NCBI GenBank assembly: GCA_937928165.1
Contig: CALFVT010000003.1
Coordinates: 62,001-126,000, forward strand
DNA: 64,000 bases
Direction of reading: 5' to 3'
Source of the DNA: an uncultured Caulobacterales bacterium
GTDB taxonomy: Bacteria; Pseudomonadota; Alphaproteobacteria; Caulobacterales; Maricaulaceae
Below, in pieces: positions 1 to 64,000 of the stretch. Each line of letters begins with the position of its first letter. Position 1 is the stretch's first letter. The notes under the pieces were generated by a model. That model did not search any database. It saw only the letters and a list, made by a program, of their open reading frames with translations, and was not told the DNA's origin. The position numbers and the translations under genes are program-made.

Positions 1-1037
1 GCGATACACAGCCATGTCCAAATTGCAACGGCGTAAAACCCTCCCCGCCCTGCCTGGGGCCACATTCCCATAAGCATGATACCGATCATAAAAATAAACA
101 TATTTGGGTTTCGCCGAGCAATAATAAAGCGCAGGGCCGAATTAATTGGCCGCCAAACATGGATATGAAATCCGTGCTGCGCGATAAATATGCCCTCAAT
201 AATACGGTCAATCACATAACCGGCCAAGATCGCAACAAGGGCAAATGTCATTGGGTCAGCCGTAAAGTTTGGCCATGCAAAGACGCCGCCGAGCCCGATA
301 AACCACGCCCAATACCAAAAGGGCGGGTGAATAAGATCTATACCATGATCGTAAACATTACCCCAAGCAGAAAAGGTCATAGTTGTCCGGGCGAGCTTTC
401 CGTCCACCGTATCTAAAAATGTCATGACCCAACCTGTAGCAAAACCTAGCGCCCATTGCCCTGTCCAGAAAAAATATAGCGCCGCAAACATTAAAATAAG
501 ACCGATTGTTGTCACCATATTCGGCGTGAGGTGAAGATTTGCACAAAGCCGCGTGACATAATAGGCAGGACGCGGCCAAATAAATTTTGTGACAAAATCC
601 GTAATACCCTTATAGGATCCGGCAAATTGCGTCTTCATAATATCATCTGCAGGGGTTACGCGGCTATCGAGGGCATAAGGACGCTCAGACTTTCGTAAGG
701 CTTTATCATAGGCCGATACAAGGTCTTGCGGGCGGACTATGCGTAAGTCTCCAGCCGCATCCGCTGGCTGCCCAATAAGCTGCGCAGCCCCGCCGGCAAC
801 CCCAATGATAAGGCCGCCTTGCACTAAAACTATGGACTCGCAGGCGGTAAAAGCTTTGAGAAGATTATTCGATAATATAAAATTAGCGTCAAAGGCGTGA
901 CTCGCCCCGACTTCATCATGGGTGACACCAAGACCAAATTTTTTAAAGGCGCGGGTCTGCCATTCCATCAAAGACAGTCCCCAAAGCCGCGCTGTCGGCG
1001 CACCGATTAAAAAAACCTGCCGATTAGATTGCAACAT
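1..1037 (-). CDS. CDP-alcohol phosphatidyltransferase family protein, 3' end cut by window edge
   Basis: The reading frame starts at the ATG at 1037 and runs off the left edge without a stop, so 345 residues are visible and the C-terminus is missing. Enzymes of this family transfer a phospho group from a CDP-alcohol, usually CDP-diacylglycerol, to a small or lipid alcohol in the inner membrane. The signature D-x2-D-G-x2-A-R-x8-G-x3-D-x3-D is complete: D209, D212, G213, A216, R217, G226, D230 and D234, flanked by hydrophobic segments. Residues 1 to about 130 form a soluble-looking N-terminal part with no motif I recognise; fused nucleotidyltransferase domains occur in this family, but no such loop is visible here. 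It is the last visible gene of a five-gene operon, 5 bases after the flippase stop. The acceptor alcohol cannot be read from sequence. A role in making a sphingolipid head group is inferred from context only. Confidence 0.88.
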   Translation of the reverse strand, partial: MLQSNRQVFLIGAPTARLWGLSLMEWQTRAFKKFGLGVTHDEVGASHAFDANFILSNNLLKAFTACESIVLVQGGLIIGVAGGAAQLIGQPADAAGDLRIVRPQDLVSAYDKALRKSERPYALDSRVTPADDIMKTQFAGSYKGITDFVTKFIWPRPAYYVTRLCANLHLTPNMVTTIGLILMFAALYFFWTGQWALGFATGWVMTFLDTVDGKLARTTMTFSAWGNVYDHGIDLIHPPFWYWAWFIGLGGVFAWPNFTADPMTFALVAILAGYVIDRIIEGIFIAQHGFHIHVWRPINSALRFIIARRNPNMFIFMIGIMLMGMWPQAGRGGFYAVAIWTWLCI

Positions 1038-1042
1038 AAAGC

Positions 1043-2416
1043 TTATCCCTCCGACGCCTTTACGCGCTGCTCTAATGTATATTTAGCCATGAGTGTGACG
1101 ATGACAACGGTGAAACCATTCCCAATTAGAACCGCCCAAGCCGCCGCCATAGGCCCAATAATTTTAGCCATAATAAGAAGCGCGGCAATATAGATAAACA
1201 CCCCTGCCCCCCGCCCCATAATCGCCCGCTCCGGGCAATCAGCAGCAAAAAACACCGGATAAAGCGGGGCCGCAGCCCCCATTAATGCGGCGGCCGGGAC
1301 TAATATTGTAGCAAAGGGAATAGCCGCTTCAAAACCTTCAATTTTAAGAAGCTGCAAGATAGCCTCGCCAAAGATAAAAAAAGCGGCGGACATGAAACAG
1401 CCAAATAATAATAAAATCGTCGCCGCCCGCGTCGTTAACCGCCAAATCTTATCGACCTGCCCTTCGGATACCATACGCGCAAGCTCAGGGTAAATCACTT
1501 GGTCTAGCAATTTAAATCCTTCTGATAAGAGTTTTGCAACTTCCTCTGCGATCTTATAGAGCGCATTCCAAACAGGACCAAATATAGCAAAAACAAGCAA
1601 GGACGGCAGATGAAGCGTGGCCGCTCCAAGTGTCGCATCAATATTAGATTTAAACACAAACGCCCATAGCCCTTTGCGTTCTGGCTTAAAGAATTTCACC
1701 TTAGCCCTTATGACATGACCAAGCATATTGCGGCGTTTCAGCTCAATAATCGCCATAACCGGCAAGAAAATATAAGCGCAAAACGAGCCTGCAAACCATG
1801 CTAGTAAAAATCCTTCAAATCCGGCTCCTGTAAGCGCCGCAATGACAGCGCCAATAAGGCGTATAATCGGCATAATTACCGCTTTGACGGCTAAAACATT
1901 GAACTTATCAAACAGCCTAAAAATCCCGACCGATGCGCCGCGTTGGCGAATTAAAACCAAGATACAATATAAGGTGAGATAATGTTTAAATTGCTCAAGG
2001 GTAAAACCTTTGGCGATATCTTTAGCTTCTGTAAAACTTTGTAAAAACCAAATCGAGAAACTAAACATCGCCACAGACAAGATAAAGGCCGCAATCGCCG
2101 CTAACGCATCAAGGCGAATACCAAAGCCAATAAGCCGGTAAAGCTTATCACACTCTTCTTTTTGTAGGTCATGGGTTCCGTAGCGAATGATTGCTTGCCA
2201 AGACTGAAACGTGGCGACTTCGGAGAAAAACAACATGTAAGCGTGGATAAAAAACAAAACGCCTAATTCAGGCTTAGGTAAAAAATTCGTGGCGAGGCTG
2301 AGGCTTGCGAAACCTAAGGCCGCACCTAAAAATTTTGACCCCACCATTAATCCGCTATTTTTGGCGATACGCCCCTTACGGCCATATTTTGATTTCATCG
2401 ACAAATCCGGCGTCAT
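1043..2416 (-). CDS. MOP-superfamily lipid/polysaccharide flippase (Wzx/MATE-like)
   Basis: A 457-residue polytopic inner-membrane protein. After a short basic N-terminus there are about 12 hydrophobic segments, with paired glycine-rich helices in residues 23-72 as in polysaccharide-transport flippases of the MOP superfamily. Such proteins flip lipid-linked precursors across the inner membrane. The ATG at 2414-2416 overlaps the TGA of the upstream nucleotidyltransferase gene by 4 bases, so the two are probably translationally coupled. The next gene downstream is the CDP-alcohol phosphatidyltransferase. This setting suggests a lipid with a phospho-alcohol head group as cargo, but the substrate is not readable. 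No O-antigen genes are visible nearby. Confidence 0.75.
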   Translation of the reverse strand: MTPDLSMKSKYGRKGRIAKNSGLMVGSKFLGAALGFASLSLATNFLPKPELGVLFFIHAYMLFFSEVATFQSWQAIIRYGTHDLQKEECDKLYRLIGFGIRLDALAAIAAFILSVAMFSFSIWFLQSFTEAKDIAKGFTLEQFKHYLTLYCILVLIRQRGASVGIFRLFDKFNVLAVKAVIMPIIRLIGAVIAALTGAGFEGFLLAWFAGSFCAYIFLPVMAIIELKRRNMLGHVIRAKVKFFKPERKGLWAFVFKSNIDATLGAATLHLPSLLVFAIFGPVWNALYKIAEEVAKLLSEGFKLLDQVIYPELARMVSEGQVDKIWRLTTRAATILLLFGCFMSAAFFIFGEAILQLLKIEGFEAAIPFATILVPAAALMGAAAPLYPVFFAADCPERAIMGRGAGVFIYIAALLIMAKIIGPMAAAWAVLIGNGFTVVIVTLMAKYTLEQRVKASEG

Positions 2417-3174
2417 GACGCGGCCTGTCTTTTAGATAAGATCATCTCAACTAGATTATAATCCGCCGGCTTATCCACATCAATCGCGGCCTCCGCCTCG
2501 GACATCAAAACGGGCGCCGCCGTAATATTGAGGGTTTTTGACGCATAATCCAGCGCCTCTGTTAAGGTCAGTTTGCCGCGAAAATAACGCCAAAAAAGAC
2601 GCAAGCTTATTTGACGCGCGAGGTTTAATGGCTGCTTGCGAAAATGCTGAGCATCTTTCCAAAACTCAATCGCCGCTAGGCCGCGTTTATTAGAAATATA
2701 AAACAAATTACATCCCGATACGGCCTTATCTGCAAAGCGTAAATAAGTCCGTTTCACATTCGGATAGGCGGGCTGTATAACCGCCTCTTCTGCTAGGGCA
2801 ATACAAAAATCAGCCCCGCTATCTTGCGCTTTCGCGGTAAACTCCTGAACCATTTGAGGCGTTAATAAAGGATGGTCCGCCGTTGTAAGCAAGACAGGAA
2901 AATTAATGTTATTTTGCAAGGCTGCTAATGCGCTGCCCGCCGGCCCCGGCGCGTGCGGCGCTTGGACTGTGCGGCGATCAACGGCCGCATCACAGCCGCT
3001 AATATGATAAGGCGTCGCCAAGCCCGCACCTTCAAGCGCGCTTAAAACATAGCCCAACATAGGGCGGCCCAAAATAGGTATCATGGCTTTTCGCGCCTCG
3101 CCAGTTAAGGCGCAAAGCGGGTCGCGCACCCCCTCGCGCTGCCCCGCGAGGATTAAGACGGACACGGCCGCCAT
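2413..3174 (-). CDS. MobA/IspD-like nucleotidyltransferase
   Basis: A 253-residue soluble protein of the glycosyltransferase-A-fold nucleotidyltransferases (MobA, IspD, sugar-phosphate NTP transferases). The N-terminal loop LAGQREG (residues 9-15) with K29, followed by IPILGRPML, matches the nucleotide-binding loop and lysine of the family, and D100 in TTADHPLL matches the metal-binding aspartate. The loop is degenerate compared with the usual GGxGxR, so the substrate may be unusual. A reasonable guess is activation of a phospho-alcohol to a CDP- or NDP-alcohol for the neighbouring phosphatidyltransferase. Its ATG overlaps the preceding TAA by one base, and its stop overlaps the flippase start by four. 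Confidence 0.75.
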   Translation of the reverse strand: MAAVSVLILAGQREGVRDPLCALTGEARKAMIPILGRPMLGYVLSALEGAGLATPYHISGCDAAVDRRTVQAPHAPGPAGSALAALQNNINFPVLLTTADHPLLTPQMVQEFTAKAQDSGADFCIALAEEAVIQPAYPNVKRTYLRFADKAVSGCNLFYISNKRGLAAIEFWKDAQHFRKQPLNLARQISLRLFWRYFRGKLTLTEALDYASKTLNITAAPVLMSEAEAAIDVDKPADYNLVEMILSKRQAAS

Positions 3175-4322
3175 TACCCCAATACCTTTTCATACATGCG
3201 GTAGGTTTTATACAAATCCGCAGAGGCCAATTTACATATCGTTGTCATGCCTGTATTATTTTCTAGAATCCAAGATAGCTCACAGGTTTCAAACCCTTGG
3301 CGTTTTCCAGCCTCAAATACATCTTCACAAATACGGCATAACGCAGCAAGGCCGCGTTTAGTATTTTGATGTTCCTTAACGAGACCCATTAAAGGTATTC
3401 GCGCTGTTTTTATGTGTTTAAGTTTAAGGCGGGCAATTAATTTAGCCCAGCCAAAGGGAAATAAACGGCCATCCAAATCCCTCAAGGCTTCATTCACATT
3501 AGGCAGCATCCAAACAAAGGCCGCCGGCTCCCCATCGATCATAGCTAATCGATAACCTTGCGGGAAAATAATAGGCTTTAGCGCTTTTGCGCTATGGGCA
3601 ATTTGTTCATCCGTTAATGGGATAAAACCCCAATTTTCTGACCAAGCATCATTAAAAATATTCATAGCCAATTCGACTTCTTGCGTAAAATTGCTTTGAT
3701 CCAATGTGCGAAATGTAATGCCCTCATCTTGATCGACAATCTTACGGAACCGGCGCATGAATGGTCCCCGTGTAAAGTTTGAAACAAGATTAGCTTGAAA
3801 AGCTAAAAGATCGATAGCTTTAACAAACCCTGCCTTTTCAATCATCGCCGCATAATCAGCACGGCCAAAGGGCATCATCAAAACATTCGGGTGATCAAAC
3901 CCATCAATTAAAAGGCCTGATTCTTCATTGACACTATGATTAGACGGGCCAAATATTTTTTGAACGCCCTTTTCCCGCAGCCAGTTTTCACCATAGCCCA
4001 ATAGCGCCTGACCGACATCCATATCCGCAATACAATCAAAATAACCAAAATGTCCCGCATTATCTTGATATAATCTGCGGTGTTGCGGATTCAAAAACGC
4101 AGCAATGCGCCCAACAACTTCACCCCCTCGCCGGGCAATGAAAAGCTGCCTTATAAGATGCGCCGCATGGGGGTTTTGCAGTTTTGATAATTGCTGTTTC
4201 CTCTCAAACCGCAAGGGCGGGTGCCAGCTCGGATTGTCACGGTATAAGCGATAAGGCACATCAAGAAAAGCTGCTATTTGCGCTTTATCCGCATCATTAA
4301 TGGCCAAAATTTCTATCGACAC
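3174..4322 (-). CDS. GNAT-fold N-acyltransferase, candidate bacterial ceramide synthase
   Basis: A 382-residue protein of the large GNAT-like family often labelled N-acetyltransferase or dATP pyrophosphohydrolase. Visible family blocks are GEVVGRIAAF (around residues 66-76), GPSNHSVNEESGLLIDGF (around 125-142) and a C-terminal block with WILENNTGM and YRMYEK. From memory, the bacterial ceramide synthase of Caulobacter (bCerS) belongs to this type of N-acyltransferase and sits in a sphingolipid gene cluster. Here the gene is the second of five in an operon with a DUF2141 protein, nucleotidyltransferase, flippase and CDP-alcohol phosphatidyltransferase, which supports a lipid role. Serine palmitoyltransferase is not in the window. 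The GNAT call is firm; ceramide synthase is inference. Confidence 0.72.
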   Translation of the reverse strand: MSIEILAINDADKAQIAAFLDVPYRLYRDNPSWHPPLRFERKQQLSKLQNPHAAHLIRQLFIARRGGEVVGRIAAFLNPQHRRLYQDNAGHFGYFDCIADMDVGQALLGYGENWLREKGVQKIFGPSNHSVNEESGLLIDGFDHPNVLMMPFGRADYAAMIEKAGFVKAIDLLAFQANLVSNFTRGPFMRRFRKIVDQDEGITFRTLDQSNFTQEVELAMNIFNDAWSENWGFIPLTDEQIAHSAKALKPIIFPQGYRLAMIDGEPAAFVWMLPNVNEALRDLDGRLFPFGWAKLIARLKLKHIKTARIPLMGLVKEHQNTKRGLAALCRICEDVFEAGKRQGFETCELSWILENNTGMTTICKLASADLYKTYRMYEKVLG

Positions 4323-4397
4323 TGCCTATTCCCTATGATTTTAAAAGGCGAATGCCGCAATATCGCAAAAAGGTCAATTATTTAGGTAAAAGACACG

Positions 4398-5015
4398 CTA
4401 TTCATCACGGGCAGTAATGGCATGGACATCATCAGTCTTCACAACATCCTCGGCATCACGATCCTTGTCATCATCATCTTTCTTCTTCTTTCCAACGCGC
4501 TGAAAATTAATTTCAATATCGGCCCCTTTTTCGCCAACCGTAAAGGCCGCTTGTTCAAACTTAGGCAGTTGACGGCTTTTATAGACCGGATTATTCGACA
4601 ATCCATAAGGCTCTTTTGGGGTAAAATCCCATTTTTTCTTGAGCTTCCGATTGCCGTCCACATCATGATAGCCCGCTACCGCATATGTACCCGGCTCCGG
4701 AACGTTAATACAGACCTGCATGGGGCTTGGCTGCGCTGGGACGCGAACCCGGTGTAAACGCCCTTTTTTAAACAAAAACCCATCTTCGCCGTTATACAGC
4801 TCAAGTTTTAAGATCCCAACTGGATAGATATTTTGGGCTGTAATCCGAATTTGAAGGCTATCGGCCACGCATTCATCCGCCGCATCACCCGCATAAAGTT
4901 CGAGTGAAGGATGAACCACGGGGCCTTTATCATCATCAGCGATCGCCGTAGAGGTTTCCGCTAGAGATAATGTTAGGCCGGCTAATATTAAGCCTTTGAA
5001 ATAAATGTAGTTCAT
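4398..5015 (-). CDS. Secreted DUF2141-family protein
   Basis: I chose the ATG at 5015 (205 residues) because AAAGG lies five bases before it; a GTG at 5030 would add five residues. Residues 1 to about 27 form a signal peptide ending near TAIADDD. The mature part carries the DUF2141 hallmark PGTYAVAGYHDVDGNRKL followed by PKEPYGLSNN, then a charged Lys/Asp-rich tail. DUF2141 proteins are small beta-sandwich-like periplasmic proteins without an established activity; they recur next to lipid and carotenoid genes in alphaproteobacteria and Bacteroidetes. It is the first gene of the minus-strand lipid operon, 75 bases before the acyltransferase, and divergent from lptF. Confidence 0.8.
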   Translation of the reverse strand: MNYIYFKGLILAGLTLSLAETSTAIADDDKGPVVHPSLELYAGDAADECVADSLQIRITAQNIYPVGILKLELYNGEDGFLFKKGRLHRVRVPAQPSPMQVCINVPEPGTYAVAGYHDVDGNRKLKKKWDFTPKEPYGLSNNPVYKSRQLPKFEQAAFTVGEKGADIEINFQRVGKKKKDDDDKDRDAEDVVKTDDVHAITARDE

Positions 5016-5113
5016 AATTGCCTTTATCACGTTAATTCCGTAGGGAACGAGTAATTTAATTCATTATATGGCCATGATGCCAAAAAAGTAAACCTAACGA
5101 TAATTCATAAAGC

Positions 5114-6316
5114 ATGAACCGCCTGAACAGATACTTAATGAAAAACGCACTCATCAGTATTGGTGGGCTGGTCATATTCGCGATTGTCGTACTCTTGCTT
5201 GAACGGCTACTACGGATTTTTCAAATCGTCACAACTTCAACGCAGCCGGCCCTTGATACCAGCACGATGATCTTAAACCTCTTGCCCCATTATCTCGGAA
5301 TTGCCGTACCTATGGCTTTATTGCTTGGAATTATTATTACGATGGACCGCTTTAGCCGCTCTTCAGAGCTCACAGCCGCTTATGGGGCGGGCATTTCCCT
5401 TTTCCATATTACGCGCCCCTTTATCCTCATCGCCGCTATATTAGCCGGGTTAACCGTTTTCATCGAAGGCTATCTACAACCCATAGGCCGCTATAATTAC
5501 CGCCAAGTGGAGCATAGTGTAAAACAGCAATCATTTGCCGCTATTTTACGCGAAGGCACATTTACAAAAGTGGGCAATCGTATGTTTTATGCAGGGACTG
5601 AAAAACCCGGCTCCGCCATCGGCCCCGTCTTTATTTATGAGCGCGTCGGCAATAATTCAGACGATAGCTCCCTTCGGATTACCACCGCAGAAGAAGGCCA
5701 ATTAGTCATCCGCGAAAGCGGTGAACCTGTTTTACAGCTAGCAGAGGGGCAAACCTACCGTATTTTAGGCAAAACCCGCCTTAGGGGCGATTTATCCTTT
5801 GATAAAACTGCCATTGCCGGCGCTGCTGAACTCACCGCTTTTCGTAGCCGCGGCAAGGATGAGCGGGAGCTAACCTCCCTTGAGCTACTTAAAAACCGCA
5901 AAGGCGATGTCTATCAGACCATTGATACGGATGTAAATAATGCAGCCTTTCATCTTCGCGCCGCCCGCGCCGCGCTGTTACTTATATTGCCTTTCATTGC
6001 TGTCCCTTTCGGATTAAATTATGGCCGTAATCCGTCATCCACAGGCATATTTGTCGGCGTCGTCATGCTTGTATCATTACAAAAAGCCTTGGAATTTGGG
6101 CAAAGCCTTGGTGCAAAAGGGATTATTCCCTCCGGCTCCGGGGTTTGGACAATCATTGTCCTCGTGGCGGGCTTCGCTTATTATATTTATATAAAAAGCG
6201 CTGTTAAAATGGGACAACCCCCGCTCAGTTCTATTAGTATTGCGATACAAGGCTTTAAAGACAGACTGGGCAAGCGCTTTGCTCGCCTGAAAAAAGCCTG
6301 GGTGGAGCTTAGGTAA
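5114..6316 (+). CDS. lptF: LPS export permease LptF
   Basis: A 400-residue YjgP/YjgQ-family permease. With LptG and the ATPase LptB it forms the inner-membrane ABC exporter that extracts lipopolysaccharide and passes it to LptC and LptA. The layout is typical: three membrane segments in residues 10-125, a periplasmic jellyroll region of about 130 residues, and three membrane segments after residue 280. The stretch RLLRIFQIVTTS follows the first helix, as in LptF. The last base of its TAA is the first base of the lptG ATG, so the pair is coupled. lptA, lptB and lptC are not in the window; they commonly lie apart from lptFG. Confidence 0.92.
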   Translation: MNRLNRYLMKNALISIGGLVIFAIVVLLLERLLRIFQIVTTSTQPALDTSTMILNLLPHYLGIAVPMALLLGIIITMDRFSRSSELTAAYGAGISLFHITRPFILIAAILAGLTVFIEGYLQPIGRYNYRQVEHSVKQQSFAAILREGTFTKVGNRMFYAGTEKPGSAIGPVFIYERVGNNSDDSSLRITTAEEGQLVIRESGEPVLQLAEGQTYRILGKTRLRGDLSFDKTAIAGAAELTAFRSRGKDERELTSLELLKNRKGDVYQTIDTDVNNAAFHLRAARAALLLILPFIAVPFGLNYGRNPSSTGIFVGVVMLVSLQKALEFGQSLGAKGIIPSGSGVWTIIVLVAGFAYYIYIKSAVKMGQPPLSSISIAIQGFKDRLGKRFARLKKAWVELR

Positions 6317-7401
6317 TGTATAAGTTCTTCACCTATCTATCCTCAAGTTATATTCGCATTTGGTTAACGACTGTGTTTGGCTTTCTGGTTTTAATTGGCC
6401 TTTTAGACTCCCTTGCTAATGGCGGTGACATTATCGGAGACAACGGGAAATTTACGGCGACATTTAAATATATGGCCCTCAGAGCGCCCGTTATTTTTGA
6501 TCGTATTTTCATCTTTACGATCGTTGTCGCAATTTTACTGCTTTTTGTGAAACTTATTCGCCAGCATGAACTTGTCGCCTTACTAGGCTTTGGCATTTCC
6601 GTTCCCAAACAAGTGGGGCTGTTAATCCCGGCGGTCTTTGGCACGGCGCTTATATCAGTTGTCATTATCAACACGGCTATGCCTAGCTCCGTTCGCTCCT
6701 TACAGGCTTGGGGTATTGGGGAGTATAAAGTTAAAAATGTTTCGCCGGATAACCCTTTATGGTTTGAAGATAATAAAGAAATCGTACGGGCCTCCTTACG
6801 CTTTGGCATGGACCGCCTTGGCGGCATTGAAATATTCTCCAGAGAAGTTGACGGACGAATTTCAAATTATATTATTGCCGACCGGGGCACATATGATTTT
6901 CAAGCGGATCACTGGAAATTAACCGGCGTTAAACGCCTTGATATTGCGCGCGCTGATGGCCGTCCAATTAACGCATCCGACGTAAATGAGCCGCTGATTT
7001 GGAATTCTGCGCAAAATCCCGATTCCATTGCCCGCCTCGCTGCGGAGCCAAGGGATTTGTCCCTTAAAGATATGCAGACCTTTAGTGAGCGCGGCAATTC
7101 AGGCAGCAAACCCCGCTTTGCCTATGAGTTTTGGCGGCTTCACCGCCTAACGCGCCCCCTCGCTGCTTTTGTACTCCTGCTCTGTGCCGTGCCGATTATG
7201 CAGCGGGTTGGCCGCCAAGACACGGGGGATAAAGCTCTCATCATTGGTATTAGCATGGGTTTTATATTCCTTATTATCGACGGCGCACTGGCCACATTTG
7301 CGACAACAGGCGGCATGGGCGTTGTTACGGCCATCATATCGCCGCTCGCTTTATTCACCTTGATCGGGTCATATCTGTGTATCCGCACAGAAAGTCTCTA
7401 G
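6316..7401 (+). CDS. lptG: LPS export permease LptG
   Basis: A 361-residue partner of LptF in the LptB2FG lipopolysaccharide exporter. It shows the same architecture: membrane segments at about residues 12-32, 55-78 and 100-122, a periplasmic domain, then three C-terminal helices ending in SYLCIR. The start ATG overlaps the lptF stop by one base. The stop lies only 10 bases before the diacylglycerol kinase gene on the same strand, so lptF, lptG and the next two lipid genes are probably one transcript. Confidence 0.92.
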   Translation: MYKFFTYLSSSYIRIWLTTVFGFLVLIGLLDSLANGGDIIGDNGKFTATFKYMALRAPVIFDRIFIFTIVVAILLLFVKLIRQHELVALLGFGISVPKQVGLLIPAVFGTALISVVIINTAMPSSVRSLQAWGIGEYKVKNVSPDNPLWFEDNKEIVRASLRFGMDRLGGIEIFSREVDGRISNYIIADRGTYDFQADHWKLTGVKRLDIARADGRPINASDVNEPLIWNSAQNPDSIARLAAEPRDLSLKDMQTFSERGNSGSKPRFAYEFWRLHRLTRPLAAFVLLLCAVPIMQRVGRQDTGDKALIIGISMGFIFLIIDGALATFATTGGMGVVTAIISPLALFTLIGSYLCIRTESL

Positions 7402-7411
7402 GCCGCCGATC

Positions 7412-8377
7412 ATGACCGCGCGTGTGGTGTTTTTTAGTAATCCGCAGAGTCACAGCGTTCAAAAAAACGGCAGCCGCCTTAAAGCCTTCCGTGAGAAATA
7501 CCCGCAAAGCTGCGACATTGCCCTCACGGCCCAAAGCCCGCAGCAAACGGAACAGGCCTTTAAAACCATCGCTTTCACCCCCCAAGACCATTTATGTATC
7601 GAGGGCGGAGATGGCACCGTGCAGCGCAGCTTATCCGCCCTATTAAACAGCCTTAATCACGCCAAGGATTGCCCTAAAATATCCATCATTCCCGGCGGGC
7701 TAACTAATCAAATCGCGGCCAATATTGGTCTTAAATCCGCCCGCGATCAACATATCAAAGCCGCCCTTTCTGCGCCCCAAACCGGCCTCCACCCAACCCC
7801 TGTTTTGCACGTTCAGTCTCAAGAGGCCGCCCCGCTTTTTGGCTGTCTATTCTCAAGCGGGGCCATGCCTTTTGTCACCCAATATTACGAAGCCCAAATC
7901 CGCGCTCATAACGCGGGCGGGCAGGCCGCTATTGCCGCAACCCTGCTCAAGGTTATGTCCGGCAAGCGCGCCGAACGTGATAAAGTCATGCCGCCAACGG
8001 AGCTGTCCTTGACCGTTAAAAGCCAAGACCAAACCCGCCAGAAAACCGGCCCGCATCTGGGTACGATTGTCACCACTCTGCCCTCCCTCATGATGGGCCT
8101 TGACCCCTTTTGGAATGATGGCACGTCTGGCCCGCTTCGCCTGCTTTATGCCAGCGGCGAGTCCCGCCGGCTTTTGCGTAACCTTGCCGGATTATGGCTC
8201 GGCCAAAAACCTAAAGACCGCAGCGCCGACGGCCTTGAAAGTTACCGCGCAGATCATTTAGATTTTCACTATGGCGGCCCGCTTGTGCTCGACGGGGAGC
8301 TTTTGGATTTCGGCGGCGCGCCCTTTTCAATCTCCGCCACTCCGCCGCTCCCCTTTGTGACGGGGCGTAAACCATGA
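7412..8377 (+). CDS. Diacylglycerol kinase catalytic-domain lipid kinase
   Basis: A 321-residue member of the DAGK_cat family (DgkB, YegS and sphingosine-kinase-like), which phosphorylates diacylglycerol or another lipid alcohol with ATP at the inner face of the membrane. The nucleotide loop GGDGT is at residues 65-69, NP at 10-11 matches the N-terminal NPxS block, and IIPGGLTNQIA (about residues 91-101) matches the PxGTxNDxA block with substitutions. The C-terminal half carries the usual beta-rich domain including LVLDGELL. The TGA overlaps the next ATG by 4 bases. The next gene looks like a CDP-diacylglycerol synthase, so phosphatidic acid is a plausible product. A sphingoid-base kinase role is also possible given the divergent lipid operon. 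Confidence 0.85.
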   Translation: MTARVVFFSNPQSHSVQKNGSRLKAFREKYPQSCDIALTAQSPQQTEQAFKTIAFTPQDHLCIEGGDGTVQRSLSALLNSLNHAKDCPKISIIPGGLTNQIAANIGLKSARDQHIKAALSAPQTGLHPTPVLHVQSQEAAPLFGCLFSSGAMPFVTQYYEAQIRAHNAGGQAAIAATLLKVMSGKRAERDKVMPPTELSLTVKSQDQTRQKTGPHLGTIVTTLPSLMMGLDPFWNDGTSGPLRLLYASGESRRLLRNLAGLWLGQKPKDRSADGLESYRADHLDFHYGGPLVLDGELLDFGGAPFSISATPPLPFVTGRKP

Positions 8378-9336
8378 TTGCGCCCGAAGACACGGCCCAG
8401 ATCATCACGGCCATCACAGACATATTAAGCATGGAGACCGCCGTTCCAAGCCCGCGCATTGAGACAACCTGCGCCGATATCGCCGCCGTCCATAACGGCC
8501 ATGTGCACGGTTTTCTTTATTATGGCTCCTCTTTGCGCGATGTGGATGATGCCTCAAAAATGCTCGATTTCTACGTGCTCGTTGAGAGCTATAAAACCGT
8601 CCACAAGGGCCGCCCCATCCGCCAAATTATCAACCGCCTGATCCCGCCCGTGGTTTATTATTATGAGCGCGAAGACAAGAGCGGTGACGGCACAGCTGTT
8701 CTAACCACCTGTAAATACTCCCTTATTTCTCTGGCGGAATTTGAGCGCCGCGCTAGCGCCAAAGCCTTGTTATCAGTTATATGGGGACGGTTCTCCCAGC
8801 CCAGCCTGCTCTATGCCCCCCAAAGCGAAGCCGCCGCCCAGCGGATTTTAACCGCCCGCGCCCGCGCCGTCCTGCACTTGGCCCGCAGCACAGAAGGCCT
8901 ATTTGACGGCGCCCCTATCGATGCCCTCAGCTTTTGGACCCGGGGCTTTCAAGAAAGCTACCGCACAGAGCTACGCCCAGAGAGCTCCAATGGCCGCGCC
9001 CGCGAAATTACCGCTCAATATCAACCCCGCTATGAGGCCCTTATGGAGATCATTTATGGTCCGCCCAATAGCGCCGGGCTTTACACCCTGCCCAAACGCG
9101 CCAAGCGGCGAAGCCAAGCCCATTGGGCCTTGCGGCGGATCATCGGCAAACCCACCGCCGCCCTGCGGGTGCTGTGTAACGCCCTGACCTTTGACGGCGG
9201 GCTTGATTACGTACTGCGAAAGCTCGAGCGCCATTCCGGCGTAACCATCAAAACCACCCCCTTTCAGCGCAAACACCCCGTCCTCTGCTCCCCCCTCCTC
9301 GGCTGGAAACTCTGGCGCAAAGGCGCGTTTAAATAG
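8374..9336 (+). CDS. Tam41-like nucleotidyltransferase, candidate phosphatidate cytidylyltransferase
   Basis: A 320-residue soluble protein with no membrane segments. YYGSS at residues 49-53 followed by MLDFYVLVE (63-71, with D65) matches the nucleotidyltransferase core GS...D. Downstream, KYSLIS at 114-119 and GRFSQP at 138-143 match, in order and spacing, the KYGVIS and GRLxKP blocks I recall from Tam41/Mmp37. Tam41 is the mitochondrial CDP-diacylglycerol synthase that joins phosphatidic acid and CTP. The gene overlaps the diacylglycerol kinase stop by 4 bases, so the kinase would supply its substrate. Bacteria normally use the membrane enzyme CdsA for this step, so a second, soluble route or a different lipid substrate is possible. 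The family assignment is by eye. Confidence 0.65.
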   Translation: MIAPEDTAQIITAITDILSMETAVPSPRIETTCADIAAVHNGHVHGFLYYGSSLRDVDDASKMLDFYVLVESYKTVHKGRPIRQIINRLIPPVVYYYEREDKSGDGTAVLTTCKYSLISLAEFERRASAKALLSVIWGRFSQPSLLYAPQSEAAAQRILTARARAVLHLARSTEGLFDGAPIDALSFWTRGFQESYRTELRPESSNGRAREITAQYQPRYEALMEIIYGPPNSAGLYTLPKRAKRRSQAHWALRRIIGKPTAALRVLCNALTFDGGLDYVLRKLERHSGVTIKTTPFQRKHPVLCSPLLGWKLWRKGAFK

Positions 9337-9504
9337 GGGGTACCGTCTCTTGCTGCATCACTAAGCAAAATTTAGGGGCCGCTTTGCGCTCCCGGATAAC
9401 AATATTATCAGTGACGTATGCGCGCATAAATAAGAGTGACGTCGATTTTCATGGAGGTGAGCCGATTAACAAAATTACAGATAAGGTCGCCCATTCCCTC
9501 ATTA

Positions 9505-9632
9505 AAATTCCTTATCCCCTCATCCTGAGGAGGCCATAAGGCCATCTCGAAGAATAACTTACAGCTTGAAGCCATCCTTCGAGACACTCGCTTCGCTCCT
9601 TCCTCAGGATGAGGGGGATATAATTAGGAATC
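9505..9632. repeat. Palindromic intergenic repeat, REP/CIR-like
   Basis: Two long arms form an inverted repeat: CCCCTCATCCTGAGGA at 9516-9531 and its complement at 9601-9616, with partly matching flanks on both sides. Inside is a second pair, TCTCGAAG at 9545-9552 and CTTCGAGA at 9577-9584. Sequences with the core CCTCATCCTGAGGA and TCTCGAAGGATG are, from memory, widespread intergenic repeats in many alphaproteobacterial genomes. It lies between two convergent genes and could fold into a cruciform or a transcript-end hairpin. Confidence 0.75.
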
Positions 9633-9735
9633 AACAGGCGCAGATATAGCAAGCCTCATTCTACGCATCACTCACGGGGCTATATTCCTAAATGCAGAAA
9701 CCGTTTCATCGGAACATACTCCAACACCGCACGTC

Positions 9736-9758
9736 ATGACCGAGTTTATTTCGGTCAT
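9736..9758. repeat. Short inverted repeat
   Basis: ATGACCGA at 9736-9743 pairs with TCGGTCAT at 9751-9758 around a 7-base AT-rich loop. There is no T-tract on the strand that would terminate either flanking gene, so I read it as a small palindromic repeat rather than a proven terminator. Confidence 0.5.
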
Positions 9759-9837
9759 CCATATCTTGATTTAAGACTATAAAGGGATTGCTGCCATGAG
9801 AACGGTAATGACAGTAAAGCTAAAGGAGAGTTAGACT

Positions 9838-10218
9838 TTATTCCTCTTTACCGATTACATTTTTCCCGCTTTGTCTTAACCGCTTTAAAGCTTCTTCACG
9901 TAAATCACTTTGCACATTGCGGCGGCGGGCAATCATGGGAATATCTTCACGAAAATTAAGCCGCTCTGCTAAAGGTAAGTCTTGCTGTTTTTTCCACTTT
10001 GTTTTGACTGCATAATCAAGACGGCCACGGTTTTCACGACCGTCTATCTCTGCCTTTAAATCAGCCTTTCCTGATAGGCGTATCTTACGGTTTGCAAGTG
10101 CTTTGCGTTTTGGAATTAATTTCCTCGCAGCTTTATCATTATCTCCATAGGAGTTTTGGCAATCTTTTTGATAGCTCAAGACTTTTTTCTCTTGCGGTGT
10201 TAGGCGGTGTTTAGGCAT
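9838..10218 (-). CDS. Small basic protein of unknown function downstream of ispG
   Basis: A 126-residue, strongly basic, Lys/Arg-rich protein with no membrane segment or signal peptide. I do not recognise a family. The start ATG lies just two bases after the ispG stop, so it is almost certainly co-transcribed with ispG. Its composition (KKVLSYQKDCQNSYG near the start, many RR and KR pairs) suggests a nucleic-acid-binding or ribosome-associated protein, but that is a guess from charge alone. Coding is supported by the tight spacing and the clean frame. Confidence 0.6.
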   Translation of the reverse strand: MPKHRLTPQEKKVLSYQKDCQNSYGDNDKAARKLIPKRKALANRKIRLSGKADLKAEIDGRENRGRLDYAVKTKWKKQQDLPLAERLNFREDIPMIARRRNVQSDLREEALKRLRQSGKNVIGKEE

Positions 10219-10220
10219 CC

Positions 10221-11342
10221 TTATCCCGCCTTCTCAACCCGCAGCGCTTCCGCTCTTTTCTCTACTTCCGCGACGATCTCTTCGATCATGTCTTCATTAT
10301 TGGTTTTGTGGGATTTTTTACCTGCGTGGTACATCATGCCGTAGCCGGCGCTGCCGCCTGTGAAGCCGAGGTCGGTGAACATGGCTTCGCCGGGGCCGTT
10401 GACCACGCAGCCGATAATCGACAGGGAAATTGGCTCGGCGATATGGGCGAGTTTTTCCTCGAGCGTCTGAACGGTTTTAATCACATCAAAGCCTTGGCGG
10501 GCGCAGGACGGGCAGGAGATAATATTCACGCCGCGGGTGCGAAGCCCAAGGGATTTTAGCATATCAAAGCCAACGCGAATTTCTTCTTCGGGTTCATCGG
10601 AGAGGCTGACGCGGATAGTGTCGCCAATCCCCGCCCATAGCAGATTGCCCATGCCGATAGAAGATTTCACCGTGCCAATGCGCGTGCCGCCCGCCTCTGT
10701 AATCCCAAGGTGGAGCGGCGCATCGGTAATATCCGCGAGTTGGTGGTAGGCTGCCACGGTCATAAACACATCACTGGCTTTAACCGAAATTTTATAATCA
10801 TGAAAGCCTTCATCATCGAGCATACGTGCGTGCATCAGCGCGCTCTCGACCATGGCGTCAGGAGTCGGCTCCCCGAAGCGTTCAAGGAGTTCTTTCTCAA
10901 GGCTACCGCCGTTCACGCCAATGCGGATCGAGCAGCCATTCGCGCGGGCGGCGGCGACCACTTCGCGCACCCTGTGCTGTCCGCCAATATTGCCCGGATT
11001 AATCCGCAGGCAAGCCGCACCGTTATCCGCCGCTTCAATACCGCGTTTATAATGAAAATGAATATCTGCCACGAGGGGGACGCTCACATTATCAGTGATT
11101 GCCCGCAGGGCTGCGCTACTGTCTGGGTCAGGGCAGGAGACGCGGACGATATCTGCCCCTGCCTCTTCGAGGCGTTTGATCTGCGCCGTCGTGGCCGCCA
11201 CATCATGGGTAATCGTATTGGTCATGCTCTGCACCGCAATGGGCGCATCACCGCCGACAAGCACGTCGCCAACTTTGATTTGGCGGCTCTTGCGGCGCTC
11301 TATGGTGCGCCAAGGGCGAATTTGCGTAATATCTGTGGCCAT
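10221..11342 (-). CDS. ispG: 4-hydroxy-3-methylbut-2-enyl diphosphate synthase IspG (GcpE)
   Basis: A 373-residue enzyme of the methylerythritol phosphate isoprenoid pathway, converting methylerythritol cyclodiphosphate to HMBPP with a 4Fe-4S cluster. The N-terminal barrel begins with [20 protein letters not shown]. The three cluster cysteines are C277 and C280 (in SCPSC) and C312 (in [11 protein letters not shown]). The length is usual for the short bacterial form. A RodZ-like gene lies upstream on the same strand, an order common in alphaproteobacteria, and the small basic protein follows two bases after the stop. Confidence 0.96.
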
Positions 11343-11459
11343 AAGGCGACTCCTGATTTGCGCTTATGGTTTTGGCATGAAATTGTGACAATTTAAAGCG
11401 TCATAACTGCGCTGTTTTGACAGATAGTTTTAAGGCGCTAGTCGCGCGCGGCGGCGAGA

Positions 11460-12191
11460 TTAACGCGCAGCAAATTTCGCAGAAAGCCGCGTTTCAAGCG
11501 AGGACAGCTCCGTGGCTGGCAGGCTCTCACCAACCGCAGCGAGTGGGCCAAAATCCGTTCCGCCCCGTTCAAGGCTGAGGGCGCCGCCGTCTCTAGCCAA
11601 TAAAGTTAGGCCCGCTTGGGCGTCCCCTTGCCATGTTTGGCCCGGAGTTAATATACGGCGCAGAATAATTTCGCCGCTTGGGCTGCGAATTTCTACAAGG
11701 CTGGGCCGAGTCGCAGTGAGGCGGTAAATATCTGCGGGAAGGGCCGGAATTTCCCGTGCTTCATAGGACGGGGCCGATATGGTAAGCGAGGCCGCATCCA
11801 CATGGTCATCTGCATGAACGCCAAACCAAACGGCCAATGATCCCGCAAAAAGCGAGACCGTAATGCCAGAGAATAAGCCTTTTGGCAGGCTCATAGGGCG
11901 GGGCTTTATGCGCTGCTTTGGGCCTTCATGGCTCGTAATTTGGCTAATGGATAAATCCGCTTTAAACCGCTCGACAACCACATCCCCCGGATAGCCAAGC
12001 GCCTTACCATAGGCGCGGGCATAACCAATGGCATATCCCATCGCCGGCAAGCTATCAGCATCAAGTTGTTCAATGGCGTAAATAATATTTGGAGATATAC
12101 GAAGGGTCTTTGCGATGGCCGCACGGGAGATTTCGCACTGCTCGCGTTTCGCTCTAAGCTCAGCTCCGATATGCGCAAAAGTGTGGGGCAC
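11460..12191 (-). CDS. RodZ-like membrane protein with N-terminal HTH domain
   Basis: A 243-residue single-pass protein. An Xre-type helix-turn-helix domain fills residues 5-75 (IGAELRAKREQCEISRAAIA and following). A basic stretch (KQRIKPRP) precedes one membrane segment near residues 107-127, and the periplasmic C-terminal half looks like the DUF4115 domain. RodZ links MreB to the cell-wall elongation machinery; alphaproteobacterial homologues are shorter and more divergent, so I leave the symbol empty. It lies 117 bases upstream of ispG, and divergent from dsbB across a 94 to 175 base AT-rich gap. Confidence 0.75.
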   Translation of the reverse strand: MPHTFAHIGAELRAKREQCEISRAAIAKTLRISPNIIYAIEQLDADSLPAMGYAIGYARAYGKALGYPGDVVVERFKADLSISQITSHEGPKQRIKPRPMSLPKGLFSGITVSLFAGSLAVWFGVHADDHVDAASLTISAPSYEAREIPALPADIYRLTATRPSLVEIRSPSGEIILRRILTPGQTWQGDAQAGLTLLARDGGALSLERGGTDFGPLAAVGESLPATELSSLETRLSAKFAAR

Positions 12192-12366
12192 TTTGATCCT
12201 TCCTGCGCGTGTTTCTTGATTTCACCTAAGCAAAAAACATTTTGGGTTTCAATAGGCTTTATACAATAATTACAATTAATATTAGGTGAACAAGCGTTTA
12301 ATTACCCAAAGGATTATTCCATTTTCCATAGATGACATAATTTATAATCTATCCTATAGCTGCGTT

Positions 12367-12879
12367 ATGATAAAACATGCGCTTAACTCTCGGAATATGC
12401 CCCTTTGGGCCGGCCTTTTATCGGCGGCGCTCTTGTGCGGGGCATGGATATTTCAATATGGGTTTGGCTATGCCCCCTGCCAAATGTGCTATTGGCAGCG
12501 CCATGCCCATAAAGCGGTTTTAGTCCTCGCGCTCATTGGGATAATCATTCGCTATAAAGGCGCGCCGGATATTCGTATAATTAATCTACTTTTGCTAGCG
12601 GCTTTACTGGGCAGCGCCGCCCTTGGGTTTTGGCATATGGGCGTAGAATATAAATGGTGGGAGGGCCCAAAAACATGCCTTGCAGGGCCGGTTAATCTGG
12701 ACGCTATTGGCAGCGGGCAAGACTTGCTCGATAGCTTGAATAAATCTATAAAACCGCCGGCTTGCTCTGATGCAGTCTGGCATTTCCTTGGCCTGTCTAT
12801 GGCCGGATGGAATATGGTTTTAAGCGCCGGCGGTGCCGCGGGTTTGGCGCTCTATGGCTTTCGCAAAACAAACGCCTAA
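12367..12879 (+). CDS. Disulfide bond formation protein DsbB family
   Basis: A four-helix inner-membrane protein that reoxidises periplasmic DsbA using quinone. In the 170-residue protein from the ATG at 12367, the CxxC pair of the first periplasmic loop is C38/C41 (APCQMCYWQR). A second pair, in GPKTC and PPAC, lies in the later loop. WWEGP before the second pair is typical of alphaproteobacterial DsbB. A GTG at 12286 in the same frame would add 27 non-hydrophobic residues and I consider it less likely; neither start has a strong ribosome site. The stop overlaps the convergent M28 peptidase gene by 4 bases. Confidence 0.85.
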   Translation: MIKHALNSRNMPLWAGLLSAALLCGAWIFQYGFGYAPCQMCYWQRHAHKAVLVLALIGIIIRYKGAPDIRIINLLLLAALLGSAALGFWHMGVEYKWWEGPKTCLAGPVNLDAIGSGQDLLDSLNKSIKPPACSDAVWHFLGLSMAGWNMVLSAGGAAGLALYGFRKTNA

Positions 12880-14642
12880 TAAAGCGGCACCGTGGCGGCA
12901 AGCGGATCATACCGGACCCATAGGGCCAAAGCACTCGCCGCCAATATAGCCGCTGCGGCAAAAACATAAACTATCCAATTTCGCCGTAATTGCGGCCATA
13001 AAGGCAAGAGTGCTAATATTCCAAGGCTGGCCGGCATAATGCTAACGGATAGTAAATCCGCCCCTATGCCGAGCATAAGCAAATGCCCCAAAGACAACAT
13101 ATATCCGCAGGTTAAAGCTGCGGTCATAACGATAAGGCTACGCTTGATTGGGCTGTGAGCCTTACGCCGAGATAAACCGACCAGAGCGGGGCTGCCGCCT
13201 GCCCATGAACCGATAGCGCAGAGCATTAATGGCAAGCTGATAAAATAAGTCGCTGTCGGTGCAAGGGCTTGTCCGGCAATCCCAATCACCAAGAGCGGCA
13301 AGGCCGCCCCAAAGCACATATTAGCCCGGTTATTGTCAAGGTTATTGACGCGGTTATTGACTCGGCCAAATATATATGCGCCAAACCCGAGGGTGAAAAT
13401 AAGTGCCAATATCTCAAGCCTCGGGATCGCCGCCAAGCGGTCATAATAATTTGACCCCGAACGTCCTCCAGCCCCATGGCCCGATAATAGATTCAGCCCA
13501 TATAGCAAGGCTGCACCGCCAATTAAAAACCCGCTCATCTTAGCGCTGCCTAAAGCTATTTCTCTGGCACGCCACCGCCCACCAATGGAGATAATATAAA
13601 ACAAAGCGCTAAGTCCTAAAAACACCCAGCCCCAATACGGCGCATAGATCAGCATAAAAACACCAAATACGTCAAAAAATACGGTATCGTTTGACCGCCC
13701 GGGAAAACCGTCCTTGAGTAAAAGCGCGCGGGTTAGCTCAAGGATCTGCTGCCCCATATGCTGCAAGGTCGCCTCATCTAAAGCATCAGGGGTGATTTTC
13801 GGGGAGTGATAATATTGCGCCCGGCCAATATTGGCAATGTTATAGGCGGCATAATCCCGCTCAAGGGCCGGGGTTAAATCCGTATCATTGGGCAAAATAT
13901 CATAAACAAATGTGGAAAGCGACGAGGCACTTGGGACGCTAACCGCCGCGCTATAGCCGCGCGCTAAATCACCATTATTTTTTGAGGTCTGGAACAAATT
14001 TGCCGTCCCGCCCCCGCCCCGCGCTTCAAGATTAATCACCGCGCCAATTTGATCTTTCAGCGGATGGGAGGCAAAGAAATGCCGCGCCCCAACGAGGCCG
14101 AGTTCTTCGGCGTCAGTAAACAACACTATGATATCGCGCAATACAGCCTGGTCTGTGTCTGGCGTATCGTGATTAAGGGCGCGCAAAGTCTCTAAAATTG
14201 CGGCAATCCCAAGGCTATCATCGGCGGCCCCTGGGGACCCCCAGACAGTGTCATGATGCGCCATTAATAAAAGCGCAGGCAGGCTGGAATCATTCCCGCG
14301 CTTAATCCCAATAATATTATAAAATTTTTGCTGCGCTTTCGCCGTCCCGCTCCAACGCTCAAGCCGCTGTAAAGACGCCGTGCCTAGCGCCCCTATTTGC
14401 TGCGAGGTTTCAAACCCAAGCTCTGTTAAGCGGGATTGTAAATAAGCGCGAACCTTTGCATTTTCCGCAGAGCCTGTTGGGTGAGGCTCCACAGCAATTT
14501 TGCGAATATCCACCATAGCCCGCGCAGAGGAGAATTTATCTGCCGCCATATCAGGCCCTTGCGAGCGCGGCGGTGTAATCGCGATAAAGGCCAAACACAG
14601 ACTTATAAGCCAAGCAGCTGTAATTCCGGCCCATTTACTCAT
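12876..14642 (-). CDS. Membrane-anchored M28-family metallopeptidase
   Basis: A 588-residue protein. An N-terminal signal anchor (residues 5-24) is followed by an M28 aminopeptidase-like domain. Likely zinc ligands are H129 (AHHD), D141 (GAADD), E180 or E179 (DAEELGL) and a late histidine in YYHSP. Residues from about 320 to the end are mostly hydrophobic, with about eight membrane segments. This resembles the Fxna/ERMP1-like and bacterial membrane M28 peptidases, with the catalytic domain in the periplasm. The substrate is unknown. It is divergent from the DUF1513 gene and convergent with dsbB. Confidence 0.85.
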   Translation of the reverse strand: MSKWAGITAAWLISLCLAFIAITPPRSQGPDMAADKFSSARAMVDIRKIAVEPHPTGSAENAKVRAYLQSRLTELGFETSQQIGALGTASLQRLERWSGTAKAQQKFYNIIGIKRGNDSSLPALLLMAHHDTVWGSPGAADDSLGIAAILETLRALNHDTPDTDQAVLRDIIVLFTDAEELGLVGARHFFASHPLKDQIGAVINLEARGGGGTANLFQTSKNNGDLARGYSAAVSVPSASSLSTFVYDILPNDTDLTPALERDYAAYNIANIGRAQYYHSPKITPDALDEATLQHMGQQILELTRALLLKDGFPGRSNDTVFFDVFGVFMLIYAPYWGWVFLGLSALFYIISIGGRWRAREIALGSAKMSGFLIGGAALLYGLNLLSGHGAGGRSGSNYYDRLAAIPRLEILALIFTLGFGAYIFGRVNNRVNNLDNNRANMCFGAALPLLVIGIAGQALAPTATYFISLPLMLCAIGSWAGGSPALVGLSRRKAHSPIKRSLIVMTAALTCGYMLSLGHLLMLGIGADLLSVSIMPASLGILALLPLWPQLRRNWIVYVFAAAAILAASALALWVRYDPLAATVPLY

Positions 14643-14843
14643 ATATCACCACATATCATCATAGACGCATTTATCCGGTCATACAGGCCGCTTTGTCAAA
14701 TCAACAGCCAGTGAAGCGCAAAAAACTAAGGCCCGTCAAACTTTTCACAATCACATGAAATTGAAGACATGCGCCCAAACTTGTTTTTACGCCGCCATGA
14801 TTTTTGCTAGTTTGTACCCACAACGCACCGCAGCGAGCGCTCT

Positions 14844-16127
14844 ATGACCCGTTTAAACACCCAAGTCATTTCAGACTTTGACCCTAAAAAGCGTAAAACC
14901 TTGAATTATATGATGGGCGCAACAGCCCTAACAGTTGGGCTGGGCGGACGGGCGGCTTATGCGAGCGAAAAACCGCCGCATATGACGCCAGAGTTTTTAC
15001 TCTCCCAAGACGGCACACCCCAAGATGATGCACCACTTTGGGGGCTGGCGATGTCTTACGGGGAAAAGCGGCTCGACCTCATTGATCTTGATGGCTCGCA
15101 AATCCTGCACAGCTTTGAGGGCTTTCATGCCAATCACGCGATTATCCCCGTTGAGGCCCTGAACCGCTTTATTATTCACGGCGCGCGTCCCGGCACAAGA
15201 ACCGGCGCCTTAATGGTACTCGAAGTTGATCCCGTTTTGAAGTCTTGGACGGTCTTAATGGATAGAGACATAAAGGGCGGGCCGCTCCTGCATTGGCAGC
15301 CGCGCCCGGATTTATCCGAAGTCGTGTTTAACACGATTGGTGATGGGCGGCTTCATGTTCTGGATACAAAAACCCTTGAGATCACCGCTTACCGCGGCGG
15401 CGGGCATCATTCCAATATGGCCATGATGGATGATCTATTGATTGCCACCGATGAAATGGCGGGGCCATCTAATCTTTTAATCACCGACCGAAAAACAAAT
15501 GAGGTCTTATCCCAAACCCCCGTCAGTACATGGGGCCACGGGGTTAGCGTTAATTTTAAACGCGGCGAAGCCTATGTCTGGGCCAAGGACGGTATGCACC
15601 GTATCAGCCTCGCCCGCAAAACCATGGGACAACATTTGGGCCTCATCCCCTCCCTTGAAACGGGGGAGCGGTCTTGGTTTTGCTGGACACCCCAAGGGCA
15701 GCAATTTAGCCATGATGTGTCGTGGAATTGGGATAGCGAGCGCGGCGATATCTATCAGCCCTATATCACTGCCGTCGATATGGAAAACGCCCGGCTTGAG
15801 CGGATTGCCACCGGCTCTGATGATATTCAGCCCAGCTTTCTACAAGTCTCGCCGGACGGGCAATGGGGCCTCGCTAGCCTGCGCGGCCATGACGATATCG
15901 GTATTTTCGATCTAAAAGCCAATGTCTTTAAAGGCACAGCCACAGCCGGCCCCGCGCGGGCCAGCTTTTTTGAACGGGATATGGCTTTTTGTAAAAATAG
16001 GGATTTCGCCCTTGTGACAAATACTGCTGAAAACTCGGTCAGTCTTTTAAACCTTAAAACCCGCGAAGAAGCCCGCCGGATTTACCTGCCGCGGCGGCCC
16101 GAATGGTTTAAATCACTCTCGGCTTGA
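14844..16127 (+). CDS. Secreted DUF1513 beta-propeller protein
   Basis: A 427-residue protein. The N-terminus has KKRKTLNYMMGATALTVG, then a cleavage-like AYASE near residue 41. That is close to a twin-arginine signal but carries KR rather than RR, so the export route is uncertain. The mature part is made of repeated beta-strand units of WD40/YncE type (RLDLIDLDG, RLHVLDTKTLEI, VSLLNLKTRE), fitting the DUF1513 propeller family. DUF1513 genes often sit with iron-uptake peptidases and imelysin-like proteins elsewhere; here the next gene, 84 bases on, is tryptophan 2,3-dioxygenase. The function is not known. Confidence 0.75.
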   Translation: MTRLNTQVISDFDPKKRKTLNYMMGATALTVGLGGRAAYASEKPPHMTPEFLLSQDGTPQDDAPLWGLAMSYGEKRLDLIDLDGSQILHSFEGFHANHAIIPVEALNRFIIHGARPGTRTGALMVLEVDPVLKSWTVLMDRDIKGGPLLHWQPRPDLSEVVFNTIGDGRLHVLDTKTLEITAYRGGGHHSNMAMMDDLLIATDEMAGPSNLLITDRKTNEVLSQTPVSTWGHGVSVNFKRGEAYVWAKDGMHRISLARKTMGQHLGLIPSLETGERSWFCWTPQGQQFSHDVSWNWDSERGDIYQPYITAVDMENARLERIATGSDDIQPSFLQVSPDGQWGLASLRGHDDIGIFDLKANVFKGTATAGPARASFFERDMAFCKNRDFALVTNTAENSVSLLNLKTREEARRIYLPRRPEWFKSLSA

Positions 16128-16211
16128 TAATAAAATCAAATGATTTGCGCCTTGACTAGCAAGTGTTAGACAAGGTCAAAAGACCTGATTTTTGAGACGA
16201 TTGGATGCCCC

Positions 16212-17003
16212 ATGAGCCGCGATAATTTTAGTTATGGAGCTTACCTTGAGCTCTCCAAGATATTAGACGCGCAAAACCGCCTCACAGACCAGCATGATGA
16301 AATGCTGTTTATTATCCAGCACCAAACATCTGAATTATGGATGAAATTAGCCTTGCATGAACTCGCTTCAGCCATAGAGTCCGTGCAAAGGGATGAATTA
16401 CAAAAAGCGCTTAAAATGCTCGCCCGTATTGCCCGCATATTTGAGCAGCTTAACGCGGCATGGGATGTGCTGCGAACCTTGACGCCCACAGAATATACCG
16501 CGTTTCGGGACGCTTTCGGAGCGGCTAGCGGATTTCAATCTTGGCAAGATCGAGAAATTGAGTTTTTAGTTGGCAATAAACACGCAGGTAAAATTGCAGT
16601 CTTTGATGATCCCCATATCCAAACCCGCCTAAGCGCGGCGTTAAATAAGCCCGGGCTTTATGACGCCGTTTTATCGCTTTTATTGCGGCGCGGATTCACC
16701 ATTAATCCAGCTCATATTGACCGTGACCTCACTCAGGCTTATGCCGCAGACGAAAGCGTTCTTGAGGCTTGGCGCGATATTTACAGTGATCCTGAAACCC
16801 ATTGGGACCTATATGACCTTGCCGAAAAACTCGTTGATTTCGAAGATTATTTCCGCCGCTGGCGGTTTAATCACGTAACCACCGTCGAGCGCGTCATCGG
16901 CTTTAAGCGCGGCTCGGGCGGAACGGGCGGCGTGAGCTATTTAAAATCTATGCTAGAGACAGAGCTTTTTCCTGAGCTATGGCATTTGCGGACATCCCTA
17001 TAA
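16212..17003 (+). CDS. kynA: Tryptophan 2,3-dioxygenase
   Basis: A 263-residue cytosolic haem enzyme that opens the indole ring of L-tryptophan to N-formylkynurenine, the first step of the kynurenine pathway. Family blocks are clear: FSYGAYLELSKIL at the N-terminus, DEMLFIIQHQTSELWMK, FQSWQDREIEFLVGNK, and the haem-ligand region RFNHVTTVERVIGFKRGSGGTGG near residue 225. The length is a little under the usual 270-280. kynB (kynurenine formamidase) and kynU are not adjacent, although a class V aminotransferase-fold enzyme lies at 50469-51614. Confidence 0.95.
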   Translation: MSRDNFSYGAYLELSKILDAQNRLTDQHDEMLFIIQHQTSELWMKLALHELASAIESVQRDELQKALKMLARIARIFEQLNAAWDVLRTLTPTEYTAFRDAFGAASGFQSWQDREIEFLVGNKHAGKIAVFDDPHIQTRLSAALNKPGLYDAVLSLLLRRGFTINPAHIDRDLTQAYAADESVLEAWRDIYSDPETHWDLYDLAEKLVDFEDYFRRWRFNHVTTVERVIGFKRGSGGTGGVSYLKSMLETELFPELWHLRTSL

Positions 17004-17021
17004 AGCAAGGAACGCCGACTT

Positions 17022-17624
17022 TTATTTCCGGTAAGCTTTTGTGATGATGATCGGCGCTTCTAGGAATTGATTTTCTGTGCCTGCTAAAGGCGTGGTCGCT
17101 GCAACGCGGCCGCTTTGGATTTGGCGGGCTACATCAAGGCCCGATATAACATGACCAAAAACCGCATAACCGGCCCCGTCAGGATTGCGCCTACCGCCTT
17201 CATCTAAAAAACTATTATCGCCCAGATTAATAAAGAAATAGGCAGCGCTACCGCTATCAACTTCGTCTCTGGCCATCGTCACGCTGCCTTGCGTATTGGT
17301 TAGGCCCGACGCCCCTGTGGGTTCATGGTCAACCGCCGCCGTTACCGGCACAAGGTCAAGCCGTCCGCCCTGTATGAGGGACATACCCATATCCAGCGGA
17401 TCCGTTTGCGGGGTTACAACCCGGTAAAACCCTTGACCATCATAAAGGCCATTATCCACATGATAGAGAAAGTCCGCCGCAGAGAGCGGGGCTTTATCCG
17501 GATAAACCTCAATTTCTATTTCCCCTGCGCTAGTCTCAAGGATAACATTCGGGGTCTTATCGCTACAGGCTGTAAGGGCCGTAGCGGCCAAAGCTGCGCC
17601 TAGCCAAAACCTAACGGGCTTCAT
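17022..17624 (-). CDS. Cyclophilin-type peptidyl-prolyl isomerase, predicted lipoprotein
   Basis: A 200-residue protein. The signal sequence ends in a lipobox LTAC with C20, so it is probably anchored in the periplasm. The rest is a cyclophilin fold: IEIEVYPDKAPLSAADFLYHV, GQGFYRVV, QGSVTMARDEVDSGSAAYFFINLG and YAVFGHVISGLDV. The family isomerises Xaa-Pro bonds to help periplasmic protein folding. Its ATG overlaps the stop of the 53-residue membrane protein by 4 bases (17621-17624), and it ends the HNH operon. Confidence 0.9.
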   Translation of the reverse strand: MKPVRFWLGAALAATALTACSDKTPNVILETSAGEIEIEVYPDKAPLSAADFLYHVDNGLYDGQGFYRVVTPQTDPLDMGMSLIQGGRLDLVPVTAAVDHEPTGASGLTNTQGSVTMARDEVDSGSAAYFFINLGDNSFLDEGGRRNPDGAGYAVFGHVISGLDVARQIQSGRVAATTPLAGTENQFLEAPIIITKAYRK

Positions 17625-17782
17625 TTATCTTTTTTCTCAAGGCGAGCTTTCATCGCCATGTCAAAACCTAAAACTGCGACAATTCCCAAGAGCAGGGCAA
17701 ATAAGGGATGGCGCAAAGTCGCTAGCACCGCAATACCCACCCCAAGGCCGATAATCATAGAATAAGGATGTAAGGCTTTCAT
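17621..17782 (-). CDS. Small hydrophobic membrane protein, 53 residues
   Basis: A short gene between HNH and cyclophilin. ATG at 17780-17782 overlaps the HNH stop by 4 bases, and its TGA at 17621-17623 overlaps the cyclophilin ATG, so all three are coupled. The protein reads as one or two hydrophobic stretches (YSMIIGLGVGIAVLATL and PLFALLLGIVAVLGFDMAM) with a basic end, RLEKKDK. No family is recognised. The double 4-base overlaps are the main evidence that it is real. Confidence 0.65.
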   Translation of the reverse strand: MKALHPYSMIIGLGVGIAVLATLRHPLFALLLGIVAVLGFDMAMKARLEKKDK

Positions 17783-18417
17783 TCAGTCTCCGATTTAAGC
17801 TCAATGTCCCAATATAGATAATCAAGCCAGCTCTCATGTAAATGGTTGGGCGGAAATTTTCTGCCCTGTGCCTGTAATTGGTGCATGGTCGGGCGGAAAG
17901 GTAATTGGCGCGGGCGCATGCCCGCATCACGGGCGAGCCGTCCGCCTTTCCTGAGGTTGCAGCGCGAACAGGCGGCGACAATATTCGTCCAGCTTGTTTT
18001 ACCTCCAAGGCGGCGCGGAATAAGATGGTCAAAGGTTAGCTCATCAGGGCTAGAGCAATAAACACATTCAAAGCCGTCTCTGAGGAATAAATTAAACCGC
18101 GTAAAAGCAGGGGAGCGGTTTTGCGGCACATAATCTTTCAGGGCGACAACACTGGGGATTGGCATTTCAAAACTGGCGGAGCGCACGACCTGCTTATATT
18201 CATTGACCACGGCCACCCGGTCAAGAAACACCGCCTTAACCGCATCTTGCCATGACCAAAGGGACAGCGGGAAATAAGACAGCGGTTGATAATCCGCATT
18301 TAATATCAAACAGGGATAATGACTGCGTTTGACGTCGGCCTGAAGGCCCGCCTCGCGGCCTAAAATACCCGGCGCACTTAGGTCAATGTCAATAAGGCTC
18401 ATGACGGTCTGCCGCAT
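17779..18417 (-). CDS. HNH endonuclease family protein
   Basis: A 212-residue protein with an HNH nuclease domain in its second half. CVYC (near residues 119-122), FDHLIPRRLGG and CSRCNLRKGG provide the structural zinc cysteines, the catalytic histidine and the terminal N. The N-terminal half (LILNADYQPLSYFPLSLWSWQDAV) is typical of the widespread chromosomal HNH family of alphaproteobacteria, whose role is not settled. A second in-frame ATG at 18402 is an alternative start. It is the first gene of an operon with a small membrane protein and a cyclophilin. Confidence 0.85.
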   Translation of the reverse strand: MRQTVMSLIDIDLSAPGILGREAGLQADVKRSHYPCLILNADYQPLSYFPLSLWSWQDAVKAVFLDRVAVVNEYKQVVRSASFEMPIPSVVALKDYVPQNRSPAFTRFNLFLRDGFECVYCSSPDELTFDHLIPRRLGGKTSWTNIVAACSRCNLRKGGRLARDAGMRPRQLPFRPTMHQLQAQGRKFPPNHLHESWLDYLYWDIELKSETE

Positions 18418-18579
18418 GTTTTGGATATGGCTATTACGTAGCCAGAATAAATATCATCACATGAAATAAAATGGAAAGCGATTCTCCTTAGCTTTATACC
18501 CTACTAGCTAAGCCGATTATGGGCGCGATGACAAGAGGGGGATTACGCGCAGGGCCACAGGGCCTATGCGCGCCGTATG

Positions 18580-20088
18580 TTAAGGGTCAAATTGCGGGTT
18601 AAGCTGCGCAATATGGCAGAGCTGGTTAAAGCGTATGCGCACCCGCTCCGACATCAGGCTTTTATATTCCGGTGCAGCGGATAGCGCGAGGCTGCCGCCT
18701 ATATGGCTAAGCTTTAGCGCGCTTAAAAGCCGTTCTGAATTACCGGAGGCGACAACGGCAAGGCGAATGGCTGTCCCGTAAACCCGCGCGGCGCACTGTT
18801 CTTTATCCGAAAGCAAAAGCGAAATCGCGGCTTTATTGGGCACGCGCTCTTTCCCCGTCAGCGAAGCAAAGAGCATAAGCGCCAAATAGGCCCGCTCTTT
18901 ATGGGTCAAGCCCGCAAGCGGCGCATAAAGCACATTTTCAAACACAAGCACGGCTTTGTAATCCGGGTGCAGCCCCTTGCCCATACCCGCCAAATAACAG
19001 GCAGCGCGGCGCAGGCGCGTTTCATTATCTTCACTTAAAACCGGTAGAAATGCGCTTTGAGCCGCTTCAAGGAAGTTATAAAGCGGAGCGGCAAAAAACG
19101 GGTTTTGTAAATTCCCCCGCGCAAGGTCTCGGCAGCCGTCAAACAGTGCATCTCTTGAGCGAAGCTCTTCTGAAAGGGATTGATAGATCAAGCCTTCACG
19201 CAGGCCCGCGGTCGAAATAACGACTTTTTGGGGCGCATAAATATCTAAAAGCTCATCAAGTAACAGTCCGCTATAAGGCAATGTTTCCGCCCGGCGGTTA
19301 TTTATGCCCGGCCAAGTGAGGAGCTCATGACGCCCTTCCCCATAAGCCCAGCGGGCGAGATTTCGCGCCTTTTGCGGCGTAAGCGCATAAGATTGCAAGG
19401 TTCGCAACGGGTAATCATTGCGCCGTTGATGCACACTAAAGAGGTTCCGCCATGCGCCCCCGATGAGGTAAAGATTATCCCCGCTTTCTAGGCATGCAGG
19501 GGCATCTCGTAAGTGCGTCCTTATCACGGGGCGGAGCCGCGCCAAATCATAAGCTTTATCTTGGGTTAAATCCTGCCCCAAAAGCTGAAACGGGCCAATC
19601 GGGAAACTCACTCCGCCGGAAATATTTTTATCTCGCACAGAAATAAGTTCTAAGGACGCACCACCCAGATCAGCGGCAATGCCGTGGGCGCGCGGCTCTG
19701 CGGCAATCACACCCATAGCCGCCATTTGCGCTTCTTTTACACCCGATAGCGGCTTAATCGTAAAACCTGTATCCTCATAGACATCTTGGATAAAACCCGG
19801 CGCATCTTCGGCCTCGCGCATGGCCGCTGTCGCGCCGATCAAGACCTTATCAAGGCCGTGCACATCACAAAGGGTTTTAAACCGCCTTATGGCCTGCCGG
19901 GCCAAGACAATACCGTTCGGGTCGAGCCGGCCGGTTGCCCGCAAGCTACGGCCTAAACCAGCAAGCACTTTCTCATTATAAACGGGGGTAAAATTTGCGC
20001 CAAATAGCTCATAGATCACAAAGCGGACAGAATTAGAGCCAATATCAATCACGCCGAGGCGGCGATGCGACAGGGCCGACTTATCCAT
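18580..20088 (-). CDS. ppx: Exopolyphosphatase Ppx/GppA family
   Basis: A 502-residue protein of the sugar-kinase/Hsp70 fold that removes phosphate from polyphosphate or from pppGpp. The N-terminal phosphate loop GVIDIGSNSVRFVIYEL and the later ADLGGASLELISV block are clear, and the C-terminal part looks HD-like helical as in long Ppx proteins. I chose the ATG at 20088; a TTG at 20094 would add two residues. The start lies inside the end of ppk (8-base overlap), so the synthesis and breakdown enzymes for polyphosphate are coupled. Confidence 0.9.
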   Translation of the reverse strand: MDKSALSHRRLGVIDIGSNSVRFVIYELFGANFTPVYNEKVLAGLGRSLRATGRLDPNGIVLARQAIRRFKTLCDVHGLDKVLIGATAAMREAEDAPGFIQDVYEDTGFTIKPLSGVKEAQMAAMGVIAAEPRAHGIAADLGGASLELISVRDKNISGGVSFPIGPFQLLGQDLTQDKAYDLARLRPVIRTHLRDAPACLESGDNLYLIGGAWRNLFSVHQRRNDYPLRTLQSYALTPQKARNLARWAYGEGRHELLTWPGINNRRAETLPYSGLLLDELLDIYAPQKVVISTAGLREGLIYQSLSEELRSRDALFDGCRDLARGNLQNPFFAAPLYNFLEAAQSAFLPVLSEDNETRLRRAACYLAGMGKGLHPDYKAVLVFENVLYAPLAGLTHKERAYLALMLFASLTGKERVPNKAAISLLLSDKEQCAARVYGTAIRLAVVASGNSERLLSALKLSHIGGSLALSAAPEYKSLMSERVRIRFNQLCHIAQLNPQFDP

Positions 20089-22306
20089 TATCAAGCTTTG
20101 GCTTTATTACGTCCGGAGCCATATTTCGGGCAGCCGGCTTACTCGGGCGCGCAAGCTCTTTGGGGGCGTTATAATCCAGCGCTTTGCCGCGCCCGGATAA
20201 AGAAGGATTATTCATGAAATAGCCATGCGCAGAAAACGGCGGACATTCTGCATGAGGCACTATGCGCTCATAGCGGCCATTATCCTTCATCATCCAGCAA
20301 TTCACATTATCATTTAAATTGGCAATCATAATTTGGTCTTGGACTTGGCGGCGCACGGTCGAATCATCAACCGGAATAAAGGTCTCTACGCGGTTATTCA
20401 AATTACGCGGCATCCAATCCGCCGAGGAGAAAAATATTTTAGCCTTAGGGTTAGGCAAGCTATGGCCATTACCAAAACACATAATACGCGAATGTTCTAA
20501 GAACCGCCCGACAATCGATTTAACGCGGATATTATCTGATAACCCTTCAACCCCCGGGCGCAGGCAGCATATGCCCCGCACGACAAGGTCAATTTGCACC
20601 CCAGCCTCAGACGCCTCATAGAGCTTATCGATCACGCCAACATCGACAAGCGCGTTCATTTTTGCCCATATCGCCGCAGAGCGCCCAGCCTTGGCATGCG
20701 CAATTTCCCCGTCGATATAATCATAAATCGTTTGGCGTAATCCCGTCGGAGCAATGACAAGTTTTTCAAGCTGTTTTGGCGAGGATTGGCTGGTCACGAA
20801 ATTAAACAGTTTCCCCACATCACGGCCCATAACGGGGTCGGCGGTAAATAGGGCTAAATCCGTATAAATTTTGGCATTTTGAGCATGGTAATTTCCCGTA
20901 CCTAAATGAGTATAGCTGCGCAGTTTTTGCCCTTCGCGGCGAATAACAAGGGAGACTTTGGCGTGAGTTTTATAATCAATAAAACCGTAAACTACATGGG
21001 CCCCCGCCCGTTCTAAATCTCGCGCCCAGCGAATATTGGTCGCTTCATCAAACCGGGCTTTCAGCTCCAAAAGAGCGGTGACATTTTTACCATTCTCTGC
21101 CGCTTCTATAAGGGCGCGGACAATCGGACTGTCATCAGAGGTCCGGTAAAGGGTTTGTTTAATTCCAACAACCTGCGGGTCATGGGCCGCTTGCTGAAGA
21201 AATTGCACCACGACGGAAAATTCTTCATAAGGGTGATGAACCAAGATATCCTTCGCCGCAATCGCGCCGAAACAATCCCCGTCAAATTCACGAATACGCT
21301 CCGGAAAACGGGCTTGAAACGGTTTAAATAAAAGGTCGGGGCGTTGATTGGTAATCAGCTGGGATAAATCGCTCATGCCTAAAAAGCGTGAGCTATCTTG
21401 GACATATTCGTCCCAGCATTCAAAGCTTTCCATTAAAAATTGGCGCATATCACCTGACATACCGCCGGTCAGCTCAAGACGGATCACCCGCCCACGGCGG
21501 CGTTTTTTAAGCAAAAATTCAAAATGGCGGACAAGGTCTTCGGCTTCCTCATCCACCGCAATATCGCTATCGCGGGTCACCCGAAACGCGCCGCATTCCA
21601 AAATTTTCGCGTCCGTAAATAAATCACCCGCAAAATGGCGTAGTACATCTTCGATACAAACATATTGCCGGTTTTTGCCTTTGGAGGAAATAGACAGCGG
21701 AATAAAGCGCGGCACATGGGCCGGCACCGGAATAAGGCCGTAATGGGTTTCATCATCACCGCTTGGACGCATCATAGACAAAACAAGGCCAAAACCCAGA
21801 TTAGCCATGAAAGGAAAGGGCTGGGCGGGGCCGACAGAAATCGGCGAGAGTAAGGGCATGACATTTTGCTCGTAAAGCTGCCGCACGGTTTCAAGCTCAT
21901 CAGCGGTTAGGCGCGAGAAATTACGAACGCGGATATTTTGCCGCTTCATTTGGCTGCGCAACTCTGACCAGCATTTATCTTGCGCGCGGGTAATTTTATC
22001 TACCTGTTTAGATATCTTCCCAAGCTGGCGGTGCGGGGTCATGCCGTCCGCAGAAAGTTTCGCAAGGCCCGCTAGGTCTTGGGTCCGTAGCCCCGCCACG
22101 CGCACCATATAAAATTCATCGAGATTACTGGCAGAAATTGATAAAAACCGAAGCCGCTCCATAAGCGGCACATTGGGGTTTTGCGCCTCTTCTAAAACCC
22201 GCGTGTTAAATTGCAGCCATGATAGTTCACGGTTGAAATAACGCAGAGATGATTTTTGACATGGCTCCATAGCTTTATCATTAACGGGGCCTTGAGTATC
22301 TGTCAT
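20081..22306 (-). CDS. ppk1: Polyphosphate kinase 1
   Basis: A 741-residue enzyme that polymerises the gamma phosphate of ATP into polyphosphate, reversibly. The N-terminal domain starts with YFNRELSWLQFNTRVLEEA. H467 in THLGTGNYH matches the autophosphorylated histidine (H435 of E. coli), and H605 in LEHSRI matches the second essential histidine (H592). The length and phospholipase-D-like C-terminal domains are standard. It is followed by ppx with an 8-base overlap and preceded by ptsN, 60 bases upstream. Confidence 0.95.
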   Translation of the reverse strand: MTDTQGPVNDKAMEPCQKSSLRYFNRELSWLQFNTRVLEEAQNPNVPLMERLRFLSISASNLDEFYMVRVAGLRTQDLAGLAKLSADGMTPHRQLGKISKQVDKITRAQDKCWSELRSQMKRQNIRVRNFSRLTADELETVRQLYEQNVMPLLSPISVGPAQPFPFMANLGFGLVLSMMRPSGDDETHYGLIPVPAHVPRFIPLSISSKGKNRQYVCIEDVLRHFAGDLFTDAKILECGAFRVTRDSDIAVDEEAEDLVRHFEFLLKKRRRGRVIRLELTGGMSGDMRQFLMESFECWDEYVQDSSRFLGMSDLSQLITNQRPDLLFKPFQARFPERIREFDGDCFGAIAAKDILVHHPYEEFSVVVQFLQQAAHDPQVVGIKQTLYRTSDDSPIVRALIEAAENGKNVTALLELKARFDEATNIRWARDLERAGAHVVYGFIDYKTHAKVSLVIRREGQKLRSYTHLGTGNYHAQNAKIYTDLALFTADPVMGRDVGKLFNFVTSQSSPKQLEKLVIAPTGLRQTIYDYIDGEIAHAKAGRSAAIWAKMNALVDVGVIDKLYEASEAGVQIDLVVRGICCLRPGVEGLSDNIRVKSIVGRFLEHSRIMCFGNGHSLPNPKAKIFFSSADWMPRNLNNRVETFIPVDDSTVRRQVQDQIMIANLNDNVNCWMMKDNGRYERIVPHAECPPFSAHGYFMNNPSLSGRGKALDYNAPKELARPSKPAARNMAPDVIKPKLDNG

Positions 22307-22366
22307 TTTTTTTCGGCGTTTGCCTTTAATTTTAAGTTATTATTTAGCGGCGCATGGCCGCAAAGC

Positions 22367-22837
22367 TTATGCAGCGTTAGACTTTGCATCCCCTAAAAGG
22401 GAAATATACAAGCTTTGCACATCCGGCGCCGCGCGGAGGCGCTCACGGGTATAATTCCGGCGTAATTGCCGCGATAATTGCGCAAGAGCCCGTAAATGTG
22501 CGCCGCCCGCATCTTCGGGGGCAATAATCATCGCCGCCAAATCAACCGGGCGATCATCAATCGACTCATAATCCAGCGGCGTTTCAAGGCGAATAAAAGC
22601 AGCATAGACCCGGTTAATTCCGGCAACCCGTGCATGAGGCAGACCAACCCCGTGGCCCACGCCCGTCGAGCCTAAACGCTCACGCTCCAGCGCGGGATTG
22701 ACAATATCACGCGCAGCAAAGCTTTCAAGTTCAGGCGTGCCCGCAATTAAAAGGGACGCAAGGTCTTGGAATAATTGTTTCTTGCTGGCCGCTGTCACCC
22801 CAAGGGCAACACGTTCAACAGTAATTAGGTCGCGCAT
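22367..22837 (-). CDS. ptsN: Nitrogen-phosphotransferase EIIA component PtsN
   Basis: A 156-residue EIIA-Ntr protein, a phosphate-accepting regulator linking nitrogen, potassium and carbon state. H68 in GVGLPHARV is the predicted phosphorylation site. AAGG precedes the ATG at a fitting distance. It lies just downstream of hpf and rpoN, the classical rpoN-cluster order, and upstream of ppk. PtsO/HPr and the histidine kinase partners are not in the window. Confidence 0.93.
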   Translation of the reverse strand: MRDLITVERVALGVTAASKKQLFQDLASLLIAGTPELESFAARDIVNPALERERLGSTGVGHGVGLPHARVAGINRVYAAFIRLETPLDYESIDDRPVDLAAMIIAPEDAGGAHLRALAQLSRQLRRNYTRERLRAAPDVQSLYISLLGDAKSNAA

Positions 22838-22894
22838 AATCTTACCTTGGGCAGATTGAGTGGTGCATAAATCTCGCGCCCGCCCTATAGCAGG

Positions 22895-23461
22895 TTATTC
22901 GCGCGGGTCAATCCACCCGATATTGCCATCAGAGCGTTTAAAAACCACATTAAGCCCCCCGTGACGGGCATTATGAAAAACCACAACCCCATGATCGGCA
23001 AGGCCAAGCTCCAAAGCGGCCATGCTCGGCGTTAAGGTTCTAATCTCACCTGCGGCTTCGGCAATCACCAAAGGCTCACCAATGTTGTCTTGCTTATCAT
23101 CGTCATCCGCCTCGTTAACCGGGTTTTCCAAAATAAACATAGAGAACGACTTGGATTTCTCCGCCGCATTATGATCTTTTAACCGGCGGTTATAGCGCCG
23201 CAAACGCTTTTCTAAATGTTCGAGGGCCTCATCTGCTGCCCCGTAAGCATCCGCCGCCTCGCCGCCCCCTTCAAGGCTCGCCCCGGAGGGTAAATGAACG
23301 GAGCAGAGCGCGCGAAACCCGCTTCCTTCTCGGCTCACAGAGGCCTGTGCCTGACCATCTCTATGTATATATTTGTCCATCATTTCATCAATTCGGCCCG
23401 TTATTCGCTCACGCAGGGCGGGGGAGACATCAATACCTTTAGAGACGATTTGAGTTGGCAT
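22895..23461 (-). CDS. hpf: Long-form ribosome hibernation promoting factor
   Basis: A 188-residue protein. The N-terminal domain (residues 1-100, PTQIVSKGIDVSPALRERI) binds the decoding region of idle 30S subunits. The C-terminal domain (from about residue 130, ending NVVFKRSDGNIGWIDPRE) dimerises ribosomes into 100S particles, which marks the long type. I chose the ATG at 23461 because AAAGGA lies just upstream; an in-frame start 15 codons earlier is not supported. It is the second gene after rpoN and is followed by ptsN. Confidence 0.94.
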   Translation of the reverse strand: MPTQIVSKGIDVSPALRERITGRIDEMMDKYIHRDGQAQASVSREGSGFRALCSVHLPSGASLEGGGEAADAYGAADEALEHLEKRLRRYNRRLKDHNAAEKSKSFSMFILENPVNEADDDDKQDNIGEPLVIAEAAGEIRTLTPSMAALELGLADHGVVVFHNARHGGLNVVFKRSDGNIGWIDPRE

Positions 23462-23623
23462 AAGCAGATCCTTTGTTTGGATGAATGTTACAATAAAGCT
23501 TAGCACAGCCAGAGGGGCGGCGCAGCTTTTAAATTTTATTTGCTTTATATATAATAAATAATCGCAACGGCGCTGGGTTCAAGACCTGAGCCTTAAATGA
23601 AACGGTCTCATTCAGCCGTAAAG

Positions 23624-25135
23624 CTAAGCGCGGGATTTAAATTGGCGGCGACGCTGTACAGAGGAGGGAATCCCCATAGATTCGCGGTATTTCGCCACTG
23701 TTCGGCGGGCCACATCCACCCCTTGATCTTGGAGGAGTGAGACAAGCTTATCGTCAGATTTGACAGATTTAACGTCAAATTCTTCGCCAATAAGAATTTT
23801 GATTTTATGACGCACAGCCTCGGCGCTATAAGCTTCACCGCCGGACGCAGATGGGATAGAGGCGGAGAAAAAGAATTTCAGCTCAAACATACCGCGCGGG
23901 CAGGACATAAATTTATTCGACGTCACGCGGCTGACCGTGCTTTCATGCATATCAATAGCGTCGGCCACCTGTTTCAAATTCAGCGGGCGCATATAATCAA
24001 GGCCAAAGGCAAAAAACTCATCTTGCTGTTTCACAATCTCAGCAGAGACCTTTAATATGGTCCGGGCCCGTTGATCCAAGGAGCGAATAAGCCAGCTCGC
24101 ATTTTGATGACATTCATTGATAAAATCTTTGGTGCTGTCATTACCGCCTAGCTTGCTCACTTCGGTCATATATTGATTATTAATCAAAACCCGCGGCAGG
24201 GTTTCCGTATTGAGCTCAAGCGTCCAGCCCCCTTGTGGGGTCTCGCGCACAAAAACATCCGGCGCCACAGCGGCGGCCATATCGCCCCCATAAGCTAGCC
24301 CCGGCTTTGGCGATAAACGGCGAATAAGCTTTAGCCTGTCTTGAAGGCGCTCAAGGGATAAATCCGCAAGTTTAGCCAACTTGCCAAGGTCGTGACGGGC
24401 GACCATTTCCAGATTATCTAAAATCACCTGCATGGCTTGGTCGAGCTTTTCCTGTTCTTTAAGCTGTAGGGATAAACATTCCGGCAGGTTTTGCGCAAAC
24501 ACGCCCGTGGGCTCAAAACTCTTAAGCTGGCTTAAAACAGATTGCACCCGCAGCGGCGTAACGCCCAAACGCTGCGCAACATCATCAACAGCACCGCGAA
24601 AATATCCATTTTCATCCACCTGATCAATCAAATATTTGCCAATTAAACGGTTTTTTTCATCTTTTATACTCACGCCTAATTGCGCGGTTAAAATATCACT
24701 CAGGCTCTCAACTTCCGCATGATTATCAGTCGGGTTAAAATCATCCCCGCCGCCCACGGATAAATCTCGTCCAAGGCGGTGACGGTCAAGGCGATCACTT
24801 GGCTGCTCGGACATACGCTCTGCAGGGCTGGCTTCTGAATCCACCGCATGATCGGGTACGTCCAGAGAGGCACTGGCTTCATTTGTAGGTTGGTCGAGGG
24901 TTAAATCTTCGCGCGGGCCGACATCATCTTTGACGACCTCCCCTTCGCTGCGGCGGTTATCTTCAGGATTGCCGCGTTCAAGAAGTGGATTTGTCTCTAA
25001 TTGCTCGTCAATAAAAGCAGATAGTTCTATATTCGATAATTGCAGTAGTTTGATCGCCTGCTGTAATTGCGGCGTCATCACCAAAGACTGCGTTTGCCGC
25101 TGCTGTAATTTTGGCCCCAATGCCATATATATCAC
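23624..25135 (-). CDS. rpoN: RNA polymerase sigma-54 factor RpoN
   Basis: A 503-residue sigma factor that directs RNA polymerase to -24/-12 promoters and needs AAA+ activators. Region I is Gln/Leu-rich (LVMTPQLQQAIKLLQLSNIEL). An acidic linker spans about residues 60-140, then come the core-binding region and a helix-turn-helix (MHESTVSRVTSNKFM). The RpoN box ARRTVAKYRE lies near the end. The usual upstream neighbour lptB is absent; instead a divergent iron alcohol dehydrogenase starts 177 bases away. No clear -24/-12 promoter was seen in the window. Confidence 0.96.
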   Translation of the reverse strand: MIYMALGPKLQQRQTQSLVMTPQLQQAIKLLQLSNIELSAFIDEQLETNPLLERGNPEDNRRSEGEVVKDDVGPREDLTLDQPTNEASASLDVPDHAVDSEASPAERMSEQPSDRLDRHRLGRDLSVGGGDDFNPTDNHAEVESLSDILTAQLGVSIKDEKNRLIGKYLIDQVDENGYFRGAVDDVAQRLGVTPLRVQSVLSQLKSFEPTGVFAQNLPECLSLQLKEQEKLDQAMQVILDNLEMVARHDLGKLAKLADLSLERLQDRLKLIRRLSPKPGLAYGGDMAAAVAPDVFVRETPQGGWTLELNTETLPRVLINNQYMTEVSKLGGNDSTKDFINECHQNASWLIRSLDQRARTILKVSAEIVKQQDEFFAFGLDYMRPLNLKQVADAIDMHESTVSRVTSNKFMSCPRGMFELKFFFSASIPSASGGEAYSAEAVRHKIKILIGEEFDVKSVKSDDKLVSLLQDQGVDVARRTVAKYRESMGIPSSVQRRRQFKSRA

Positions 25136-25312
25136 CTTAAATGGGCGAGTTATCTCGCTCTCAATATATGTGGCTATAACCGCAAATCTTTAAAAAGTGG
25201 TTGCGAGAGCCAAAATAAACATAAGTTGAAGGTGTAAGTCCGCCCGCGCGCAGATTAACCTTGGCGCGGCAAGTCCTATCTGGCAGAGTCAAGACCCGTG
25301 AAAGGTTTATCT

Positions 25313-26449
25313 ATGCATCATTTTCAAACGGTTTCCGATATCCGCATTGATACCGGCGGCGTAGTGCGGCTTGATGCCCATATTCGCGGTCTTTGCCCGA
25401 ATAAACGTATTGCGATTATTACCGACAAAGGGGTGCACGGCTTAGGCCTGATAGACGCGGGGCTTAACGCCCTTGAAGAGGCCGGTTATGACGTCATGAT
25501 TTTTGATGAGGTCACCGCTGATCCGCCCGAAGAGATTGTGCTAAAAGGCGCAAAGGCTGTATCCGCATTTCAAGCCGGATTAGTTATTGGGTTTGGCGGC
25601 GGCTCCCCCATGGATACGGCCAAGGTGATCGCCCATCTTTGCGGCGATAATGAACAGCCCCTCAACCAGCTTTACGGAGTTGGGCAGGCTAAGGGGCCAA
25701 AACTACCACTCCTGCTCATTCCAACCACCGCCGGAACCGGTTCAGAGGTGACCAATGTGGCGATTATAACGACCGGAAAAACCGCTAAAAAAGGCGTTGT
25801 TGCCGATAGTCTTTATGCGGACCGGGTTTTGCTCGATGCGGCGCTCACCCTGGGGCTGCCCGCATCTATCACGGCCTCAACCGGGATTGACGCCATGGTG
25901 CACGCCATTGAAGCTTACACCTCTACTCGGCTTAAAAACCCGATCTCCGATGCGCTCGCTTTAACGGCTTTACGTAAACTTCGCGGGGCGATTGTGCGCG
26001 CAGTTCAAAACGGCCATGAAGATATTGAAGCCCGCAATGATATGCTCATTGGGGCGATGATTGCGGGGCAGGCCTTTTCCAACGCCCCTTGCGCCGCCGT
26101 TCATGCTCTTGCCTATCCGCTCGGCGGGTTTTTTCACGTCCCCCACGGGCTATCCAATGCTCTAGTTCTCACAGAGGTAATGACATATAATCTGCCCAAA
26201 GCCGATCATTGGTACGCAGAAATTGCCGCCGACATCGGGGCGGGGCAAACAGGCACTGACCTCATAGATGATATGATCCGCCTTAAAGCGGAAACCAAAG
26301 TCCCCCTAAGGCTAAGGGAGGTTAATATACCCGCAGACGCTATTCCCATCATGGCCGATGATGCCATGACCAAAGACAGGCTGTTGATAAATAATCCACG
26401 CGAAATGACGCTAAAAGCGGCCACCGCCATTTATAATGCGGTTTTGTAA
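25313..26449 (+). CDS. Iron-containing alcohol dehydrogenase
   Basis: A 378-residue NAD(P)-dependent group III dehydrogenase. The nucleotide loop is GFGGGSPMDTAK, followed by IPTTAGTGSEVTNVA. Metal ligands are provided by DAMVHAIEAY, the histidine of NAPCAAVHALAYPLGG, and HVPHG. I chose the ATG at 25313 because AAAGG lies seven bases upstream; the GTG at 25298 is less likely. Substrates in the family include ethanol, 1,3-propanediol, 1-butanol and maleylacetate, and the sequence does not decide. It ends two bases from the convergent yqeY gene. Confidence 0.92.
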   Translation: MHHFQTVSDIRIDTGGVVRLDAHIRGLCPNKRIAIITDKGVHGLGLIDAGLNALEEAGYDVMIFDEVTADPPEEIVLKGAKAVSAFQAGLVIGFGGGSPMDTAKVIAHLCGDNEQPLNQLYGVGQAKGPKLPLLLIPTTAGTGSEVTNVAIITTGKTAKKGVVADSLYADRVLLDAALTLGLPASITASTGIDAMVHAIEAYTSTRLKNPISDALALTALRKLRGAIVRAVQNGHEDIEARNDMLIGAMIAGQAFSNAPCAAVHALAYPLGGFFHVPHGLSNALVLTEVMTYNLPKADHWYAEIAADIGAGQTGTDLIDDMIRLKAETKVPLRLREVNIPADAIPIMADDAMTKDRLLINNPREMTLKAATAIYNAVL

Positions 26450-26451
26450 GC

Positions 26452-26913
26452 CTATCCGGTCAGGCGCGCTTTTACGAGGGCGCCGGCCTTGCCCATATCC
26501 ACACGGCCCGGGAAGGCGACTTTGATTTTGCCCATAATCTTGCCCATATCCTTCAGGCAAGTTGCGTCGCAATCTGTGACAAATTGATCAATCGCCGTTT
26601 TTAAATCATCTTCAGATAGCGGCTGCGGCATAAATTCACGCAAAATATCCATTTCGGCCCGCTCCCGCTCTGCGAGGTCTGGACGGCCATTATCTTCATA
26701 AGTGCTTGCGCTTTCATGGCGCTGCTTCATCATTTTAGCCAGGATTGAGAGGATTTCATCATCTGCAATACCCTCACTCCGGTCCTTGGCGCGGGCGGCA
26801 ATGTCCCGGTCTTTAATCGCAGCGCTTACAAGGCGCAGGGCCGAGACCCGCAGCTTATCCTTGGCGCGCATAGCGTCTTTGGTTTTATCAGATATATCTT
26901 GCCTGATGCTCAT
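26452..26913 (-). CDS. GatB/YqeY domain protein
   Basis: A 153-residue protein made of the YqeY domain, which also forms the tail of the amidotransferase subunit GatB and binds tRNA. Typical stretches are RLVSAAIKDRDIA, LAKMMKQRHESASTYEDNGRPDLAERE and MGKIMGKIKVAFPGRVDMGKAGALVKARL at the end. The stand-alone role is not known. I prefer the ATG at 26913 over a TTG three codons upstream. It is divergent from carA, a common alphaproteobacterial arrangement. Confidence 0.9.
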   Translation of the reverse strand: MSIRQDISDKTKDAMRAKDKLRVSALRLVSAAIKDRDIAARAKDRSEGIADDEILSILAKMMKQRHESASTYEDNGRPDLAERERAEMDILREFMPQPLSEDDLKTAIDQFVTDCDATCLKDMGKIMGKIKVAFPGRVDMGKAGALVKARLTG

Positions 26914-27239
26914 AGCGTCCAAGCTCCCTTTTCCCTCACAAAGCGCTCTCTAACGCTCAAATCTCACAAATGGCTATGCGGCGCCTGTTTACGGTTTTAC
27001 CCTTGCAGCAGCCCCGTCCGCTCTTATACCCATCCGCCCTTATAAAAGATATTAAGCGGCCCTGCCAAGAGCTAAGACATATAAACAAGAGCTAAGACTT
27101 GTAAAAAAGAAAAGGCAAATCACATTTTTCTCTTGTCATCCCTGTAAACTTTCCTAAAAGCAGAACGTTTTGTCGATTCATGGGCCCGAAACGGCCCGAA
27201 TGAAACGCCGCTAAAATGAACCGTAAAAAGGAACCGCTT
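26914..27239. other. Divergent yqeY-carA promoter region, 326 bases
   Basis: No gene is seen here. It must hold the promoters of yqeY and carA. It contains a tandem 20-base repeat (27067-27106) and two GGCCCGAA copies near 27183-27200 just ahead of the carA ribosome site AAAAAGGA (27225-27232). Confidence 0.5.
27067..27106. repeat. Two tandem 20-base repeats upstream of carA
   Basis: AAGAGCTAAGACATATAAAC (27067-27086) is followed directly by AAGAGCTAAGACTTGTAAAA (27087-27106), matching at 16 of 20 positions. Copies spaced by two helical turns would place two proteins on one DNA face, so they may be operator half-sites for pyrimidine or arginine control of carA, but no regulator is known. Confidence 0.55.
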
Positions 27240-28379
27240 ATGTCCTATACGCCAACAGCCGCTTTGGTTTTAGCCGATGGACAGGTATTTTACGGAGAGG
27301 GTTGCGGCGCAGAAGGCGCGGCCAGCGGCGAGGTTTGTTTTAACACTGCCATGACGGGTTATCAGGAAATCCTTACAGATCCGTCCTATGCGGAGCAGAT
27401 CATTTGCTTTACGTTTCCTCATATTGGTAATGTCGGCACGAATAAAGACGATGAAGAAGCAGCGATTGACCGCGCCCAAAAGGCAGCGGTCGGCGCAATT
27501 TTCAAAGCGCCCATTACAGCCCCGTCAAATTGGCGCTCTGATAGCCATTTAGATGACTGGATGCAGGCCCGTAATATTATCGGTATTTCCGGCCTCGATA
27601 CCCGCGCCCTCACCGCTTATATTCGCGATAACGGCATGCCCAATGGGGTAATTGCCCATAACCAAGACGGCGAATTTGATATTCCTGCCCTGGTCAAACA
27701 GGCGGCAGAGTGGGCTGGACTTATCGGGCTTGATCTTGCCAAAGAGGTTCACACGCAACTGCCTTATTCATGGGATGAAACCCGCTGGGTTTGGCCCAAA
27801 GGCTTTGGCAAAGAAGACGGATTAAAGCGCGTGGTGTTAATTGATTACGGGGTGAAGCGAAATATCATGCGGCTTTTATCTTCTGTCAATCTCGCCGTGA
27901 CCGTTGTGCCGGCGACCATGAAGGCGGCAGATATTTTAAAGCTCGACCCGGACGGCATTGTGCTGTCAAATGGCCCCGGCGATCCGGCGGCGACAGGAGA
28001 CTATGCCATTCCAATTATTAAAGACCTTGTGGGGAGCGGCTTGCCAATTTTTGGTATTTGCCTCGGCCATCAACTTCTTGCTTTGGCCCTTGGCGGGAAA
28101 ACCATGAAAATGGAACAAGGCCATCACGGCGCAAATCACCCTGTCATGGATCATACCACCAATAAAGTTGAGATCGTCTCGATGAACCACGGCTTTGCCG
28201 TCGACGCAGAGAGCCTTCCTGATAAAGTCGAGGCCACCCATATCTCGCTATTTGACGGCTCGAACTGCGGCATTGCTCTAAAAGACAAGCCCGTGTTTTC
28301 CGTACAACATCACCCCGAAGCTAGCCCCGGCCCGCAAGATAGTTTTTATATTTTCGAACGCTTCGCCAAGACACTTTAA
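27240..28379 (+). CDS. carA: Carbamoyl-phosphate synthase small subunit
   Basis: A 379-residue glutaminase subunit that feeds ammonia to CarB for carbamoyl phosphate, used in arginine and pyrimidine synthesis. The N-terminal domain begins [19 protein letters not shown]. The class I amidotransferase nucleophile is in [15 protein letters not shown], and the catalytic histidine is in [14 protein letters not shown]. The ATG at 27240 is preceded by AAAAAGGA. carB is not adjacent but about 5 kb downstream on the same strand, with a PadR operon, a reductase/toxin operon and other genes between. Confidence 0.96.
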
Positions 28380-28430
28380 CCCCTTAGGCCGCTTCCCAAA
28401 ATAGAGGTTTAAGCCTTTAAAGAATAGTGC

Positions 28431-28460
28431 TTGACTCTTAAGTCTATATATATAGATTAT
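28431..28460 (+). promoter_or_regulatory. Promoter with overlapping perfect palindrome upstream of the padR gene
   Basis: A -35 like TTGACT (28431-28436) is followed at 18 bases by GATTAT (28455-28460). The 14-base perfect palindrome TCTATATATATAGA (28443-28456) fills the spacer. PadR regulators usually bind AT-rich palindromes in their own promoter, so this is a likely autorepression operator. The start codon at 28465 follows only four bases later, so the message may be nearly leaderless and the -10 call is uncertain. Confidence 0.5.
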
Positions 28461-28464
28461 AAGC

Positions 28465-28761
28465 ATGACACGCAAGCGCCCACCCTCTCAATCAACCTGT
28501 CTTGTCCTCGCGCAGCTCTCTGCCCAGCCAAGCTATGGTTATAGCCTGATGAAAGCGACGGGGCTTAAATCCGGTACGCTTTATCCTATTCTCATGCGCC
28601 TTAAAGAGCGCGGGTTTTTAGACTCCCGCTGGGAAGCTCCTGAAACAGAGGGCCGTCCCCCGCGGCAATCCTATAAGCTTACAGCAAAGGGGCAGGCTTA
28701 TGCCAAAGCACATCTCTCCCCGGCTGTTCAATCTTCCACTCTAAATCCGGTGAAAATATGA
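28465..28761 (+). CDS. PadR-family transcriptional regulator
   Basis: A 98-residue winged-helix protein of the short PadR type. Hallmarks are VLAQLSAQPSYGYSLMKATGLKSGTLYPILMRLKERG and the wing EGRPPRQSYKLTAKGQ. PadR proteins repress nearby membrane or transport genes until a ligand binds. Its TGA overlaps the ATG of the next membrane protein gene by 4 bases, the usual PadR-target arrangement. A perfect palindrome lies in its promoter. Confidence 0.9.
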   Translation: MTRKRPPSQSTCLVLAQLSAQPSYGYSLMKATGLKSGTLYPILMRLKERGFLDSRWEAPETEGRPPRQSYKLTAKGQAYAKAHLSPAVQSSTLNPVKI

Positions 28762-29321
28762 TCCCGTCCCCTGAAATACTCTTGCAATGGGCGAAAATAA
28801 TCACGCCAAAAGACAAAGCAGATTGGTTTAAGGCGATGCGCTGCGAAATGGCGGCAACCCCAGACAAACGCCAACATTACGGCTTTGCTTTTGGTTGCTT
28901 AAAAGCCGCATTATTTGAGGCCGCCCGAAGCCGAAAGGGGCTGCAATATATGGCGCGGTTTTGCGGCGCATTCATGCTTTTCGCCATTTCTTGCTTTGCC
29001 CTTAACAAGGCCAATGTTTATATCAACACACCCGGTGAACTGGCGGTATCAAAGCTCATTACAAAATTATGTTGGCTTTATATCTGCGGGGCCGGATTAT
29101 TGCTCATTTCCCTTAAAGGCTTACGGTTATATGCGGCCGCAGGCCTTGGAATAGCATTATGTATAATCGGCTATTTATATATTTGGCCGCAAGATTACGG
29201 CACATTATCGCATCATTTTCTAATCGCGCTTTTCATAGAGACATCGACCCTAATGTTAATTTTGCTTTGCGCCAGTATTTATCTGAACCTGCTTTACACG
29301 CCTGATCATGATGCGGCGTAA
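28758..29321 (+). CDS. Membrane protein coupled to the PadR regulator
   Basis: A 187-residue protein. A soluble N-terminal 65 residues (ILLQWAKIITPKDKADWFKAMRCEM) is followed by four hydrophobic segments. The N-terminal pattern, with W-A and W-x-x-AMRxE, is one I have seen in uncharacterised membrane proteins encoded next to PadR genes. It probably responds to membrane or drug stress, but there is no direct evidence. It overlaps padR by 4 bases and the next gene by 14. Confidence 0.7.
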   Translation: MIPSPEILLQWAKIITPKDKADWFKAMRCEMAATPDKRQHYGFAFGCLKAALFEAARSRKGLQYMARFCGAFMLFAISCFALNKANVYINTPGELAVSKLITKLCWLYICGAGLLLISLKGLRLYAAAGLGIALCIIGYLYIWPQDYGTLSHHFLIALFIETSTLMLILLCASIYLNLLYTPDHDAA

Positions 29322-29640
29322 GACCGCCCGGAATATATTGGCGGCTTTATCGCTCATGCTCGGCACCGCCCATATTATTGTTGGGGTTTTAGTTTTTAAA
29401 ACACTGAGCCTCGAAAGCTTTTGGTTCCTCAGCTTTGGCCTTGCCATGATCGTCACAGCCTTAGCGAATTACGGGCCTGTTAACGCAAATATATTAAGGC
29501 TGCAAAACGGCCTAACGCTTGTTTTTATTCTGGCCCTCGCTGTCCTCGCGCCGCAGCCGCAAGTCTTTTTGGGCTGCGGGCTATTTACAGGCTTATTTAT
29601 TTTATCCCTATTAAACCCAAAAATATTGGCTTCACCCTAG
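29308..29640 (+). CDS. Small membrane protein, third gene of the PadR operon
   Basis: A 110-residue protein with four hydrophobic segments covering most of its length. The ATG at 29308 lies 14 bases inside the upstream gene; an ATG at 29311 is equally possible. No family is recognised. Its TAG shares CTAG at 29637-29640 with the TAG of the convergent reductase gene, so the two genes share the same four bases as stops. Confidence 0.6.
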   Translation: MMRRKTARNILAALSLMLGTAHIIVGVLVFKTLSLESFWFLSFGLAMIVTALANYGPVNANILRLQNGLTLVFILALAVLAPQPQVFLGCGLFTGLFILSLLNPKILASP

Positions 29641-30647
29641 CGCCCCAAAATACTCGCCGCACTGGCAAGGATGGCCTCTTTGGCGGGGCGCATGATAATT
29701 TTACTGAGCGCCTGCGTTTTGCTATTATCCGGGTCATAAGCAATGCCCAAAAACGGCAGGCTCGATTTCAGGCGGTCATCAAAAAGCGCAATACTGCGGG
29801 CGACAAAATCCGGCATATCCTTAAGCGGGAGTTTTTCAAGATCGGGATAGGCCTTGGCTATAATAGCTGCCACCTCTTTCACCCAGAGCGCTTCGGCCGT
29901 CCCCAGCAGGCGTTGCCCGCCGGCGCGCTCCGTGGTCATGGCGCTAATATGGAGCGCGGCGCAGTCACGTATATCAGTAATCGGCACAGAGCGGCGCGGA
30001 GCGCGGGCAATTGCGCCGCTGACCATGCCGCGAATCAGCGCAAATGATGCCCCCGCATTACTAAATGGGTCTGGGCCAAGCACTAACGCCGGGCACACCA
30101 CGGTGAGTTTGTCCTCTAACCCCTGCGTTTTAACATAGGCCCAAGCGGACAACTCTGCGCGCAGTTTTGAGACGGGGTAAGCGGTCAAGGCGCGCCATTC
30201 CGGGTCGCCCCAGCTCTCTTCATTAATGCTCACCCGCCCCGCCTTATGGGGACGGCTCGACATGGATAAAAAAGACGACGTCAGAACAATTCGCTCTACC
30301 CCCGCAGACAAGCCATGTTCCAAGACCCGCTGCGTACCGGCGCGGGCTTCGGGGACAAGGGCTTCACGGCTGGACGGTTGCTCCGCCGGAAAGGGCGAGG
30401 CGATATGCTGGATATAGCGGCAATCTTTCACCGCTTCCGCCCAGCCCTCATCTTCACCCAAATCGGCCTCTATGAGGTTAAGCCGAGAAATATCATGCCC
30501 CGCCTTGGCCATAGCCGCCGCGACCCGCTCCCCTTTTTCCAAATTGCGCACAGTTCCGCGCACCCGAAAGCCTTGATCCAAAAGCTTCGTCGCCACATGG
30601 GAGGCGATATAGCCGGATATGCCTGTAACAAGAACGCGGTCTATCAT
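29637..30647 (-). CDS. NAD(P)-dependent epimerase/reductase (dihydroflavonol-reductase-like SDR)
   Basis: A 336-residue extended short-chain dehydrogenase. The Rossmann motif is VTGISGYIASHV (a GxxGxxA/G variant), RGTVRN marks NADPH preference, the catalytic serine lies in VLTSSFLSMSS, and YPVSK is the Y-x3-K pair. It resembles aldehyde and ketone reductases of the dihydroflavonol-4-reductase group. The substrate is unknown. Its ATG overlaps the stop of the Doc toxin by 4 bases, so it seems to be the third gene of an antitoxin-toxin-reductase operon. Confidence 0.88.
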   Translation of the reverse strand: MIDRVLVTGISGYIASHVATKLLDQGFRVRGTVRNLEKGERVAAAMAKAGHDISRLNLIEADLGEDEGWAEAVKDCRYIQHIASPFPAEQPSSREALVPEARAGTQRVLEHGLSAGVERIVLTSSFLSMSSRPHKAGRVSINEESWGDPEWRALTAYPVSKLRAELSAWAYVKTQGLEDKLTVVCPALVLGPDPFSNAGASFALIRGMVSGAIARAPRRSVPITDIRDCAALHISAMTTERAGGQRLLGTAEALWVKEVAAIIAKAYPDLEKLPLKDMPDFVARSIALFDDRLKSSLPFLGIAYDPDNSKTQALSKIIMRPAKEAILASAASILGR

Positions 30648-31024
30648 GTCATCTCTTTCGTATTATTTCGGAGCCAAGCGGTGAGGCGGTCAAAGGTGAA
30701 ATCTCCCGCTTCATGTAAACCGATAATAAACGGCCAAAGTGCATCATCTTCGCAGGTCAGTTTATAGCCGTTTATCTGCAAAAAAACATCCGTAACCGCG
30801 AGGGCTGTACGCTTATTACCATCCACAAAAGGGTGGTTTTGCGCTAAGCTTTCCCACAGGGCCGCCGCTTCTTCTATCAGGCCTTTATAATAGCCCGTTT
30901 GCGGCCGAAAAAGCGCCGAATCAAGCTGCCCCATATCCCGAATGCCGGATGCACCGCCAAAAAGGTCTATTTGCCGATCATGCAGATAGATAGCATCTTT
31001 CTGCGTGAGATATTTGACGATCAT
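30644..31024 (-). CDS. Doc-type toxin (Fic/DOC fold kinase)
   Basis: A 126-residue death-on-curing family toxin. The catalytic motif HPFVDGNKR is at residues 64-72, with the N-terminal YLHDRQIDLFGG block and SLAQN before the motif. Doc proteins phosphorylate elongation factor Tu and stop translation. The canonical Doc motif is HxFxDANKR; glycine at residue 69 is more Fic-like, so the exact chemistry is open. The start overlaps the antitoxin stop by 4 bases, and the stop overlaps the reductase start. Confidence 0.9.
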   Translation of the reverse strand: MIVKYLTQKDAIYLHDRQIDLFGGASGIRDMGQLDSALFRPQTGYYKGLIEEAAALWESLAQNHPFVDGNKRTALAVTDVFLQINGYKLTCEDDALWPFIIGLHEAGDFTFDRLTAWLRNNTKEMT

Positions 31025-31248
31025 TTCGCAAGAGTTTCATAGGTCTTCGGAAAGCGGCGCACGCTCTCTTCAAAAGCCTCAATAATTTCAGGACGAATTT
31101 TACCGCTATTATGATCCGCCAACATCTGCTCCACCGCTTCTTCGATGAGCGATTGGAGTTGACGGCCTTCGCTTTTGGCAAGGCGGCGAAGCTGCGCTAA
31201 AAGGCGAACATCCATTTGCGTTGAAAATTTCTCGCGCTGCACGGACAT
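31021..31248 (-). CDS. Antitoxin partner of Doc, ribbon-helix-helix type
   Basis: A 75-residue protein. The N-terminal stretch KFSTQMDVRLLAQLRRLAKSEGRQLQSLIEEAVEQML fits a ribbon-helix-helix DNA-binding fold. The C-terminal half would wrap the toxin. The ATG at 31248 is preferred because GGAGA lies just upstream; a start at 31260 adds four residues. A 16-base perfect palindrome lies about 25 bases upstream and is a likely autoregulation site. Confidence 0.82.
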   Translation of the reverse strand: MSVQREKFSTQMDVRLLAQLRRLAKSEGRQLQSLIEEAVEQMLADHNSGKIRPEIIEAFEESVRRFPKTYETLAK

Positions 31249-31272
31249 GGTGATCTCCATCGGATTAACGTA

Positions 31273-31288
31273 TCATGATATATCATGA
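31273..31288. promoter_or_regulatory. Perfect palindromic operator of the antitoxin-doc operon
   Basis: TCATGATATATCATGA is a perfect 16-base palindrome made of two TATCATGA-like half-sites, 25 bases before the antitoxin ATG. Ribbon-helix-helix antitoxins typically bind such sites to repress their own operon. Confidence 0.65.
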
Positions 31289-31326
31289 AAGAACCAGATA
31301 AATCAAGATAACCCTACGGTAGAAGA

Positions 31327-31794
31327 TTATGTGAATACCAAAGCCAATATTTTGCCAAGGCCGTACCAAAACCCGCTGACGAGCAACATTAAAGCGCATA
31401 TTAAAACAACGCCATTGATAGGCAAACTGCGGCGCGGTGCGTCAGGCTTTTCATAAGCCTTTGCCGCCAAAGAAGCCCGCTGCTTATCCTCATCAAGTGC
31501 AGAGAAATCCTCAAATTTCATCTCATCAATGGAGAGGCCCTCTTCCTTGATATAATCAATATGGAGCTCCTCACGGGCCTTTTCTGCCCCGCCAACTATC
31601 ATGGTTTTAAGCGTGCGGTTGCCAAAATGCAAAACCCCGCCCAGCGGAAGGACGAGATACCACGGCCAAGATTTTAACCCGGCAAAAATAATGCCGCCAA
31701 TAATGACAAAGCCTAAGACAATAAAAACCCAGCGAAAGATCGGAACCAATTTATCCAAATCTTCGAAGGTTAGATCATCATCTTCTTCCGCCAT
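31327..31794 (-). CDS. Membrane protein of unknown function
   Basis: A 155-residue protein. The acidic N-terminus (MAEEDDDLTFEDLD) is followed by hydrophobic segments at about residues 20-40 and 43-57, a charged cytosolic stretch (70-120), and a last segment at 126-152. I do not recognise a family. It starts 8 bases after the stop of the M48 protease gene on the same strand, so it may be a partner in the same operon. Confidence 0.65.
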   Translation of the reverse strand: MAEEDDDLTFEDLDKLVPIFRWVFIVLGFVIIGGIIFAGLKSWPWYLVLPLGGVLHFGNRTLKTMIVGGAEKAREELHIDYIKEEGLSIDEMKFEDFSALDEDKQRASLAAKAYEKPDAPRRSLPINGVVLICALMLLVSGFWYGLGKILALVFT

Positions 31795-31802
31795 AAACCG
31801 AA

Positions 31803-32675
31803 TTACCTTATCTTATTCGGGCAGCTTTGGTTATAGATCTCGATGGCTTCGGGCATCCAACGTTTAAAATCATCCACGCGGGTTTGCGGGGATGGATGGG
31901 TGGACTGAAACTCTGGCGGGGTTTGGCCGCCTTGCTGTCCCATACGCTCCCACAGGCGCGGAGCTTCGCGGGGATCATAACAGGCGCGGGACATTAAAAT
32001 CAGGCCGATATAATCCGCCTCACTTTCATGTTTGCGCGAAAAAGGCAAAGCAAAACCATATTGGGAAATCCCGCCAAATACGCCCATGACGGCGCGCTGG
32101 GAGCCATAATCCATGCCCCCTGCCCCCATAGCCACGCCCGCGCCGACAATACGCTGCATATTTTGCTGAGCCATACGTTCCGCCCCGTGATGAGCGAGGG
32201 CATGAGCAACTTCATGGCCCATGACCACCGCCAGACCATCTTCATTTTTCGCAATCGGCATGAGGCCCGTATAAACCGCCGTATAGCCTCCTGGCAGGGC
32301 AAAGGCATTGGCCTGCGGAGAGTCGATAACGTTAAACGCCCATTCAAAGCCCGGATCACTATCAGAGGCCGCGCGGGCAATTTTCGCCCCAATCTCATTG
32401 ACGATATCGTAATTCGGACCAGAGCGCACAAGGTTCGGCGCATTATCATTGAGGATTTGTTGATAGCTTTGCAGGCCAAGCTGCATTTCTGCTGCCGGTT
32501 TCATTGTCCGTAATTGCTTGCGCCCCGTGTAAGGCACGGTTTTTTGGTTGGCGAAATAATAAACCGCCGCGCCAATGCCGAAAAGCAGCATGATCTGCCA
32601 ACGAAAACCGCCGCGCCGCCGCCGCATACCGCCGCTGCGCCGTGCATATCCTCGCCGCTGTCTACCATAGACCAT
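31803..32675 (-). CDS. M48-family metalloprotease with N-terminal membrane anchor
   Basis: A 290-residue protein from the ATG at 32675, chosen for the upstream AAGGGG. A basic Arg/Gly-rich N-terminus is followed by one membrane segment (residues 26-42), then an M48 domain with HEVAH at 154-158 as zinc site and ESEADYIGL supplying the third ligand. It resembles Oma1/BepA/LoiP-like proteases that degrade misfolded envelope proteins. The membrane-anchored form with a basic tail is common in alphaproteobacteria. It is divergent from the nuclease gene. Confidence 0.9.
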   Translation of the reverse strand: MVYGRQRRGYARRSGGMRRRRGGFRWQIMLLFGIGAAVYYFANQKTVPYTGRKQLRTMKPAAEMQLGLQSYQQILNDNAPNLVRSGPNYDIVNEIGAKIARAASDSDPGFEWAFNVIDSPQANAFALPGGYTAVYTGLMPIAKNEDGLAVVMGHEVAHALAHHGAERMAQQNMQRIVGAGVAMGAGGMDYGSQRAVMGVFGGISQYGFALPFSRKHESEADYIGLILMSRACYDPREAPRLWERMGQQGGQTPPEFQSTHPSPQTRVDDFKRWMPEAIEIYNQSCPNKIR

Positions 32676-32814
32676 AAAAACCCCTTCACTCACCTTGGGA
32701 TAGACTATCAAATATAAAGATAATCGCAAGCGGGGAGCTGCCGAAGAAAGGCGTAAAGAAAATATGTATTGCAATTTAAAATAGTATTAATAAGTATTGC
32801 ACTACAATAAGTTT

Positions 32815-33405
32815 ATGCCGCGCAGTTTTATGCTTAAACAGATCAAATCCTTGCTCTTAATAACCACAGGGTTTTCTCTTGGCTATATCACTGCGCCTCA
32901 TCCGCAAAATTTAAATGAATATTACACGAAAAATGACTTTAACGTGGTCAAAGTGATCGACGGCGATACCTTGCATATATCGCGCATCCAAGGCGAAATC
33001 ATTAAAGTCCGCCTTCACGGCATTGACACACCGGAGCGCGGCGCGGCCTATTTTCAAACCGCCAAACAAGCGCTCACAGATTTATGCGGCGGGCAGGTTA
33101 TTCGCTTGAACGATAGCCGCGCTGATAGTTTTGGCCGGATCACCGCCCGCGTTGACTGCGGCGGGGTGGATGTCAATACGGCCCTGCTTGAAAGCGGCGC
33201 GGCGATTGTGTCGATTAAATATGCCGATGATAAGAGATTTTACGCCCTGCAAGATAAGGCCCGGGATAAGTGTAGCGGTGTATGGAGCCAAGAGTTGAGC
33301 CTGAATTACGCCCCTGAAAAATTAATAGGCCGGTCATTTGACAAACAAGCCCGCGCGTTCACAAGCCATCCGGCTTGCACGTCCAAAACAGCGCAAGTCC
33401 TTTAA
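32815..33405 (+). CDS. Secreted or anchored thermonuclease (SNase-like)
   Basis: A 196-residue protein with an N-terminal hydrophobic segment (LLLITTGFSLGYITAP) and a staphylococcal-nuclease domain: VVKVIDGDTLHI, VRLHGIDTPERG and a later DSFGRITARVDCGG. The calcium aspartate of DGDT, the arginine of VRLHGID and the glutamate of DTPERG are present. The family cuts DNA and RNA at the cell surface or in the periplasm. The start is uncertain: an ATG at 32830 or a TTG at 32797 is also in frame, and none has a strong ribosome site. Confidence 0.85.
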   Translation: MPRSFMLKQIKSLLLITTGFSLGYITAPHPQNLNEYYTKNDFNVVKVIDGDTLHISRIQGEIIKVRLHGIDTPERGAAYFQTAKQALTDLCGGQVIRLNDSRADSFGRITARVDCGGVDVNTALLESGAAIVSIKYADDKRFYALQDKARDKCSGVWSQELSLNYAPEKLIGRSFDKQARAFTSHPACTSKTAQVL

Positions 33406-33613
33406 GTAATCAACGGATCATACCGCACAGCCTTAAACAAATGCGCTAACGTCACTGGTTAAACCGTCTTACTAGCAGTGAGATTAAGCCTAGAATTTTC
33501 AGCTTTTCTCTCAGCTTCTTCTTGCATCTACTCTGTCAAATCTTTAAGGGAGGGCAATTTGCTTTCTAGCCTGAGATTCTTTGCAGAATCGGGCTCTATT
33601 TTGAGGTAAAAAA

Positions 33614-36600
33614 ATGGGTAAACGCACGGATATTCAGAGCATTCTTATTATCGGGGCCGGGCCCATTATTATTGGCCAAGCTTGTGAGTTTGATTACTCT
33701 GGCGTTCAGGCCTGTAAAGCCCTGAAAGAAGAGGGCTACCGTGTTATCCTAATAAATTCCAATCCTGCCACAATTATGACCGACCCCGGTATGGCCGATG
33801 CCACCTATATCGAGCCCATTACGCCGGAAATGGTGGAAAAAGTCATCGCCAAAGAACGGCCCGATGCTCTGCTGCCGACCATGGGCGGACAAACGGCGCT
33901 GAATACCGCCCTTCGCCTTGAAGAAATGGGCGTACTTGAAAAATACGGCGTTGAAATGATCGGCGCCAAGGCGGATTCCATTGACAAAGCAGAAAACCGC
34001 GAGCGCTTTGCCGAAGCCATGACCAAGATCGGCCTTGAAAACCCAAAAGCCGAAATCGTTGAAGCGCCGCTGACGGCGGACGGGGAGCCCGATTATAACG
34101 CAGGTATTGCTATCGCCCTTGAAAAGCTAAAAACCCTTGGCCTGCCCGCGATTATTCGCCCCGCCTTTACCATGGGCGGCACCGGCGGCGGCGTGGCCTA
34201 TAATATCGAAGAATATGAAGAGATCATCCGCTCCGGCCTTATGGCGTCGCCGGTTAATCAAGTACTCGTGGATGAGAGCCTTTTAGGATGGAAAGAATAT
34301 GAAATGGAAGTCGTCCGCGACAAAGCGGATAATTGCATTATCATTTGTGCCATTGAAAATATCGATCCGATGGGCGTGCACACGGGCGATAGTATCACCG
34401 TTGCCCCGGCCCTGACCCTGACCGATAAAGAATATCAGATCATGCGCGATGCATCTTTGGCGGTGCTGCGCGAAATCGGCGTCGAGACCGGCGGCTCCAA
34501 TGTGCAATTTGGTATGAACCCCAAAGACGGGCGCATGGTGGTGATTGAAATGAACCCGCGTGTCTCCCGCTCCTCGGCCCTCGCCTCCAAGGCCACAGGC
34601 TTCCCCATCGCCAAAATCGCTGCCAAACTTGCGGTGGGTTATACCCTTGATGAGCTCGATAATGATATTACCGGCGCAACCCCGGCGGCGTTTGAACCGA
34701 CCATTGATTATGTCGTGACCAAAATACCGCGCTTTGCCTTTGAAAAATTCCCCGGCTCTGACGCCGTGTTAACCACCGCGATGAAGTCGGTCGGTGAAGC
34801 TATGGCCATTGGCCGCAGCTTTAATGAGAGCTTCCAAAAAGCCTTGCGTTCACTGGAAACCGGCCTCACAGGCCTCAATGATATGAGCTTTGAGACGGAT
34901 GAGCGCCAAGCGGAAGTCCGCCAGAAGCTCTCCGTGCAAACACCCGACCGTCTGTTATGGGTGGCCCAAGCGTTCCGCGAAGGCCTGAGCCTTGAGGACG
35001 TATTCGCGATTACCTCTATTGACCCGTGGTTCCTTGAGCAAATCGACACCATTGTTGCGGCGGAAAATTTTGTCAAAGAAAACGGCCTACCCAAAGACAC
35101 CCATACATTGCGGCAATTAAAAGCCGAGGGCTTTTCCGATGCCCGCCTTGGAGAGCTTGCGGGCATGGATGCGGGCGATGTGCGAAAGGCGCGCCGCGCC
35201 GCCAATGTGCGCCCGGTTTATAAGCGCGTTGATACCTGCGCTGCCGAATTTAAAGCTAAAACGCCCTATATGTATTCCGCCTATGAAACACCGAGTTTCG
35301 GCGGGCTTCCCGCCTGTGAAGCCGGAGTTTCAGACCGCCAAAAAGTCGTTATCCTTGGCGGCGGGCCAAACCGCATTGGACAAGGGATTGAATTTGACTA
35401 TTGCTGCTGCCACGCCGCCTATGCCCTTGCGGAAATCGGTATTGAATCGATTATGGTAAATTGCAACCCCGAAACTGTTTCAACGGATTATGACACGTCT
35501 GATCGGCTTTATTTTGAGCCGTTGACCGATGAAGATGTCTTGGAGCTCATTGAAAAAGAAATGGAAAGCGGAGAACTGCTTGGCGTGATTGTGCAGTTTG
35601 GCGGACAAACACCGCTCAAGCTTGCCAATATGCTCGAAGACAGCGGCATTGCGCTGCTGGGGACAAAAAGCGACGCTCTTGACCGGGCCGAAGACCGGGA
35701 GCGCTTTAAAGCCCTTGTCGAAAAATTATCTCTGAAACAGCCAAATAACGACATTGCTAAGACCGCCAAAGAGGCCGAAGCGGCGGCGGAAAAAGTCGGC
35801 TATCCCGTCGTGCTGCGCCCGTCTAATGTTTTAGGCGGCCGGGGTATGGAAATTGTCGAAGATACCCAGCATCTACGCCGTTATGTGCTAGAAGCGGTGA
35901 AAGTCTCCGGCAAATCGCCCTTGCTGATTGACCAATATCTACGCGACGCCATTGAAGTGGATGTAGACGCCATTTGCGACGGTGATGAGGTTTATATCGC
36001 CGGCGTCATGGAACATATCGAAGAAGCCGGCGTTCATTCCGGTGATAGCGCCTGTTCTCTGCCGCCTTATACTTTATCCGATGAAATTATTGCGGAGCTG
36101 AAACTGCAAGCAGAAGTCCTCGCCCTAGAGCTGGGCGTGGTCGGGCTCATGAACGTACAATTCGCCGTCAAAGATGACGACGTTTACCTGATTGAAGTCA
36201 ACCCGCGCGCCTCACGGACAGTGCCCTTCGTCGCCAAAGCTATTGGCCTGCCCGTTGCCAATCTTGCGGCGAAAGTCATGGCGGGTGTGAAACTTAAAGA
36301 TTTGAACCTAAATATTCCGCCGCAAAAATCCATCGCCGTGAAAGAAGCGGTCTTTCCTTTTGCCCGCTTCCCGGGGGTTGATCCAATTTTGGGCCCAGAA
36401 ATGCGCTCAACAGGTGAAGTCATGGGAATTTCAAAAAGCTTCGGTATGGCCTTTGCCAAATCACAGCTCGGCGGCGGGGTTGTCTTGCCTACCTCCGGCA
36501 ATGTTTTCATCTCTGTGCGCGATCATAATAAACCCATGATGGTGGAGCTAGCGACAGACCTCATAGGTCTTGGGTTTAAGATTATCGCCACAGGCGGAAC

Positions 36601-36895
36601 AGCGAGTTACCTTCAAGACAAGGGTCTGGAGATTGAAGCTGTCAAAAAAGTCCATGAAGGCCGGCCGAATATTGTCGACGCCATGAAAAACGGCCAGATA
36701 CAGCTTGTGTTTAACACAACTGAAGGCAAGCAATCGTTCAAAGATAGTTATTCCATTCGGCGCACGGCACTAACGCAGAAAATCCCTTATTTCACCACCG
36801 CCGCCGCCGCCAAAGCCTCTGTGGAAGCGATAAAGGATTTATCCCGCTCTGATTATGAGGTGGAAAGCCTGCAATCAGCTTTTGGCTTAAGCTAG
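33614..36895 (+). CDS. carB: Carbamoyl-phosphate synthase large subunit
   Basis: A 1093-residue enzyme making carbamoyl phosphate from bicarbonate, ATP and ammonia from CarA. Two homologous ATP-grasp halves are visible: the first begins [21 protein letters not shown], the second [21 protein letters not shown] near residue 577. A C-terminal MGS allosteric domain includes [15 protein letters not shown]. The ribosome site GAGGT precedes the ATG. greA follows after a 389-base gap, a conserved alphaproteobacterial order; carA is about 5 kb upstream. Confidence 0.97.
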
Positions 36896-37045
36896 GACTG
36901 TTGATCACAGCTTAGGCCGCGCTAAAATGCCGCCGCTGATGGAACTGAGTCTGACGGTGTAGACATGTTGACACCATAGGGCCATCTTGCCACCTTGGCG
37001 CGGATGATCGGTATTTTCTTTTTCCTTTCTTAAATATCAATCATC

Positions 37046-37075
37046 TGAGCGATAGGACGGCGGTTCTATCGCTCA
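37046..37075 (+). terminator. Strong hairpin after carB, possible terminator
   Basis: TGAGCGATAG (37046-37055) pairs perfectly with CTATCGCTCA (37066-37075) around a 10-base loop. Only a weak T-run (TCTTTAT) follows, so it may be a terminator of carB or a processing/stability hairpin. Confidence 0.45.
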
Positions 37076-37129
37076 TCTTTATGGCATTTAATGTAAGTCA
37101 TAATCTAGCTCACCTATAAACCCTCTATA

Positions 37130-37152
37130 TTCTTATTGTTTAACAATAAGAA
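37130..37152. promoter_or_regulatory. 23-base perfect palindrome upstream of greA
   Basis: TTCTTATTGTT (37130-37140) and AACAATAAGAA (37142-37152) are perfect inverted copies around a central T, 132 bases before the greA start. The size and symmetry fit a dimeric regulator site. The regulator is not known. Confidence 0.6.
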
Positions 37153-37284
37153 CATGGTAAGAAATCTTTAAACCTAGCAAATTATCCTATGGGATATGAA
37201 ATGAAGCTTGATTCGGTCTTTAAATACTCTATCTGTCATCGGCTTATAAATTTCGTGTAAACCACGATAAAAAGAGGGTTCACT

Positions 37285-37758
37285 ATGCAAAAAGTTCCTA
37301 TGACTGTTGGCGGTCATGCTGCCTTGGAAGCTGAATTAAAACATTTAAAATCAGTTGAGCGTCCTGAAATCATACAAGCCATTTCTGTGGCCCGCGATCA
37401 TGGGGATCTATCAGAAAATGCAGAATATCACGCCGCCAAAGAAAAACAGGGCTTTATTGAAGGCCGGATTAAAGAGCTAGAGAGCAAGCTCACACTCGCG
37501 CAGGTGATTGACGTCAGCAAAATGTCTGGTGATACGGTAAAATTTGGCGGGCGCATTACGATTGTTAATGAAGACACGGACGAGGAAAGCACGTATCAAA
37601 TCGTCGGCGAAGACGAAGCCAATGTGAAAGACGGAAAAATCTCTGTGACCTCCCCCATGGCCCGCAGCATGATTTCCAAGACCATTGGCGACGTGTTTGA
37701 AGTCAACGCCCCCGGCGGCTCTAAAAGCTATGAAATCATCGAGATCGAATATAGCTAA
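37285..37758 (+). CDS. greA: Transcription elongation factor GreA
   Basis: A 157-residue factor that enters the RNA polymerase secondary channel and triggers transcript cleavage in backtracked complexes. The N-terminal coiled coil (residues 10-75) carries the acidic tip [13 protein letters not shown], and the C-terminal domain includes the [22 protein letters not shown] block. AAGAGGG precedes the ATG. The last base of its TAA is the first base of the ELM1-family ATG. Confidence 0.96.
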
Positions 37759-38762
37759 TGAATAGCTTGGGGCCGTGCATTTGGGTCATATCTGACGGGC
37801 GGCACGGCATTGAAAATCAAGCCCTTGGCCTCGCGCAGGCCATGAGGCGGCACCCCCCCATCTCTACCCAGCCGGCGATTATAAAGCGAAAAATCATCGG
37901 CAGCGACCCAAGCTTTGCAAGGCTCCCCCCGCCCTTACAGCTTTTAAAGCGGCCAAGGCCTAAGCATTATAGCCTCGCCGCGCCTTATCCGGATATTACC
38001 ATTGGTTGCGGACGGCAAGCCATTGCGCCTTTGCGGCTGATTAAAAAACATAGCCCCGGCAGTTTCACAGTTTATATCCAAGACCCGCGCAGTTCCTATA
38101 CGCATTTTGACCTCATCATCGCCCCGGAGCATGACCGTTTAGTCCGCCCCAATGCCGTCTCGATATTGGGCGCGCCGAACCTGATAGCTGCGGAAACATT
38201 AGCCGCCGCCAAACGTGCCTTTCAAGACCAATTCCAATCTATTGCCGCCCCCCGCGCCGCTTTTTTAATCGGCGGGTCATCCAAGCGCAGGATAATGAGT
38301 GCAGATATAACCGCCGCCCATATCAAAGCTGCGCAAAACCTTATGGATAGCGGACATTATATTTTAGCAAGCCTCTCACGGCGCACAGAGACGGCGGCGC
38401 GGCAAAGCTGGCAGGCCTTTGCCGCTGCTAATCCTGCCCATATATGGCTATATGACGGGGCGCGCGATAATGGGCCGAATCCTTACGCGGCCTTTCTGGC
38501 CTATGCAGATATTATCTGCGTAACAGAGGAGAGTACAAATATGCTCACAGAAGCCTGCACCGCAGGCGCCCCCGTCTTTCGTCTGCCCATGGGCGGCCAA
38601 GCGGGGAAATTTACCATGCTTTATGACGCCCTGAAATCCCGCTGCCATGTCGATATTTACACAGGCCAAGACCAAACCGCCTATAAAGCCATCACCCCCT
38701 CGCCCCTCCAAGAAACAGACCGCATAGCAAAGCTTGTTTGGGATAGGATTGCAGGTAAATAA
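37758..38762 (+). CDS. Mitochondrial-fission ELM1 family protein (DUF1022)
   Basis: A 334-residue protein of the ELM1/DUF1022 family. Blocks are WVISDGRHGIENQALGLAQAM at the N-terminus, PDITIGCGRQAI, VYIQDPR and EESTNMLTEACTAGAPVF in the second half. The plant homologue ELM1 recruits dynamin to mitochondria; the bacterial role is unknown, and the fold looks like a GT-B glycosyltransferase (the EESTNM and GAPVF parts). It shares one base with the greA stop, so the two are coupled. Confidence 0.88.
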   Translation: MNSLGPCIWVISDGRHGIENQALGLAQAMRRHPPISTQPAIIKRKIIGSDPSFARLPPPLQLLKRPRPKHYSLAAPYPDITIGCGRQAIAPLRLIKKHSPGSFTVYIQDPRSSYTHFDLIIAPEHDRLVRPNAVSILGAPNLIAAETLAAAKRAFQDQFQSIAAPRAAFLIGGSSKRRIMSADITAAHIKAAQNLMDSGHYILASLSRRTETAARQSWQAFAAANPAHIWLYDGARDNGPNPYAAFLAYADIICVTEESTNMLTEACTAGAPVFRLPMGGQAGKFTMLYDALKSRCHVDIYTGQDQTAYKAITPSPLQETDRIAKLVWDRIAGK

Positions 38763-38921
38763 GCCCATTTATATTTGAAGGTACAGCCTGCATTATGTCA
38801 CAGCGCTTCAATCAAATAGCCCTCTATAATTTAGGTCAAAACCCAGATATAAAACCATAAAGATATATTGCGAATCCGGCGCGGCGGGCCTATTTAGGCT
38901 TTAGATAAAAAAGAGACCATC

Positions 38922-39884
38922 ATGACTGACATTATTCATCACAAAGTTTTAATTATTGGCTCTGGCCCTGCGGGTTATACGGCAGCTGTTTATGCCGCGC
39001 GGGCCATGCTCGAGCCGGGGATTGTGGCTGGATTACAGCCAGGCGGGCAATTAACCATTACGACCGATGTTGAAAACTATCCGGGCTTTCCTGAGATCAT
39101 GGGCCCAGAACTCATGGATAAGTTTAAAGAACATGCTACGAAATTTGGTACGGCTTTTCATGAGGACGTGATTATTGACGTTGATTTCACCCAGCGCCCT
39201 TTCGTGATGAAAGGCGATAGCGGCAAAACATATACGGCGGATGCGGTGATTATTGCAACGGGCGCGCAGGCCAAATGGCTTGGCCTGCCGAGCGAAGATA
39301 AATTTCAGGGCTTTGGCGTCTCCGCCTGCGCGACCTGCGATGGTTTTTTCTACCGGGGTAAAGAGGTGATGGTCATTGGCGGCGGCAATACCGCCGTGGA
39401 AGAGGCGCTATTCCTCACTAATTTTGCCTCTAAAGTCACCGTGGTTCACCGCCGCGATAGCCTGCGGGCAGAGAAAATCCTGCAAGAGCGCTTGTTTAAA
39501 AATGAAAAAGTCGAGATCTTGTGGGACACAAGTTTAGACGAAATCCTAGGCGACGAAAACCCCAAGGGCGTCACGGGCGTTCGGCTTAAGAACACAAAAA
39601 CCGGCGAGAGCTTTGAACGCTCTGCCCACGGCGTATTTATCGCCATTGGTCATAAGCCTTCGACTGATGTGTTTAAAGGTTATGTAAAAATGAACGCTGG
39701 CGGCTATATTGAAACTGCCCCTGATAGCACAGCCACGAACATCCCCGGAGTCTTTGCCACCGGTGATGTGTCCGACGAGATTTACCGCCAAGCGGTGACG
39801 GCGGCCGGGCTTGGCTGTATGGGCGCTCTCGAGGCGGAGCGCTGGTTGACGGAACATGCGGCCCAAGCGGATGTCGCGGAATAA
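38922..39884 (+). CDS. trxB: Thioredoxin reductase
   Basis: A 320-residue FAD/NADPH enzyme that reduces thioredoxin. It shows the FAD loop GSGPAGYTAAVYAARA, the redox pair C136/C139 in ACATCDGFFYRG, the NADPH loop VIGGGNTAVEEALFL and the second FAD block FATGDVSDEIYRQAVTAAG. AAGAGA lies before the ATG. A LysR regulator follows 24 bases later on the same strand. Confidence 0.96.
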   Translation: MTDIIHHKVLIIGSGPAGYTAAVYAARAMLEPGIVAGLQPGGQLTITTDVENYPGFPEIMGPELMDKFKEHATKFGTAFHEDVIIDVDFTQRPFVMKGDSGKTYTADAVIIATGAQAKWLGLPSEDKFQGFGVSACATCDGFFYRGKEVMVIGGGNTAVEEALFLTNFASKVTVVHRRDSLRAEKILQERLFKNEKVEILWDTSLDEILGDENPKGVTGVRLKNTKTGESFERSAHGVFIAIGHKPSTDVFKGYVKMNAGGYIETAPDSTATNIPGVFATGDVSDEIYRQAVTAAGLGCMGALEAERWLTEHAAQADVAE

Positions 39885-39908
39885 TGGGATATAAGATCGT
39901 GGGGTATT

Positions 39909-40805
39909 TTGGACAATATTGATTGGGACAAGCTTAAGACCTTTCACGCCGCCTCTCAAACTGGGTCTTTAACGGCGGCGGCGGAGCGGCTTCGCATTTC
40001 TCAATCCGCTGTTAGCCGCCAAATCAGCGCCCTTGAAGACGCGCTGAACACGCCTTTATTTCACCGCCATGCCCGCGGCCTGACCTTAACAGAGCAAGGC
40101 CGTATCTTAAGCCGCGCCGCTGATGAAATGGCCAAAAGCGCCGCCCGCGCCGAGCGAACCGTCACCGACAGCCGTAATAAGCCCCAAGGCAAGCTACGGA
40201 TTACCTCGCCGATTTCGCTGGGATCAAATTGGCTTATGTCCGTTCTGCCAGAATTTATCAGAGCCTATCCGGATATTGATGTTGAGCTTATCCTAGAAGA
40301 TGAAGAGCATGATCTCACAGCCTTTGATGTGGATTGCGCCCTGCGGCCTTGGCCGTCGACCCAAGGGGACCTCATTGAGCGCCGTATCGGTACAATATCC
40401 CAAAGCCTATACGCATCAGATGCCTATTTATCCGCTCGCGGCGCGCCCAGTTCTGTGAAAGATTTGGATAATCATGATATTATTGCCTTTGGTGAATTAA
40501 CCCCCTCGCGCCTTAATGCGGCGAATTGGGTGTTAACCACGGGGCAAGACCCTGCGGCGAAACCGCGTAAACCTATTATATCCGTCAATAATCTACACGG
40601 GCTAATGCGCGCGGCCGAAGCGGGGCTTGGACTGGCAGGGCTACCGGATTATATGGTTACGGGATCGCGGCGCCTTGTTCGAGTATTGCCCCGTGTTAAA
40701 GGACGTGAATTTGACGTCTTTTTTGTCTATCCTACAGAAATGCGTGGCTCTATGAAAGCCAAAGTCTTCCGCCAATTCCTCGTTGACGTTACAAAGAACT
40801 GGTAA
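39909..40805 (+). CDS. LysR-family transcriptional regulator
   Basis: A 298-residue regulator. The winged helix-turn-helix lies in residues 5-64 (LKTFHAASQTGSLTAAAERLRISQSAVSRQISALE) and the effector-binding domain follows. It starts at a TTG with GTGGGG upstream; related proteins begin MDNIDWDKLK, which supports this start. It follows trxB by 24 bases on the same strand, so it could be co-transcribed and respond to redox state, but LysR proteins usually regulate divergent genes and none lies upstream. Confidence 0.88.
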   Translation: MDNIDWDKLKTFHAASQTGSLTAAAERLRISQSAVSRQISALEDALNTPLFHRHARGLTLTEQGRILSRAADEMAKSAARAERTVTDSRNKPQGKLRITSPISLGSNWLMSVLPEFIRAYPDIDVELILEDEEHDLTAFDVDCALRPWPSTQGDLIERRIGTISQSLYASDAYLSARGAPSSVKDLDNHDIIAFGELTPSRLNAANWVLTTGQDPAAKPRKPIISVNNLHGLMRAAEAGLGLAGLPDYMVTGSRRLVRVLPRVKGREFDVFFVYPTEMRGSMKAKVFRQFLVDVTKNW

Positions 40806-40944
40806 GCCGCGGTAAAAGTGGTTTCACCCAGCTAATTTGTCATGCCATGCGCAAAAGATGACATTTTTGTTATAGAATTGCATTTTCGCATAGCGATCTT
40901 GCATCAATACAGGTTCTGCCGAGGACGGATTATGTTATCAAAGC

Positions 40945-41044
40945 CTTAACACATCCCTTGTGTTTACCGCTTACAGTTCCTCCCCGAATGTAACGCGAAG
41001 ACTTTCACCGGGCCTTCTGACATGTCAGAGCCCGGTATTTTTTT
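40945..41044 (+). ncRNA. Candidate small RNA or attenuated leader with terminator
   Basis: A hairpin AACACA (40948-40953)/TGTGTT (40959-40964) is followed by an unpaired stretch with TTCCTCCCC (40977-40985). A long terminator hairpin (41008-41035) and a T-run follow. The C-rich CCTCCCC could pair with ribosome binding sites, as in known alphaproteobacterial small RNAs. The 5' end is a guess; no clear promoter was found. It could instead be a leader of the histidine kinase message that starts 125 bases later. Confidence 0.4.
41008..41044 (+). terminator. Rho-independent terminator
   Basis: CCGGG (41008-41012) pairs with CCCGG (41031-41035), with CTGACA/TGTCAG as an inner stem, followed by TATTTTTTT (41036-41044). 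It is the clearest plus-strand terminator in the window. It lies 200 bases after the LysR stop, so it ends either that transcript or a separate small RNA. Confidence 0.8.
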
Positions 41045-41168
41045 GCTTAAAAATAATCCAAATTTATTTTCCTGATAATTTTTCACTTTTATTAACCCTG
41101 TTTGATTACGGTTTAATACATGTAGATCGGGCATATTTAAAAAAGACGGTAATAAAGCGGGCAAAATT

Positions 41169-43709
41169 GTGACAGAGACAAAAGACTTTATCAAAATGGG
41201 CGGAGAAGATGTTAGCCGTAGTCACTTCATTAAAGACGGTATGGATAAGGACGTTATAGACGCCCTTATCAAGGCCTTAAATGCCAGTGTTGCAGTTTTA
41301 GATGAAAATCTTGATTATTGTTTCCTAAGCGCTGCCTCCTATGAAGGGTTTGATATTAACCCACAAGACCTTAAGGCCGGTGATAATTTATCGGCGCTGC
41401 ATAATATTTTAGTAGAAAAGAGACTAATAGACAAAAGCACGTTAACACAGCAAAAGCTAACCCCTGAGCAATCCAAAGCAGCAGATGTCTCTAAGAAAAA
41501 AGAGCTTATTACGTTTAATGACGGGAGCACTCATGAATTCATCCGCCATAAGCTTGAAAATGGATTAACCGTCTCCATCGCAAATGACGTGACCTATTTA
41601 AAGGAACAATCGCAAATCCTACAAAAGACCCTGGAAATTGGGAAGTCCGCCTATTGGATATATGATATTCTGACAAAAACATATGAAATCAGCGATACAT
41701 TTGAAAAATTTGTTGGCGAAGACCGTATGGAGATGTTCAACAAACACGGTGTTATATCACTTATTCACCCACAAGATCGCCATATCTTCAAAGACGGTCT
41801 CGGCAAGGCTCTAAAAACGGATAATTTATTTCATTTTGAAGCCCGGCATAATCTCAACGCAAAAGAGCGTATGAATGCCGTAAAGCAAGGTTATGATCTT
41901 AATCAAATATGGGCCCGCACATCTATTGACGTTATGCGCGACGAAACGGGCAAGCCGGTTAAACTAAGAGCCTTTATACAAAATATCACTCAGGATAAAA
42001 TTCAGGAAAAGCGCCTAGAAAAAGCCAAAGATGAAGCCGTCGCAGCGTCAAAGGCAAAGTCAGAATTTCTCGCCAATATGAGCCATGAGATTAGAACGCC
42101 CATGAACGGTATTTTGGGCATGGCAGAACTTTTGGCCAATACATCCATTGATGAGCGTCAGCATGAATTTATCAAAGTTATCAATAATTCAGCAACGGCG
42201 CTTCTAACAATTATTAATGATATTCTTGATTTTTCTAAGATCGAGGCGGGCGCGTTTGAACTCGACCCAACCCCTTTTGATCTTAAAGAAGCAATAAATG
42301 ATATTGCCGCACTTTTATCGTCTAAGGCACAAGAAAAAGGCTTAGAGTTAATTGTCAATTATAGCACCACCTTACCCCGCAGTTTTATTGGTGATGGGGG
42401 TCGCATTCGCCAGATTTTAACAAACCTCATCGGCAATGCGATTAAGTTTACCGACGAAGGTTATGTCGTGATTGATGTTGACATCAAAGCCGCAGAGGCA
42501 AGCGGATTTAGTGATATCACCCTTAAAGTCAAAGACACAGGTATTGGCATTGAGGCCGATCAACTTGATAAAATCTTCCAAAAATTCACCCAAGCCGACG
42601 GCAGTACCACACGCATTTACGGCGGGACAGGGCTTGGCCTCAGTATCTCGCGCCATATTGTTCAAATGATGAACGGCGAAATGACGGCAGAATCGACCTT
42701 TGGCAAAGGCTCTGCCTTTACCTGTGCATTTCCACTGCAAATCGACGTTAACGCCAAGCAAACCCGATATGACACCTCTAGTATCCTAGGAAAACGGGCC
42801 CTTATTGTTGATGATATTGCCGTTAACCGCAATTTACTGACGGAACATTTGCAAGCATGGAATATGCGCGCCGATGCAGTGAAAGACGGCGTCGACGGCT
42901 TGGTTGCCCTCAAGACAGCTATTGAGAATAATGATCCTTATGACATTATTCTTCTGGATTACCTCATGCCGGGCATGAATGGTCAAGAGTTAGCGAGTGT
43001 GATTTACAGCAACCAAAACTTGCCGCGCACACCGATCTTAATGTTATCATCTTGCGATCAACCGGTCTCAAGCGAAGACATGGCGAAGATTGATATTTCC
43101 ACCTATCTTGTCAAACCTGTACGCGAGCAAAGATTATTCGATACATTAATTCGAACCATGAGTGAATATCAAGATATCAGCCGTTCGAAAATTGTAAAAC
43201 CACAAACCTCCCATAGCCATTTAGCCGCGCCAATCGTCATGACCCGTGATGTTCAGCTCAGCAAAGACCTCTTTAGCGATGACGAAGCACCATCAACGGC
43301 ATCGCAAAACGGATTTGATATTTTAGTCGCCGAAGATTTTGCCCTTAACCAAGATGTTGTACGCCTCATGCTCGCAGATACGGTGTTCAACCCTGTCTTT
43401 GCCAATAACGGCCAAGAGGCCGTTGATTTATTCACCCAACATCCTAACCGTTTTGGGTTAATCTTAATGGATATTTCAATGCCCGTGATGGACGGTTACG
43501 AAGCCTGCGCAAAGATCCTAAAGTTTGAGCAAGAGCAAAACCTTGCCCATACGCCCATTATTGCCCTTACGGGACATGCCCTTAAGCATGACCGAGAGCG
43601 CTGTATTGAGGCGGGCATGAATGCTTATCTAACAAAGCCCGTTAAACAGGCTGAGCTTATTGAAAGCCTTGAGTATTGGACAACGCAAAAACAGAAAAAG
43701 ACAGCTTAG
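41169..43709 (+). CDS. Hybrid histidine kinase with PAS-like region and two receiver domains
   Basis: An 846-residue soluble-looking kinase starting at a GTG. An N-terminal sensor part (residues 30-280) contains PAS-like regions, including YWIYDILTKTYEISDTFEKF. The HisKA domain has H306 in NMSHEIRTPMNG. The HATPase domain carries NLIGNAIKFTDEG, DTGIGIEADQLDKIF and GGTGLGLSISRHIV. Two receiver domains follow, with phospho-accepting D597 (LLDYLMPGMNG) and D768 (LMDISMPVMDG). No membrane segment is seen, so it senses a cytosolic signal. No response regulator or phosphotransfer gene is adjacent, so the output is likely encoded elsewhere. Confidence 0.93.
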   Translation: MTETKDFIKMGGEDVSRSHFIKDGMDKDVIDALIKALNASVAVLDENLDYCFLSAASYEGFDINPQDLKAGDNLSALHNILVEKRLIDKSTLTQQKLTPEQSKAADVSKKKELITFNDGSTHEFIRHKLENGLTVSIANDVTYLKEQSQILQKTLEIGKSAYWIYDILTKTYEISDTFEKFVGEDRMEMFNKHGVISLIHPQDRHIFKDGLGKALKTDNLFHFEARHNLNAKERMNAVKQGYDLNQIWARTSIDVMRDETGKPVKLRAFIQNITQDKIQEKRLEKAKDEAVAASKAKSEFLANMSHEIRTPMNGILGMAELLANTSIDERQHEFIKVINNSATALLTIINDILDFSKIEAGAFELDPTPFDLKEAINDIAALLSSKAQEKGLELIVNYSTTLPRSFIGDGGRIRQILTNLIGNAIKFTDEGYVVIDVDIKAAEASGFSDITLKVKDTGIGIEADQLDKIFQKFTQADGSTTRIYGGTGLGLSISRHIVQMMNGEMTAESTFGKGSAFTCAFPLQIDVNAKQTRYDTSSILGKRALIVDDIAVNRNLLTEHLQAWNMRADAVKDGVDGLVALKTAIENNDPYDIILLDYLMPGMNGQELASVIYSNQNLPRTPILMLSSCDQPVSSEDMAKIDISTYLVKPVREQRLFDTLIRTMSEYQDISRSKIVKPQTSHSHLAAPIVMTRDVQLSKDLFSDDEAPSTASQNGFDILVAEDFALNQDVVRLMLADTVFNPVFANNGQEAVDLFTQHPNRFGLILMDISMPVMDGYEACAKILKFEQEQNLAHTPIIALTGHALKHDRERCIEAGMNAYLTKPVKQAELIESLEYWTTQKQKKTA

Positions 43710-43727
43710 GTCTTTAATTTTAGCCTT

Positions 43728-43751
43728 ATAAACAGGCGGCCACCTGTTTAT
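43728..43751 (+). terminator. Hairpin after the hybrid kinase gene
   Basis: ATAAACAGG (43728-43736) pairs perfectly with CCTGTTTAT (43743-43751) around CGGCCA, 19 bases after the kinase stop. There is no long T-run, so termination strength is uncertain. Confidence 0.5.
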
Positions 43752-43866
43752 ATTTACCCTCCAAGATAGCTTCGCCAAAACCACGATCATTTCTGTGTGT
43801 TTCAGGCGCTATAATTTATTAATCCAAACAGATTGACCCGTTCACCATAAGCCGCCAAGAGGCCTT

Positions 43867-44781
43867 ATGAGTTTCAAAGAGTTTTCTGTACTGACTGGCA
43901 TATGTTTTGTCTGGGGTCTTCATTTCATTGTCATGCGCATGACGGTGCAAGATGTGGTCGACCCATTATTTTATGCGGCCATGCGCGTCACCTGTGTGGC
44001 GATTATATTACTTCCCTTTTTGAAATGGCAGGCGGGACAAATGAAATTTATTGTCTTGGGCGGGCTTGGTTATGGCGCGCTGAATTATGCCTTTATGTTT
44101 CCGGCCCTTAAATTTACCACAGCTGCAGCGGCGGCCATAGCCATTGAGCTTTATATGCCCCTGTCGATTATCATGTCCGTTATCTTCCTCAAGGAGCGGA
44201 TTGGGCCTTACCGAATCTTAGGGGTTTCCCTCGCCTTTCTTGGGGTGATCATTTTAGGGCTTTCAAAGCCCGGCGGTGATATTGGCCCATATTTCGCCTT
44301 GGGCATTGCCATGATAGCTTGCTCCGCTTTGGCCGAGTCTATGGGCGCAGTTGGGGTTAAAAAGACAAAAGATGTGCCGCCCTTTACATTATTGGCGTGG
44401 TTCACCTTAATCGGCTCAACCGTTTTATGGCCCCTATCATGGATGATCGAAGACAACCAATTCCGCGTATTTGCCCCGGATACCCGCTGGATATTTCTCG
44501 CCGCTTTGACCTATTCAACCCTATTAGTCTCTCTCTTTGCTCATGCGAGTTATTATTGGCTATTGGGGCGTTTGCCCATGTATAAAGTCGCCTGTTCCGG
44601 CGTTTTGACAACCTCATTTGGCGTTATTTTAGGCATCACAATCCTGGGAGAGCCCATTACAATACATTTCATTATCGGCGGCCTACTCGCAATTATCGGC
44701 GTGATCATTATCTTATGGCGGAATAACGCGCAGCAAGCCCCAGAGCTAGCTCATATCACACCGCTAAATATTGAGCCCTAA
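43867..44781 (+). CDS. EamA/DMT-superfamily transporter
   Basis: A 304-residue inner-membrane protein with ten predicted helices arranged as two five-helix EamA repeats. The first repeat has GICFVWGLHFIVMRM and KFTTAAAAAIAIELYMPL; the second ends with GEPITIHFIIGGLLAIIGVIIIL. The family exports amino acids and other metabolites or acts as a permease; the substrate is not readable. AGAGG precedes the ATG. It is a single gene between the hybrid kinase and the Pro/Glu-repeat protein. Confidence 0.88.
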   Translation: MSFKEFSVLTGICFVWGLHFIVMRMTVQDVVDPLFYAAMRVTCVAIILLPFLKWQAGQMKFIVLGGLGYGALNYAFMFPALKFTTAAAAAIAIELYMPLSIIMSVIFLKERIGPYRILGVSLAFLGVIILGLSKPGGDIGPYFALGIAMIACSALAESMGAVGVKKTKDVPPFTLLAWFTLIGSTVLWPLSWMIEDNQFRVFAPDTRWIFLAALTYSTLLVSLFAHASYYWLLGRLPMYKVACSGVLTTSFGVILGITILGEPITIHFIIGGLLAIIGVIIILWRNNAQQAPELAHITPLNIEP

Positions 44782-44874
44782 ATGACCGGAACGTTACGCA
44801 GTTTTCACCACAAACCACTGTAAAAGCTATTTATCAGGCTTGGATAAAGTCATATCACACCCTAAGAGAGTATT

Positions 44875-44910
44875 ATGACCTTAGGATTCGGGCAAAGAGC
44901 AATAATGTGA
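44875..44910 (+). other. Possible 11-codon leader ORF upstream of the Pro/Glu-repeat protein
   Basis: ATG at 44875 preceded by AAGAGAG opens a short frame of 11 codons (MTLGFGQRAIM). Its TGA overlaps the GTG start of the next gene (44907). The arrangement would couple translation of the GTG-started gene, but so short a frame may be chance. Confidence 0.25.
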
Positions 44911-46730
44911 ATTATCCTGATCCCCGTTTCGATAATTTTCATCCCTATTTATCGCCCGACCCTTGGGCGGATTTTTACGATGATATCGGGCAAAGATGGT
45001 CAAGCGTTATTGGCACCGCCGTTATCACTCATATTTTCCTATTTTTCGTTATCTCATCTAACTTTATTGTCCCCACCCTTAAACCCGAAGAGCCGGAACC
45101 GATTCCCGTTCAAATCGTCACTTTCGGCCCCGCAGAGACTAAAGTAGAGCCCGTACCCGTACCGCAGCCCCCCGCGCCGCCGCCTATCGCAGCCGCCCCG
45201 CCGCCAGCTCAAGCACCACGGGTTAAACCGGCTCCGCCGCCCCCGCCTGCGCCAATTCCTGCGCCAGAACCCATTCCCGAACCTGCGCCAGAACCCATTC
45301 CTGAACCTGTACCGGCCCCTGTTCCTGAGCCTATTCCTGAACCTGAAATCATAGACACGCCGCCTCCACCGCCGCCGCCGCCAGATATATTAGCCAATGA
45401 GGCCAGCCCAGACCCTGTAGCTGAACCAGAGCCTTTGCCAGAACCAGACCCCTTACCCGAGCCTTTACCAGAGCCTATTCCCCTGCCCGAACCAGAGCCT
45501 TTACCAGAGCCTTTACCAGAGCCTATTCCCGAACCTCTACCAGAGCCACTCCCCCCGCAGCCTGAAATTGAAATCTTTGACACGCCCATTCCGCCGCCCC
45601 CTTTACCTGTGCCCGAACCAGAGCCTTTACCCGAGCCAACACCTCTACCGGAGCCCGAAATATTAGAACCCGATGAGCCGCTTGTTAACATACCAACAGA
45701 GGCGCCCGAAGCGCAGCCGGGCCTTGCTACTGAGATCCCCGAGACGGTTATTCCAGAACCTGAACCCGCGCCCATTATTCCGGAGCCTGAAACCGAGCCC
45801 AAACCGGAGATTATTCAGCCCGAAACGCCAATTACGCAAGAGCCGGCACCGCTCGACGCGATTACGCCTGAAGAAATCCTCCCAGAGGAGGAAGACGAAA
45901 TTATTATCACCACGGCTCCGACCATATTGGCCTCTCCTGATGCGCCGAGCACTCAAGAAGAAGAAAAACGAGCTGTGCCTCAATCACAAGCTGCGCCGGT
46001 TATTCGTCCGCAAGGCGGCGAACCCGCGCCTATTGGCGCAGGCGGCGGGCAACCCCAAAGCGGTAACACACGCCCCGCAGCCCGCACCCCATCAGGCGGC
46101 ACGCGGCGGCCAACGCCAGGCGCCAATGGCTGGACATTGAACACAGGCGGCGCTCAAAGCCCCGGCGCGGGCTATGAGGGGCTTAACCTTGATATTCGTT
46201 GCCGCGAGGAAAACCGCACCCATGAAGATTGCCCGGAATATGTGCAGCAAAATCCCGGCCGCAGTACCGATGGTTTTGAAAGCTTTACGCCCCACCGCAA
46301 CACGGCTCGCCCCGCCCCGCCGCCTCGCCGTAATTCCGCCCGTGACTTAACCATTGGCGGCGTTGATACGACCAGTTCAATTAGTGACGCCCAAAGCTTT
46401 TTAGATAGCGCTGGGTTTAGCGGCAATGAACAAGGCCAATCTGGTAATCAAGCTCCTGCACGCCGCGTAAGAGATTTCCTCAATAATCAGCCAGAAGCCC
46501 CCGCATGGCAGCTCAATCAACCTGACCTAACCCTTCCCCCTACCAACGAAGCCATAGGCCAAACGCTACCGCCAGCAAATGGGGCCATAGGCCAAAGATT
46601 GCCATCAAGCGGCGCGGTGAATAATTCAAATAATTGGATTCTGCGCCAACCCATCCCAGCCGAATCAGACGCAGATGAAGAAAAAGAGGACGACGAAGAT
46701 GAGGTGATAAGGCTACCGCAGCAGCCTTAA
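44907..46730 (+). CDS. Membrane-anchored Pro/Glu-repeat protein, TonB/TolA-like architecture
   Basis: A 607-residue protein starting at a GTG. A short cytosolic N-terminus and one membrane segment (about residues 33-56) are followed by a Pro/Glu-rich region (60-310) built on PEPLPEP and PEPIPEP units. A Gly/Pro/Ser-rich linker leads to a conserved-looking segment with C432 and C442 in CREENRTHEDCPEY, and an acidic tail. One anchor, a rigid Pro-rich rod and a periplasmic end resemble TonB and TolA, which span the periplasm, but I see no TonB C-terminal domain. Function unknown. It is convergent with the DegQ-type protease gene. Confidence 0.7.
   Translation: MNYPDPRFDNFHPYLSPDPWADFYDDIGQRWSSVIGTAVITHIFLFFVISSNFIVPTLKPEEPEPIPVQIVTFGPAETKVEPVPVPQPPAPPPIAAAPPPAQAPRVKPAPPPPPAPIPAPEPIPEPAPEPIPEPVPAPVPEPIPEPEIIDTPPPPPPPPDILANEASPDPVAEPEPLPEPDPLPEPLPEPIPLPEPEPLPEPLPEPIPEPLPEPLPPQPEIEIFDTPIPPPPLPVPEPEPLPEPTPLPEPEILEPDEPLVNIPTEAPEAQPGLATEIPETVIPEPEPAPIIPEPETEPKPEIIQPETPITQEPAPLDAITPEEILPEEEDEIIITTAPTILASPDAPSTQEEEKRAVPQSQAAPVIRPQGGEPAPIGAGGGQPQSGNTRPAARTPSGGTRRPTPGANGWTLNTGGAQSPGAGYEGLNLDIRCREENRTHEDCPEYVQQNPGRSTDGFESFTPHRNTARPAPPPRRNSARDLTIGGVDTTSSISDAQSFLDSAGFSGNEQGQSGNQAPARRVRDFLNNQPEAPAWQLNQPDLTLPPTNEAIGQTLPPANGAIGQRLPSSGAVNNSNNWILRQPIPAESDADEEKEDDEDEVIRLPQQP
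45262..45669 (+). repeat. Pro/Glu codon repeat array inside the envelope protein gene
   Basis: Many degenerate 6-21 base units encoding PEPLPEP, PEPIPEP and PLPEPEP. Near-identical DNA stretches such as the unit around 45482-45535 suggest recent slippage or duplication, so the length may vary between strains. The minus strand here gives a long Gly/Ser frame that is only the complement. Confidence 0.7.
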
Positions 46731-46739
46731 AGAAGCTTT

Positions 46740-48161
46740 TTACTGACGCGGCAAAAACCGTGTGGGGATGACGCCGATTTGGCCGCGGCGGTCGATTTTA
46801 ATCTCCCATTCTTCCGGCAAAAGGTCTCCGGTTAAAGCGCTTTCAAGGCCGCGGGTTGAGCTCACCTCTTTATCACCAACGGATAAGATGAGATCACCCG
46901 GGCGAAAGCCGTTCGCCCGCGCCGCACTGCCTCGCCTCACCGTCAAGACCATGACCCCTTTCAGATAAGGATCAAAGCCAAGTTCTTCCCCCAAGGCAGG
47001 GGAAATATTGACCACACTTGCGCCGTCCATTGGGTGATAACCTTCGAGGTCGCGTTCATCACGTTTCGGGTTTTCTTTCGGCAATTCCGCCTTTATGCGC
47101 ACTATGTCTTCACGGTCATTGCGCCAAACTTTGGCCGTAATACTTTCATCGGGCCGCAAGGTCGCGAGTACGAACCGCAGGCCGTTATCATCATTTACGT
47201 CCGTATTGCCGAGAGATAAAATAACATCTCCGGTTTCAAGCCCGGCCCGATCTGCCGGGCCGCCTTTGTAAATTTCATTAATGATCGCCCCGCGCGAGCG
47301 GTCAAGCCCCAGCGCCGCCGCCATGGTCGCATCAACCCCATTGGTCCGCGCACCAATCCACGGGCGAACAATACGTCCTTCGGCAATAGAGCTCTCCACA
47401 GCGCGGGCGACGAGCTTAGCCGGAATGGCAAAACCAATCCCATTAGAGCCGCCTGAGCGGGAGAAGATCGCCGTATTTACCCCAATTAATTCCCCTTGCA
47501 GGTTTACAAGCGCGCCGCCAGAATTACCGGGGTTCACCGCCGCGTCGGTTTGAATAAAAGACGAGCTATCAGAGACATTGGTACGCCCCAAGGCCGAGAC
47601 AATACCGCTGGTGACGGTTTGTCCAACGCCGAAAGGATTCCCTATTGCAAGAACAATATCGCCAATTTCCAAATCATCGCGCTGGGAGATATTTAGGCTG
47701 GGGAGGGCTTCACCTTTGGTATCAATTTTCAGTACCGCCACATCTGTTTCTTTATCTTCGGCAATCACTTCGGCTTCAAATTCACGGCGATCATTGAGCA
47801 CAATGCGCAGCTCATCTGCGCCATTGACCACATGGGCATTGGTCACAATAATGCCGTTACCCCGCACGATCACGCCGCTGCCAAGAGAGTTCTCTAGCCG
47901 TTCTCTAGGGGCGCGGCGAGAGCCGAACATAAAGTCAAAGAAATCATTCCGGCGGCGCTGCACAACGCGGCGGGAGGTAAACACATTCACCACGGCGGGC
48001 GCTGTCTCTTTCACAACTGGCGCATAGGAAAATTGCAGCTGCGCCTGATTATCCGGCACAATACGCTCAACCTGCGCCAAAGGGTCTTTGGCATCCGCGA
48101 GAGTTGATATGCCGGTCAAAAGCGCTGCACTACCGAGAAGAGATATAAATAATCGTTTCAT
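46740..48161 (-). CDS. DegQ/DegP-type periplasmic serine protease with two PDZ domains
   Basis: A 473-residue Do-family protease. A signal peptide covers residues 1-24 (MKRLFISLLGSAALL onward). The catalytic triad is H110 (NAHVV), D140 (ETDVAVLK) and S214 (GNSGGAL), spaced as in DegP. PDZ1 starts near residue 268 (RPWIGARTNGV) and PDZ2 near residue 370. It degrades or refolds damaged envelope proteins. The ATG at 48161 is preferred; a GTG at 48179 adds six residues. No clear sigma-E type promoter was seen. It is convergent with the Pro/Glu-repeat gene. Confidence 0.93.
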   Translation of the reverse strand: MKRLFISLLGSAALLTGISTLADAKDPLAQVERIVPDNQAQLQFSYAPVVKETAPAVVNVFTSRRVVQRRRNDFFDFMFGSRRAPRERLENSLGSGVIVRGNGIIVTNAHVVNGADELRIVLNDRREFEAEVIAEDKETDVAVLKIDTKGEALPSLNISQRDDLEIGDIVLAIGNPFGVGQTVTSGIVSALGRTNVSDSSSFIQTDAAVNPGNSGGALVNLQGELIGVNTAIFSRSGGSNGIGFAIPAKLVARAVESSIAEGRIVRPWIGARTNGVDATMAAALGLDRSRGAIINEIYKGGPADRAGLETGDVILSLGNTDVNDDNGLRFVLATLRPDESITAKVWRNDREDIVRIKAELPKENPKRDERDLEGYHPMDGASVVNISPALGEELGFDPYLKGVMVLTVRRGSAARANGFRPGDLILSVGDKEVSSTRGLESALTGDLLPEEWEIKIDRRGQIGVIPTRFLPRQ

Positions 48162-48191
48162 AACTATAGATTTAAGCACTTCGCGCTAAAT

Positions 48192-48225
48192 AAAAACCCC
48201 CACTTACAGAAAGTGAGGGTTTTTT
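48192..48225 (-). terminator. Bidirectional-looking terminator after the M56 gene
   Basis: A stem with CACTT (48201-48205) and AAGTG (48211-48215), extended by CCC/GGG, is flanked by A5 on the left and T6 on the right. On the minus strand it follows the M56 stop by about 65 bases and precedes the protease start, so it separates the two genes. Confidence 0.8.
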
Positions 48226-48290
48226 CATCTTTTTATAAACAAGCGCTACCATAAGCCGCCTGCCTAGTTTTACATATTACTTTGCGTTTA

Positions 48291-50018
48291 TTATTTCGCA
48301 GCTTCAATCGCGGCTTCGATTTTTTGTTCCATTGTTGCCATATCATCACCGGCGGCTAATGACTCGCGCATCGTAGTTTCCATAATTTTCATCACCTGCT
48401 CGGCTTTTTCAGAACTAACGCCGTCTTCAGTAGGTGAAAATTGAATATCAAACTTATCACTCAAGACGATATCCTCCGCATTAACGCCAAGCTGCGCAGC
48501 CAAGTCTGTCGCCGTCGCGTCATCAATAAGAATTGTGCTATTATTGCCCTTAGCAATGACAGTACTAAACCGCTTAAACGTTTCTTGATCTAGCTCATCG
48601 TTATCTGTCAAACTATTTGAAATGACCACTGTCCTAATACTACCAATTTCCGCATCTTGGCTTATTTTTCCAGAGGATTTAAGTTTGGCAAGAACGTCAT
48701 CAGTTTTATTGCCGTCCGTTTCAACAAATTGGATGACTTGGCCATTGTCTTGATCAATCGTAAATTGTCCGGATGAGCGCGTAATCTTCTCATAGCCTTG
48801 GATGGTTTCAGGGTTAATCTCAGTTTTAATCCCGCTAACTGGGTCAACTTCAAAGGCTTTGACATTATCGCCGATAATATTCACTTCAACCTTACGGTCT
48901 TGAATAACGCCGTTATTTTCACTGCGGCTACGGACAATATGGGTTTCTTGTTTAGCCGAAACGCCGTCACTGGTTTGCGCGCTCGCGGCGGCCGGAACCA
49001 AGCTGATCGGGGCGTTTAAGGCAAATGTACTTGCCATAACAGCTGTAGCTGCTAATCTGTGGCGTAGCTTCTTCATTGTGATTGGGTTTGACAAAGTCAT
49101 AAGTCTCTCCTTTAGAGGGTGATGGATAGTCAAAGCCAATGCAGGCGCAGAGTTTCGGGGTGCGATCCGTTTCTGCGCCTGCAGGGCGGCTTTGATGAGG
49201 GTTTGCGCATAGGCGCGGCTATTGGCAATATTGCCATTTGCGGAATGATCCACAAAATTTTCGAGTGGGTAATTTAAAACTGTCGCATCACACGCCGCTT
49301 CTTGATCGGCGCGGAAATAGCGCGCCGCATAGTGAATAAGCGGATTCGGCCAATTTGCAGCCCGTAGTCCAAGGGCGGCCAATGATGCATATAAATCCCC
49401 GCGCTTTACATGAGATAGCTCATGAAGAAGTGCATAGCGCTGCTCTTGAGGGGTGAACGCCGTTTCAAAATCAAACGGTAATATAATATGCGGGCGAATG
49501 ACCCCTGCGACTAATGGGCCCGGCGCATCCGGGCTTAGAGTAATTTTAGGCGCTGTCTTAAGGCCGAGCGTCTTGACCATAAGAACATAAGTCTGCTGTA
49601 AGCTTGGGGAAGCTGCTTGTGCATGGTTAAGCCAAATTTTAACACTAAGGTTTTGGCGATATAATTGCCGCGTTATAAATATGACTGCGCCTATACCCCA
49701 AAGAGCGGTCAATATTCCGGCCCCATGAGATGTCCATAATGATGAAATAGATGATAAATTTGTTTGCGGCATTGCCGTCAATATCGCCTGGGCCGTGAAA
49801 GCTTCTGAGGCGGCACTGGGCGGCGGCGGCGCATTCAGCCACGCCAATTCAACCGGGGGCATAAACACCCTTAAAACCGGTAAAGACCATAAGCAATAGG
49901 CGGCTTTTGCGCCAAATCTACGCGCAAAAGGGCGGCGTATCAACAAAATAAATGCCGTTAATATCGCGACAGATAATATCGTCTGCCCGGCCCATATTTG
50001 GAAAACGCTTAACGTCAT
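48291..50018 (-). CDS. BlaR1/MecR1-like M56 membrane metallopeptidase
   Basis: A 575-residue protein. Membrane segments at about residues 8-28, 42-54 and 100-118 precede an M56 zinc-protease domain with HELSH at 199-203 and an E in DQEAACDATVL. A fourth hydrophobic stretch lies near residue 325. The last 240 residues are a hydrophilic periplasmic sensor with no penicillin-binding domain, so a beta-lactam signal is unlikely. M56 sensors cleave their cognate BlaI repressor on signal. It overlaps the BlaI-type gene by 4 bases. Confidence 0.85.
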   Translation of the reverse strand: MTLSVFQIWAGQTILSVAILTAFILLIRRPFARRFGAKAAYCLWSLPVLRVFMPPVELAWLNAPPPPSAASEAFTAQAILTAMPQTNLSSISSLWTSHGAGILTALWGIGAVIFITRQLYRQNLSVKIWLNHAQAASPSLQQTYVLMVKTLGLKTAPKITLSPDAPGPLVAGVIRPHIILPFDFETAFTPQEQRYALLHELSHVKRGDLYASLAALGLRAANWPNPLIHYAARYFRADQEAACDATVLNYPLENFVDHSANGNIANSRAYAQTLIKAALQAQKRIAPRNSAPALALTIHHPLKERLMTLSNPITMKKLRHRLAATAVMASTFALNAPISLVPAAASAQTSDGVSAKQETHIVRSRSENNGVIQDRKVEVNIIGDNVKAFEVDPVSGIKTEINPETIQGYEKITRSSGQFTIDQDNGQVIQFVETDGNKTDDVLAKLKSSGKISQDAEIGSIRTVVISNSLTDNDELDQETFKRFSTVIAKGNNSTILIDDATATDLAAQLGVNAEDIVLSDKFDIQFSPTEDGVSSEKAEQVMKIMETTMRESLAAGDDMATMEQKIEAAIEAAK

Positions 50019-50383
50019 GCTTTTAACCCCTTAACAATCGCCTCTAGCTCTGCGATATCCTTATCGCTTAAAGCTTTACTCTCCGCCAGCTGCGCGACGA
50101 GCGGCGCGGCTCGGCCCCCAAATAATTTATCGACAAAACGCGCCGCCGCTTTGCCGACATAAATATCTCGCTCTATTAGCGGTCTATATAAAAATCTTCG
50201 CCCCTCTTTTTCAGTGCTTAAGGCGTTTTTTTCCACAAGACGCGCTAATAGAGTTTTAACCGTCCGGATGTTCCAGTCTTTATCCCCCGCCAAAGCCGCC
50301 GCGACGTCGGTAGCTGCAATAGGTGCATGGAGCCATACAACTTCCATAACGTCAAGTTCTGCTTGGGATATGCGTAATGACAT
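50015..50383 (-). CDS. BlaI/MecI/CopY-family repressor
   Basis: A 122-residue winged-helix repressor: ISQAELDVMEVVWLHAPIAATDV and WNIRTVKTLLARLVEKNALSTEKEGRRFLYRPLI are family hallmarks. The C-terminal part is the dimerisation and cleavage region. AAGGAAG precedes the ATG. An operator-like CTACA-2-TGTAG lies 16 bases upstream. It is the first gene of the repressor-protease pair and is expected to repress its own operon and targets elsewhere. Confidence 0.92.
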   Translation of the reverse strand: MSLRISQAELDVMEVVWLHAPIAATDVAAALAGDKDWNIRTVKTLLARLVEKNALSTEKEGRRFLYRPLIERDIYVGKAAARFVDKLFGGRAAPLVAQLAESKALSDKDIAELEAIVKGLKA

Positions 50384-50398
50384 AAAACTTCCTTTCGA

Positions 50399-50436
50399 CT
50401 ACATGTGTAGTTATACAAGACTACATTCGTGGTCAA
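50399..50436 (-). promoter_or_regulatory. Promoter and BlaI-type operator of the repressor-M56 operon
   Basis: On the minus strand TTGACC (50436-50431) and TATAAC (50415-50410) form a promoter with a short 15-base spacer. CTACA (50399-50403) and TGTAG (50406-50410) form an inverted repeat overlapping the -10, matching the TACAnnTGTA core used by BlaI-type repressors. A weaker copy (CTACATTCGTGG) starts at 50421. Confidence 0.65.
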
Positions 50437-50468
50437 CCAAAGAAATATTAAAGATTTGTCAGATAAGT

Positions 50469-51614
50469 TTAAGCGCCCAAATGAGCCTTAATCCGCTCAA
50501 TAAACCGCGCCATATCATTATCGCTGACAAAGAGATGCGGCGTCACACGCATGAAATCCCCGCGAATAGAGACATAGATGTTTTCCGCCGCAAGCCGCGC
50601 GAGAATATCTTCGGGCGGCGCTTTGGGAAAGGCCACGCCGAGGTAATGCGGGGAGCGGATCGCCGCCGCCATCGGCCTTAGGCCCATAGCCGTTAACTGC
50701 CCCGCGAGGTGATTTGTTTTCACCCGCAAACTTTCCGCAATATTTTCAACGCCCCAATCCAAAACCTGCGTTAAGGCCGCGCTTACCCCGCCGAGCAGGG
50801 CCGGATTGGCTTTCTCCCCCATATCATAACGCAGCGCCCCGGGTTGATAGTCATCAACATAGTCAGTCAGCTTGGAGAAATTTTCACTGCCCTTTCGGTT
50901 CATCCAGTTAAATTCCATTGGGCGGCCATCATGCCATTTGGGGTCTACATAAAGAAAGGCGGAGGTATAAGGCCCCATCATCCATTTATAACTGGCGGCC
51001 ACGGCAAAATCGGGCCGCACCGCCTGCGCATCAAAGGGGAGCGCGCCAAGGGATTGGGTTAAATCTAGCACCAGAGCCGCGCCGATTTTATCCGCCGCCG
51101 CCCGTACCGCCATCAAGTCGAGCACCTCTCCATTGGCCCAATGCATATGGGCCGTAGCGATAATAGCGGTGTTCTCCGTAATGGCCCCCAGCACCGCATC
51201 GCTCCATGTGCCGCCGTCTTTTGGATAGCTTAATGTTCGCACCGCCGCGCCGCGCTGCGCCGCCAAATCTCGCCATGGGTAAATATTTGACGGGAACTGG
51301 GCATCGAGCACCAATATCTCTTGACCTGCCGTTATAGGCAAGTTGTTCGTCGCCGTTTGTATGCCGTAGCTGACGGAATTTATAATCGCAATATTTTGCG
51401 CCTCTGTATGAAACACCTGCGCCGCAAGGGCGCGCGCTTTTTCCGAAATGGAGAAAAAATCATCCGGCGTGAATGTCCAAGGCCGTACTTTCGAGGCCGT
51501 ACCCGCTTGCATCGCCGCCGTCACATCATACATCAGCGGGGACATATAAGCCGTATTTAAATAGGCCACGTCATCCGGAATATCAAACAAATGCCGCTGG
51601 TTCGGGATTATCAT
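50469..51614 (-). CDS. Class V aminotransferase-fold PLP enzyme
   Basis: A 381-residue PLP enzyme of the NifS/kynureninase/isopenicillin-epimerase group. The predicted Schiff-base lysine is in AASYKWMMGP, preceded by the D-x-TQSLGALPFD block. I chose the ATG at 51614 for its upstream CGAGG; an earlier frame start at 51692 adds 26 residues with no support. The closest generic label is aminotransferase class V family protein. A kynureninase role is possible given kynA elsewhere in the window, but nothing specific shows it. Confidence 0.85.
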   Translation of the reverse strand: MIIPNQRHLFDIPDDVAYLNTAYMSPLMYDVTAAMQAGTASKVRPWTFTPDDFFSISEKARALAAQVFHTEAQNIAIINSVSYGIQTATNNLPITAGQEILVLDAQFPSNIYPWRDLAAQRGAAVRTLSYPKDGGTWSDAVLGAITENTAIIATAHMHWANGEVLDLMAVRAAADKIGAALVLDLTQSLGALPFDAQAVRPDFAVAASYKWMMGPYTSAFLYVDPKWHDGRPMEFNWMNRKGSENFSKLTDYVDDYQPGALRYDMGEKANPALLGGVSAALTQVLDWGVENIAESLRVKTNHLAGQLTAMGLRPMAAAIRSPHYLGVAFPKAPPEDILARLAAENIYVSIRGDFMRVTPHLFVSDNDMARFIERIKAHLGA

Positions 51615-51722
51615 AAACGCCTCGGATGGTGTGAATTTATAATCTACTCCAGCCGCCAAAAATGGCAATGGCCGCGTATTAAATCTGTTCACAAATTTTA
51701 TGATATGCGTTGAAATATGAAA

Positions 51723-52399
51723 TCAAAACCCCAATGCACTCATCATGAAAACTGACACAACATAATAGACTATAAATCGTTGAGGCCAACTTTGTTTATT
51801 GAATTGAACATTCAGCAAGCTTAAAATGAAGTGTTGAAACGCCTTCGCGAGAATTATGGCAGACATTATGTGAAGAAATGTTACGACTATTTTTTCGGTT
51901 AGATTATTGAATAAATTTTCAAACAAAACCAGGCTTAAGACAATAAACCCTGATGATATCAAAAACAGCCTGTTACCTGTGATAATGTTAACTTTAGCTA
52001 AAAAACCAGTCTTATAAGACTCCTTTAGGCCGTTCAAAAATTGCTGCACCCAAGGGTCGACCGTGATTAATAAAATTGCACCTAATACGGCTATTAATTG
52101 CACTGAAAAATTTGAAGTTTTGAAATATAATTTATCTATCGCCGTTACAAAGCTTGAAAACTGCAAGTAGCCTAAGACCATAAAAACAAGCCAAACACCC
52201 CAAAAACAATATTTTGAAATCTATTGAGTACCGATATGCCGTCACGGTCAACCGTCTGTAAATGTCTGGGAAAAATATAAACAATGGCAGCTACAAGCAG
52301 TTTTGCCGTAATATAACCTATAACGATAATAATCATCGCAAGGGCAGGACTTTGCATGTGCAAAGGTAAAACCCCGATAATATCGTAAATGCCATCCAT
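51723..52399 (-). pseudogene. Membrane protein gene apparently split by a frameshift
   Basis: Two adjacent frames encode hydrophobic parts: residues 1-75 from ATG 52399 and a 152-residue part from ATG 52181, overlapping by 10 bases. If the frame shifts by -1 at the TTTTTGGGG run near 52198-52206, the joined protein reads RFQNIVFWGVWLVFMVLGYL across the junction, a continuous membrane helix, giving about 235 residues with six or more membrane segments. I therefore think it is one gene with a frameshift (mutation, sequencing error or programmed slip), although two overlapping small genes are possible. No family recognised. The DNA is visibly more AT-rich than its neighbours. Confidence 0.5.
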
Positions 52400-52483
52400 A
52401 ACCTGACAATCATACAGGTTTTATAATATGTCTAGCTAAACCTTTAGAGGCGAGAGCTTTGTAAATGAGGTCCTCTACTCGCC

Positions 52484-52942
52484 CTAGCGTTTCACAGGCG
52501 AGGCGGGCAGGCCGTTAAAGATGGGATCGAGATAGCGCTTACGGGCGGCTTCGTCCCAGCCGCGCACGTTTTTAATACAAAAACGGGCGATTTCCGGCGG
52601 CTGGCCTTTGCGCGCACGCTGGGCTTCGGCCCGTTCAAAGGCTTTAAGCTCGCGCATAGAGGTGGCAGAGCCGCGTGTGCAGCTTTGGACAAGATCGCGC
52701 GGGGTCTGCGGATTCACTTGGATAAATTCCGTGCGGTTATAGGCCTTATAATTCACCGATGCCCGGTCCCCTTGGAGATATTTAGTAAACACCATGCGGC
52801 GGTAATTTGGATTATCCGACGGCCCGCTTTCAATCAGCAAAACGGGACTAACAGGCGCATCCTGCGCCGCAGCCACGCCGGTGACACCGGCCATAATAGA
52901 TAAAGATATAAGCCCGATAAAGCCTGTGCGTAATGTTAACAT
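52484..52942 (-). CDS. Small secreted protein of unknown function
   Basis: A 152-residue protein from the ATG at 52942, with AAGGG upstream. A signal peptide ends near VAAAQDAPV (about residue 27). The mature part has two cysteines (SCTRG and RFCIK) that may form a disulfide, and conserved-looking WDEAARKRYLDPIF near the end. I do not recognise a family. It lies downstream of the rpoA-rplQ terminator on the same strand, so it has its own promoter. Confidence 0.65.
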   Translation of the reverse strand: MLTLRTGFIGLISLSIMAGVTGVAAAQDAPVSPVLLIESGPSDNPNYRRMVFTKYLQGDRASVNYKAYNRTEFIQVNPQTPRDLVQSCTRGSATSMRELKAFERAEAQRARKGQPPEIARFCIKNVRGWDEAARKRYLDPIFNGLPASPVKR

Positions 52943-53053
52943 CGTGATTGACCCTTGCCTCACTTTATAATTTACGCCCCGAATTATGCAATTTTAAAGC
53001 CAATTCGCCGCGGGGTGTCAAATTAAGAACACAGATAGAGCCAGCTATAGATG

Positions 53054-53088
53054 TAAAAAACCCGCCAAGGCGCAGGGCCAAAGCGGGT
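53054..53088 (-). terminator. Rho-independent terminator of the ribosomal superoperon
   Basis: On the minus strand ACCCGC (53088-53083) pairs with GCGGG(T) (53065-53060) around a loop, followed by a T6 run (53060-53055). It lies 33 bases after the rplQ stop and ends the S10-spc-alpha transcript. Confidence 0.85.
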
Positions 53089-53120
53089 GATTATAAGGGT
53101 CAATAAGAGCAGAAAAGCGT

Positions 53121-53522
53121 TTAAGCTTCTTCCTCCACGCGGTCTTTCGCGCCTTTGGCGGATATATCGCGGTCAACAAATTCAATTACGGCCATAGGCG
53201 CATTATCGCCATAGCGGAAACCCGCTTTCATAATGCGGATATAACCGCCGCTGCGTTCCTTATAGCGCGGGCCTAGAACGTCAAACAGCTTTTTGGACAT
53301 CTCTTTATTGCGCGTACGGGCAATAGCGATACGGCGGCTTGTGAGGTCGCCTTTTTTCGCAAGTGTCACAAGCTTTTCAACAAAGGGGCGAAGCTCTTTG
53401 GCTTTAGGCAATGTCGTGACAATTTGCTCATGCTCAATCAGGCTTGATGACATATTGGCGAACATCGCTTTGCGGTGGCTCGCGGTGCGGTTTAATTTAC
53501 GGTGGGCAATGCGGTGGCGCAT
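53121..53522 (-). CDS. rplQ: Ribosomal protein L17
   Basis: A 133-residue L17. The N-terminus [23 protein letters not shown] and the block [27 protein letters not shown] are diagnostic. It is the last gene of the ribosomal superoperon, 30 bases after rpoA, and is followed by a terminator. The C-terminus carries a short acidic tail (DRVEEEA) of the alphaproteobacterial type. Confidence 0.97.
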
Positions 53523-53552
53523 GGCGTTATCCTCTTAATCTTTATTAGCGGC

Positions 53553-54569
53553 CTAAATTTGGTCGTCGTATTTCTTCGCAAGCTCTTCGATATTTTCCGG
53601 CGGCCAATTTGGCGCATCCATACCAAGGTGCAAGCCCATAGCAGCCAAGACTTCTTTGATTTCATTCAAAGACTTCCGGCCAAAATTTGGTGTGCGGAGC
53701 ATTTCTGCTTCGGACTTTTGAATAAGGTCGCCAATATAGACGATATTATCATTTTTCAGGCAATTCGCAGAGCGGACAGACAGCTCAAGCTCATCAACTT
53801 TCCGTAAAAGCGCTGGGTTGAAGTCAAGCTCAGGCTTTTCTTCTTTACGGGCGCTATCTTCCGGATCGTCAAAGTTCACAAAGACTTGGAATTGATCTTG
53901 TAAAATACGCGCCGCAACCGCAATCGCGTCTTCCGGTGTCACCGCTCCATTGGTTTCAATATCAATGCTGAGTTTATCGTAATCCAGCACTTGACCTTCA
54001 CGAGTGTCTTCAACGCGGTAAGCCACACGCTTAACCGGCGAGTAAAGCGCATCAATTGAAATCAGGCCAATCGGCGCATCTTCCGGACGAGAATCACTCG
54101 CGGCGACATAGCCCTTACCAGTTGTTACTGTTAGCTCCATACGAAGCTCTGCGCCCTCGTCAAGGGTACAAATAACATGCTCAGGGTTAAGAACCTCAAC
54201 ATCGGCGGTTTCTTCGATATCCGCACCCGTCACAGGGCCGGCGCCGGATTTTTTAAGCAGCAAGCGCTTAGGGCCTTCCGCGTGCATACGCACGGACAAG
54301 CCTTTGAAGTTCAGGATAATATTCGTGACATCCTCAAGCACGCCCGGGATGGATGTAAATTCATGGACAACACCATCAATTTGCACCGCACTCACGGCGG
54401 CGCCTTGCAGGGATGATAAAAGCACCCGGCGAAGGGCATTGCCCAATGTCATACCAAAGCCGCGCTCGAGCGGTTCTGCAATGATCGTCGCTTGACGTGA
54501 TGGATCATGACCCGGATCAACATCAGGATTAATAGGACGAATAAGTTCTTGCCAATTTTTTTCGATCAC
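53553..54569 (-). CDS. rpoA: RNA polymerase alpha subunit
   Basis: A 338-residue subunit. The N-terminal domain ([28 protein letters not shown]) dimerises and assembles the polymerase core; the linker follows near residue 240. The C-terminal domain ([47 protein letters not shown]) contacts promoter UP elements and activators. A 91-base gap with a hairpin separates it from rpsK upstream. Confidence 0.98.
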
Positions 54570-54633
54570 GATGCGACCTCTTAAATGTTGTATAAACCCG
54601 CAACCCCTCTTGCGTGTCTCTTATCAGCGGCAC

Positions 54634-54653
54634 AGCCCCATAAGGGTGGGGCT
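54634..54653 (-). other. Hairpin between rpsK and rpoA
   Basis: AGCCCC (54634-54639) and GGGGCT (54648-54653) form a GC-rich stem with an 8-base loop just after the rpsK stop. There is no T-run, so it is more likely an RNA stability or processing element than a terminator. Confidence 0.45.
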
Positions 54654-54660
54654 AATATAA

Positions 54661-55053
54661 TTAAACGCGGCGGCGTTTAGGCGGACGACATCCATTATGA
54701 GGAATGGGGGTAACGTCACGAATAGTGGTAATGGTAAAGCCCGCAGCCTGTAGGGCGCGAACCGCGCTTTCCCGGCCAGACCCCGGCCCGTTTACATTGA
54801 CTTCTAATGTGGTCATGCCATGCTCAGCCGCTTTGCGCGCCGCTTCTTCGGCCGCAACCTGCGCCGCATAAGGCGTTGATTTCCGTGAGCCTTTAAAGCC
54901 CATCATACCCGCTGAGCACCAGGCGACAGAATTGCCCTGCGCATCGGTGATGGTAATCATTGTGTTGTTGAATGTCGAATTAACATGGGCCACACCGGAT
55001 GTGATGTTTTTCCGATCGGCGCGGCGAACGCGCCCTTGTTCTTTACCAGCCAT
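54661..55053 (-). CDS. rpsK: Ribosomal protein S11
   Basis: A 130-residue S11 of the 30S platform. [34 protein letters not shown] and the end [18 protein letters not shown] are diagnostic. It lies 10 bases after rpsM. The sequence is complete and of normal length. Confidence 0.98.
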
Positions 55054-55063
55054 CTAAACCTAC

Positions 55064-55432
55064 CTACTTCTTCTTACCGGCGATTGCTTTGGCCGGGCCT
55101 TTACGGGTGCGCGCATTTGTATGCGTGCGCTGTCCGCGAACAGGTAGACCGCGGCGGTGACGTAGCCCCCGGTAATTACCCATATCCATAAGGCGTTTGA
55201 TGTTTTGAGACACTTCACGGCGAAGATCGCCTTCAACCAAAAGATTAGCGTCAATGGTTTCGCGGATCTTCAAAACTTCTGCATCCGTTAAATCTTGAAC
55301 CCGGCGCTCTGATGCAATGTTAACGGCCTCACAGATTTCCACAGCCTTAGCTGGGCCAATGCCGTGAATGTAAGTCAGAGCGATAACTACGCGCTTATTT
55401 GTTGGGATATTTACACCCGCAATACGTGCCAC
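55064..55432 (-). CDS. rpsM: Ribosomal protein S13
   Basis: A 122-residue S13 of the 30S head, which contacts the 50S subunit and the P-site t[28 protein letters not shown] at the start and [25 protein letters not shown] near the end are diagnostic. A 180-base gap separates it from adk upstream, with no gene in it; an internal promoter there is plausible. Confidence 0.98.
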
Positions 55433-55612
55433 AATCGGCCTCCTTATAATCTTTATCCGCTTGGTCCGTATGAGACCTTAGCTCTATGCGTTTTAAACGA
55501 GCCAAAACGCACGGTATGCTCTCAACATCCGCGAAAGCGCTTCCTTTAATCCCTGTGCATAGCCGCGTCAAGCACCGTTATGCGCGATTTGAAAGATTCT
55601 TCACGCATGAGG

Positions 55613-56224
55613 TTACCCCCCAAAAAGCCGCGCAAAAAATCCCTTTTTCTTAACCGGCGCTGCCGCGTCCAAAATACGCGCAACGGAGCCGGAGACAGCC
55701 TCAACACTGGCCATGCCGTCAACCTCTGACAACTTGCCTTGCTCTGTGTAAAACGGCAAAAGCGGCGCAGTTTGTTGATTATAGGTCGCGAGGCGGTTTT
55801 TAAACGTCTCGGGATTATCATCCTTACGGCCCTGCTCTTCAAAGCGCTGAGTGACCCGCGCTAAAAGCGCGTCATCATCCACCCGTAATCTGATCACCCG
55901 GTCAAGGGATTTGCCGCGCTTGGCCAAAACCGCGTCCAAAGACTTGGCCTGCTCCACCGTGCGTGGATAGCCGTCAAAGATAAATCCGGCGGCGTCTTTA
56001 TTGTTATCAAGCTGTTCTTCAATCAGAGCCGTCACAATTTCATCGGAAACCAAATCACCTCGATCCAGCAGGTCTGCGACTTTCTTGCCAAGCTCCGTCC
56101 CTGCGGCTCTGGCCGCGCGGAGCATGTCCCCTGTTGAGAGTTGCACAAAGCCGCGCTGGGCGGTGAGCCGTTTCGCTTGCGTGCCTTTACCGGCAGCGGG
56201 CGGGCCAAAAAGAATAATATTCAT
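55613..56224 (-). CDS. adk: Adenylate kinase
   Basis: A 203-residue enzyme interconverting ATP, AMP and ADP. The P-loop is GPPAAGKGTQ, the AMP site includes LSTGDMLRAA, and the DGYPRTVEQA block is present. The lid is short and lacks zinc cysteines. The last 15 residues (PVKKKGFFARLFGG) are a basic-hydrophobic tail beyond the usual end, perhaps a membrane-touching helix. It lies 14 bases after secY, the standard spc-operon position. Confidence 0.97.
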   Translation of the reverse strand: MNIILFGPPAAGKGTQAKRLTAQRGFVQLSTGDMLRAARAAGTELGKKVADLLDRGDLVSDEIVTALIEEQLDNNKDAAGFIFDGYPRTVEQAKSLDAVLAKRGKSLDRVIRLRVDDDALLARVTQRFEEQGRKDDNPETFKNRLATYNQQTAPLLPFYTEQGKLSEVDGMASVEAVSGSVARILDAAAPVKKKGFFARLFGG

Positions 56225-56238
56225 ATACTCCCCCTAGC

Positions 56239-57615
56239 CTATGCCTTGCCCTTACGGCGGCGCATACGTGATTTTTTAATCAGGCCTTCATATTGATGCG
56301 CAATCAAATGAGACTGAATCTGCGCCACCGTATCAAGGGTCACAGAGACAATAATCAAGAGCGACATGCCGCCAATCAATAAAGCCACAGACGGCGGAAC
56401 ATTTCCGGCCTGCGCAATCACATATTCGGGCAGCACACAAACAAAGGCTACATAAACCGCACCAATAAAAGTAAGGCGAGATAACACATATGATAAATAT
56501 TCTGCCGTCCGTTCACCGGGGCGAATACCCGGCAAGAAGCCGCCGTTCTTACGCAGGTTATCCGCTACATCATCGGGCTTAAATACATAAGGCACATAAA
56601 AGAAACAGAAGAAGATGATTAAAACGCCGTAGAGCGTGAGGTAAAGCGGCGAGCCGTAACCAATCAGCGCCAGAACCGTCGTGAGCACGCCGTTAGACCC
56701 TTCTGCCGCGCCCGCTTGATTTCCAAGCATAATCTGGCCTGCCGTTGCGGGAAGCAAGAGAAGCGAGCTGGCGAAGATCGGCGGAATAACGCCGGCCGTA
56801 TTCAGCTTTAGCGGCATAAAAGAGCTTTCCCCGCCAAAGGTCTTTCCGCCGGCCATTTGCCGCTTAGGGTATTGCACCAAGAGCCGCCTTTGCGCCCGCT
56901 CAATAAACACAATCAAGAAGGACAGCCCGACGAAAAGCACCAAGAGGCCAATTAATAAAATCTCTGAAATCGCATTATTCGCATTCAGTGAAAACGCTTG
57001 GAACAAGGCTTTAGGCAATTCTGCGACAATACCCGCAAAAATAATCAGGGACACCCCATTACCCACGCCGCGAGCTGTGACCTGTTCACCCATCCACATC
57101 AGGAACATCGTGCCGCCAACAAGGGTAATCACCGTACTGGCTTCGAAGAAAAGACCGGGGTTAATCACCGCGCCGGGCGTGCCTTGCAAGGCTTTGGCGA
57201 TGCCGTAGGCTTGGAACGCGGCCAAAAATACGGTCAAATAGCGGGTATATTGGTTGATTTGCTTACGGCCCTGCTCCCCATCTTTGTTCAGCTCTTTTAG
57301 GGAGGGTATCGATTCTTTCATCAAAGTCATGATGATCGACGCCGAAATATAGGGCATCACATTCAAGGCAAATACGGCCATACGCTCAACCGCGCCGCCC
57401 GCAAACATATTCAGCCGGCCTAATAATCCGCCCCCTTGTCCTTCGAAGGCCGATTGGAATGCAGCCATATCCATACCCGGCACTGGAACAAAGGTTCCAA
57501 CGCGGTAAAGGACAAGAATGAAAAGCGTGAAAAGAAGGCGCTGCTGAAGCTCTTTCGCCTTGAAAAAGGTCGAAGGATTAAAGTTTCTTACGAGTTGTTC
57601 GGATGCAGACGCCAT
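56239..57615 (-). CDS. secY: Protein translocase subunit SecY
   Basis: A 458-residue ten-helix channel protein of the Sec translocon. Hallmarks are LYRVGTFVPVPGMD in helix 1, the plug region GGLLGRLNMFAGGAVERMAVFALNVMPYISASI, and KPDDVADNLRKNGGFLPGIRPGERT in the cytosolic loop. The end RRRKGKA is basic. It is preceded by an 87-base gap with a perfect hairpin and tandem repeats, and followed by adk. Confidence 0.98.
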   Translation of the reverse strand: MASASEQLVRNFNPSTFFKAKELQQRLLFTLFILVLYRVGTFVPVPGMDMAAFQSAFEGQGGGLLGRLNMFAGGAVERMAVFALNVMPYISASIIMTLMKESIPSLKELNKDGEQGRKQINQYTRYLTVFLAAFQAYGIAKALQGTPGAVINPGLFFEASTVITLVGGTMFLMWMGEQVTARGVGNGVSLIIFAGIVAELPKALFQAFSLNANNAISEILLIGLLVLFVGLSFLIVFIERAQRRLLVQYPKRQMAGGKTFGGESSFMPLKLNTAGVIPPIFASSLLLLPATAGQIMLGNQAGAAEGSNGVLTTVLALIGYGSPLYLTLYGVLIIFFCFFYVPYVFKPDDVADNLRKNGGFLPGIRPGERTAEYLSYVLSRLTFIGAVYVAFVCVLPEYVIAQAGNVPPSVALLIGGMSLLIIVSVTLDTVAQIQSHLIAHQYEGLIKKSRMRRRKGKA

Positions 57616-57637
57616 AACCTAAAGTCCATATATCGGA

Positions 57638-57669
57638 TTAAACAGACCCCGCATATGGGGTCTGTTTAA
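57638..57669 (-). promoter_or_regulatory. Perfect 13-bp hairpin in the rplO-secY gap
   Basis: TTAAACAGACCCC (57638-57650) and its exact complement (57657-57669) form a 13-base-pair stem with a 6-base loop, about 22 bases before the secY ATG. No T-run follows on the minus strand. It may control secY translation, act as an attenuator, or be an RNA-processing site. Confidence 0.6.
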
Positions 57670-57674
57670 AGATT

Positions 57675-57716
57675 TTAAAGGTCGCAACTTAAAGGCCACG
57701 ACTTAAAGGTCGTTGA
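57675..57716 (-). repeat. Three tandem 14-base repeats across the rplO stop codon
   Basis: Units TTAAAGGTCGCAAC (57675-57688), TTAAAGGCCACGAC (57689-57702) and TTAAAGGTCGTTGA (57703-57716) follow one another directly. The third contains the rplO stop and last codons, and each unit carries the same TTTAA stop on the minus strand. It looks like a recent small duplication at the gene end. Confidence 0.7.
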
Positions 57717-58662
57717 GCATACCTTCGTTCTTTGCCAGCAGATAGTAAAAGCTGACGCGGTCTTTCATACGCTGAGGTTTCATTTCCGTACAGACAGCCA
57801 TAACTTTGGCGTCAAGAACCTCATTATCGTCTTTAAGACCGAGTTTTTTCTTTAAGAAAGCATCCCGAACCGTACTACGCTCTTCTTCGTCACCGCAGGC
57901 CACATATTTCGCGTCGCGGTTTGATAAAGACGCGCCCAAATATTTCGTCAGCGTCATCACAGCCGCTTCAGAGGCATCTGCGTCATAACGAGTCTTGATG
58001 TTTTCCCAATAAGGAAGATGCTTATCATATTCGCCGGACTTTGCTGCCGCTTTCTTAGCAGGTGCTTTTTTGGCAGGTGCCTTTTCAGCCTTAGGCGCAG
58101 CCGCCGCTTTTGGAGACGCTGCTTTGGGCGCAGCCGCTTGCTTAGCAGGCTTCGCTTTGGCTTTTGGTGCTTTTTCCGCCGTTAACTTGGCGCGCTCTGG
58201 CTTATCACTTGAAATCGTTACAGAGCCTTTGGCCGATTCAACAATCTTTGTTGCGCCCGGGGTTGCGCCCGCCACAACCAATTTAACCGCTTTAGACAAC
58301 TCACCGCCGCCAATGAGGCGAACGCCGTCATGGGCGCGGCGAAGAACGCCGGCTTGCACAAGCGCAACAGCGTCAACATCTTTGGACAGATCAAGCTTAT
58401 CCGCTTCAACGGCGCGGTTAAGGGTCGCGATTGACAATTCCGCCCACTTCTTGCGGTTCGGCTTATTAAAGCCCCGCTTTGGAAGGCGCATATGAATCGG
58501 CATTTGACCGCCTTCAAAGCCCTTAATTGCCACGCCTGAGCGTGATTTTTGACCTTTGACACCACGGCCGCCGGTTTTACCTTTACCCGAACCAATACCA
58601 CGGCCAACACGAAGGCGGGCTTTGGTGGCACCGGGATTATCACTTAATTCATTAAGTCGCAT
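57703..58662 (-). CDS. rplO: Ribosomal protein L15 with C-terminal DUF2853 domain
   Basis: A 319-residue protein, about twice the usual L15. Residues 1-150 are a normal L15 ([54 protein letters not shown]). Residues 152-209 are an Ala/Lys/Pro linker like a histone H1 tail. Residues 211-319 match my memory of the DUF2853 family: [23 protein letters not shown] and [14 protein letters not shown]2853 proteins are normally separate small proteins of unknown role. The frame is continuous and the domain is well formed, so this is a genuine fusion. It lies between rpmD and secY in the usual order. Confidence 0.9.
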
Positions 58663-58705
58663 TTTACTTCTCCAAGAGGTTAGGCCTTTGACAGATCAAA
58701 ACCCT

Positions 58706-58894
58706 CTACTCTTCAACAATCTCTACCATATGGGCAACCTTGTTGATCATGCCCCGAACAGAAGGCGTATCTTCAAGCTCGCGCACGCGGCCAATTTTAC
58801 CCAGACCTAAACCAACAAGGGTTTGGCGCTGGTCTTTCGGACGACGGGTCGCTGACCCTGTCTGCCGGACTTTCACTGTTTTCTTCGCAGCCAT
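58706..58894 (-). CDS. rpmD: Ribosomal protein L30
   Basis: A 62-residue L30, complete. [32 protein letters not shown] is diagnostic of the bacterial form. It lies 11 bases after rpsE and 43 before rplO in standard spc order. L30 is absent from some bacteria; here it is present and intact. Confidence 0.96.
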
Positions 58895-58905
58895 GATAAA
58901 TATCC

Positions 58906-59478
58906 TTAGGCTTCAATAGCTTCCGGCGCACTTGCACCGTCGGAACGGCGAGAGACAAGATCGCCGACCTTTTTCCCGCGTTTTGCCGCAATCATACGCG
59001 GGCTTTCCGCTTGCTTAAGCGCGTCAAATGTCGCGCGCACCATGTTATATGGGTTTTGCGTCCCGAGTGACTTTGCGACCACATCCTGAACGCCAAGGCA
59101 CTCCAGAACAGCCCGCATGGGGCCGCCAGCAATCACCCCGGTTCCGGGAGGAGCCGAACGCATGATGATTTTACCGGCGCCGTGACGACCCCGAAGGTCA
59201 TGATGCAATGTGCGGCCTTCACGGAGCGGAACGCGGATCATTGTCTTTTTGGCTTCTTCTGTCGCCTTACGGATCGCTTCTGGAACTTCGCGGGCTTTAC
59301 CCTTACCGAAACCAACGCGCCCCTTTTCATCACCGACGATCACAAGCGCAGCGAATGACATGTTACGGCCACCTTTTACGGTTTTCGCAACGCGGTTAAT
59401 ATGTACAAGGCGATCGATAAATTCATTATCTTCTTCGCGGTCGCGGCGGTTACCGCCTTTATTATCAGGACGTGCCAT
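58906..59478 (-). CDS. rpsE: Ribosomal protein S5
   Basis: A 190-residue S5, part of the mRNA entry channel and decoding fidelity. The double-stranded-RNA-binding part ([43 protein letters not shown]) and the C-terminal [26 protein letters not shown] are diagnostic. A short charged N-terminus and an Ala/Glu-rich tail are typical of alphaproteobacteria. Confidence 0.98.
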
Positions 59479-59486
59479 ATTGCCTC

Positions 59487-59837
59487 CTAGAACTTTAATC
59501 CGGCGTCACGCGCCGCGTCCGCCAGAGCTTTAACTCGGCCATGATATAAATAGCCGCCCCGGTCAAAAATAACCGTGTCAACCTTGGCTTTCAAAGACCG
59601 CTCTGCGATCAACTTACCGATTTTAGCCGCAGCCTCAACATTCGAGCCTTTGCCGCCTTTATCTTCAAGTGTCGATGCGGACGCTAATGTTGTGCCGGTT
59701 AAATCATCAATGATTTGCGCAGAGATATTTTTATCACTACGGAAAACAGAGAGACGCGGACGGCCATTGGCGTTCTTTTTAAGACGGCGGCGAACACGCT
59801 GGGCGCGGCGCTTCAAATTTTCTTGTGCTGTCTTCAT
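59487..59837 (-). CDS. rplR: Ribosomal protein L18
   Basis: A 116-residue L18 that carries 5S rRNA in the 50S subunit. [36 protein letters not shown] at the start and [26 protein letters not shown] at the end are diagnostic. The ATG at 59837 lies 4 bases after the rplF stop. The same frame stays open for 69 codons further upstream into rplF, but that part is not L18. Confidence 0.97.
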
Positions 59838-59841
59838 GATC

Positions 59842-60375
59842 TTACTTCTTCTTACCTTCTTTACTGCGGACAAACTCGCCCACATAGCGCACACCTTTAC
59901 CTTTATAAGGCTCTGGCTTGCGGTAGGACCGAATCTCAGCAGCGACCTGACCGACTTTTTGCTTATCAATACCTTCGACAACAATTTGCGTGGGCTTTGG
60001 CGCAGCGATTGTGACGCCCTCTGGGGCATCATAATTAATGTCATGAGAAAAGCCGAGCTGCATGGTGAGCGTATTGCCCTTCATTTGCGCCCGATAACCC
60101 ACGCCGCGTAGCTCTAGCTCTTTTTTGAAACCAGTACTCACGCCTTCAATCAAGTTCGCAACCATTGTGCGGGACATGCCCCACATAGCGCTAGATGTTT
60201 TATCATCCCCTGACGGAATAATTGTGAGAGCATTATCTTCAAAGCTTGCCTGAACCGCATCGGGGAGCGTGAAAGTCAGCTCACCTTTCGGGCCTTTAAC
60301 GGCAACTTTTTGGCCTGTGAGTGTCAAAGTCACGCCGGACGGGACTTCAACAGGTTTTTTACCAATACGAGACAT
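59842..60375 (-). CDS. rplF: Ribosomal protein L6
   Basis: A 177-residue L6. [32 protein letters not shown] at the start and the C-terminal [31 protein letters not shown] with its rRNA-binding loop are diagnostic. It sits between rpsH (15 bases upstream) and rplR. Confidence 0.98.
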
Positions 60376-60390
60376 ATCTTCCGCCCTTTC

Positions 60391-60786
60391 CTAAGAGACT
60401 TGGCAGAGAATTTCGCCGCCAACATTATTTTCGCGGGCAGCGTGATCGCTCATCACGCCTTTCGGCGTTGAGAGGATCGAAATTCCAAGACCATTACGAA
60501 CTTGCGGGAGGGTTTTCACAGACGAATACACACGGCGTCCAGGCTTGGACACGCGCTTAATTTCGCGAATAACCGCCGCGCCTTCAAAATATTTAAGCTC
60601 GACTTCAAAGGCTTTAAAACCGCCATGCTCTATTTCTGTATAGCCGCGAATGAAACCTTCATCCGTAAGCACGTCCAAGACACGGCCGCGAAGCTTTGAC
60701 GCCGGCGTTGTGACTGTCGAACGGTTACGCATAATCGCATTACGAATACGGGTTAACATATCTCCGAGAGGATCACTAAAAGACAT
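60391..60786 (-). CDS. rpsH: Ribosomal protein S8
   Basis: A 131-residue S8 that binds 16S rRNA helix 21 and, in many bacteria, represses the spc operon by binding its mRNA near rpl[30 protein letters not shown] and the end [25 protein letters not shown] are diagnostic. It is 11 bases after rpsN. Confidence 0.98.
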
Positions 60787-60797
60787 TGTCTATCCTC

Positions 60798-61103
60798 CTA
60801 CCAGCTTGACTTAACAAGACCCGGAAGCAGGCCTTGGGACCCGAGCTCGCGAAGGGCGATACGGGACATTTTCATTTTACGGTAATAACCGCGCGGGCGG
60901 CCTGTCACTTGGCACCGATTACGGATGCGCGACGGCGCAGAATTGCGGGGAAGTTCAGCCAATTTAAGCTGAGCCGCAAAGCGCTCTTCAACAGGTAGAT
61001 CTTTATTCCGAGCTCTATCTTTTAAAAGCGCACGCTTGCCGGCATATTTTGCGACAAGCTCTTGGCGCTTTAGATTCCGCTCTGTAGCACTAATCTTAGC
61101 CAT
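60798..61103 (-). CDS. rpsN: Ribosomal protein S14, zinc-independent form
   Basis: A 101-residue S14 of the long type without zinc cysteines; only one cysteine ([30 protein letters not shown]) is visible. The long form is standard in proteobacteria. It lies 69 bases after rplE. Confidence 0.97.
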
Positions 61104-61172
61104 TTATTTTACTCCTAATTGCGAGGGCCGGATGAATGATTTCACCCTGCCTGCTTTGCCTGTTGCGTTAGA

Positions 61173-61727
61173 TCAGTTCCGAAAAGGGAAACCGAACTCA
61201 GCCAACAGTGCTTTGGCTTCTTCATCTGTTGCCGCATTGGTTTGCACAACAATATCCATTCCGCGCACCGCTTCGACTTGATCATAGTCGATTTCTGGGA
61301 ACACGATATGTTCTTTCAGGCCCATGGCATAATTACCATTGCCGTCAAAGCTTTTTCCGTTCACGCCGCGAAAGTCACGCACGCGCGGCAGCGCGATGTT
61401 CACAAGGCGGTCAAGAAATTCATACATTTTATCACGGCGGAGGGTCACTTTCGCGCCAATCACCATACCGTCGCGAAGCTTGAAGCCCGCAATAGATTTC
61501 TTGGCTTTTGTCGGAATGACTTTTTGGCCTGCAATCAACTCAAGATCCGCAATCGCAGCCTGAACCTTTTTACGATCACCAACACCTTCGCCCAGTCCCA
61601 TATTGAGAACAACTTTCTCTATGACTGGAATTTGCATATCATTCTTATAGCCGAATTTTTCTTTCATCGCGCCGCGAATTTCATTTTGATATTTCTCGGC
61701 AAGACGGGGTGTATATGGCTTAGTCAT
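61173..61727 (-). CDS. rplE: Ribosomal protein L5
   Basis: A 184-residue L5 that binds 5S rRNA and contacts the P-site t[44 protein letters not shown] and the end [26 protein letters not shown] are diagnostic. I chose the ATG at 61727 for its upstream GGGGAGC; it overlaps the rplX end by 8 bases. The upstream extension of the frame is not part of L5. Confidence 0.97.
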
Positions 61728-62040
61728 CGAGAAGCTCCCCTGACTTTCTGGCCACACGGACCTTTTTACCATCTTTCAGCATTGTGAAACCCACCCGCGT
61801 CGGCGCGCCGGACTTCGGATCAATCGCAGAAACATTAGAGATATGGATCGGCGCTTCAAATGTTTTAATGCCGCCTTCCGGATCCGCTTGTGACGGACGA
61901 ATGTGACGCTTTACAATATGAACACCGGAGACAACCACACGGCTCTCTCTTGGAATAACTTTGAGAACCTCGCCTTTTTTGCCTTTATCCTTACCGGATA
62001 AGACGATGACGTGATCGCCCTTTTTGATTTTAGCTGCCAT
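61720..62040 (-). CDS. rplX: Ribosomal protein L24
   Basis: A 106-residue L24, an assembly-initiating protein of the 50S subunit. The KOW motif [20 protein letters not shown] and [23 protein letters not shown] are diagnostic. It starts 15 bases after rplN, and its end overlaps the rplE start by 8 bases, suggesting coupled translation. Confidence 0.97.
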
Positions 62041-62055
62041 GAGACCAGCCCACCC

Positions 62056-62424
62056 TTAAAGAACTTCAGGAGCTAAGGACACGATCTTCATATGGTTCTT
62101 TGCGCGGAGCTCCCGCGGTACTGGACCAAAGATACGTGTGCCAATAGGCTCACCATTATTATTGATAATGACAGCTGCATTTCCGTCAAAACGGATCACA
62201 GACCCGTCCCGGCGAATGATGTCTTTACGAACGCGAACAACAACAGCTTTGCGTACATCACCTTTTTTCACACGTCCGCGCGGAATAGCTTCCTTGACGG
62301 ACACAACGATAACATCGCCCACATGGGCATAACGGCGCTTTGAGCCGCCCAGCACTTTAATGCACTGAACGCGGCGGGCACCGGAATTATCGGCGACATC
62401 TAGATTTGTCTGCATTTGAATCAT
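62056..62424 (-). CDS. rplN: Ribosomal protein L14
   Basis: A 122-residue L14 at the subunit interface. [46 protein letters not shown] and the end [23 protein letters not shown] are diagnostic and very conserved. It is complete and begins the spc part of the operon after rpsQ, 36 bases away. Confidence 0.98.
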
Positions 62425-62460
62425 GCGACGTCTCCTTCTTTGGTTGCGGGGCTACCAGCC

Positions 62461-62691
62461 TTAGGCTGTGTAGACTTCCCACCGCTTGAGTTTGCTCTTT
62501 GGGGCACATTCGCGAATACGAACCATTTCACCCATTTTCACCGCATTTGTTTCGTCATGCGCGTGATATTTCTTTGACCGGCGAACCGTTTTTTTGAAAA
62601 GAGGGTGGAGGTAAGTCCGCTCTACTTTTACAACGATGGTCTTGTCGCCTTTGTCAGATACGACAGTTCCTTGCAGGATGCGTTTTGGCAT
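62461..62691 (-). CDS. rpsQ: Ribosomal protein S17
   Basis: A 76-residue S17, an early 16S rRNA-binding protein of OB fold. [47 protein letters not shown] is diagnostic. It lies 9 bases after rpmC. Confidence 0.97.
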
Positions 62692-62700
62692 AGCTCTCTC

Positions 62701-62907
62701 CTACCCGGCTTTCTTTTCGGCCATGATGGTTTTCACCGTGGCAACCCCGCGGCGCACTTCACGCACGCGGGCTGTTTTTTCTAACTGGCCAATCGCTTTT
62801 TGAAAGCGCAGATTAAACTGCTCCTTCTTAAGAGCGACCAATTTATCCGTGAGTTGATCTTCGGTCAGCGCACGTAGGTTTTCGACTTTTAATGTATCGT
62901 CAGCCAT
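62701..62907 (-). CDS. rpmC: Ribosomal protein L29
   Basis: A 68-residue helical L29 near the polypeptide exit. [51 protein letters not shown] is diagnostic. It lies 16 bases after rplP. Confidence 0.97.
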
Positions 62908-62923
62908 GTTTCACGCTCCCTCT

Positions 62924-63337
62924 TTATTCACCGGGGCGCGTGACAATTTTACACTTCACCGGAAGCTTCGCAGCCCCCAAACGAAGCGCTTCACGCGCAA
63001 CAGCATCGGTCACACCATCAATTTCAAACATGATGCGACCAGGTTTAACTTTACAGGCCCAAAATTCAACGGAGCCCTTACCTTTACCCATACGAACTTC
63101 AGTCGGTTTTTTCGTGACAGGCACATCTGGGAAGATGCGAATCCAAACTCGGCCTGAGCGTTTCATATGGCGCGTAATCGCCCGGCGAGTCGCCTCGATC
63201 TGGCGCGCCGTAACCCGCTCTGCGTCAAGGGACTTAAGGCCGTAGGAACCGAATGCAATCGATGTTCCGCCCTTGGCAACACCTTTGATACGGCCCTTAT
63301 GGGCTTTACGAAATTTTGTACGTTTTGGCTGTAACAT
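62924..63337 (-). CDS. rplP: Ribosomal protein L16
   Basis: A 137-residue L16 near the A-site and peptidyl-transferase region. [38 protein letters not shown] and [28 protein letters not shown] are diagnostic. It lies 12 bases after the rpsC stop. Confidence 0.98.
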
Positions 63338-63349
63338 TCTCTTACGCCT

Positions 63350-64000
63350 CTACTGGTTTCTAGCGCCGCGCGGGGGACGTTTGTCACCCTGACGGGGCCG
63401 CGTGTCACCTTGCGAATTCATACGCTTTTCTTGCGCATAAGGATCATGTTCCATGATCTCGCCTTTGTTAATCCAAACTTTAATGCCGATGATGCCCATG
63501 GCCGTCAGCGCGCGCGCCACACCATAATCAATATCCGCACGTAATGTGTGGAGCGGCACAGAGCCTTCCTGATATTGTTCAATCCGGGCAATTTCAGCAC
63601 CGCCAAGGCGGCCACCTAATTTAATCTTACAGCCAATCGCGCCCATACGCATAGCGCTTTGCAAAGCCCGCTTCATGGCGCGGCGGAAAGACATCCGGCG
63701 CTCAAGTTGCTGGGCAATACCGTCAGCGACCAAATTGGCATCAACTTCTGGCTTACGCACCTCAACAAGATTGATAAAGACTTCGCCGTCAACCATCGTG
63801 GCGACTTTTTTGCGAAGCTTCTCAATATCAGAGCCTTTTTTACCAATCACAACACCCGGACGCGCCGTGTAGATTGTGATGCGGCATTTTTTGTGAGGAC
63901 GCTCAATAATAATACGAGCCACAGAGGCATTTTTAAGCTCTTCGAAAAGGAAATTACGAATGGCCAAATCTTGATGTAAAAGATCGCCATATTCCGAGCT
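63350..64000 (-). CDS. rpsC: Ribosomal protein S3, 5' end cut by window edge
   Basis: The frame is open to the right edge, so the first residues of S3 (normally about 30-35) are missing; 216 codons are visible. [48 protein letters not shown] is the KH domain, and the C-terminal domain ([41 protein letters not shown]) follows. The tail is Arg/Gln-rich ([16 protein letters not shown]). S3 forms part of the mRNA entry channel. Confidence 0.97.

Follow-up and report, generated by a model that had tools for sequence, protein, structure and literature searches.

An L15 gene with a C-terminal DUF2853 domain

The window, the whole stretch of 64,000 nucleotides that we analysed, carries at 57703-58662 an rplO gene in which ribosomal protein L15 is fused to a DUF2853 domain in one frame. 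The first-pass annotation had placed the fusion at exactly these coordinates with the strand unstated; it lies on the minus strand, and the plus strand over 57703-58662 is interrupted by stops. The locus has the following features:

57703..58662, minus strand: rplO coding sequence, L15-linker-DUF2853, 319 aa, with an ATG start and the stop codon within the coordinates
58213..58662, minus strand: L15 body, residues 1-150 (TIGR01071, and PF00828 at residues 76-149)
58036..58212, minus strand: Ala/Lys/Pro linker, residues 151-209 (composition, and pLDDT below 50 at residues 162-210)
57706..58035, minus strand: DUF2853 domain, residues 210-319 (PF11015, AlphaFold2 model, likeness to 2pyq)
57724-58011, minus strand: Pfam DUF2853 match, residues 218-313
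58706..58894, minus strand: upstream neighbour, a 62-aa ORF from the ORF list, which we take by eye to be L30-like
56239..57615, minus strand: downstream neighbour, a 458-aa ORF from the ORF list, presumably SecY-like (by eye)

The L15 part matches TIGR01071 over residues 2-148 (E 1.6e-38, 131.8 bits against the NCBIfam cut-off of 77.95). The Pfam search of the tail that the first-pass annotation had proposed returned PF11015 at residues 218-313 (E 3.8e-25, 88.9 bits against the gathering cut-off of 25); the alignment spans profile positions 2-97 of 101, a complete DUF2853. The stretch between the two had been described as an Ala/Lys/Pro linker of 58 residues. The composition is as described (23 Ala, 16 Lys and 8 Pro), and the measured length is 59 residues (151-209). 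Translation is unlikely to start internally at the DUF2853 domain, since the linker contains no Met and the domain has its first one at residue 236. The fusion is not an assembly artefact because the same fusion is present in 17 other genomes among the 99 that we searched in the same GTDB family; named records that carry it include Algimonas arctica KCTC 32513 and Litorimonas cladophorae KCTC 23968.

Between rplO and the SecY-like gene, we noticed by eye a perfect inverted repeat at 57640-57667 (11-base arms, 6-base loop), which is absent from the output of the terminator scan. Elsewhere in the window, two adjacent minus-strand genes at 48291-50383 are presumably look-alikes of a BlaR1-type membrane peptidase and a BlaI-type repressor, as judged by eye.

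Predicted structure of the linker and the domain

AlphaFold2 modelling on 20 L15 fusions gave pLDDT values below 50 at residues 1-55 and 162-210 and higher values elsewhere, which predicts a disordered linker and a folded C-terminal domain. The DUF2853 domain alone, modelled on 109 sequences, reached a pLDDT of 94.5. Its predicted fold resembles 2pyq (Foldseek E 2.6e-5, TM 0.80; VIA Z 15.9, rmsd 2.4, 109 residues), the only clear structural relative in Foldseek and VIA. The entry 2pyq (Jann_4075) is itself an uncharacterised DUF2853 protein. To our knowledge DUF2853 has no known biochemical function, and in PMC full text we found one paper that names the family, in a table. Ca2+ binding was considered on account of EF-hand-like structural neighbours and rejected, the matches (Foldseek E of 1.1 or more, VIA Z of 6.5 or less) being under the stated helical-bundle level.

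A profile search of the window's genome (2.61 Mb, 96% complete) gave a single L15 match, and DUF2853 is therefore expected on the 50S subunits unless it is cleaved. The earlier suggestion that a flexible arm displays the domain on every 50S subunit agrees with the predicted disorder of the linker and with this sole L15 match; it holds if the tail stays uncleaved.

DUF2853 on S2, membrane and phasin-like proteins

The window's genome has four DUF2853 matches: the L15 fusion, an S2 fusion, a TM-HhH-DUF2853 protein and a stand-alone copy of 113 residues. With four copies in the genome, we dropped the L15-only reading. The S2 fusion (PF00318, 318.8 bits) carries the domain at its C-terminus (PF11015, 100 bits), and the profile search found one S2 in the genome. 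Since L15 and S2 are each single and both fused, both ribosomal subunits should bear DUF2853 unless it is cleaved. In the membrane protein, of 413 residues, the N-terminus holds a TM segment recognised by eye and the C-terminus DUF2853 (82.3 bits); it also contains an HhH and AKP stretches.

Relatives also have DUF2853 fused to phasin-like proteins. We use only the label phasin-like because the profile scores are weak and below the Pfam cut-off: carrier L043 scored 17.0 bits with PF05597 (gathering cut-off 28.8), carriers L052 and L057 had no listed PF05597 match up to E 0.1, and another carrier matched TIGR01837 with an E of 0.0075. On all of these, that is L15 and/or S2, the phasin-like and the one-TM carriers, DUF2853 is C-terminal and stands behind low-complexity linkers. 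The carriers are large or surface-bound: the ribosome, the inner membrane and proteins resembling a granule coat.

It had been proposed that the domain may act on ribosomes, nascent chains or polysomes. As a role special to the 50S subunit, nascent chains or polysomes, this is not supported, as DUF2853 is also on S2 and a membrane protein in the same genome, relatives bear it on phasin-like proteins, and the tails of L15 and S2 may bear HhH instead. The common factor is the tail rather than L15.

The TM-HhH-DUF2853 gene was found by eye behind an OmpA-like gene at six of six loci (L003:2733-3188, L186, L175, L146, L158 and L162); a small peptidase-like gene and then a small membrane protein, both named by eye, come after it at five of the six. 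OmpA-type NCBIfam models matched the OmpA-like neighbour in the window's genome below their cut-offs, among the 25 of 41 matches listed. One TM-type protein (L206) has two serial HhH copies ahead of DUF2853. We also observed that NuoE of the window's genome (L229:658-1740; C4:86847-87068) ends in an AKP linker and an HhH, which is 80% identical to the HhH in that genome's TM-HhH-DUF2853 protein.

Around the stand-alone copies (12 loci, the neighbours of nine read by eye) no shared partner was noticed, and like neighbours occurred only within two closely similar pairs. This bears on the idea that DUF2853 or HhH is a handle on abundant assemblies that a protease or chaperone adaptor recognises to control their turnover or storage. 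The C-terminal position of the domain in the fusions read and the presence of abundant assemblies among the carriers would suit such a handle. We consider it very improbable, given that no adaptor or protease link was noticed by eye around the 12 stand-alone copies and that the one-TM protein and the stand-alone copy suit it less well.

Distribution of DUF2853

Within the GTDB family, DUF2853 was found in 43 of 99 genomes and in 8 of 19 genera. These eight genera (Hellea, Litorimonas, Algimonas and relatives) we call the clade; it comprises 47 genomes, four of them (G039, G042, G047 and G085) without a DUF2853 match. The eleven sister genera gave no DUF2853 match, and L15 and S2 were detected there as usual. 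The taxon survey that had been suggested for the fusion found L15-DUF2853 in 18 of the 99 family genomes, S2-DUF2853 in 9 and both in 4, as counted in fetched frames, with an L15 match present in 92 of the 99 and four short or broken DUF2853 matches left outside the carrier classes.

Phasin-like DUF2853 carriers are present in 22 of the 47 clade genomes and TM carriers in 37. The TM-DUF2853 gene accompanies ribosomal DUF2853 in 22 of 23 genomes, versus 15 of the 24 other clade genomes (p 0.010, uncorrected for kinship). Phasin-like DUF2853 showed no significant association with phaC (18/22 versus 16/25 clade genomes, p 0.21). PhaC_N had no match in the window's genome and a match in 85 of the 99 family genomes. 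As no phasin-DUF2853 fusion was found in the window's genome either, a PHA granule is improbable as the partner in that genome.

DUF2853 proteins had been described as small and stand-alone, and outside the group this is what we saw. In the class, DUF2853 was detected in 8 of 289 genomes with the window's genome included; in the other seven (of 288) all frames are of 106-157 aa. At least 81 of 249 genomes of the order had a match. Among the matches listed outside the family, we fetched 20 frames, three of which were TM-HhH-DUF2853 proteins from a single genus and the remainder stand-alone; a named locus of the TM-HhH-DUF2853 type is from an Aquisalinus MAG. Scanned for DUF2853, named genomes yielded 73 loci, mostly from Hellea, Litorimonas, Algimonas, Robiginitomaculum and uncultured Caulobacterales; NCBI taxonomy assigns these four genera to Robiginitomaculaceae. 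Stand-alone copies were also found in MAGs that bear labels such as Saprospiraceae and Thiotrichaceae, and seven plasmid records had matches with 36-44% identity. The window's domain is like its family and 2pyq in sequence (88.9 bits) and predicted fold (Z 15.9), whereas the members that we saw outside the order are in short frames or ORFs and here it is a tail domain of L15, S2, membrane and phasin-like proteins.

DUF2853 and HhH replace each other on ribosomal tails

Where the L15 of a clade genome lacks DUF2853, it still has a long tail in most of the genomes read, ending in HhH or in bare AKP repeats. We compared the tails of L15 and S2 in 45 of the 47 clade genomes, calling HhH with our own five-sequence profile (E < 0.01). 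Both tails were readable in 38 genomes; in G027 and G085, L15 runs up to a contig end, and in G084, S2 is split into two frames. The 38 pairs of tails, given as L15/S2, were distributed as follows:

DUF2853/HhH: 9
HhH/HhH: 8
DUF2853/DUF2853: 4
HhH/DUF2853: 4
DUF2853/none: 4
none/HhH: 2
DUF2853 plus HhH/HhH: 1
HhH/none: 1
none/none: 5

At least one subunit has DUF2853 or HhH in 33 of the 38 genomes, and both subunits in 26. The module is nevertheless dispensable in evolution, since five of the 38 are without either domain and in seven more a single subunit bears one. HhH and DUF2853 were found in series on L15 in one genome (loci L116 and L201). Hellea balneolensis combines an HhH tail on L15 with DUF2853 on S2. 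The Pfam family PF14520 scored 32.2 bits (cut-off 27) on one L15 tail and 24.0 bits, below the cut-off, on one S2 tail, and did not match a third kind of tail. In a tree of the HhH domains, which has 67 columns and long branches, there are two kinds of L15 HhH tail, one near the TM protein and NuoE and the other grouped with L21 and S2.

HhH already has a list of carriers resembling that of DUF2853, because the NCBIfam models of L21 (PRK12278), S2 (PRK12311), NuoE (PRK12373) and phasin PhaH (NF045508) match HhH tails, mostly under their whole-protein cut-offs. Like the window's L15, these proteins, which include ribosomal proteins and a phasin, consist of a core, a low-complexity linker and a small domain at the C-terminus; such HhH tails are also used by the DUF2853 clade. 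The window's L15 differs from them in that it has DUF2853 at the end of its tail, and none of the four models matches it; no HhH family appeared among its Pfam and NCBIfam matches up to E 1, and no HhH-tailed L15 model was among the NCBIfam matches found. It may work like the HhH-tailed ribosomal proteins, and it is not a member of their group. An H3TH match within a PhaC appears in the accessible part of PMC8686332. The S2 'sunset domain' variant NF051451 is similar by its name, S2 plus an extra domain, whereas the S2 of the window's genome scored 290 bits against its cut-off of 710 and the match ends at position 339 of 382.

The tail site differs between neighbouring genera

The L15 frame has a median length of 319 aa in 39 clade genomes versus 176 in 52 others, and the L21 frame of 126 aa in 36 clade genomes versus 236 in 52 others. 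These lengths run from stop to stop with upstream codons included, and two fragments (L15 of G069, L21 of G056) are left out. We read the best-scoring 30 of 89 L21 loci: the clade L21 was bare and ended at the L21 core in 11 of 11, versus an AKP tail in 18 of 19 sister-genus loci, nine of these with HhH; one locus was frame-broken. The five sister-genus S2 tails that we read had no HhH or DUF2853 match.

We infer from this that the tail site moved from L21 to L15 and S2. We do not claim an ancient, class-wide L21-HhH, because the HhH profile matched none of the 12 L21 loci read in the wider class. Likewise, 16 long-L15 loci outside the family and within the class (L294-L308 and L313) had no DUF2853 or HhH profile match; their L15 tails are about 16 to about 100 residues long, and the end of L313 reads N. 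In the 50S subunit uL15 and bL21 have a small common interface (PMC4881015, as excerpted). A shift from L21 to L15 would therefore leave the arm in the same region.

Movement and constraint of the domain

In a tree of 65 DUF2853 domains, a single clade of the L15 copies was rejected (p-AU 7.4e-5), and DUF2853 therefore moved between the tails of L15 and S2. A well-supported clade (100/99) mixes 11 L15 and 10 S2 domains. A single clade of the S2 copies was not rejected (p-AU 0.30), and the placement of all L15 and S2 domains on one side of a branch had a support of only 47/0. A quick tree of 178 domains instead places the L15 group of the window next to the phasin-like copies.

In pairs of L15 fusions, which share sequences, the dN of the DUF2853 domain was lower than that of the L15 body in six of eight and higher in two. 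The sole pair with the window's protein has a slightly faster domain (0.133 versus 0.104). Because many pairs have a saturated or nearly saturated dS, dN/dS ratios were left aside. DUF2853 on L15 is under roughly the same constraint as L15 itself, an argument against a neutral appendage. A neutral, ratchet-like accumulation of tail domains, or their cleavage before assembly, would leave them without a ribosomal role; the turnover of domains between tails and the five of 38 clade genomes with none could be read in this way. With the lower dN in six of eight pairs (overlapping in sequence, dS near saturation) and the gain of DUF2853 on both subunits set against it, we regard this as quite improbable.

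The same constraint could point to a function intrinsic to the ribosome, as first proposed, in translation, subunit joining, hibernation or on nascent chains. Such a function would fit the presence of the domain on proteins of both subunits, and in the chloroplast ribosome a C-terminal extension of uL15 is located near the tRNA exit site (excerpt of PMC5071890). Nevertheless, the same domain on membrane and phasin-like proteins, the replacement of DUF2853 by HhH on the tails and the eleven sister genera without a DUF2853 match make it distinctly unlikely.

Charge of the arms and nucleic-acid binding

HhH domains commonly bind DNA, and the L15 linkers have a strong positive charge (+7 to +16 in 20 rows). 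The AKP arm with its HhH or DUF2853 might tether ribosomes to mRNA or the nucleoid, much as PHA granules are attached to DNA by PhaF and PhaM: in the excerpted text of PMC5658603, PhaF has a histone-like, DNA-binding AAKP tail and PhaM links granules to the nucleoid. Such a tether would suit a group with mixed ribosomes and nucleoid, and in a relative, Caulobacter crescentus, the two are homogeneously mixed (PMC7858274 and PMC9827431, both as excerpted). However, the S2 linkers carry a negative charge (-2 to -10 in 10 rows), and DUF2853 is near neutral on L15, S2 and the phasin-like carriers (median charge +1, +1 and 0, versus +10 for the TM version). No nucleic-acid-binding relative stood out in the Foldseek and VIA fold lists, which is weak evidence. 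These charges count against the binding of nucleic acids by DUF2853 as the leading explanation, and we retain it as a rather unlikely rival. The likeness to PhaF and PhaM is that a phasin joins the granule to something else, PhaF by a basic AAKP arm; the difference is that there, as far as the excerpt goes, the arm itself binds DNA, whereas here it bears a folded domain and ribosomes are among the carriers (PMC5658603).

DUF2853 as a putative docking module

Tentatively, the explanation that we find most plausible is that DUF2853 is an interchangeable docking module on a flexible arm, which would tie ribosomes to a putative partner common to the carriers. This reading is favoured because the same domain is found on unrelated carriers, DUF2853 and HhH take each other's place on the tails of L15 and S2, DUF2853 has moved between L15 and S2 and is constrained, and the TM gene co-occurs with ribosomal DUF2853. 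At the end of the arm, DUF2853 would bind the common partner, which could be DUF2853 itself, the stand-alone DUF2853 or another ligand. Ribosomes would then be held near this partner, for example at the membrane protein, whose tail is probably cytoplasmic, or at granules. The domain would dock rather than act on catalysis or on nascent chains, and the docking site would have shifted from L21 to L15 and S2. A single ligand for all carriers is uncertain since the TM version differs in charge.

An extended form of the docking module, in which DUF2853 and HhH pair with themselves or with each other and so strap together 30S, 50S, phasin-like granules and the one-TM protein non-covalently, would amount to a modular ribosome-docking code; we consider this unlikely. 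If it were true, ribosomes would be cross-linked or anchored by exchangeable tails that are relocated in evolution among L21, L15 and S2.

We found no published description of these fusions in PMC, by title and abstract start, with subscription journals largely outside this search. Ribosomal proteins are highly conserved, yet in this group both subunits carry exchangeable globular tail domains, and the tailed protein differs between neighbouring genera: in some it is L21, in others S2 and the L21 neighbour L15. The fusions provide a testable setting for DUF2853 and a natural system in which a removable tail may set the position of the ribosome.
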